Shown here one piece after another: positions 1 through 29,808 of a DNA stretch of 29,808 bases. The notes under the pieces are model-generated. The model saw only the letters and a program-made list of their open reading frames with translations. It was not told the DNA's origin and made no database searches. Location of the stretch: the IMG/VR virus record IMGVR_UViG_3300010354_000401, positions 1 to 29,808 of that record; one strand, written 5' to 3'. Each line of letters begins with the position of its first letter. Within the stretch, counting starts at the first letter, position 1. This DNA comes from a virus. A program made the translations under genes and the position numbers.

Positions 1-135
1 AGAACCATCACTTTTTATTAATTTTAAACCATCTTCAAGTTTGCTTAATTTTATGTTAGCATTAATAGCCACCTCTGCATCTGTGACCGTTAATGGTTGT
101 ATTTGTGCATTACCACGAATTTTGGTTATTGGCAT
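1..135 (-). CDS. Fibre-like structural protein, partial (N-terminal 45 residues)
   Basis: An ATG on the minus strand at 135 opens a frame that stays open to the left edge, giving 45 residues starting MPITKIRGNAQIQ. The pattern of short alternating segments (GNAQIQ, ANIKLSKLEDG, IKSDGS) is typical of N-terminal attachment parts of phage tail or head fibres; that is an impression from composition and not a family match. An exact TATAAATA late-promoter octamer lies 38 bases upstream, and the gene follows the structural ORF ending at 182. The rest of the gene is outside the window, so its full function cannot be judged. Confidence 0.65.
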   Translation of the reverse strand, partial: MPITKIRGNAQIQPLTVTDAEVAINANIKLSKLEDGLKLIKSDGS

Positions 136-173
136 GTCTGATCAAACTCTATTGATAAAATATTGCTCTTTAG

Positions 174-181
174 TATTTATA
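174..181 (-). promoter_or_regulatory. T4-type late promoter TATAAATA
   Basis: Reads TATAAATA on the minus strand, identical to the T4 late promoter -10 element, 38 bases before the ATG at 135. It abuts the stop codon of the upstream gene. Confidence 0.6.
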
Positions 182-547
182 TTACAAAGACACAATAAAT
201 ATCGAATTTCCTGGAGAAGCTAATGTTGCTCCTGAAAAATTTCCTATAGTAAATCCAGCTTGAAAGAATGAACTTGGAATATTATAAAATTCAAGTTTCT
301 TTGCAGATAAACCAGGCGTCACCACCAATTCATAATAATTAGTGCCATTATCAATAGTTATTTTTGGTGTTGGTGCGGATGGTAAAGAATTTAATATGGT
401 CTCACTTACTAAATATGTTTGAAAGTCTGAAAAATTGCCTATAGATTGCAAAACATTAAATATGCGAGTTGTTGTTGACGATCCAAAATTACCCACAGAT
501 AGAAGAGTGCTCTTTATTCCGGGCGACAAATAATTTAAAAGCGCCAA
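182..547 (-). CDS. Small phage structural protein, paralogue of 2374-2778; start uncertain
   Basis: 121 residues if translation begins at a TTG (547). A stop codon lies directly in front of that TTG in the same frame and no ATG exists near the N-terminus, so the start is uncertain. The C-terminal half aligns by eye with the 134-residue product of 2374-2778: both have a DNG/DG turn, then KKLEF-NIP or KRIEF-NIP, a hydrophobic strand, and a NSI-I ending. This suggests a duplicated beta-rich fibre-accessory or virion protein. The 30-codon ORF at 535-627 overlaps the start region by 13 bases. Either translation restarts at TTG or a -1 frameshift joins the two. Function unknown. Confidence 0.7.
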   Translation of the reverse strand: MALLNYLSPGIKSTLLSVGNFGSSTTTRIFNVLQSIGNFSDFQTYLVSETILNSLPSAPTPKITIDNGTNYYELVVTPGLSAKKLEFYNIPSSFFQAGFTIGNFSGATLASPGNSIFIVSL

Positions 548-627
548 TTATTCTGTGGTGTAAGTGTCGAGCCGTCTGGATTTAGTGTCGGACTAGGGTC
601 AAGCGGGTCAAAAGGAACAAATGTCAT
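535..627 (-). CDS. 30-residue ORF, possible N-terminal part of the 182-547 product
   Basis: ATG at 627 with GAGAATAT just upstream as a plausible ribosome-binding site; it encodes MTFVPFDPLDPSP...PQNNWRF and stops at TAA (535-537). It is proline and aspartate rich. It starts 11 bases after the holin stop and overlaps the 182-547 ORF, which lacks its own good start. At the overlap the sequence CGC TTT TAA allows a -1 slip to TTA AAT, which would fuse the two into one protein of about 150 residues, near the 134 residues of the paralogue. It may instead be a coupled leader peptide. Neither is proven. Confidence 0.5.
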   Translation of the reverse strand: MTFVPFDPLDPSPTLNPDGSTLTPQNNWRF

Positions 628-638
628 ATATTCTCAAT

Positions 639-1118
639 TTATTTTTCATCGTGCCTAGTTGGTTTAACTGGCATTCTTTTTTCCCTCTCATTAGACAGAA
701 GAATTATTAGGTCTTTTATTACTCTATGTGAGCTAATTCTATTTAAATTTTCTAGAATTGATTTGGTTTCTGTTATTGCTATAAATCCAGAAACTATTGC
801 TTCGATGGGCAAATCAAAATCTGTCAATAAATACTTATGAACTATAAATGAAACTATTATAGTAATAGAATATATTAAAATCTTGCTGATACTTCTAGAC
901 ATCTTAGAACTTGTTATGGTTTGCTTTTCCTTTAATGAAGCCCAGACGCCGGTAATGAGGTCAACAAATATTAAAAAATAAACGGCGAAAATTGCAGATT
1001 TTATTGGTGCTAAAAGAGACACCGCAATAATTAGCCAGCTTTTTATAGCCGCAGCAAAATTAGTTAAGTCAAAATAACTAAACACGCTTTTTAAATAAAA
1101 TTTTATTTCAGCAAACAT
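639..1118 (-). CDS. Holin of the phage_holin_4 / toxin-secretion holin type
   Basis: 159 residues with hydrophobic segments at about 24-38, 41-56, 78-98 and 102-117. Residues 53-57 are DLITG followed by a short basic loop, then RSISKILIYS, and residues 115-124 are ITETKSILEN. This layout (D-x-x-TG after the first membrane segments, E-x-x-SI-EN near the end of the last) is characteristic of the holin family usually annotated as phage_holin_4_1 or toxin secretion/phage lysis holin. The C-terminus is short and charged (EREKRMPVKPTRHDEK), as expected for a cytoplasmic holin tail. Role: permeabilising the inner membrane at the end of infection. No endolysin is visible nearby. Two late-promoter-like octamers precede it. 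Confidence 0.8.
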   Translation of the reverse strand: MFAEIKFYLKSVFSYFDLTNFAAAIKSWLIIAVSLLAPIKSAIFAVYFLIFVDLITGVWASLKEKQTITSSKMSRSISKILIYSITIIVSFIVHKYLLTDFDLPIEAIVSGFIAITETKSILENLNRISSHRVIKDLIILLSNEREKRMPVKPTRHDEK

Positions 1119-1130
1119 TTATTTTATGCT

Positions 1131-1138
1131 CATTTATA
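1131..1138 (-). promoter_or_regulatory. Late-promoter-like octamer TATAAATG
   Basis: One mismatch from TATAAATA, 12 bases before the holin ATG. The position is very close to the start codon, so the octamer at 1147-1154 is the better candidate of the two. Confidence 0.3.
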
Positions 1139-1146
1139 CAAAAATA

Positions 1147-1154
1147 TATTTATC
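1147..1154 (-). promoter_or_regulatory. Late-promoter-like octamer GATAAATA
   Basis: One mismatch from TATAAATA, 28 bases before the holin ATG, overlapping the first base of the preceding gene's stop codon. The spacing matches that of similar octamers before the spike and gp25 genes. Confidence 0.45.
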
Positions 1155-2116
1155 TATGCACCTCTAACTTCCACCGCCACCAATTCAACATCACCCAAAA
1201 TTGTATCTGTTTCATGAGATGCAATTCTGGAAATTTTCAGTCTGTAAAGTTCATCAGATAATAATCCATCAATGTTTGTAAGAGATATTTCACTAATATT
1301 AATAATACCAGATGTTGCATTTGAGGTGAACACTTGCTCGATGTTGGTGGTAAAAGAATCAGAATCCAAATCTGTATTACATCTTTCTATAGAAACACCC
1401 CATCTGCAAGCTCCAGAAATCGCCGAGGTGGTTAACCAGTGCAATCTGATTTTAAGACCTCCGGTCAAATATGAATTTTGAGGGATTATTCCTAAAAAAA
1501 CTGCTGACTCATTCACAGAATCATCAAAGTCTAAAACTTTAATTGAATTTCTACTATCTTCGGTTGCAAAATTTAAACTGGGTGGTTGATTATCTTTTGC
1601 TGTAAATGATGCGTAGGTAAAACTTGGTGAATAATTTACCCACTGAGAAGTTGTTGAGTTGTATTTTAATAATTGGTTATTAAGTGGTGTGGATATTGTT
1701 ACATCATCTAATCTATCCAAATTAAACCCGCCTGATGGAGTATCTGCGATATAATTAATATCACCTATTGGTTCTTTTACTCTAACATAAATCTCATCTT
1801 CTAATACTGCATTATTGTCAAATGTAACACGCAAAGAAATTACATAATCATAGCCATCCAAACCGCCGGTTGTTGTGATTCTAACCGTGGTTTCGTTGGG
1901 TGTTAGTATCGCAGGTGTAGTTGATGTTAGAAAGTCATTGGCGCCTTCAACATTCTGTGGAAACTTTCTTTTCCATCTTTTAGCACTGGCTGTGGCTGCG
2001 GTGATTTTGGTTGCACCTCTGGGAAGAATGTGCAATTTGCCAAATCCAATTTCTATAGGCAAAATCTCATCTGGTCTTTTTATATATATGTCTAATTTGG
2101 AAGTGCCTATATTCAT
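1154..2116 (-). CDS. Virion structural protein, tail or fibre associated
   Basis: 320 residues, acidic and beta-rich, with no membrane segment. Residues about 1-115 form an Ig-like stretch (KRWKRKFP at 47-54; alternating strands VISLRVTFD and EIYVRVKE). Residues 136-160 contain LDDVTIST and a KYNSTTSQWV motif, a linker often seen in phage tail proteins (D-V-x-I-x-x-P ... L-x-Y-x-x-x-x-x-Q-W-V). The rest (about 168-320) is a jelly-roll-like domain with RNSIKVLDFDD. It lies among fibre and lysis genes, so a receptor-binding or decoration role is likely but inferred. AAAGAGAT precedes the ATG at 2116. Confidence 0.75.
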   Translation of the reverse strand: MNIGTSKLDIYIKRPDEILPIEIGFGKLHILPRGATKITAATASAKRWKRKFPQNVEGANDFLTSTTPAILTPNETTVRITTTGGLDGYDYVISLRVTFDNNAVLEDEIYVRVKEPIGDINYIADTPSGGFNLDRLDDVTISTPLNNQLLKYNSTTSQWVNYSPSFTYASFTAKDNQPPSLNFATEDSRNSIKVLDFDDSVNESAVFLGIIPQNSYLTGGLKIRLHWLTTSAISGACRWGVSIERCNTDLDSDSFTTNIEQVFTSNATSGIINISEISLTNIDGLLSDELYRLKISRIASHETDTILGDVELVAVEVRGA

Positions 2117-2154
2117 TAAATATCTCTTTACTTAAATCTTTTTCAAATATATAC

Positions 2155-2162
2155 TATAAATC
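2155..2162 (+). promoter_or_regulatory. Late-promoter-like octamer TATAAATC, plus strand
   Basis: One mismatch from TATAAATA, 46 bases before the ATG of the only plus-strand gene (2209). It lies next to a minus-strand copy at 2168-2175, giving a compact back-to-back promoter region. Confidence 0.4.
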
Positions 2163-2167
2163 AAAAT

Positions 2168-2175
2168 TATTTATG
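2168..2175 (-). promoter_or_regulatory. Late-promoter-like octamer CATAAATA
   Basis: One mismatch from TATAAATA on the minus strand, 51 bases before the ATG at 2116. Confidence 0.4.
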
Positions 2176-2208
2176 TCTAAGTGAGTTTGAATATTATAAG
2201 GAATAAAA

Positions 2209-2373
2209 ATGGAACCAACAAATACCTTTACCATAAATCTTAACCTTCAAGAGTGTGATTTTATAATAAAACTAATCGGTCAATTATCCATAAATCCAGC
2301 TTCAAAAGAAGCCGGTCAAATTGTGGAAATAGTTCAATCAATAATATCAAAGTTTCCAGTAAGGGACCAATAA
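2209..2373 (+). CDS. Small conserved T4-like (cyanophage-type) phage protein, only plus-strand gene
   Basis: 54 residues, ATG at 2209 with AAGGAATAAAA directly upstream, a clear ribosome-binding site. The product begins MEPTNTFTINLNLQE and continues with a hydrophobic helix (FIIKLIGQLSINP) and a second helix (GQIVEIVQSIISKF). Small proteins with this strand-helix-helix plan (xINLxLxExxxIxxxLxxxP...LIxxI) are common near structural genes of cyanophages and other aquatic T4-like phages; their function is not known. It runs against the surrounding transcription, and its TAA stop is immediately followed by the stop of the minus-strand gene at 2374, with no base between them. Confidence 0.8.
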   Translation: MEPTNTFTINLNLQECDFIIKLIGQLSINPASKEAGQIVEIVQSIISKFPVRDQ

Positions 2374-2778
2374 TTACATTGGTGCAATAATTATTGAATT
2401 ATTGTTTGCTGGAAATGCAACTCCCAAATCATTTATTATTGAAAACGAAGCCAAAAAAGCAACAGGTATATTATTAAATTCAATTCTTTTGGAAGATGTG
2501 GTATTGGATGTTGTTATTGAATATTGACTAACGCCGTCAGTTAATTTAACACTAGATGGAAGTCCAACTGGTGTAACAACATCTAAAAATAATATAACTT
2601 TGGCAAAAGAGGCCGATGCTGGATTAGAATATGCCATGAGGTCGGATTGCATATCTGATGCCAAACCATTTATTATGGATGCAGATATTGGTTGTATTCC
2701 CTTGGGTGAAATAATATCAGTAGATGAAGATCCCGTGGGTATTGTTATATCTATTAGTCCTACTCCTATAGTTGGCAT
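2374..2778 (-). CDS. Small phage structural protein, paralogue of 182-547
   Basis: 134 residues, ATG at 2778 preceded by TTAGGAAAAAT, a good ribosome-binding site. The C-terminal 60 residues resemble the 182-547 product (SSKRIEFNNIPVAFLASFSI versus AKKLEFYNIPSSFFQAGFTI; both end with NSI-I). The N-terminal part (GVGLIDITIPTGSSSTD) is different. Composition is Ser/Ile/Asn rich, without charge clusters or membrane segments, consistent with a beta-sandwich virion protein. It follows the S74 fibre gene by 19 bases, so it may be a fibre accessory or cap protein. No known family recognised. Confidence 0.75.
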   Translation of the reverse strand: MPTIGVGLIDITIPTGSSSTDIISPKGIQPISASIINGLASDMQSDLMAYSNPASASFAKVILFLDVVTPVGLPSSVKLTDGVSQYSITTSNTTSSKRIEFNNIPVAFLASFSIINDLGVAFPANNNSIIIAPM

Positions 2779-2797
2779 ATTTTTCCTAATTTTTAAT

Positions 2798-5782
2798 TTA
2801 TTCTAATTCTTCAATTCTGGCAGTTAGTAATTCTATCTTGGCGTTTAGTTCTTTAATAGCTCCAACCAACACTGGAATTATTTCAGTTATAGCAACACCA
2901 TAGTAATCCTCCTCAGATCCGGATACCGCTTCTGGAATATGCGGCAAAACTTCTTGAGCAATAAAACCAATGCGAGACGAGTTGTTTGATTCATCGGATA
3001 TATAATCAAAGCGAACCGGGCGTAAGTTGTGGATTTGGCTAAGACCATACTCAAGAGTTTGAATGTTCTTTTTTTGACGTTGATCTGAAACGGTAGCCCA
3101 GCTAGTAGACCCACTACTAAGTCTTACTCCAACATCTGAACCATTGACTATCCAATACTCATTTCCACTACCGTTAGAGCCTGGCCCAACTTGCCAAGTG
3201 GTCCCACTACCGAATTTGAGATATGATATAGAACCTGAAGAACCAGCGGATGCGCTAGTGCCAATTAAAACTTGCCCAGCATTATTAATCCTGAAACGCT
3301 CAGTGCCAACCGTCGCATCTCCGCCAGTATAAAATATGTGGTCGCTACCATTTGCGGCATAATTTACTGCACCGTTAAAATCAACCCGCCAACGACCTCG
3401 AAGGGTTCCATTAATTTGAGCTTGCAAAACAGCTTGACCAGTTGCACTACTATTAGTAATTCTAATGCTGTCGTTGCCAGTTTGACTAAATGAGCTTGCT
3501 GTTTCTACATCTAATGGAGCATCTGGACTTGTAGTTCCAATTCCTAATTTTCCAGTGCTATCAATCCTTACTCTTTCGCTTCCATTAGTAGCTACAGCCC
3601 AAGTATCAGCAGCAGGAACAAATATTCCGGTATTAGAATCATTACCAGCACACAGTGAAGGAGCACCGGCTGTTCCTGTTCCATTAATTAGTATTTGACC
3701 TTCGCTTGTAACTGTCATGCGAGTGGTGGCTGTTATAGAGCCATTGGGGCAAGTTGCAAATATTATATCAAGCGGCATAGATGTTGAACTAACTGTTCCT
3801 GCAGAATTTACGATTGCCGAAATTCTAGCTCCGGTGGTAAATCCGGTTCCATCAGAACCTTGCATATTAATAGCGGCTAAACTGTCTCCTGCGGCAACTG
3901 CCGTAAAATCAGTGAATGTAGTACCTTTACTTCTGCGTAAAAATATATTTGCTTGCGTACTAGCTGAATCGTGATTCTGAATTGTTATACCATCTTGACC
4001 ACCTAAAAATGATAAACTAAGTGAAGTATACTCTGTGACTCCACCAATTCTAACTTTTCCATTATTATTAACTCTAAGTCTCTCTATTCCTCCGGTAGAA
4101 ATTGCAAGTATATCCTCTGCCGGTCTAAACATGCCAGTATTAGTATCTACAGAAAATGAAAATGATGGCGAAGACGCTGAACCAGTTATTCCTTCAAATT
4201 GACCTGCGCCAATAATATTTCCAAGATGGTCTAGAGTAAGTCTTGTAGTTAGTGTACCTGATGCGTTTGCAGTTTGAAATGCGAGTGAGCCAGGAATAAT
4301 TCCAGAAGTTATAGTATCTGTGACTGTTGCTAATATTCTAGCCGAATTTGCATAGGTTGTGCCATCTGCGCCCTTAAATGATATCATACCAAGCGTATCA
4401 TTTAGAGAAACCGCAGCATTTACGCCAACGGTGCCACTACGACTTTTTTTAAATAAAAACTCAGATGAATATTGATCGTTAAAATACCTGGTGCTAGATA
4501 TTGAGCTTACGGCTTGTGTAAGTCCTTCTATTGAGAGGGCAACATCAGGAGATGATGTGCCTATTCCAACGTATCCAGCATTATTAATTCTAAATCTTTC
4601 TGTTCCTCCGGTAGAAATTGCGATGTTATCTTCTGCTGGTCTAAAAATTCCGGTGTTTGTATCACTAGAAAAACTCAACACCGGAGCCGCTGCGGAGCCG
4701 TTGCCTACTTGGATTTGGCCGGTGGAGGTTATTCTCAAACGCTCAGTTGATGCTGTGGAAAAAGCCAGAGTTCCAGCCGCTGCTCTAAACATCCCCATGG
4801 TAGTTTCATTTGTGAAATAAACTCCAGGAGATGATTGTGAGCCATCTGCAAAAGAAGTTATATAATTTAAGGTTCCTGCACTTAAAACAAAACCGGAACC
4901 CAAAGTTAATTGCTCTATCGATCCGGTTCCTGTTTGTCTTCCCAATAAAGATGGTCCGGTTATATTTTGTATTTTTGAAAAACTAACTGCCTGTGAGTCT
5001 ATTGTCCAGGTGGAGCCAGAATTAGAGACCGTTATATCACCTTTATCACCATCACTTAATGCGCTAGATGCAATAGTAACAGTTTTTGTAGTGTTGTTTG
5101 GTGTTAAAGTTATTCCAGCACCAGCTTCAAGGTTCAAATTTGTGGTTAAGCTATTTGCCGTTATTGTGGTTGCGTTTCCAGTAACTGAAATAGTTGAAAA
5201 TAAATTTTGGTCTCCGGTGTTTGTGCCACTGGAAGTACCACTAAATGTGCCGCTCTGAGTTGCTAATGTACCAAGACCCAATGTGGTTCTTTGTGCGGTG
5301 GCGTCAACATCATCCAGAAGATTTCTTCCTGCTGCTGTGCAGGTAATTTCCTGAATTGCTCCAGCTCCGGCTGAAGAACGACCCAAAATTTTATCTGTGG
5401 CTGAAACATTTTGTATTCTATCGTAGGTTATGGAACTTGGCTTTATGGTCCAAGTTGCACCTTCATTGGATACGGTTATATAAGCACCTTTATCTCCATC
5501 TGGTACTATGGTTCCTGGGCTAGTAGCAAGTTCTCTACCTAAATATACAATATACAAAGGAAAGCCCGCAGATGGGGCTGAATCAAAAACTATCTGAGTG
5601 CCACCATTGGATAGTGCATAATCATCATCGGGCTTTTGTACTTGTCCACTATATACAACCAAAATGGAAGATGCGCTAGAAACTCTATATGTTAAAGTAA
5701 AAGTAGTTGCACTACCAGTTGGAGTTAGAGTTTGCGTTTCAAATAAGCCGTATGGATTATCTCTGCCTATATATTTTCCCAT
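2798..5782 (-). CDS. Tail fibre with C-terminal peptidase S74 intramolecular chaperone
   Basis: 994 residues. Residues 1-90 form a phage fibre attachment domain (DNPYGLFETQTL, then TTFTLTYRV, YSGQVQKPDDDY). Two related segments (about 95-160 and 245-300: DKG-ITVSN-G-TWTI-...-ILGR/LLGR) follow. The shaft carries about five copies of a DTNTGIFRPAED...GGTERFRINN..GIGT repeat, centred near residues 329, 379, 549, 718 and 829. The C-terminus (about 890-994) is an S74 domain: SDQRQKKNI with the presumed cleavage serine S899, RFDYI, IGFIAQEV, and a final coiled coil (IKELNAKIELLTARIEELE). In this family the domain trimerises the fibre and then cuts itself off. Role: host recognition fibre, likely a long or side fibre. 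Confidence 0.9.
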   Translation of the reverse strand: MGKYIGRDNPYGLFETQTLTPTGSATTFTLTYRVSSASSILVVYSGQVQKPDDDYALSNGGTQIVFDSAPSAGFPLYIVYLGRELATSPGTIVPDGDKGAYITVSNEGATWTIKPSSITYDRIQNVSATDKILGRSSAGAGAIQEITCTAAGRNLLDDVDATAQRTTLGLGTLATQSGTFSGTSSGTNTGDQNLFSTISVTGNATTITANSLTTNLNLEAGAGITLTPNNTTKTVTIASSALSDGDKGDITVSNSGSTWTIDSQAVSFSKIQNITGPSLLGRQTGTGSIEQLTLGSGFVLSAGTLNYITSFADGSQSSPGVYFTNETTMGMFRAAAGTLAFSTASTERLRITSTGQIQVGNGSAAAPVLSFSSDTNTGIFRPAEDNIAISTGGTERFRINNAGYVGIGTSSPDVALSIEGLTQAVSSISSTRYFNDQYSSEFLFKKSRSGTVGVNAAVSLNDTLGMISFKGADGTTYANSARILATVTDTITSGIIPGSLAFQTANASGTLTTRLTLDHLGNIIGAGQFEGITGSASSPSFSFSVDTNTGMFRPAEDILAISTGGIERLRVNNNGKVRIGGVTEYTSLSLSFLGGQDGITIQNHDSASTQANIFLRRSKGTTFTDFTAVAAGDSLAAINMQGSDGTGFTTGARISAIVNSAGTVSSTSMPLDIIFATCPNGSITATTRMTVTSEGQILINGTGTAGAPSLCAGNDSNTGIFVPAADTWAVATNGSERVRIDSTGKLGIGTTSPDAPLDVETASSFSQTGNDSIRITNSSATGQAVLQAQINGTLRGRWRVDFNGAVNYAANGSDHIFYTGGDATVGTERFRINNAGQVLIGTSASAGSSGSISYLKFGSGTTWQVGPGSNGSGNEYWIVNGSDVGVRLSSGSTSWATVSDQRQKKNIQTLEYGLSQIHNLRPVRFDYISDESNNSSRIGFIAQEVLPHIPEAVSGSEEDYYGVAITEIIPVLVGAIKELNAKIELLTARIEELE

Positions 5783-5783
5783 A

Positions 5784-8585
5784 TTACAAAACTCTGACTA
5801 TATAATTTAATATTAAATGTGGTGTGTTTGTTTGAGTTCCAGAAGTAAGAACCGCAGAATTGGAGGTCGTGCTAACATTTTGACTATTGGTTGTTAAATC
5901 ATTATTTCCGTTATTTCCACCGGTTACTTTTCCTATGCTACCACTAAATGCTCCGGTTGCGTGAGTGTGAGAGCCGTCGTTAGTGCTCGCAGTCACACCA
6001 ATGGCTGAAGTATTATTTCTATTTTGAAGATTGGATGTTGAAGATAAAATAATATCCGGTATACCATGTGAATGAGCTGGTATTGAGTGTGTATGAGAGG
6101 TTTGATCAATATACATTCCGGTTGCTGCTGCGGAAATACTATGAACATGATCTAAATCTCTGGAATCTGTGCTTATTGAATGGCTGTGATTTCCCTGTGA
6201 TGGACCTTGTATTACACCACCATCTGTTTGAGCACTGCCATTATTGGCTCTAGTTGAGACATAAGTTATAGATCCCGTCTCATGATTATGCGAACTATTA
6301 CCCGTTCCCCATATTCTTAAAGTGTGAGTGTGTTCACCGCCGGAAGTGGTGCCTCCACCGTGACTATGTGTGCTCGCACCAGAGCCACCATATGTTTCAG
6401 ACCAAGATCTGGTATTACCTGCTGCTCCCGAAAGTGGTGTGGCGGGTGATGAAGTATATGTAGACGGAGTTCTAGTTACACCCGCTGCGGGCGCCGGACC
6501 ACCATAATTGCCATAATAAGTATTAGCTGTAGCACCCCAGTGATGACCGTGTCCTGGGTCTGTTAATGTAATGTTTGCTATAGATCCGTTGGTTGTTGCA
6601 TTTCCGCTGAGAGGGTGTAAACTGGTACTACCATTATTAGAATGAGTGTGACCAATATTTATGGTAGTAGTATGAGTTCCGCTATCAGCTCCAGTAATTG
6701 CTATGCTTGATCCTACGGCCGTGTCGTGAACATGATGATGCCCAGGAATAGTATGCGTGTGAGTCATTTCATGATTATGTGCCGGCACTGTGTGATCGTG
6801 AGTAAGAGAACGTAAAGATACGTTGGATATACCTTCATTTGTTCCTAATTGATCCGAAGGACCTGCACCGATAGGAACACGGCGTCTTAAATCTGGAATA
6901 TTAAATGTTGTGCTACCGTCGCCGGCTCCATATCTATATCCGCCAGCAGAATATAGAGTGTTTAATCCAGAATAAGTGGTTCTGGATATTGGTGTTCCAT
7001 CACACAAAAGCCATCTGCTATTAATTAAAACTCCAGAACTGGCCGTTCCAGAATATGGTGTTATAGATCCTATAGGCATTAAATTGGTTACAATTTCATT
7101 TATTAATCCTGGAAGAGTAGATACATCCACACCATCAACAGTACCACTTACTGTTATATTTCCTGCGATATTTGCGGAGTTAGCTTGAACAGCATTTGCA
7201 TTTGCTGTTCCAGATAAATGCAAGTCAGTAAACTTCTTTGTTGATGTGCCCAAAGTTTGAGTTTCTGTGGTTTCTGAAGCTATAGATCCTGTGGTTATAT
7301 TTGTAATTTTAGTTCCAGCAATAGAAGCCGAAATCTGAGTGGGAGCATTTACATTGGTAATATTAGATGCATCTGAATATAACAAATTTTGAACTGTTGT
7401 GCCATTACTTAAAAAAGAACGAATGGAGGTATTATTTGATAGTAATATTTTAGATGATACTACAGAATTATCCTGAATCTTTGTTGTGCTAATAGCATCA
7501 TCAGCAATTTTTGAATTAACTACGGAATTTGCTGCTAATTTTCCCTCGGTGACAGCAAAGTTCTGTAATTGTGCTGTTCCAACTGCATTGTTTGAAACTT
7601 CACCGGTTTGACCAGGAGATAGTACGGATCTTCTACTAACGGTGGAGAAGCCGAGGTGCAGAACTCTTATTTTAGCTCCGCTTGCAGGAGCAACTCTAAA
7701 CTTTATTCTGTTTGGCACTAAATCTGTTCTTAATGCATAATCAGAATTGGCTGTCACTGAAGTTCCGTTCCAATTTTCTCCAACCTGAACAGAGCCATTT
7801 ACCGTAACTAATATGGCGCTGTGATTTACTGCATCTTGAGCTAGGGTAAAATCGGTTGTGGTCCCATTTGGAGTAAATTCGGAAGGAGATTGAGTTACAA
7901 AGTTTCTAAGATTTTGTGTTAATTGATTTGGACCTACAGAATTATCTGATGGAACTAAATTGTAAGTGGCGTCACCTTTATGAACAACATATAGTCTATC
8001 TTCCGTCTTTGGAGCAGAAGGAAAAGTTATTTGTTTATTTAAATTTAAACCAGTTCCACCTATTGTATAATCAAAATGAGGAGATTCGGGATTTAAAATT
8101 TCCCAAAAGCCTGAAAATCCATGAACTAAAGTTAAATTGTCATTGGTTGTTGTTCCTGCGGTTTGAGCACCACTTTGTATTAATGTAATCGTTGCGGTGG
8201 TGCCATCATATGTGCAATCAGAAATCACAAACTTATTGTTATTGTTGGAAGAAACCGCATTTGTTATTGTAAGTGTGTGATCCGAATCTGTGAATTTGGT
8301 TAGAGATTCTCTAATAGTAGATACAGCAGCAGCCGCAGCTCCTGTGGTTGTTATGGTAAAAGTTGTCGCTGGCGGCGAGGCAGGAACTGTAATAGTAAAT
8401 GCCCCACCATCAGTTATTATTTTTTCAAGAATATATTTCTGGCGGAAAACATATACATTTCCCTCATAGCCACCAGGAACTTCTTGACTGAGATTAAATG
8501 TTTGAGTTGTATTGTCTGGAACAATATCATCTCTTACATTTGACCCTAAAACTAGGAGTGTTCTGCCGTTTCCTATATATGCCAT
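5784..8585 (-). CDS. Tail fibre with phage tail collar domain and histidine-rich (HxH) tip
   Basis: 933 residues. The N-terminal third has two fibre attachment-type modules (TQTFNLSQEVPGG; TTDFTLAQDAVNHSAILVTV). Residues about 330-500 are a shaft of short repeats (GTAQLQNF, KIADDAISTTKI). A phage tail collar domain follows at about 502-590 (MPIGSITPYSG, WLLCDGT, FNIPDLRRRVPIGAG). From about 593 to 875 there are roughly fifteen HxH motifs (HDH, HNH, HTH, HSH, HVH). In the T4 gp37 tip, HxH motifs from three chains hold a row of iron ions; the same is inferred here. Gene position matches T4 gp12, so a short tail fibre or a fused gp12/gp37-like adhesin is likely. AAAAGAG precedes the ATG. Confidence 0.87.
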   Translation of the reverse strand: MAYIGNGRTLLVLGSNVRDDIVPDNTTQTFNLSQEVPGGYEGNVYVFRQKYILEKIITDGGAFTITVPASPPATTFTITTTGAAAAAVSTIRESLTKFTDSDHTLTITNAVSSNNNNKFVISDCTYDGTTATITLIQSGAQTAGTTTNDNLTLVHGFSGFWEILNPESPHFDYTIGGTGLNLNKQITFPSAPKTEDRLYVVHKGDATYNLVPSDNSVGPNQLTQNLRNFVTQSPSEFTPNGTTTDFTLAQDAVNHSAILVTVNGSVQVGENWNGTSVTANSDYALRTDLVPNRIKFRVAPASGAKIRVLHLGFSTVSRRSVLSPGQTGEVSNNAVGTAQLQNFAVTEGKLAANSVVNSKIADDAISTTKIQDNSVVSSKILLSNNTSIRSFLSNGTTVQNLLYSDASNITNVNAPTQISASIAGTKITNITTGSIASETTETQTLGTSTKKFTDLHLSGTANANAVQANSANIAGNITVSGTVDGVDVSTLPGLINEIVTNLMPIGSITPYSGTASSGVLINSRWLLCDGTPISRTTYSGLNTLYSAGGYRYGAGDGSTTFNIPDLRRRVPIGAGPSDQLGTNEGISNVSLRSLTHDHTVPAHNHEMTHTHTIPGHHHVHDTAVGSSIAITGADSGTHTTTINIGHTHSNNGSTSLHPLSGNATTNGSIANITLTDPGHGHHWGATANTYYGNYGGPAPAAGVTRTPSTYTSSPATPLSGAAGNTRSWSETYGGSGASTHSHGGGTTSGGEHTHTLRIWGTGNSSHNHETGSITYVSTRANNGSAQTDGGVIQGPSQGNHSHSISTDSRDLDHVHSISAAATGMYIDQTSHTHSIPAHSHGIPDIILSSTSNLQNRNNTSAIGVTASTNDGSHTHATGAFSGSIGKVTGGNNGNNDLTTNSQNVSTTSNSAVLTSGTQTNTPHLILNYIVRVL

Positions 8586-8600
8586 TTTAAACTCTTTTTA

Positions 8601-8939
8601 TTATACATCCTCAACCAAGGATACAACAACATCCACTGTGCTTCCTACAGAATCACACTTAATTTGAATATAATCTCCGGCTTCTAAAACTATTTTTTGC
8701 CCGTCAATTATTTGTATTGCTGAACCCACCGGAATAGGAGCATTTTTTACAATATGTGCTGTTACTCCGGCTGAAACATCCACAATTTGAACTGAAGTTT
8801 GGACTCCGCTATTGCTATTAGTGGCAACATCGCACTCAATTATATATGATGTTTTGCCGGCTGGTGCAGTATATATTGTGATGTATGTATTACCAACTCC
8901 AGATTTTATTGCGTTTTTAAATATTCCTAATGCTGCCAT
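8601..8939 (-). CDS. Small conserved phage structural protein
   Basis: 112 residues, beginning MAALGIFKNAIKSGVGNT and containing a beta-sandwich-like pattern (ITIYTAPAGKTSYIIECDVA ... IDGQKIVLEAGDYIQIKCDS). The YTAP-GK-SYI...EAGD-I pattern recurs in small virion-associated proteins of many tailed phages and is usually annotated as a structural or tail-associated protein. It sits three bases from the 161-residue protein and 15 bases from the collar fibre, so it is probably co-expressed with them and may join fibre to baseplate. Specific function unknown. Confidence 0.78.
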   Translation of the reverse strand: MAALGIFKNAIKSGVGNTYITIYTAPAGKTSYIIECDVATNSNSGVQTSVQIVDVSAGVTAHIVKNAPIPVGSAIQIIDGQKIVLEAGDYIQIKCDSVGSTVDVVVSLVEDV

Positions 8940-8942
8940 ATT

Positions 8943-9428
8943 TTAACTCATCGCTATTGATCTAATTAAACATCTTCTGATTTCTTGTTCGTATATATGA
9001 TTTAGTGCATACACTAAACTTAAACTTTGTAAATTCTCGTAGGTGGCTCCACTGAAAGTGGATTGAAATGGTGTGTCAACTATTATAGTTTCATTATCCA
9101 CTATGCTTTGAATTCTTTTTTCAATTACACTCGCCGGAGAAACTGTTGTAATTTTCAACAAATCACCAACAGAAAATAGTAGAGAATTAGTAAATGTGGT
9201 TCCAGTTCCTTTTAATACTTGCGGACCAGTACCAGTTAATGGATCAATATTTACGCTTACGGTTCCACTCCTTGCTGTTAAACTTTGCAATTCAACTAAA
9301 AGCGGTGAACTTAATTTATTCAAATCGCCTATTTCGTTGGCTGCAATATTTGTTTTTTGCATCCACACATTGAAGCTATCGTTTTGATGCTGTGCAATCT
9401 TTTGTGATAGTGTCTTAGGCGTTGTCAT
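8943..9428 (-). CDS. Baseplate/fibre-associated structural protein with GTGT-type beta module
   Basis: 161 residues. Residues 1-35 are helical and polar (TTPKTLSQKIAQHQNDSFNV). Residues about 70-130 form a module with GTGTTFTNSLLFSVGDLLKI, then IVDNETIIVDTPF and FSGATY. Similar GTGT/GSNTQF...VGD-I...I-S-S-L-L modules appear three times in the 2516-residue protein upstream, so these proteins share a building block. The C-terminus (YALNHIYEQEIRRCLIRSIA) is an amphipathic helix. Its start codon overlaps the stop of the coiled-coil gene (ATGA), indicating translational coupling. Probably a tail or fibre connector; inference from context. Confidence 0.75.
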   Translation of the reverse strand: MTTPKTLSQKIAQHQNDSFNVWMQKTNIAANEIGDLNKLSSPLLVELQSLTARSGTVSVNIDPLTGTGPQVLKGTGTTFTNSLLFSVGDLLKITTVSPASVIEKRIQSIVDNETIIVDTPFQSTFSGATYENLQSLSLVYALNHIYEQEIRRCLIRSIAMS

Positions 9429-9658
9429 TTAGTTAATAGTTCCAAAATTTTATTTAATTTCTCTTCGACCATATCCACTTTTTTTTCAAGTGTATTTAGT
9501 CTATTTTCCCGAACTAATTCTTTTTCTAGTCTTTGTTTTTCTGTATTTCTTTCGGATTTATATTTTTTATATGAATTTTCATCCACGTTTATAATGGCTC
9601 CGGTAATAGAATCTCTAACTAAACCATCATGTTCTTGGACTTTTAAAAATCTATTCAT
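9425..9658 (-). CDS. Short coiled-coil phage protein
   Basis: 77 residues. The N-terminus reads LKVQEHDGLVRDSITGAII, a pattern (K-x-x-x-H-x-x-L-V-R-D-x-x-x-x-A-I-x-N) that recurs in small proteins of T4-like cyanophages. Residues about 28-77 form a highly charged coiled coil (NTLEKKVDMVEEKLNKILE). The start overlaps the 3' end of the 2516-residue gene by 8 bases (ATGAATAG) and its stop overlaps the next start by 4 bases. It is probably a small virion structural or assembly protein that oligomerises through the coiled coil; direct function unknown. Confidence 0.78.
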   Translation of the reverse strand: MNRFLKVQEHDGLVRDSITGAIINVDENSYKKYKSERNTEKQRLEKELVRENRLNTLEKKVDMVEEKLNKILELLTK

Positions 9659-12600
9659 CTAATATAAGCATCCTAAAATTCTTAACTCTTACTGCTCTAG
9701 CTGGATTTCCTCCTCGCATTACTATTTTAGCTTGCGCTCCAGTAAATGCTGGCAATCCACCTAAAGTACATTCATAATCACTGAAATCTAGGTTGGATAA
9801 ATTAGGTCCTGGAGTTGCATCAACATACGCACCATTTACTTCGGTATTAAATGTAGCCTTAGTCCAAATAGTGGACTCAAATGGTGTTGATGCATTAACC
9901 AATTCTAATTTATAATATAACTCTATAGCGCATGTTTCATCTCGGGAACCCTCAAACATAATTTTTAATGCATTTGAAGGTCTTGAAACAACAAGTTTCT
10001 TGGATATATATTTCGACCCACAACTTCCGGCATCAGGAGATATTTCATCTACAAATCTATCTTTTTGTGTTATAGTTATGTTTGAATTTTCCGAACCCGA
10101 GGTTCCTAAAATCTTTCTATCAATTTCGATTTCAATTAGCTTAGGGCTGCCAGACAAATCAGTATCAGGAGTGGTATTATTTGGTGTATAATTTACAGCC
10201 AAAATTAAGGCTGGTTGTCCGCTAGTAGCAACGCTTGGGTTTCCAATATCTCTGCTACCACTGCTTGAACCCGTAATAGTAACATATTTTCCAACATCCA
10301 AGTTACTTAAATGTTTTGCGATATTTCCATCTGCGGTTTTTATTTTCAAGTTTTGCGAGTTTATATATAAAGCTCCCGAAAATCCCACATTTAATGGATA
10401 ATCCAATAGCAATTCGCTATCACTAACCACAGAAACAACTTTTCTGGATTCTTTTGCCGTGGTTGTAACAGTATCTCCAACTCGTATTTGCTCTCTGAAA
10501 ATTGTATCTGAGTTACCAGTTAAAACTCTGCTACCTGCTGTTCCTGTAACAGTTCCCGTAGCTTGAGGAGCTGATGTTGTAAAATACAATTTCCCATTTG
10601 TATTTCCTGTTGCAGGAGACACGGTTGTTGGAACAACCTGATAGTCATCTAATGCGGTGTTTATTACTTGACCTGGATTCACTCCTTCCACTGAAAGACC
10701 TCTGGGATCATCCAGCCTATTGGATATTAGCATAGCAGTCATTCTTGACTCATCTACTATTGGAGAAATATTTGGATTAGAACTCTTTAAAATCGCTCTA
10801 ACTTGAATAGACTTTCTGGCTCCAACATCTTGATCGTCCGTACTATAACTGTTTGCGGGTCCTGGTGGTAATCCAACAGAAGGCAACTCATTTATATAAG
10901 AAGCAACCAACATTGGATTATCAAATATCAATTTCTCATTTGCAAATAAGGTTTTTCTGGGTTGAATTCTATAGGTCTGAGTGGAAGAATCATTTACTCC
11001 ACAACCTGAAATAGTTTGAATATTCCAAGATATTTGTGTATCAGGGAATTCCAGAGGAGTGGTTAATAGAGTCAATTCTTCATATCTTTTATTTTCTGTG
11101 GCCAGTATTTTATTTCCACCATATCTTCCACTTTTTGATATTGGAAGACCTGGAGTTGGAGATTGAACGGTGATGCCAGTATAATTGCTAGTCAATGTTA
11201 ATTGAGAAGATGTTGATATTGATGCTATAATATAAGATGCGCCTGCTATTAGTATAGTATCACCCACCACATAATCCACATCGAATTGAGTATTGGATCC
11301 GGTTACAGTAGTGCTACCATTGGTTACAAAAACCACACCTCTTGGCTTACCTACATTTATAGTATAATAATCCAATTCTGTACTTTGAACTTCAAATCCT
11401 TGATAGTCAAATATCACATCAGAATTTAATCCACCCAAATTACCGGCTGAAGGTAAATTAAATGTGGTTGCTGGAATAACCATGCTGGCTGAAAGAACCG
11501 TGTTATTATAAAATTGGGTTCTTATGGTAGCTGTAGTTGCGGTGGGTGTAGATTTTGTAATTCTACGATTTTCTTTGGTTGTAGGATGTTGAATATATGC
11601 ACCATCTGGAATATTTGCAAGCGCAGCTCCAGTTAGTGTTGTTCCAACACTTGTTATACCAGTTATTGTGGTGTCATATGCTGGGCTAAAAACTACCTTA
11701 CTTGCTCCAGCTCCAGAAGTTCTTGCTGTGGTATGACCATGATTTGGATGCAAAACTCGAATTGATCCGGTTTGCGAAGAATCGCTGGAGTTTAAAAACT
11801 CAAATGGATCCAAAGTCAGAGCTTTAAGAGATAATTCTTCATTTACATAATCAATTTCTCCGGTAACTGCGGTATTAAATACAGCTTTGTTAACCCTAAA
11901 TTTCATGTCTTGTTTTGGAGTTTGAACCCAATTTATACCATTTTCTGAATAGAATAATAATCCATCCAAAAATACTGGCTGATTTATTGGAATTTGAGTT
12001 CCTATTTCCACATTAAATGGTTTGGTTGCTTTAGTATCGTCTGTTCCACTTTCTGCCACCCAAACATTATACTCTGTACTATTTGCTATTAGAACTATTG
12101 AATAATATTGTCCTTCGGCAACATATACCGGAGATTTAAATGTAAATCTGGTGGGGACCAATTGGCTTCTAGGATTTCCACTATATTCTGTTGCAATACC
12201 GGAAACAAAATTACCCGAGTTATTGGATTCTCCATTTAACCAAGGTCCACCAGGTCCAGTTATTGTTAGTGTACCATTTAATTCACCTTGATTATTCAAA
12301 TTAAAATGATTTGTTATTACTTCTGAGGCGTCTTTTATAACTTCACCAAATGGTAATATTTTATAAGTTGGGAAACCATCATCACTCATTGGTCTAAGTT
12401 GTAAGGTTATTGGAGGAGCATTTAAAACATCAGACGGTCTGGTTGCAAAATAAACATCAACGGAAGTTATAAAGCATCCACCTTTTTCCTTAATTAAAAA
12501 TGATTGAGCAAGAGGATCTTGAGGAACGGCTTGCGTGTCTCCAAAAGTAGTGCTTAACACTTGACTAATAGGATCACTGGATGTGGTTGTATTATTTGCT

Positions 12601-15600
12601 ACAGTAAACATTCTGGTTGAAAGAGTTGTTTGCTGCTTGGTATCAATCCACCCTCTGGCAACATATCTTGCATCACCTGCGGAATCAGGAGCTGGATTTA
12701 AAGAATTTATACTTGAAGTTGTAAGTCTAAAAATTCTTTCGCCAGTTTTAAATCTAAGACCGGTTTCTGTGGGAGAAGGAATAGTAAATGATCCACTAAC
12801 AGTTCCCGTACCGTCACAAATTAAAGCGGCGCCAACAGCCCCACCAATAGGGCGACAATAAGTCGATACATTTACTCCATCAAAGAATGGATAAACTCGG
12901 GCTTTTGGCTTAAATCCTCGACCCACAAAATTTATAGTTTTGCTTCTGATAAATTCCGCCATTGCGGTATCAATAATTCTTTCACCTAAATTTATGGGTG
13001 CAGAGAATCCTTGATCCACAAAAGACGATGTAAAATTGGTAGTAATTCTCTCTCCAGTTTGAGTTGTTGTGGTTTGAGTTTCTTCGGAAACCCAACTCTT
13101 TCTGTCAATAGGAATTCTCTCGCCGGCATTAGCGTACCCCTCAGGCACAGTAATGAAATCCATTTTATTCCATTTGGCTTTTGTTATATTGGGAAAATAT
13201 TTTTCTCGTATGGCATGACCAGCTTTTTCTAACACCTGTCTTCCAGTTCCTACCGTGGTCGTGTTCACTCCAGTCCAATTATTTACCGTAGTGGAATAAT
13301 CAATTCTAGTTCCAGATGGACCAAAAGTTCCGCGAGTTGCTTGCCATTGAGACTCATCTTTTATGTTTATTGGTTCTGCTATTCTGGTATCTCTCCATTC
13401 ATCCGTCCAAGGATCAATATCAACACTACCAACAAATACAAATACCGAATATGGATTAACATTTACAAATTTACTAGCCAAAGGTTGGTCTATAAACGTC
13501 TGAGTTGTATATGGTAGAGTGTATATTTCTCCGGTTTTTTGATAATTCTTGGATGCTCTCCTACTATTAATGGCAGTTTGATTGGCGATTTCGCTGGTTG
13601 TGGTGCCAAATAATAAAGCTCGCTCAAACAATTTAGGTGGATTAGGATCTTCATGGATAATAGGTCTAGCCATTCCACTAAAAGTATCTAAGGCGCATTT
13701 AAAATCTCTGGACGAAAGATCAGAGGCTGAAAATGTTTTAAAGTTATCTACTAAAAATCCATTTTTGAATCTATCTCGTCCTAAAGCATCTTTAACTGTT
13801 AAAGAATTGGTATCTTTTTCCAATAGAGATAGTGAAGTATAATATTCAAGATTTGAAATTCTATTCTCTAATTTTCCGATATCCTTCATGGTATATCGTT
13901 TGTTTTCTCTCATTTTTGGAGAGACGTGCTTTGTTGAAAATGTATATGCTCCAACATCAAGCTCATAGACTACCATTCCTCTATCAGGATCACTTGGAAA
14001 AACAGGAGATTCATCTGATTTTCCATACTTAATGTAAAAATCTTTGGTGTCCGGATCTAAAACCAGCAAATCTTTTCTAGGTAAATAAAAGTGATAATCG
14101 CATCTAACACTTTCCTTGGGTATGCCCAGTTCTCGGGCTATTGTTCCATTTATTCCTGATGTTCCAACCACTGGTCTAAAATCCAAGGAACTTGCCAAAT
14201 CATAGGTTGAGCCATCAGTGGCCGTAAATATCGGTATATCACCATATTCCATTACAGCTTGAGGATTTGTTCCTCCCACGAAAGGATAAGAATTTACAGA
14301 AAAATATTCTCCATTTTCTGTATGCTCAAAATAATCGAACTCAACTCTAACTCGCCCTCTAGGTTTTGCATATCCTGGTCTAAGAGTAACTTTGGCAATA
14401 TCGTAATAATGATCTCTTTGACCATTGTCCAAAGAATATATTCCTGTAATATCTTTACTTCCAGTTCCAGTTAAATTTTTATTATCTGAAGGTGTGATTG
14501 AGTAATCGGAACTTTCAACAATTCTGGTAATTCTAAGAACATCTGGTTTTCCTAATGATATTTCTGCAACATCAGCCCCGGCAGTTACTACAACCCCACC
14601 ATCTTGATATGCACCGCTTACTAAATTGAATGTTCCTTTTGCCAAATTTTTTAGCTTTTCCTTAGAAGCACTTCCACCCAATCTAGTTGTGGTATAATGA
14701 ACTTGATATCTGTCTCCGGAGTCGGCATCGTCGGAGTTTAACCATATTTCCAAGTTATTGTTTGTGCCTATATTTGGACGAATTTCCGCAAATCCTGCAC
14801 TAGGTGTTCCGGCAGAATATGGAAGAACTTGCAACCAAGTTCCCGCAAGTACCGCATTTGCTCCGGTTCCAACTTTTGTGGTTTTAATAACCGAATAAGA
14901 ATTTTGGCTAAATGGTTCAAACTGAGAGCCGCTAATTCCAGATATAGTTAATTTATTTCCAGATGGTTGCAGATCGCTTGCAATTTTTCTAACTGTATAT
15001 GTAGTGTCTATTCCCGAATCTTCTGAATTAATACTACCATCGGCATATGCTGTACGGATTGTTGCAACTGGACTATCAGGCAATTTATAAACTAATCCGG
15101 CATTTTTAGAATCGGTTCTCAATAGTGTGTATAGATAGTCAATTTTTGCACCATTGGTCCAAGTATGAGTTAGGGTAGATTCTACAATCTGCAATATATT
15201 ATCCGAAGTTGGATTTGCACTTACTTTATAAATTTTTGAAGTTGGTTGTCCGGCGTCAACTTCAATATAATCGCCGGCGGATAATAATTGAGACTCATCA
15301 TTTCTCCACGAAGTTCCTGTCCCTAGTAAAAGTTTTTCTCCAATGAAAGTCAAAGACACGCCAGTAGTTGTGGCGGTCGCATTTGCAATCAAAGTAATTT
15401 GAGTTTCACTGTCTATAGAGTAAATTTTACTTGAAACTCCGGTGCCAGTAACTGACATTCCAACATACAAATCTCTTGTTGTGGATAAGTTAGCTACAAC
15501 TTTTGAGTTATTGGTTATATTTCCAGTTCTGATTACATTAGGAACTCTACTTACAGAACCAGTCAATCTAAATCTTTCCAATTCAACGTCACAAGTGAAA

Positions 15601-17201
15601 GATGGATTGCTAGAGTAAATTGATTTAACCTGAGCGAAATCATTTGATCCAATCATTTGAACATTGAACAGAAACAGTCTATAGAATCTTGTATCGTTGG
15701 TACTACCAGATCTATATCCTGAAAAATTTTCTATTGTTAAAACTCTTGCAGTACCAATTTTTGTCCCCGAAGAAGATCCGCGAGTTGTTATTGGAGCATC
15801 ATGTAAATCCACCGAATCATATGTAGAAGTTAGTCCACCAAAAATATTTTTTACAAAAATATAATTTCCCAGAGGTGTTGAAATAAAATTATTATTTCTA
15901 AATTTTAAATCTCTGGCTTTTTTAATAGGAACATTTGTCGTGCTTGTCTTTTCAATTCTATAACCTTTAACATAGGCTAACCCAGGATCAACAACTATTC
16001 CCAATCTATCATTACATAAAGATATAAAAGATGGTTGCTCCGCCGGTGCGGTAGAATTATACGATGCACCAGGATAATTTTTTCCATTGTACTCAACAGA
16101 AAGTCCTGGACTTTCCAGCCCGAATATTTGCACAGATGCGGCCGCGGCCGCGGCTGGAGTGTCATATTGAAAAATTTCCTCGGCATTTGCTCCATTGACA
16201 TTTGAGCTATTTCTCAAAAAGTCTTTGATTTGTATTTGAAAAGATAGCACAGTATAGTCACCAGATTCTTCAAATGTTCTGGTAGCTAATTGCTTTTCTA
16301 ATCCAAGATCCGATAAATCTGTTTTGGTGGATCTTTTTGTTACTTCACCCGACTGTATTTTTAAAAGCTCAACATAATCTTGAACATTTGTGGTGGAGTT
16401 TATTGGTAACTGAATTAAATTGGCTGCAATTCTTAATCTATCGGCGCCAGGTGCACCTATGTTTGGTGATCCTGTTGCATTATCCAGTAAAGAGGAATCT
16501 TCTATCCAAGTTTCCAAACTTTCAATGAATTCCAAACCAATACTTACAGTTGGAATATTTGTCCAATTTTGGTCTTGATCTATTTCTGGAGCTATGAACA
16601 GTAATTGCTCATCAACTAAAACAAATCTTCCATTATAAAAGAAAATTGATTTTTGTATTTTTGCAGCCGATACTGTTCCTACTTTATATGAGCCGGCAGA
16701 TATTGTTGCCGATATAGGCGCATTTTCAACTGTGGTTATAGTTTGCTCAGGAGCAAATTTAGTATAAACTCCAGTTGTGTCGGCTTCCACATAGTTTAAA
16801 AATAATCTAACTTCTCCTAGAGAATCAGCCGGTCTTACTCCTATAATCTCAGCAGTAACTCCGGTATATAATCCGGCTGTACCTATTATTTTTTTTCCTA
16901 GCCAATAGGTTTTTAAATTATCCTCAGTGTCGGTGAACAAAGATGTTGAGGAGAGCAACTTAATAAATCCAACATTATTGATATATTTTGCAGCTTCTTC
17001 CGATCCTATTGGATAAACAACCGTACCATTATCAAATACAAATTTTCCCAATCTTTCCAATTGAGATTTTAATAGAGATTGAATTTGATTCAATTCTCTG
17101 GCTTGTACTGCTCTACCAGGTCGAAAAAGGATCTGATAAAACTTTTTATTTTCATTAAAATCATCAAAATATGGTGACTGATTAAGATTTACTGTTGTCA
17201 T
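9651..17201 (-). CDS. Giant baseplate/tail-associated structural protein, DUF4815 family (gp9/gp10 position)
   Basis: 2516 residues, the largest gene here. It opens with the DUF4815 hallmark (SPYFDDFNENKKFYQILF followed by RPGRAVQARELNQIQSLLKS), found in structural proteins of T4-like cyanophages and other myoviruses. A helical segment near residues 1100-1140 (DIGKLENRISNLEYYTSLS) precedes long beta-rich repeats. Beta modules of the GTGT..F...GD.I type lie near residues 627, 1955-2005 and 2213-2277. A carbohydrate-binding-like or jelly-roll stretch (SVDVYFATRPSD, PVYVAEGQYYSIVL) lies near 1570-1720. It follows gp8, the place of T4 gp9 and gp10, so it likely builds the outer baseplate and fibre attachment. 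A GC-only tract encoding six alanines sits at 16138-16154. Confidence 0.85.
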   Translation of the reverse strand: MTTVNLNQSPYFDDFNENKKFYQILFRPGRAVQARELNQIQSLLKSQLERLGKFVFDNGTVVYPIGSEEAAKYINNVGFIKLLSSTSLFTDTEDNLKTYWLGKKIIGTAGLYTGVTAEIIGVRPADSLGEVRLFLNYVEADTTGVYTKFAPEQTITTVENAPISATISAGSYKVGTVSAAKIQKSIFFYNGRFVLVDEQLLFIAPEIDQDQNWTNIPTVSIGLEFIESLETWIEDSSLLDNATGSPNIGAPGADRLRIAANLIQLPINSTTNVQDYVELLKIQSGEVTKRSTKTDLSDLGLEKQLATRTFEESGDYTVLSFQIQIKDFLRNSSNVNGANAEEIFQYDTPAAAAAASVQIFGLESPGLSVEYNGKNYPGASYNSTAPAEQPSFISLCNDRLGIVVDPGLAYVKGYRIEKTSTTNVPIKKARDLKFRNNNFISTPLGNYIFVKNIFGGLTSTYDSVDLHDAPITTRGSSSGTKIGTARVLTIENFSGYRSGSTNDTRFYRLFLFNVQMIGSNDFAQVKSIYSSNPSFTCDVELERFRLTGSVSRVPNVIRTGNITNNSKVVANLSTTRDLYVGMSVTGTGVSSKIYSIDSETQITLIANATATTTGVSLTFIGEKLLLGTGTSWRNDESQLLSAGDYIEVDAGQPTSKIYKVSANPTSDNILQIVESTLTHTWTNGAKIDYLYTLLRTDSKNAGLVYKLPDSPVATIRTAYADGSINSEDSGIDTTYTVRKIASDLQPSGNKLTISGISGSQFEPFSQNSYSVIKTTKVGTGANAVLAGTWLQVLPYSAGTPSAGFAEIRPNIGTNNNLEIWLNSDDADSGDRYQVHYTTTRLGGSASKEKLKNLAKGTFNLVSGAYQDGGVVVTAGADVAEISLGKPDVLRITRIVESSDYSITPSDNKNLTGTGSKDITGIYSLDNGQRDHYYDIAKVTLRPGYAKPRGRVRVEFDYFEHTENGEYFSVNSYPFVGGTNPQAVMEYGDIPIFTATDGSTYDLASSLDFRPVVGTSGINGTIARELGIPKESVRCDYHFYLPRKDLLVLDPDTKDFYIKYGKSDESPVFPSDPDRGMVVYELDVGAYTFSTKHVSPKMRENKRYTMKDIGKLENRISNLEYYTSLSLLEKDTNSLTVKDALGRDRFKNGFLVDNFKTFSASDLSSRDFKCALDTFSGMARPIIHEDPNPPKLFERALLFGTTTSEIANQTAINSRRASKNYQKTGEIYTLPYTTQTFIDQPLASKFVNVNPYSVFVFVGSVDIDPWTDEWRDTRIAEPINIKDESQWQATRGTFGPSGTRIDYSTTVNNWTGVNTTTVGTGRQVLEKAGHAIREKYFPNITKAKWNKMDFITVPEGYANAGERIPIDRKSWVSEETQTTTTQTGERITTNFTSSFVDQGFSAPINLGERIIDTAMAEFIRSKTINFVGRGFKPKARVYPFFDGVNVSTYCRPIGGAVGAALICDGTGTVSGSFTIPSPTETGLRFKTGERIFRLTTSSINSLNPAPDSAGDARYVARGWIDTKQQTTLSTRMFTVANNTTTSSDPISQVLSTTFGDTQAVPQDPLAQSFLIKEKGGCFITSVDVYFATRPSDVLNAPPITLQLRPMSDDGFPTYKILPFGEVIKDASEVITNHFNLNNQGELNGTLTITGPGGPWLNGESNNSGNFVSGIATEYSGNPRSQLVPTRFTFKSPVYVAEGQYYSIVLIANSTEYNVWVAESGTDDTKATKPFNVEIGTQIPINQPVFLDGLLFYSENGINWVQTPKQDMKFRVNKAVFNTAVTGEIDYVNEELSLKALTLDPFEFLNSSDSSQTGSIRVLHPNHGHTTARTSGAGASKVVFSPAYDTTITGITSVGTTLTGAALANIPDGAYIQHPTTKENRRITKSTPTATTATIRTQFYNNTVLSASMVIPATTFNLPSAGNLGGLNSDVIFDYQGFEVQSTELDYYTINVGKPRGVVFVTNGSTTVTGSNTQFDVDYVVGDTILIAGASYIIASISTSSQLTLTSNYTGITVQSPTPGLPISKSGRYGGNKILATENKRYEELTLLTTPLEFPDTQISWNIQTISGCGVNDSSTQTYRIQPRKTLFANEKLIFDNPMLVASYINELPSVGLPPGPANSYSTDDQDVGARKSIQVRAILKSSNPNISPIVDESRMTAMLISNRLDDPRGLSVEGVNPGQVINTALDDYQVVPTTVSPATGNTNGKLYFTTSAPQATGTVTGTAGSRVLTGNSDTIFREQIRVGDTVTTTAKESRKVVSVVSDSELLLDYPLNVGFSGALYINSQNLKIKTADGNIAKHLSNLDVGKYVTITGSSSGSRDIGNPSVATSGQPALILAVNYTPNNTTPDTDLSGSPKLIEIEIDRKILGTSGSENSNITITQKDRFVDEISPDAGSCGSKYISKKLVVSRPSNALKIMFEGSRDETCAIELYYKLELVNASTPFESTIWTKATFNTEVNGAYVDATPGPNLSNLDFSDYECTLGGLPAFTGAQAKIVMRGGNPARAVRVKNFRMLILDE

Positions 17202-17234
17202 GTTATAACTTTTAATCTATAAACTTAGAACTAT

Positions 17235-18932
17235 TTAGAACTCAATAATAGCTTTAATATCCTCAATTTGGTCTGGCGCTCTTAATACTGCTCTGCGATT
17301 TTCTTGATATAATATTTCACCTCTTTTCTTATTAACTTCTTCATTTGTAATTGCAGTAATAGTTGCGGTGAAAGGATTTAAAGACGCCGTTCCTTGTATT
17401 TGCTGTCCAACAACAAATGATCCATATCCGGTGGTAGGATTCTGAATAAATGTAATGGTAGCCGGATTCAATCCTGCGGCTGCTTTATAATCCAGAACTC
17501 TAGCCTTTACCCCAGTGCCTTGTTGAAATATCTCATCAAATGTTAAAGGATCGCCGACCACACCACTTAAAGTTAATTTTTTAGTTGCAATCAGAGTGGG
17601 TGCGGTAGATAATGTTGTGGTATTATAATCTCTAACGTCTCGTATAATACCCAACTGTCTATAATCATTAGTTACAGGAAAATCTCCTAAACCTTCATCG
17701 AATTGCAATCTTGCATTTAATAACACAAAAAATGCTCCTAAATCTCGTTCAATATCTGCTCCTAATCCACTATATGAAGGAGACAACACAGCCCTGGCTA
17801 TGGCTCCTGATCCACCTAATGTATTTGGAATTGTTATCTGAACAAAAGTTGCTCCAGTGCCTCTATCCGTTATTTCAAATCTATCAAATTTTGCACCAAC
17901 TATGACTGGACGTATTTTTAATGATGTAGTTCCGTTGCTAACAACATCTACTCTAGGTAAAATTCTAAAGGTTGAAGTTGGTTGAACTATAGGAGAACCC
18001 CCGCTTTCCAACCAAGGTCCAGTAAGAGTAATTTGACCGCTTGCAGAATATGATTGAATTGTATATACAGATCCAGCATCTGCGCCTGTTATTATGTGTA
18101 TTTGCCCACCAGCATAAGCTCCCGCTGTAGTAGAAGGATCCGGATCTGATGGAGAACTTTTTTCAATAAATGCCTTTCCTAATCCACCATCATTTAAAAT
18201 TGTTCCTGTTTGAAATTTTCCAGAATATGTATTTGTATATCCTGTTCCTTGATTATCCAGTTGAATAGAAACTACCTGCCCCGCAACGGCGTTGGTTTGT
18301 ACTGCCCACTGATTTTCTTTGGTTCCATCATTTGAAGTTAATGTCTGAACTGGAATCCAACTATCTGTAACAAATTTTGTAACATCCGAGGCTGTAAGAG
18401 TAGCCATATATTTCCAAACATATCCATCGGTAGTTGAATAATCAACCAAGTTAGTTCCAGGATTAGAAGTTGGTCTAACTGGCTTTAATGTACTTGCATT
18501 ATTATTGTTGTTGTTGAGACACACAAAAACATCAAACTGATCATTGATAACATAAAAATTTCCAGCCAACTTACCTTGCAATCCCGCTTGCTGACTTCTT
18601 TCTATAGTTGGCTGTTTATATAAGTTGGAATCTCTGTCATCATAAACTGCATATATTGTATTTGGAGCCCAGTCTGACCGAGGAACAACCAAGGAAACAT
18701 TGGCGGAATCTATCTTTTTTAAGCTCAACATTTCATCCCAAACTCTTTGCTCCTCATATTCGGTATCTTGAGGCACAGGAGGATTTAATTCTTCATTTTG
18801 AGAGCCAGTACCCCAAACAGTTGGCTTACCTATGAATAGATAATGATTTCTGGTAGAACTTTGAACGGTGAAATTTTCTAAGAAATCTCTGGCATTTTGA
18901 AGTTTAAAATTGTTTTTGATAATTGCAGTCAT
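17235..18932 (-). CDS. gp8: Baseplate wedge protein gp8
   Basis: 565 residues (T4 gp8 has 334). Matches to T4 gp8 seen directly: YLFIGKPTVW at 31-40 (T4 IFITFGRSEPW), PPVPQDTE at 51-58, VPRSDW at 83-88 (T4 IPRRDW), DGYVWKYM at 169-176 (T4 DGYVWEYL), and the C-terminus GEILYQENRRAVL...DQIEDIKAIIEF (T4 GEMIYMENRPPIIMAMDQTEEINILF). The extra length lies mainly between about 190 and 530, where there are beta-rich insertions (TGYTNTYSGKF, GDPLTFDEIFQQGTGVKARV). A run of six asparagines follows C138. In T4, gp8 forms part of the baseplate wedge and binds gp7 and gp10. Start ATG at 18932 with AGGG upstream. Confidence 0.9.
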   Translation of the reverse strand: MTAIIKNNFKLQNARDFLENFTVQSSTRNHYLFIGKPTVWGTGSQNEELNPPVPQDTEYEEQRVWDEMLSLKKIDSANVSLVVPRSDWAPNTIYAVYDDRDSNLYKQPTIERSQQAGLQGKLAGNFYVINDQFDVFVCLNNNNNNASTLKPVRPTSNPGTNLVDYSTTDGYVWKYMATLTASDVTKFVTDSWIPVQTLTSNDGTKENQWAVQTNAVAGQVVSIQLDNQGTGYTNTYSGKFQTGTILNDGGLGKAFIEKSSPSDPDPSTTAGAYAGGQIHIITGADAGSVYTIQSYSASGQITLTGPWLESGGSPIVQPTSTFRILPRVDVVSNGTTSLKIRPVIVGAKFDRFEITDRGTGATFVQITIPNTLGGSGAIARAVLSPSYSGLGADIERDLGAFFVLLNARLQFDEGLGDFPVTNDYRQLGIIRDVRDYNTTTLSTAPTLIATKKLTLSGVVGDPLTFDEIFQQGTGVKARVLDYKAAAGLNPATITFIQNPTTGYGSFVVGQQIQGTASLNPFTATITAITNEEVNKKRGEILYQENRRAVLRAPDQIEDIKAIIEF

Positions 18933-19001
18933 ACTATATTATTTCCCTAGCTGTTGATGTTATTTAGTAAGTTCTATTTAATAACTGGATATTTCTTACT
19001 C

Positions 19002-20546
19002 CTAAGATTTTATAATCACAGCATCTGGAAGTATGTTTGTTACTAGATGCATCATGGTTTCTATATTTGCTGGAGTTAATCCTGCTTGGTCAAACACCGA
19101 AACTGGAGTAAGAGCCAATTGCATAGATAGATCTCCAAATATTCCAAAATAATTTGGAATTGTAGGCAATTCATTATTAGCATTGTATTTAGCCACCGGT
19201 TTATATCTATACCTATCTCTATAAATGGAATATCTGCTAGGTCCCAATATATGAGAACTTACATCTTTTGTAGGCTCATGTATAAACCTAATATTTGTTC
19301 CTAAATTTGGTCTGTTTGAGACACTTACCGATAAATTTAAAGTGTCTATACTCAATCGTCTATGATTTATATTTCTTTGTAAAGTAATCTCATTTAATTT
19401 TGTTGATGCATTAAATAGATTTTGTGTTCTAAATCCACCATATAACTTAAAACCAGCGGGATGTAAAACTTCTTTTATCGCGGATCTATAACTATCAATA
19501 GTTTCATTTACATATATAACATAGGAAAATTGTTGATAAAATTCCCCATCGTGTATAAATTTAGAAACAGATAGTTGTCCATCTTCATTTAAATAATACC
19601 CATCGTATGAAATTAAAGGACCAAATTCAATGTCTATTAACGCATCCTGGTAAATTTGCTCCGGTCGGAATAAAACATATTTTTTTATAGATACGGATTG
19701 AGAATATCCTAAGCCAGGATCCAAAATTCTCATCTTTTGTATTTGTCCTAAAGATCCCACAGAAGTTATTTCTATTTCTAATCCTACTCCTGGCTGATTG
19801 ATTGGAGAAACTATTTTAAATTTTTGTCCAACCGAATATCCATTTCCAGAATATTCTATTGTGGGATTAAGATCCTTTGATACAGTCACACCAATTGGAT
19901 TAGTGTATAGAACAGCAGTAACATTGGTATTAGGAACATCCAATTCAATTATCTCATCGGAAATAAAATCGCCGGTTATACTTGACTGATTTAAAACCAA
20001 TTCATAACCCACCGTATTATCTTTTTGTATGCGAAACAGCCTCTCAACAAATGCTGTTGCATTACTAACCGTTCCTCTAATTCTGTTTGAGATGAATAAA
20101 TTTGGAGATCCATTTAATAAAGAAATTCTAACAGCTTTAGGTTTAATCCATTTTCCATCGGATACTTTAAGGATGTCTGTTCTGGGATAGTAAAATTCTG
20201 GATTTAGCCCGTATAATAATCTGAAAAATAATTCAAAAGACTTTTCAGTACCTCTTGCACTATAAAACTGACGTATATTTTTAAGCAAGTTGGCTTTATC
20301 AGCCACAATATTTCTAGGAAAATTTACCAAAAACTCTCTAAAAAGTTGCTCAAGATACTTGTCTTGACTAAAATCTATGTCTTGATTATTTAATAAATTG
20401 GCTGAGTGATTAAGAACTTGCTCTTGGCTTTCCATCCACTCATAATAACTACGCATAAATTCCAAGAATCTGGGGTGATTATCCCTAACAAATTCTGGAA
20501 ACTGAGAGTCAATTAATTGACTTATTGTGGTAGTTAATTTATCCAT
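19002..20546 (-). CDS. Baseplate wedge-region protein in the gp7 position
   Basis: 514 residues. The N-terminal 120 residues are helical: FPEFVRDNHPRFLEFMRSYY, EWMESQEQV, then NLLNNQDIDFSQDKYLEQLF and ARGTEKSFELFFRLLYG at 97-113. Proteins with this YYEW...D-D...RGTEKS-EFLFR pattern are regularly found between gp6 and gp8 in aquatic T4-like phages. The rest is beta-rich, with NGYSVGQKFKI and GLGYSQSVSI repeats. It is separated from gp6 by one base. T4 has gp7 (1032 residues) at this point; no sequence match to gp7 is visible, so functional equivalence is only inferred from position. Likely a wedge component. Confidence 0.82.
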   Translation of the reverse strand: MDKLTTTISQLIDSQFPEFVRDNHPRFLEFMRSYYEWMESQEQVLNHSANLLNNQDIDFSQDKYLEQLFREFLVNFPRNIVADKANLLKNIRQFYSARGTEKSFELFFRLLYGLNPEFYYPRTDILKVSDGKWIKPKAVRISLLNGSPNLFISNRIRGTVSNATAFVERLFRIQKDNTVGYELVLNQSSITGDFISDEIIELDVPNTNVTAVLYTNPIGVTVSKDLNPTIEYSGNGYSVGQKFKIVSPINQPGVGLEIEITSVGSLGQIQKMRILDPGLGYSQSVSIKKYVLFRPEQIYQDALIDIEFGPLISYDGYYLNEDGQLSVSKFIHDGEFYQQFSYVIYVNETIDSYRSAIKEVLHPAGFKLYGGFRTQNLFNASTKLNEITLQRNINHRRLSIDTLNLSVSVSNRPNLGTNIRFIHEPTKDVSSHILGPSRYSIYRDRYRYKPVAKYNANNELPTIPNYFGIFGDLSMQLALTPVSVFDQAGLTPANIETMMHLVTNILPDAVIIKS

Positions 20547-20547
20547 T

Positions 20548-22398
20548 TTATGATAATCTTAGTTTTGATATATCCACAACAGTAACATCTATATCGGAAT
20601 CTTCCAATATTAACATTTGATTTCTAAGAGCTATGATATCATTGTATTTTGGTGTTATGAAGAATGTAATATAATTTTGATTATTTGGTATAGAACTAAC
20701 TAACAAATCCTGTATAGTTATGGTTCCATTCTCATAAAAAACTGTGCCTATCGAATCATTTAAAATAACTTTTACGCCAGTGGAAGAAATATAGTACAAT
20801 ACTATTTTTCCTCGACCATCATCCGCCAAAGATACCAAATTATTATTAAAATAGAATTGAGAGCTGGTTATAGAAAATACAGAATTGGCAGAATCTCCGG
20901 TATCTATTTCGTTATTTAAAACTATAGATATTTGATTTCTGGAGTTTAATGTTGGTATAATTTTATATTTTATACCAACATCCGATATATTACTAACTAT
21001 TGAAGCATCTGCCGCATCGATATATTTTGATAGCGTTGAAAATCTAAAATCTGAATCAAACCCAGAAATATTTTCTTCCTTAAATGTTTGTATAGCTGCA
21101 TTTACCTTGGATTTTATAGAATCTGCACTAAGAACAGTTTTTCCGGAGTTATAATTTACCTGTGTAGTCAATGATAAACCTATATATTCTGGTTCAACTA
21201 TTATTACTTCCAAGGAAACCAAGTTTCTACTTCTAATAGAATTTATAATTGATGTCTTATCATCTAAATTTAAAGAGGTTCCAGTTTTAGGTTTAATAGC
21301 ACAAAATACTTTTCCATATTCAGGAGGAACATTTTCTTCTCCACCCCAAACTCTAACATATTCAGCTAAAGATATGTCTTTTAAAATTAAAGTTTCATAA
21401 TCATTTTTGGTAACAGCACGATTTTGAGATTCATAAAATCTAGGAGCCAAAAGTTTAACCGATTCTATGGTTTCTGGTGCTGCGTATCCACTAGCTGAAC
21501 TTAATGTAGTAGCAGATGATGTGGCTGCTGATGCTATAGTCATTAACGCCGGATTGTCTAACGAAGTGATAAGACTTCCTGTTTTAAAAACCGAAGCACC
21601 ATCTGCTCCATCTCCGGTTGATGCAATATACTCTATTGAGACTATATTTCCATCAACTAATCCTTTTCCTACTATATTGTCTCCGAAAACAATCTCGTAT
21701 AAATCTCCATCAAAATTATATGTTTCTATGAAATAAGCTGGAGAATTTGAATCTAATAAATTTATATCTGTATTTGGTAAAAATGTAGTAAAAGCGGAAC
21801 TATTTGCGTTGTCTCTAACAGTAACCAATATGGTAGAAGTATCCACTCCACTGTTTGGTATAACATACTTTTGCTTTATTGGTAAGGTGGTATCTACTGT
21901 ATAAGAATGAGTAAATCTTTTACCTTCAACCAACTCAACATTTCTGGCTATAAAGGTTCTTGTTCCAATTTTTTCAAAAAATACAGCCACTCTAGGGAAG
22001 AAGGTGTATCTTGTATCATTGGATGTAGTATAAAATTCTTGATTTTTTGATAGTGCAAAATTAGTAGGAACCAAATCTGCGTGAGCATCGCTTTGGAAAG
22101 TAACTTGAAAATCAATTTTGGCTTTTATTGAAGTGGTGGACCTAGGAGTATATCCCAAATGCTTTGCTCGGGAAAAAACATTTTCTTTTATAGCCGCACT
22201 GTCCAAAAACATTTCATTGGCGACCATGTTTAAGTAGAATGAATTGTAGGCGGTATTATACGCTAAAACGTCTAGCAATACCGACATTGAAGATCCATCA
22301 AAGTTATAGTCTTTAAATTTGTCTTGAGATTTTAAAAATGTTTTAAGATTCTGTTTTATTAGTGCAAAATCCAATTCGCTATATTTTATTTCGGACAT
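20548..22398 (-). CDS. gp6: Baseplate wedge protein gp6
   Basis: 616 residues (T4 gp6 has 660). The N-terminus matches the gp6/baseplate J family: YSELDFALIKQNLKTFLKSQ, FDGSSMSVLLDVLAYNTAYN, SFYLNMVANEMFLDSA and KHLGYTPRS. The middle has AVTKNDYETLILKDISLAEY and VFCAIKPKTG, the typical J-like core. In T4, gp6 dimers form the inner ring of the baseplate, bind gp25 and gp53, and control the hexagon-to-star change on contraction. The ATG overlaps the gp25 stop (TAATG), so the two are translationally coupled, which fits their direct contact in the wedge. Confidence 0.93.
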   Translation of the reverse strand: MSEIKYSELDFALIKQNLKTFLKSQDKFKDYNFDGSSMSVLLDVLAYNTAYNSFYLNMVANEMFLDSAAIKENVFSRAKHLGYTPRSTTSIKAKIDFQVTFQSDAHADLVPTNFALSKNQEFYTTSNDTRYTFFPRVAVFFEKIGTRTFIARNVELVEGKRFTHSYTVDTTLPIKQKYVIPNSGVDTSTILVTVRDNANSSAFTTFLPNTDINLLDSNSPAYFIETYNFDGDLYEIVFGDNIVGKGLVDGNIVSIEYIASTGDGADGASVFKTGSLITSLDNPALMTIASAATSSATTLSSASGYAAPETIESVKLLAPRFYESQNRAVTKNDYETLILKDISLAEYVRVWGGEENVPPEYGKVFCAIKPKTGTSLNLDDKTSIINSIRSRNLVSLEVIIVEPEYIGLSLTTQVNYNSGKTVLSADSIKSKVNAAIQTFKEENISGFDSDFRFSTLSKYIDAADASIVSNISDVGIKYKIIPTLNSRNQISIVLNNEIDTGDSANSVFSITSSQFYFNNNLVSLADDGRGKIVLYYISSTGVKVILNDSIGTVFYENGTITIQDLLVSSIPNNQNYITFFITPKYNDIIALRNQMLILEDSDIDVTVVDISKLRLS

Positions 22399-22802
22399 TA
22401 TCTAAGCCTTTCTAAAAATATGTTTACTGTTGTTATCTCAGATATGTTATCTATGGAAAATAAAAGATATAAATCATAACCAAGCTCATCTGGAGTAACA
22501 GACACTTGCAAATCAACTACTGTGACTCTAGGCTCATATAATCTTAAAACATCCAAAACCAAAGTTCTTATGCTTATCTCGGTCAGTGGAGTAACAGGTT
22601 CAAATAGCAACTGCTTTAAATTTGCACCCAAATTAGGAGCAAATAGTCTTTCATAAAGACCAGTAAACATTAAATTTTTTATAGCCCTCTTAATAGAATC
22701 TGAATCCATAAGAGGAATTATATCTCCAGTGGCTGGATGCGGAATGAAATCCAAATCAATATCGGAAAACTTCTTTACGTTTTGTTTTCTTAAACTTTCC
22801 AT
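22398..22802 (-). CDS. gp25: Baseplate wedge protein gp25 (GPW/gp25 family)
   Basis: 134 residues (T4 gp25 has 132). It shows the whole family pattern: FIPHPATGDIIPLMDSDSIK, NLMFTGLYERLF, APNLGANLKQLLFEPVTP, and LRLYEPRVTVVDLQV with the family's conserved EPR at 90-92. Members are called lysozyme-like in older annotations but act as sheath initiators and wedge components; no lysozyme catalytic triad is present. It sits between the spike gene and gp6, with 51 bases before it that contain a late-promoter-like octamer (22828-22835). Confidence 0.94.
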   Translation of the reverse strand: MESLRKQNVKKFSDIDLDFIPHPATGDIIPLMDSDSIKRAIKNLMFTGLYERLFAPNLGANLKQLLFEPVTPLTEISIRTLVLDVLRLYEPRVTVVDLQVSVTPDELGYDLYLLFSIDNISEITTVNIFLERLR

Positions 22803-22827
22803 CTGATGATATAAAAATAGTCTATTC

Positions 22828-22835
22828 TATTTATT
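22828..22835 (-). promoter_or_regulatory. Late-promoter-like octamer AATAAATA
   Basis: One mismatch from TATAAATA, 25 bases before the gp25 start, inside the 51-base gap after the spike gene. Confidence 0.45.
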
Positions 22836-22853
22836 AAACAAAACCACAATATA

Positions 22854-25289
22854 CTAAGATAATTTATCATTATATGGTCCAAACTTACATTGATGCCGCT
22901 CTGAGCTATCCAATATAAGCATAGGTCTTCCATTTACTATCCAGAATAACTGTTTAGGATAACTGGCTCCTGGCTTAGACCATCTGGCTAATTGTCTCAC
23001 ACCATCTTCAAACATATCCATTTTGGTTGGAGTATCAATTAATTTTCCTGGGATATGAACAGGTCTAACAACCCGCCATTCAGTAATAGCGCCGCTAGGA
23101 TCTTCATATTTAATCAATACAGACTCTAATGCTCCAGTTGGAATAGCTTCTCTTAATTCGTGTGAACCCATGGTGGCACTAAGAGTTACTAAATTACCAT
23201 TACTATCAGATACAGGTTTCCAAACGTCTCCTACAACTCCATTGGGTATGAAAAACCCATATTTAGGTCCACCATCACCAGAAGATAGTGTCTTTTTCAG
23301 TGTGTCCTCAATTAATTCATTATTTTTATCATCATCCGAATTTTCAATTTCACTAGGAGGTATAACAACGGGTGGAGTAAGTAGCGGTGGTATAGTAAGA
23401 GGAGGTATAAGAGGAGCTGGTCCGGGACTCAATCCACCCACAAAATTTCCAGTAAAAGTATTGGATCCTATAGTTAAACTGGTAATTGCAGTGGCGGAAA
23501 GAGATATGAAAGCGGATCCATAAACAAAGCTATTATATACACTATTCATACTAGGAGCGGAAACATCAGCCGCGGTAATAAAACCAGCAACATCTAATCC
23601 AGGCGCATGAAAAGTTGCTGGGGCTCCATCTGTTTTAATATTAACTTTAGGAGCAATTAAATCTATACTATCTTCGGAAATTAATTGAATTTTTTTAGCC
23701 GATTTTATTTTAACTGGTCCGCCGGTTGTGTTGATATAAACACCCTCAGCTATTGTTCTCCATTCAGATCCTCCAATACTTTCTGTAAAATCACTCTCTA
23801 TTAAAGAAGTTCTATTTTTAACTCTTTCAGTCATATCCCCTACCGCGTCAAGAGTTACATTACCGCCAACAGATGAGTTTAAATCCGAGCCAACCTGCTG
23901 ATTTAAATTTGATGTGGATTGCAAGTTTATATTTTGTCCAGATTTTAATTTTATTCCAGTTTTTGCGTCAACATGATATGTTTTTCCCGTTGAGTTGAAG
24001 TAATCCTCATATATTATATTATATTCGCATTTTACTACTCTATTTACTTCATCACCAGATGGATGAACTTCATTGAATGTTCCGCTTCTGTGATATCTGT
24101 GGAGTCTTTCTGCTCCTGGAGTGTCGTCAACCTCCATTACATGCCCAGATTCGCTTTCGTAAACGTGATTGTATGGATATACAGCATTATATGGAGTAGG
24201 AGGTTCAATAAATGATGTTGGTGTGGATTCTGATCCACCCACAGTATTGCCAGAATATCCAGCACCTTCTATTGGGGTTAGCTTTTGTTTTTTTAAGCCT
24301 ACTATTGTTTGTTCTATGTTTTCGTTGCGACTAAGCCTAGAGGTTGAAGGCTCATTTAATCTATCTGTTAAGGGATAAGATGAGGCGGGAACTTGAGGAA
24401 TTATATCGGCATATCCATCAAAAAATTCACCACCAGCCACAATTTGTCTTATTAAAAGCTCGGCATCATCCTCATTATATTCACCGTTTTTATCAACATC
24501 AAACTTTGATTTTGTTATATCAAAAGTTTCACGCAATTCTCCAAACGCTAAATTTGTTCCAGGTAAAATGTTATCATTTGCAAATCGTGACGCGGTTTCT
24601 GTTAGACCATTTTCTAAAATATCTAAACTTAAAAGATCGGTTAATTCTGTTATTTTACTAACAACAAAACTAACAGCCTTGTTTAATAGACCCTTTACCT
24701 CATCGGTAATTTCATCCGCAATTTCAATAATTTCATTTACTGCGGAAACTATTCCTGTAGGAAGTTCAGATAGTTTTAATATTTCCTTATCCAAAAATAG
24801 CGCATCAATAATTCGTATTAGAGATGGTATAATATCTTCGGGTGGATCCAATTTTGCAACAAGTCTAAGAAAAGAAACCTTTGTTAAAAATGGTTCCGTT
24901 GGTTGAGTAGAAGTCATGCTAGGTGGGCGAGGTGTTGATACAAGCTCTTCCGGAGTGGTAGGATCCGAAAATCCTGTGGCTGGATCAGCAGCTTTCTCGT
25001 CTATTCCTGGAATATAACCTATAACAATAGGCTTTTGTGCATCAGGTCCATCAAGAAAAAATCCCCAACACCAATCACCTTCTTTGAATCCAACCGGATT
25101 TCTTCCATTATCAATGGGTAAACTAGGTAATGCCCAAGGAAGATCAGCAGTTGGTAGTATTGTTTTGTCATCGGTGTGCCATCCAAATATGCGTACACGA
25201 ACACGACCTAGAAATATAGGATCTTTTCTATCTTCAACAACACCTTTCCACCAAATAAATCCATCTTTACCAAAGAAATTTGATTCCAT
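22854..25289 (-). CDS. gp5: Baseplate central spike protein gp5
   Basis: 811 residues from the ATG at 25289; an in-frame TTG at 25298 is less likely. Residues 1-115 are the gp5 OB-fold: FFGKDGFIWWKGVVEDRKDP, GRVRVRIFGWHTDD, LPWALPSLP, GFFLDGPDAQKPIVIGYIPG. T4 gp5 carries a lysozyme domain next; here that place is a helical stretch (about 130-330) with no catalytic E/D/T pattern and with one EF-hand-like loop, FDVDKNGEYNEDD, near residue 263. Residues about 375-620 form the gp5 beta-helix needle (GTFNEVHPSGDEV, IKLKSGQNINLQS, SEDSIDLIAPKVNI). A proline-rich linker (616-650) and a further domain of about 150 residues follow. Role: puncturing the outer membrane. Confidence 0.92.
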   Translation of the reverse strand: MESNFFGKDGFIWWKGVVEDRKDPIFLGRVRVRIFGWHTDDKTILPTADLPWALPSLPIDNGRNPVGFKEGDWCWGFFLDGPDAQKPIVIGYIPGIDEKAADPATGFSDPTTPEELVSTPRPPSMTSTQPTEPFLTKVSFLRLVAKLDPPEDIIPSLIRIIDALFLDKEILKLSELPTGIVSAVNEIIEIADEITDEVKGLLNKAVSFVVSKITELTDLLSLDILENGLTETASRFANDNILPGTNLAFGELRETFDITKSKFDVDKNGEYNEDDAELLIRQIVAGGEFFDGYADIIPQVPASSYPLTDRLNEPSTSRLSRNENIEQTIVGLKKQKLTPIEGAGYSGNTVGGSESTPTSFIEPPTPYNAVYPYNHVYESESGHVMEVDDTPGAERLHRYHRSGTFNEVHPSGDEVNRVVKCEYNIIYEDYFNSTGKTYHVDAKTGIKLKSGQNINLQSTSNLNQQVGSDLNSSVGGNVTLDAVGDMTERVKNRTSLIESDFTESIGGSEWRTIAEGVYINTTGGPVKIKSAKKIQLISEDSIDLIAPKVNIKTDGAPATFHAPGLDVAGFITAADVSAPSMNSVYNSFVYGSAFISLSATAITSLTIGSNTFTGNFVGGLSPGPAPLIPPLTIPPLLTPPVVIPPSEIENSDDDKNNELIEDTLKKTLSSGDGGPKYGFFIPNGVVGDVWKPVSDSNGNLVTLSATMGSHELREAIPTGALESVLIKYEDPSGAITEWRVVRPVHIPGKLIDTPTKMDMFEDGVRQLARWSKPGASYPKQLFWIVNGRPMLILDSSERHQCKFGPYNDKLS

Positions 25290-25317
25290 AAATAGCAATA
25301 CAATAAAATTATATCAC

Positions 25318-25325
25318 TATTTATG
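25318..25325 (-). promoter_or_regulatory. Late-promoter-like octamer CATAAATA
   Basis: One mismatch from TATAAATA, 28 bases before the gp5 ATG at 25289, in the short gap that opens the baseplate gene block. Confidence 0.5.
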
Positions 25326-25329
25326 AATG

Positions 25330-25755
25330 TTATCTGGAATGTTTCTTGCAAACACAGCGCAACCAAGAATCTCCAATGACCTCTCCTGGATCACCACAAA
25401 CCTCACAGGTGCTACTGGATTTTATTCTAGCGTCTTCTATTAAGCCCTCTAAGGTTTCATTATAAGAATTCAAATAGAATCTTAGTGTTCCAAATTTTTC
25501 TTTTACTTGCACTGCACGAATATTTTCGACCACCTCTTCTGGTATCGTCAGGAAGTAATCTTGGATTTTAGAGCATAGCTCCACTAGCAAGTCAGCCCAA
25601 CCGTCACCACACTCGAATCCAAAGGTTTGGATTCTAGTCTCCAATCCAAACTCAAGCTGCAAGGGAACAGTCGTGTTATCAGAATTAAATGCTCTTATAT
25701 CACGAAACAAAGATGGACAAACTGCTATGATTCTATTTGTATTTTCAATATTCAT
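25330..25755 (-). CDS. Conserved phage protein with C-terminal zinc ribbon
   Basis: 141 residues. Residues 45-53 are FGFECGDGW and 84-94 VKEKFGTLRFY; both recur in a phage and prophage family of unknown function. The C-terminus has C117-x2-C120, then WLRCVCKKH with C134, C136 and H139, which can bind a structural zinc ion. No nuclease or polymerase motif was found. GAGGAT lies 11 bases before the ATG. It is two bases downstream of the 96-residue gene and was probably expressed with it before the structural block begins. Role unknown; a small nucleic-acid-binding or regulatory protein is possible. Confidence 0.82.
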   Translation of the reverse strand: MNIENTNRIIAVCPSLFRDIRAFNSDNTTVPLQLEFGLETRIQTFGFECGDGWADLLVELCSKIQDYFLTIPEEVVENIRAVQVKEKFGTLRFYLNSYNETLEGLIEDARIKSSSTCEVCGDPGEVIGDSWLRCVCKKHSR

Positions 25756-25757
25756 TG

Positions 25758-26048
25758 TTATACGAAATCCTCATCGTTTTCCACATCACATGCAGATAGA
25801 CTAGCTTGAGAATATATTTTTTGGTACAAATCTCTAATAGACTTGGCTCTTTGCGCCATTTCAATCAACTGTTTTTCTTTTTTGTTTCTAAACGCTCGCA
25901 GAATGTCATCTTCATCAATGTAGAATCCAATTTTGGAATAAACCAAATCAACTGCTTTTGGATCACCACACTTTAACATAGTATGAAGTTTTGCATCTTC
26001 GGGAAATAGTTTTTGTGCCTGTTTAATTATTGAATATTCATATCGCAT
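25758..26048 (-). CDS. Hypothetical phage protein, helical
   Basis: 96 residues, mostly alpha-helical by composition: KQAQKLFPEDAKLHTMLKCG, DPKAVDLVYSKIGFYIDEDD, then a charged helix (AFRNKKEKQLIEMAQRAKSI). The C-terminus is acidic (DVENDEDFV). No family recognised. AGGAG lies 10 bases upstream of the ATG at 26048 (a nearer out-of-frame ATG yields only a few codons). Its stop is two bases before the zinc-ribbon gene, suggesting one operon. Confidence 0.75.
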   Translation of the reverse strand: MRYEYSIIKQAQKLFPEDAKLHTMLKCGDPKAVDLVYSKIGFYIDEDDILRAFRNKKEKQLIEMAQRAKSIRDLYQKIYSQASLSACDVENDEDFV

Positions 26049-26069
26049 ACTGCATTATCTCCTATAAAA

Positions 26070-26762
26070 TTAACTATCAAACCAACAAACAAGTCTAGTT
26101 CTAATATCAGGGTTGCATTTTTCCATGGAATCCATTGTGCTTATAGTTGTATATAAACATGGAGATTCCAAATCAGAAAAGGTATAATTCATTAATTCAA
26201 ATTGATTTTTAGAATTAATAAAATTTAAAAGTTCTTTGCTTTTCCTTTTTGATAGTTGAGACCAATAGGTTGTATATTCTATCAAATAGTTTTTTCTAAT
26301 TTTTTTTAGTTCATTTAAATAAAACCAAGTAGGTGTGTGCAAATCAGGATCGCAAAGCAGTTCAACACCATTAATATTTTCAATGTCTACTTTATAACCC
26401 TTTGAAATATACTTTTCATCCAATTGACTTTTTGAAATTGTATTTGAATATGGATGCCAAGTATAGCTATAATACCCACGAGATTGCACGTCATTTAAAT
26501 ACTCTTGATATTCTTTATCGGATAAAATCAAAGTATAATAGTTTGATGCAGCCACATAGCTTAACCTTGGAGATTTAGGTATACCCCTAGGTGATATTTC
26601 CGGATCAATCATACATCTAACACCGGCTAAACATCCAAATAAAGTATAATTCCTGCAAAAATTTAATTCTCCGGAACTAAAAGAGTGAACAAATGGTGTG
26701 GAATCTTTTTCAAACTCTTCTCTACTATAAAATTCTATATAACAATGTATATCACAGCCCAT
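26070..26762 (-). CDS. MGCDIH-family phage protein of unknown function
   Basis: 230 residues from the ATG at 26762, chosen because family members begin MGCDIH; a TTG further upstream (26777) would add only five residues. Diagnostic stretches: MGCDIHCYIE at the N-terminus, FCRNYTLFGCLAGVR, and SPRGIPKSPRLSYVAASNYY. This family is widespread in phages and some bacteria; its function is not established, though the conserved N-terminal cysteine, aspartate and histidine could bind a metal (inference). The C-terminal half is divergent, rich in Lys/Tyr, and ends MEKCNPDIRTRLVCWFDS. A 14-base dyad lies 33 bases upstream. Confidence 0.82.
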   Translation of the reverse strand: MGCDIHCYIEFYSREEFEKDSTPFVHSFSSGELNFCRNYTLFGCLAGVRCMIDPEISPRGIPKSPRLSYVAASNYYTLILSDKEYQEYLNDVQSRGYYSYTWHPYSNTISKSQLDEKYISKGYKVDIENINGVELLCDPDLHTPTWFYLNELKKIRKNYLIEYTTYWSQLSKRKSKELLNFINSKNQFELMNYTFSDLESPCLYTTISTMDSMEKCNPDIRTRLVCWFDS

Positions 26763-26791
26763 AAAAATAACTTTCAAATAAATGCTCTATC

Positions 26792-26799
26792 TTTTTATA
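26792..26799 (-). promoter_or_regulatory. Late-promoter-like octamer TATAAAAA
   Basis: One mismatch from TATAAATA, 29 bases before the MGCDIH gene start; it overlaps the dyad at 26796-26809. Confidence 0.3.
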
Positions 26800-26809
26800 G
26801 TACACTATA
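26796..26809 (-). promoter_or_regulatory. Inverted repeat, possible operator
   Basis: A perfect dyad tatagt-ac-actata (6-base arms, 2-base spacer) in the 70-base gap before the MGCDIH gene. The short loop and lack of a T-run argue against a terminator; overlap with the promoter-like octamer suggests a protein-binding site. Could also be chance in AT-rich DNA. Confidence 0.25.
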
Positions 26810-26832
26810 TAATTACCGGTGTCAATCAACAA

Positions 26833-27042
26833 TTACATAGTTGAGTATCTTTTTTTATTTTCATCAACCGCAGTCTTATACATTTCTATTAATTCCAAAA
26901 CGGAATCTTCGTCTTCGGTGTTAAAGGAATCCTTTCTTAAATATTGAATGTGTGTATCCAACATCCACAATTCCTTGTGTAAATCATCGTCATCTAAATT
27001 TTGCAGCAATTCTTTGTATTCTTCCAAATTACGCTTTATCAT
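26833..27042 (-). CDS. Hypothetical acidic helical phage protein
   Basis: 69 residues from the ATG at 27042, chosen because AAGGAG lies exactly 6 bases upstream; an ATG further upstream (27069) would add nine residues but has no ribosome-binding site. The product (MIKRNLEEYKELLQNLDDDD ... EDEDSVLELIEMYKTAVDEN) is acidic and predicted to be two or three amphipathic helices. It overlaps the 3' end of the 59-residue gene by 14 bases. No family recognised; small acidic phage proteins like this often bind host enzymes, but nothing here proves that. Confidence 0.78.
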   Translation of the reverse strand: MIKRNLEEYKELLQNLDDDDLHKELWMLDTHIQYLRKDSFNTEDEDSVLELIEMYKTAVDENKKRYSTM

Positions 27043-27208
27043 TTTTATCTCCTTTTTCCAAAGATGCAACAGTTAATAAATGATATAATCTATCCAACAT
27101 CTCATCAGAAAGTTGAATAGGAATATTTTCATTTAATAGTTTTAAAATTAAAATTGGATTATTATCCAAATAAGATAAGTCGGCTTGAAAAATTTTCAAC
27201 GGTTTCAT
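27029..27208 (-). CDS. Hypothetical small phage protein
   Basis: 59 residues, ATG at 27208, stop TAA at 27029-27031. The product begins MKPLKIFQADLSYLDNNPIL and continues with leucine-rich helices (LKLLNENIPIQLSDEMLDRL). The downstream gene's ribosome-binding site lies inside its last codons, so the two are likely translationally coupled, which supports its being real. No strong ribosome-binding site before its own ATG. No family recognised. Confidence 0.65.
   Translation of the reverse strand: MKPLKIFQADLSYLDNNPILILKLLNENIPIQLSDEMLDRLYHLLTVASLEKGDKNDKA
27049..27054 (-). promoter_or_regulatory. Ribosome-binding site AAGGAG deciding the 27042 start
   Basis: Reads AAGGAG on the minus strand, 6 bases before the ATG at 27042. 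It is the strongest ribosome-binding site in the accessory segment and excludes the longer form starting at 27069. Confidence 0.7.
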
Positions 27209-27230
27209 AATAAAAAGTTAATTAGATATA

Positions 27231-27518
27231 CTAACTTCTAGTCAGTTTAACAATTTTTTGTATTTGACTTTCTATAGCTGGCTTTCTGTTAGGCCAATAT
27301 ATGTATTCCTTATCGGCGGTCTTTAATAGTTTCATCAAAAATGGCACCATTAATTTTTCCAATTCGGTTAATTTCTTTTTGTATGATTCCACAGTTTGTT
27401 CAGATTCGTTTATCGCCGAATTATACTCTTCTTCACTAACAGCAGAAAAGCCAAAATCGTCCTCTAAAGAGGAATATTCACTGAGTATGGATTTTATGTC
27501 TATTGTATTATCAGCCAT
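27231..27518 (-). CDS. Conserved T4-like phage protein with YWPNR motif
   Basis: 95 residues. N-terminal acidic half (LSEYSSLEDDFGF, EEEYNSAINESEQTVESYK) is coiled-coil-like; the C-terminal half has LEKLMVPFLMKLLKTADKEY followed by IYWPNRKPAIESQIQKIVKL. The D/E-YIYWPNR-x-x-I-x-x-x-x-x-K-I motif is shared by small proteins of cyanophages and other aquatic T4-like phages whose function is not known. ATG at 27518, two bases after the stop of the upstream 53-residue gene. Confidence 0.8.
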   Translation of the reverse strand: MADNTIDIKSILSEYSSLEDDFGFSAVSEEEYNSAINESEQTVESYKKKLTELEKLMVPFLMKLLKTADKEYIYWPNRKPAIESQIQKIVKLTRS

Positions 27519-27520
27519 AT

Positions 27521-27682
27521 TTACAATCTGTTCAAATTAAATTGATAAACTTTAATGCCCAAGTCCGTATTATCCAACGAAGGAGATTCCGATATTTGAA
27601 AATGTAAATAAAAACAATCTACCCCTCGAGGATCTATTCTTATGATAATATACGCCAGTAAAAGTAGCAAATAAAATTTCAT
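27521..27682 (-). CDS. Small membrane-anchored or secreted protein
   Basis: 53 residues from the ATG at 27682. The first 15 residues are strongly hydrophobic (MKFYLLLLLAYIIIR), like a signal-anchor, followed by a polar part (DPRGVDCFYLHFQISESPSL). The frame extends upstream to 27802 but that would overlap the tRNA-Thr and has no start signal, so the short form is preferred. Its ATG overlaps the stop of the 24-codon hydrophobic ORF (ATGA). Possibly a superinfection-exclusion, lysis-control or spanin-type product; this is only inferred from size and hydrophobicity. Confidence 0.6.
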   Translation of the reverse strand: MKFYLLLLLAYIIIRIDPRGVDCFYLHFQISESPSLDNTDLGIKVYQFNLNRL

Positions 27683-27753
27683 ATTTCTGTAATTACGGTA
27701 ACTAATACTATTAAACAAAATATCAACAGCATGAATAATAGCATATTTATCAT
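27679..27753 (-). CDS. 24-residue single-transmembrane peptide ORF
   Basis: ATG at 27753, TGA at 27679-27681. After MIN the product is almost wholly hydrophobic (LLFMLLIFCLIVLVTVI) and ends TEI, a single membrane-spanning segment. TGGA lies 7 bases upstream as a weak ribosome-binding site. The TGA overlaps the ATG of the next membrane-type ORF in the ATGA arrangement typical of coupled genes. In AT-rich DNA such short ORFs can arise by chance, and a late-promoter-like octamer overlaps its start, so confidence is limited. Confidence 0.4.
   Translation of the reverse strand: MINMLLFMLLIFCLIVLVTVITEI
27744..27751 (-). promoter_or_regulatory. Late-promoter-like octamer GATAAATA
   Basis: One mismatch from TATAAATA, 61 bases before the ATG at 27682, downstream of tRNA-Thr. 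It overlaps the start codon of the 24-codon ORF, so either the promoter or the ORF may be real, and both may not be. Confidence 0.3.
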
Positions 27754-27775
27754 AAAAATTCCACAAAAATAAGTA

Positions 27776-27848
27776 AGCTAACAGTCGGAATCGAACCAAC
27801 AACCTATGGTTTACAAAACCATTGCTCTGCCAATTGAGCTATGTTAGC
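27776..27848 (-). tRNA. tRNA-Thr (anticodon UGU)
   Basis: Folds on the minus strand: acceptor GCTAACA/TGTTAGC (7 pairs), D stem GCTC/GAGC, anticodon stem ATGGT/ACCAT with loop TTTGTAA giving anticodon TGT, T stem GTTGG/CCGAC with loop TTCGATT. It reads ACA. No CCA is encoded, so the host must add it. It lies between the 184-residue gene and the small membrane ORFs. Confidence 0.93.
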
Positions 27849-27857
27849 AAATGTAAA

Positions 27858-28412
27858 TTACGTCCAAAGAGAACCTCTAATATTAACAATTAGATTTAGC
27901 ATGGCGGTTTCTTCTTTATAATAATTTTCCTCTATCTCAATGGATTTAATTGCCTTATCGCTGCTATAATCCAAACTAAACCCCGATAAAACATCAGGAT
28001 CTATTCTGTTAGGATAAACATCCTTCCACCACAAATAAACATTTTCCAATATCTTCATGTGTTCAATTTGTTCCTTTAGAGGTGCAGACTCATCGTCTTG
28101 CCCATCAAAGGACTTTATATAATCAATATGTTTTAATCCTCTCTCTCGGGAGCGGATTAAATTGGACGGTCTTACAGGCCAAGGAAGATATCTATATAAT
28201 TTTTCTTTAAAAGAATTCTGATTTTTATCTGCTAACTGTAAAGCAGACAATTCTATTTCCACATAATCAACAACAAGCTGCATAACTGCGTGTAGCATTA
28301 GAGTATCTTTATCCCAATAATTTGGTTTTAAAGATTTTATTTTTATTGCAGTATAATTTTTAGTGGTTCTAAACGCAACATAATCAACAATTTTTCTGAA
28401 ATGATAAAACAT
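27858..28412 (-). CDS. Conserved hypothetical phage protein
   Basis: 184 residues. Contains KIKSLKPNYWDKDTLMLHAV and MQLVVDYVEIELSALQLADK, then GLKHIDYIKSFDG and LENVYLWWKDVYPNRIDPD. The W-D-K-D-x-x-x-L-H-A-x-x-x-L-V-D-x-V-E-x-E pattern resembles uncharacterised proteins of other large phages, seen by eye only. It is basic and helical, soluble, with many aromatic residues in the middle. It is followed 9 bases later by tRNA-Thr. The start ATG at 28412 lies three bases after the stop of the upstream gene. Function unknown. Confidence 0.78.
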   Translation of the reverse strand: MFYHFRKIVDYVAFRTTKNYTAIKIKSLKPNYWDKDTLMLHAVMQLVVDYVEIELSALQLADKNQNSFKEKLYRYLPWPVRPSNLIRSRERGLKHIDYIKSFDGQDDESAPLKEQIEHMKILENVYLWWKDVYPNRIDPDVLSGFSLDYSSDKAIKSIEIEENYYKEETAMLNLIVNIRGSLWT

Positions 28413-28415
28413 ATA

Positions 28416-28661
28416 TTATGCTATAAAATCTTGCCAATCATCTGTATCTTTTATTTTTCCAGTTTCTATGAAAAATGAAACTCTCAAAAACATCCAACGA
28501 AATCTATACACTTTTAAATCCGGTTCATAAATCCATTCATCTGCATAGGTAGGTATATTCTTAAATGTGGGAATAAAGTTCCATCCCATGGGGTTTATTG
28601 TTATGGTAATAACAACATTGGAGTTTTTTATTCTATAGAGAATAGTTTTCAATAATTCCAT
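28416..28661 (-). CDS. Hypothetical small phage protein
   Basis: 81 residues, aromatic and basic (INPMGWNFIPTFKNIPTYAD, EWIYEPDLKVYRFRWMFLRV, SFFIETGKIKDTDDWQDFIA). No family recognised. Its ATG (28661) is preceded by AAGGG about 10 bases upstream and lies inside the last codons of the 89-residue gene (29-base overlap), suggesting translational coupling. Confidence 0.72.
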   Translation of the reverse strand: MELLKTILYRIKNSNVVITITINPMGWNFIPTFKNIPTYADEWIYEPDLKVYRFRWMFLRVSFFIETGKIKDTDDWQDFIA

Positions 28662-28902
28662 CTTGTAATCCCTTATCTAATATTCTACCCCAGCTTTTTG
28701 TATCACACTCTTGTCCTAGATTACCAAACTTTTCAGCATGTTCTAAAATTTCCGAGCAATATAATTGTTTGTCGGATTCAGGCAGTCTAGCCCATCTGGA
28801 TAATATTCCATCAACAACCACATCAACAACATAGGTTCTTCTACCTAATGCATATCTAAAAGCGCAAAATAGTATAATATTATTATCACTTAATTCATTC
28901 AT
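28633..28902 (-). CDS. Conserved phage protein (AFRYALGRRTYVV motif)
   Basis: 89 residues. The N-terminal motif ILFCAFRYALGRRTYVVDVV and the following WARLPESDKQLYCSEILEHA segment, plus GQECDTKSWGRILD, occur in a group of small uncharacterised phage proteins (AFRYALGR-TY-V-x-x-V...W-x-x-L). Function is not known. ATG at 28902 with AGGAAAT upstream. It directly follows the adenosyltransferase gene (11-base gap), so it may be co-transcribed with it. Confidence 0.78.
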   Translation of the reverse strand: MNELSDNNIILFCAFRYALGRRTYVVDVVVDGILSRWARLPESDKQLYCSEILEHAEKFGNLGQECDTKSWGRILDKGLQDGIIENYSL

Positions 28903-28913
28903 TGTATTATTTC

Positions 28914-29501
28914 CTATCTATTAAAAACGTGCTCGATCTTCTCACTATCAAATATATCATATCTTGATAAAGCAAACAACAAATCACTTAATCTATTAAG
29001 ATATATTGGAAGATTTTTATCCCAACGATTAGCATCTTCAACTTCCAAAGAGTGAAGAGAATTTAAAAGCCAAATACTTCTCTCGGCTCTGCGACAAACA
29101 GTTCTTGCTATGTGTAAATAGGAATTTAAAATTGTTCCACCCGGAACAACACAGGAATTTAATTCTGGAATTGACTCACACAACTTATCTATCCAATTTT
29201 CTAGGAAATTTATATTTTCCTCGGTGATAACTTTTATTGCATCCGTAAATAGACTTGGAGAAGTAGCAATAATATTGCCAATATTAAATACATCGCTTTG
29301 AAGAATCAAAAGTAGCTCGACTAAACTTCTATTGTATTTTGTCTCTAGTACAGTACGAACCAAACCCAAATAAGCATTAAGCTCGTCAATGTCACCGATC
29401 GCATCGACACGAATAGAGCATTTTTCGATTCTATCGCCTCCGACAAGATGTGTAGTACCTTTGTCACCATTTTTAGTGTATAGTTTATTAATTTTTCCCA
29501 T
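28914..29501 (-). CDS. pduO: ATP:cob(I)alamin adenosyltransferase, PduO type
   Basis: 195 residues, full length for the family. Transfers the adenosyl group of ATP to cob(I)alamin, making adenosylcobalamin. Motifs: YTKNGDKGTTHLVGG (8-22, ATP binding), IGDIDELNAYLG (35-46), VVPGGTILNSYLHIARTVCR (118-137) with RRAER at 137-141 (ATP and salt-bridge arginines R133 and R137), and YLNRLSDLLFALSR (167-180). All catalytic segments known from Lactobacillus reuteri PduO and human MMAB are present, except that the phenylalanine equivalent to L. reuteri F112, which lies against the lower face of the corrin ring, is C117. A phage metabolic gene, possibly feeding a class II ribonucleotide reductase; none is in this window. 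Confidence 0.93.
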   Translation of the reverse strand: MGKINKLYTKNGDKGTTHLVGGDRIEKCSIRVDAIGDIDELNAYLGLVRTVLETKYNRSLVELLLILQSDVFNIGNIIATSPSLFTDAIKVITEENINFLENWIDKLCESIPELNSCVVPGGTILNSYLHIARTVCRRAERSIWLLNSLHSLEVEDANRWDKNLPIYLNRLSDLLFALSRYDIFDSEKIEHVFNR

Positions 29502-29547
29502 ATTATACTCACGTTAAAAAATTAAGAACTCAAAAATTCAATATCGC

Positions 29548-29555
29548 TATTTATC
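29548..29555 (-). promoter_or_regulatory. Late-promoter-like octamer GATAAATA
   Basis: One mismatch from TATAAATA, 46 bases before the adenosyltransferase ATG, in the gap after tRNA-Leu. If used, the gene would be expressed late, which is unusual for nucleotide metabolism. Confidence 0.35.
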
Positions 29556-29578
29556 ATAATATGGTGTGTAAAGTATTA

Positions 29579-29663
29579 TGCCCAAGGTCGGACTCGAACC
29601 GACACGGGATTTCTCCCCCGGGATTTTAAGTCCCGTATGTGCTACCAATTTCATCACTCGGGC
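29579..29663 (-). tRNA. tRNA-Leu (anticodon UAA)
   Basis: Class II tRNA with a long variable arm. Minus-strand fold: acceptor GCCCGAG/CTTGGGC, D loop with AATTGGTAGCA, anticodon stem CGGGA/TCCCG with loop CTTAAAA giving anticodon TAA, variable arm GGGG...CCC, T arm GTCGG TTCGAGT CCGAC, discriminator A (typical of Leu). It reads UUA, the main leucine codon in AT-rich genes. No CCA is encoded. Confidence 0.95.
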
Positions 29664-29685
29664 TAATGAGTTTTGCTACAGACTT

Positions 29686-29691
29686 ATTATA
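29686..29691 (-). promoter_or_regulatory. Possible -10 hexamer TATAAT before tRNA-Leu
   Basis: An exact TATAAT on the minus strand, 22 bases before the tRNA-Leu 5' end. No good -35 is visible at the right distance; the tandem repeat gives TGTACT there. Host-type promoter for the tRNA/adenosyltransferase unit is possible. Confidence 0.3.
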
Positions 29692-29700
29692 TTAAAACAC

Positions 29701-29808
29701 CAAACCTTAGTACACCACCTCCAAACCTTAGTACACCACCTCCAAACCTTAGTACACCACCTCCAAACCTTAGTACACCACCTCCAAACCTTAGTACACC
29801 ACCTCCAA
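29701..29808. repeat. 21-bp tandem repeat, five full copies, running off the window
   Basis: A 21-base unit starting caaaccttag and ending accacctc repeats without change at 29701, 29722, 29743, 29764 and 29785, with three bases of a sixth copy at the edge. There is no spacer variation, so it is not a CRISPR array. 21 is a multiple of three, so some frames stay open (for example a NLSTPPP heptad on the plus strand), but no start codon or ribosome-binding site is seen. The 37 bases between tRNA-Leu and the repeat hold only the -10-like hexamer. It may be a phage iteron/terminal repeat, or the unresolved end of a contig. Confidence 0.95.

Follow-up and report, generated by a model that had tools for sequence, protein, structure and literature searches.

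Our preferred reading is that a T4-like phage carries a PduO-type adenosyltransferase, most likely to supply adenosylcobalamin for a phage class II RNR, and that in this enzyme a cysteine (C117) is a private, probably less efficient replacement for a phenylalanine; we put the probability of this reading at roughly 60%. The gene lies near the end of an IMG/VR record of 29,808 bases, which was analysed over its whole length and is called the window here (Table 1). The evidence comes from the enzyme and its phage setting, from the rarity of cysteine at this position and from viral relatives in which pduO sits beside class II RNR genes.

Table 1. Features of the window discussed in the text
Feature	Position	Strand	Details
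Baseplate wedge protein, T4 gp6-like	20548..22398	minus	37% to its top annotated match, the baseplate wedge subunit of Methylophilales phages Melnitz
Baseplate hub protein, T4 gp5-like	22854..25298	minus	phrog_430 (3e-81), Pfam Gp5_OB
89 aa gene, phrog_11947, function unassigned	28633..28902	minus	Next downstream of pduO
pduO, PduO-type ATP:corrinoid adenosyltransferase	28914..29501	minus	195 aa, ATG start
Codon 117 of pduO, TGT = Cys	29151..29153	minus	Aligned with L. reuteri F112 (alignment)
tRNA-Leu (TAA)	29579..29663	minus	Directly upstream of pduO; ARAGORN, Rfam RF00005
21-bp tandem repeat	29700..29808	.	5.2 copies, 100% identical; Tandem Repeats Finder

An apparently complete PduO in a T4-like phage fragment

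The PduO ORF is coded on the minus strand, the plus strand of the same interval having stops throughout, and the motifs that the earlier note had described as intact (KNGDKGTT, GDIDELN, PGGT, RRAER and YLNRLSD) were all located in its translation. In a Pfam profile search the protein matched PF01923 with E = 4.9e-50 (170 bits against a cut-off of 24), and it reached 154.9 bits with the NCBIfam equivalog domain model TIGR00636 (cut-off 108.45), so the assignment is not due to chance. An AlphaFold2 model of the monomer (mean pLDDT 90.8) has five long helices corresponding to the PduO five-helix bundle. When this model was compared to the PDB with Foldseek, the top 26 matches were all PduO-type adenosyltransferases; human, Lactobacillus reuteri, Bacillus and Mycobacterium enzymes came first, and the human and L. 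reuteri enzymes were the best. Enzymes of this type are homotrimers with the active site between subunits, and they adenosylate cob(I)alamin. The ATP-site and catalytic residues TKxGDxG, K27, D39, R133, R137, E140 and N169 are present and are invariant or nearly so among 95 sequences, with K27, R133, N169 and R170 invariant throughout the homologue set. D39 corresponds to L. reuteri D35, R137 to L. reuteri R132 and human R190, and E140 to human E193. Judged by sequence, the protein is probably a working and ordinary member of its family. Searches of PHROGs v4 returned no matches for the seven viral PduO proteins searched.

No end repeats were found in the record, which is probably a fragment. 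The gp6-like baseplate wedge protein identifies it as part of a T4-like myovirus, and a tRNA-Thr (ARAGORN, Rfam) is present in addition to the tRNA-Leu. Upstream of the tRNA-Leu and pduO, the 21-bp repeat runs off the end of the record and is probably the reason that assembly stopped. A match to the T4 late promoter (GATAAATAG, 29547-29555) lies upstream of pduO but is no more than expected by chance.

Because pduO is found at the record end beside a tandem repeat, and because at least one INPHARED 'phage' record matching pduO is bacterial DNA, we considered that the gene might be host contamination or part of a chimera. This is very improbable, however: pduO shares strand and spacing with the phage genes that follow, and its closest homologue belongs to another T4-like phage and far exceeds the bacterial ones found in similarity. 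That phage also has a relative of the gene adjoining pduO in the window (42%, tblastn). Together with a base composition like that of the rest of the window, this sister and the common neighbour gene led us to reject host contamination. The earlier note had taken the gene to be phage-encoded and apparently complete, and the profile matches, fold and T4-like contig agree on both points.

The sister enzyme (L148) is the nearest PduO in the tree (55% identical; support 100/99) and is encoded on a 59-kb contig, IMGVR_UViG_3300035663_000017 (G346). ORFs of this contig, read by eye, include homologues of the T4 clamp, clamp loader and gp46/47, a gp17-like terminase and a gp18-like tail sheath, and the sister pduO therefore belongs to T4-like phages rather than to host DNA. 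The gene is directly followed by thyX. Among other T4-like relatives, pduO was absent from the 166 loci tested and from 18 of the relatives' whole contigs.

The INPHARED matches (15 records) were rejected as examples of cultured phages with pduO: the one examined in detail, the annotated record H3, is clearly bacterial (trpB, trpC and btuB), and most of the other 14 lack annotation. The GenBank entry CAKLQH020000002.1 (L181; 254 kb), labelled 'Acinetobacter phage', has trp genes and btuB around pduO and looks like a bacterial chromosome.

Cysteine at the position of L. reuteri F112

The earlier note had read a cysteine directly before VVPGG and equated it with F112 of L. reuteri PduO. The residue was confirmed from the ORF, and HMMER alignments with solved chains, including wild type, F112A (3gai) and F112H (3gah), placed it at that position; 'VKKAILPGG' of the F112A chain, for example, aligns with 'LNSCVVPGG' of the window. 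Human F170 lies in the same motif. The alignment sets no other phenylalanine at the F112 position, and the window enzyme has C117 instead of the lower-face phenylalanine. Of the known active-site positions that were mapped, this is the only one at which the window enzyme departs.

Cysteine proved to be very rare here. Across 95 distinct homologues the F112 position held 93 Phe, 1 Trp and 1 Cys, the last being the window itself. Among homologues not selected by a Phe pattern the proportion was 71/73, the rest being the window Cys and one Trp, and among viral homologues so chosen it was 19/21. Scanning IMG/VR with the pattern C-x-x-P-G-15 aa-RR[AT]ER gave no contigs, compared to 43 for the Phe version, in scans that may leave out the window's own record. 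For 297 Bacteroidota genomes, a pattern covering codons that begin with T at this position yielded at least 150 matches; of the 150 listed, 148 had Phe (148/148 of those that were PduO-like), while the other two (TGT in G280 and TCT in G311) have no PGG motif and are unlike PduO. A pattern search of 299 Pseudomonadota genomes gave no Cys match. Cysteine as a common family residue was rejected on the basis of the 71/73 Phe and the lack of a second Cys in these scans, and the alternative that Cys is both common and neutral was not borne out. Phe at the F112 position is near-universal, yet not needed for membership of the PduO family. A distant viral family member (L137, 706-1215) has Trp there.

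Nor does the residue mark a clade, a point that the earlier note had listed for checking: the sister phage enzyme has Phe (codon TTC), which excludes Cys as a clade marker. Given this Phe and that of the rest of the family, Cys is neither common nor clade-specific.

Possible consequences of the replacement

Published work on this position offers a guide to what C117 might do. In human ATR, F170 is 3.6 Å from the cobalt, and the lower face is closed off by hydrophobic side chains (PMC8633584). According to passages of a review (PMC6257451), the F112A and F112H variants of L. reuteri PduO alter cobalt coordination: F112A remains active but slower, with a catalytic efficiency about 80% lower with base-on cobalamin, while F112H, which ligates the cobalt, loses four orders of magnitude of efficiency. 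On the strength of these mutants, loss of efficiency is the default expectation for C117; they point to impairment of the enzyme and not to novel chemistry. Slower catalysis with cobalamin is the simplest forecast, and a gain with base-off-binding corrinoids is possible.

C117 could be neutral or damaging, or it could be an artefact of sequencing. The call depends on a single base in a single metagenomic contig, and since TGT is a single base from TTT, a sequencing error is possible. It is conceivable, though in our judgement somewhat doubtful, that the codon reflects such an error, or one of assembly, or else a private and mildly harmful mutation that has no adaptive significance, the phage PduO being ordinary in other respects. 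Consistent with this, Cys at the F112 position was seen in no further virus contig and the sister has Phe. Among columns with conservation of 95% or more, two departures occur in the window enzyme (L71V and F117C) and one in the sister (A139T); a single departure of this kind is therefore nothing out of the ordinary for a protein. A relative-rate comparison between the two was not significant, and relaxed evolution of the window PduO was rejected as an explanation. On the other side, the ORF is intact in the record and retains every other motif, and L119V near C117 and W193F, a C-terminal aromatic, also depart from the family norm, so the change could be co-adapted.

The earlier note had proposed that the enzyme may use a different displacement chemistry, accept other corrinoids or bind cobalt through the thiol. 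C117 would then be adaptive, altering displacement of the lower ligand, suiting base-off corrinoids such as pseudocobalamin or cobinamide, or ligating cobalt through its thiol. The F112 position does decide the coordination state, as the distance of human F170 (PMC8633584) and the F112A and F112H variants in the review passages (PMC6257451) indicate, and C117 is the only one of the mapped active-site residues to have changed. We nonetheless think this quite unlikely, as no second instance was seen in the homologue set or in the IMG/VR, Bacteroidota and Pseudomonadota scans, and the efficiency lost by cobalt-ligating F112H (PMC6257451) suggests that a ligand at this position is likely harmful. 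We give even less credence to the stronger form, in which C117 has been selected to create an adenosyltransferase without the Phe wedge, specialised for base-off corrinoids or working via a transient lower-face Co-thiolate.

We favor the view that C117 is a real but private active-site change, with a base error also possible. It would then be a lineage-private swap for the phenylalanine that normally covers the lower corrin face, probably lowering the efficiency with which the lower base is displaced. Such a change may be tolerated if a brief surge of cofactor is enough for the phage or, alternatively, if the host corrinoid already binds base-off.

Viral pduO genes beside class II RNR genes

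A module of pduO and class II RNR, in some cases with thyX, recurs in several virus lineages. Of about 48 contigs with viral pduO, 15 distinct ones also encode an adenosylcobalamin-dependent class II RNR, and in 14 of these 15 the two genes are on the same strand and within 522 bp. In one (L002), a NrdJ (TIGR02504, 449.9 bits, above the cut-off) adjoins pduO, the match ends being 10 bp apart; in another (L123, 10001-13021), pduO, an RTPR-type class II RNR and thyX are consecutive on one strand; and in twelve podovirus-like contigs a single small gene separates RTPR from the pduO that follows. RTPR lies 7.5 kb from pduO in L003 and elsewhere in the contig in two pduO contigs beyond the 15 (G338 and G356). 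No class II RNR was detected in many other viral pduO contigs, many of them short, and it is absent from the contigs of the L115/L128-like and L142-like pduO groups.

These contigs had further features. The small gene between RTPR and pduO in L140, L145, L153, L157 and podovirus-like relatives encodes about 125 aa starting with MKVCVVGSRSLDSADK. In a second viral group (L115, L125 and L128), pduO follows a DHH-like or short gene and precedes a NUDIX-like gene. In L003 (17965-20436), the class II RNR is interrupted by an intein that includes a LAGLIDADG-like domain. A terminase-like gene of 1037 aa on the sister phage contig (L300; G346 36011-39124) contains a stretch resembling this intein, and this T4-like terminase is therefore probably intein-bearing.

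Class II enzymes also occur in large T4-like relatives of the window phage: three contigs of 145-173 kb (G006, G007 and G009) encode an RTPR-type RNR (E 7.5e-87 to 2.2e-98), with neither pduO nor the RNR small subunit NrdB. Assignment to class II has been wrong for some cyanophage RNRs (PMC9531940). With 240-330 bits, the phage RTPRs found here stay under the curated cut-off of 340, but they match RTPR far better than NrdJ_Z and are accompanied by no small-subunit gene. We found no description of a viral pairing of pduO with class II RNR in the literature, which was covered in part, and the combination in viruses of an enzyme that makes adenosylcobalamin with an RNR that uses it is little described so far.

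A proposed role during infection

During infection, the PduO of this T4-like phage would turn host cob(II)alamin and ATP into adenosylcobalamin, which would most likely feed a phage-encoded class II RNR of the RTPR type that in turn makes dNTPs for phage DNA. Searches for nrdJ or other RNR genes found none in the 29.8 kb of the window, itself a fragment, and we infer that the gene lies in the missing part of the phage genome. The nearest contigs by gp6 (46%; G003, G004 and G005, all partial) have neither pduO nor RNR in the sequence examined. The demand for adenosylcobalamin that the earlier note had envisaged gains indirect support from related viruses, both those with pduO beside class II RNR and thyX and the large T4-like relatives with class II RNR.

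Some viral pduO contigs are without a detected class II RNR, and PduO might instead serve a host adenosylcobalamin enzyme, or carry or store the cofactor. Against this, the same-strand neighborhood with class II RNR and thyX is repeated in other viruses and pduO and thyX are adjacent in the sister phage, and we regard such roles as unlikely.

If the pairing is right, some phages go beyond depending on B12 for DNA synthesis and bring the last enzyme for its usable cofactor form, and any host with unadenosylated cobalamin would become a better factory for the phage. The pairing also offers a testable mechanism for the idea, raised in passages of a study of B12-dependent virioplankton (PMC10547690), that these viruses alter B12 use during infection. 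Cys117 would be a rare natural variant at a residue to which the formation of four-coordinate cob(II)alamin is attributed.

Comparison with known systems

The window enzyme shares its family, five-helix bundle (TM 0.83-0.90 to the human and L. reuteri enzymes), ATP-site motifs and the D35 and R132 equivalents with L. reuteri PduO (2nt8, 3ci1 and 3ci4; F112 variants 3gai and 3gah). It differs in being 34% identical in structural alignment, in having Cys for F112 and an extra loop before YLNRLSD, and in lacking an aligned counterpart to the C-terminal F187 tail. Human ATR (MMAB; 2idx, 6d5k and 6d5x) likewise has the same family and fold and the R190 and E193 equivalents, but is 31-33% identical, and Cys replaces its F170. 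The sister phage enzyme is alike in its T4-like setting, identity and place in the tree, whereas it has Phe at 117, a shorter loop and the usual Trp near the C-terminus. PduO of the viral modules (L002, L123 and the L139/L140/L145/L153 group) belongs to the same family as that of the window phage, but there the RNR is beside pduO, compared to none in the window fragment, and all have Phe at the F112 position. The B12-dependent virioplankton with RTPR are likewise phages relying on an adenosylcobalamin-dependent RNR; the passages found of that study (PMC10547690) suggest a possible increase in B12 uptake or production by viruses, and PduO is not mentioned in them.
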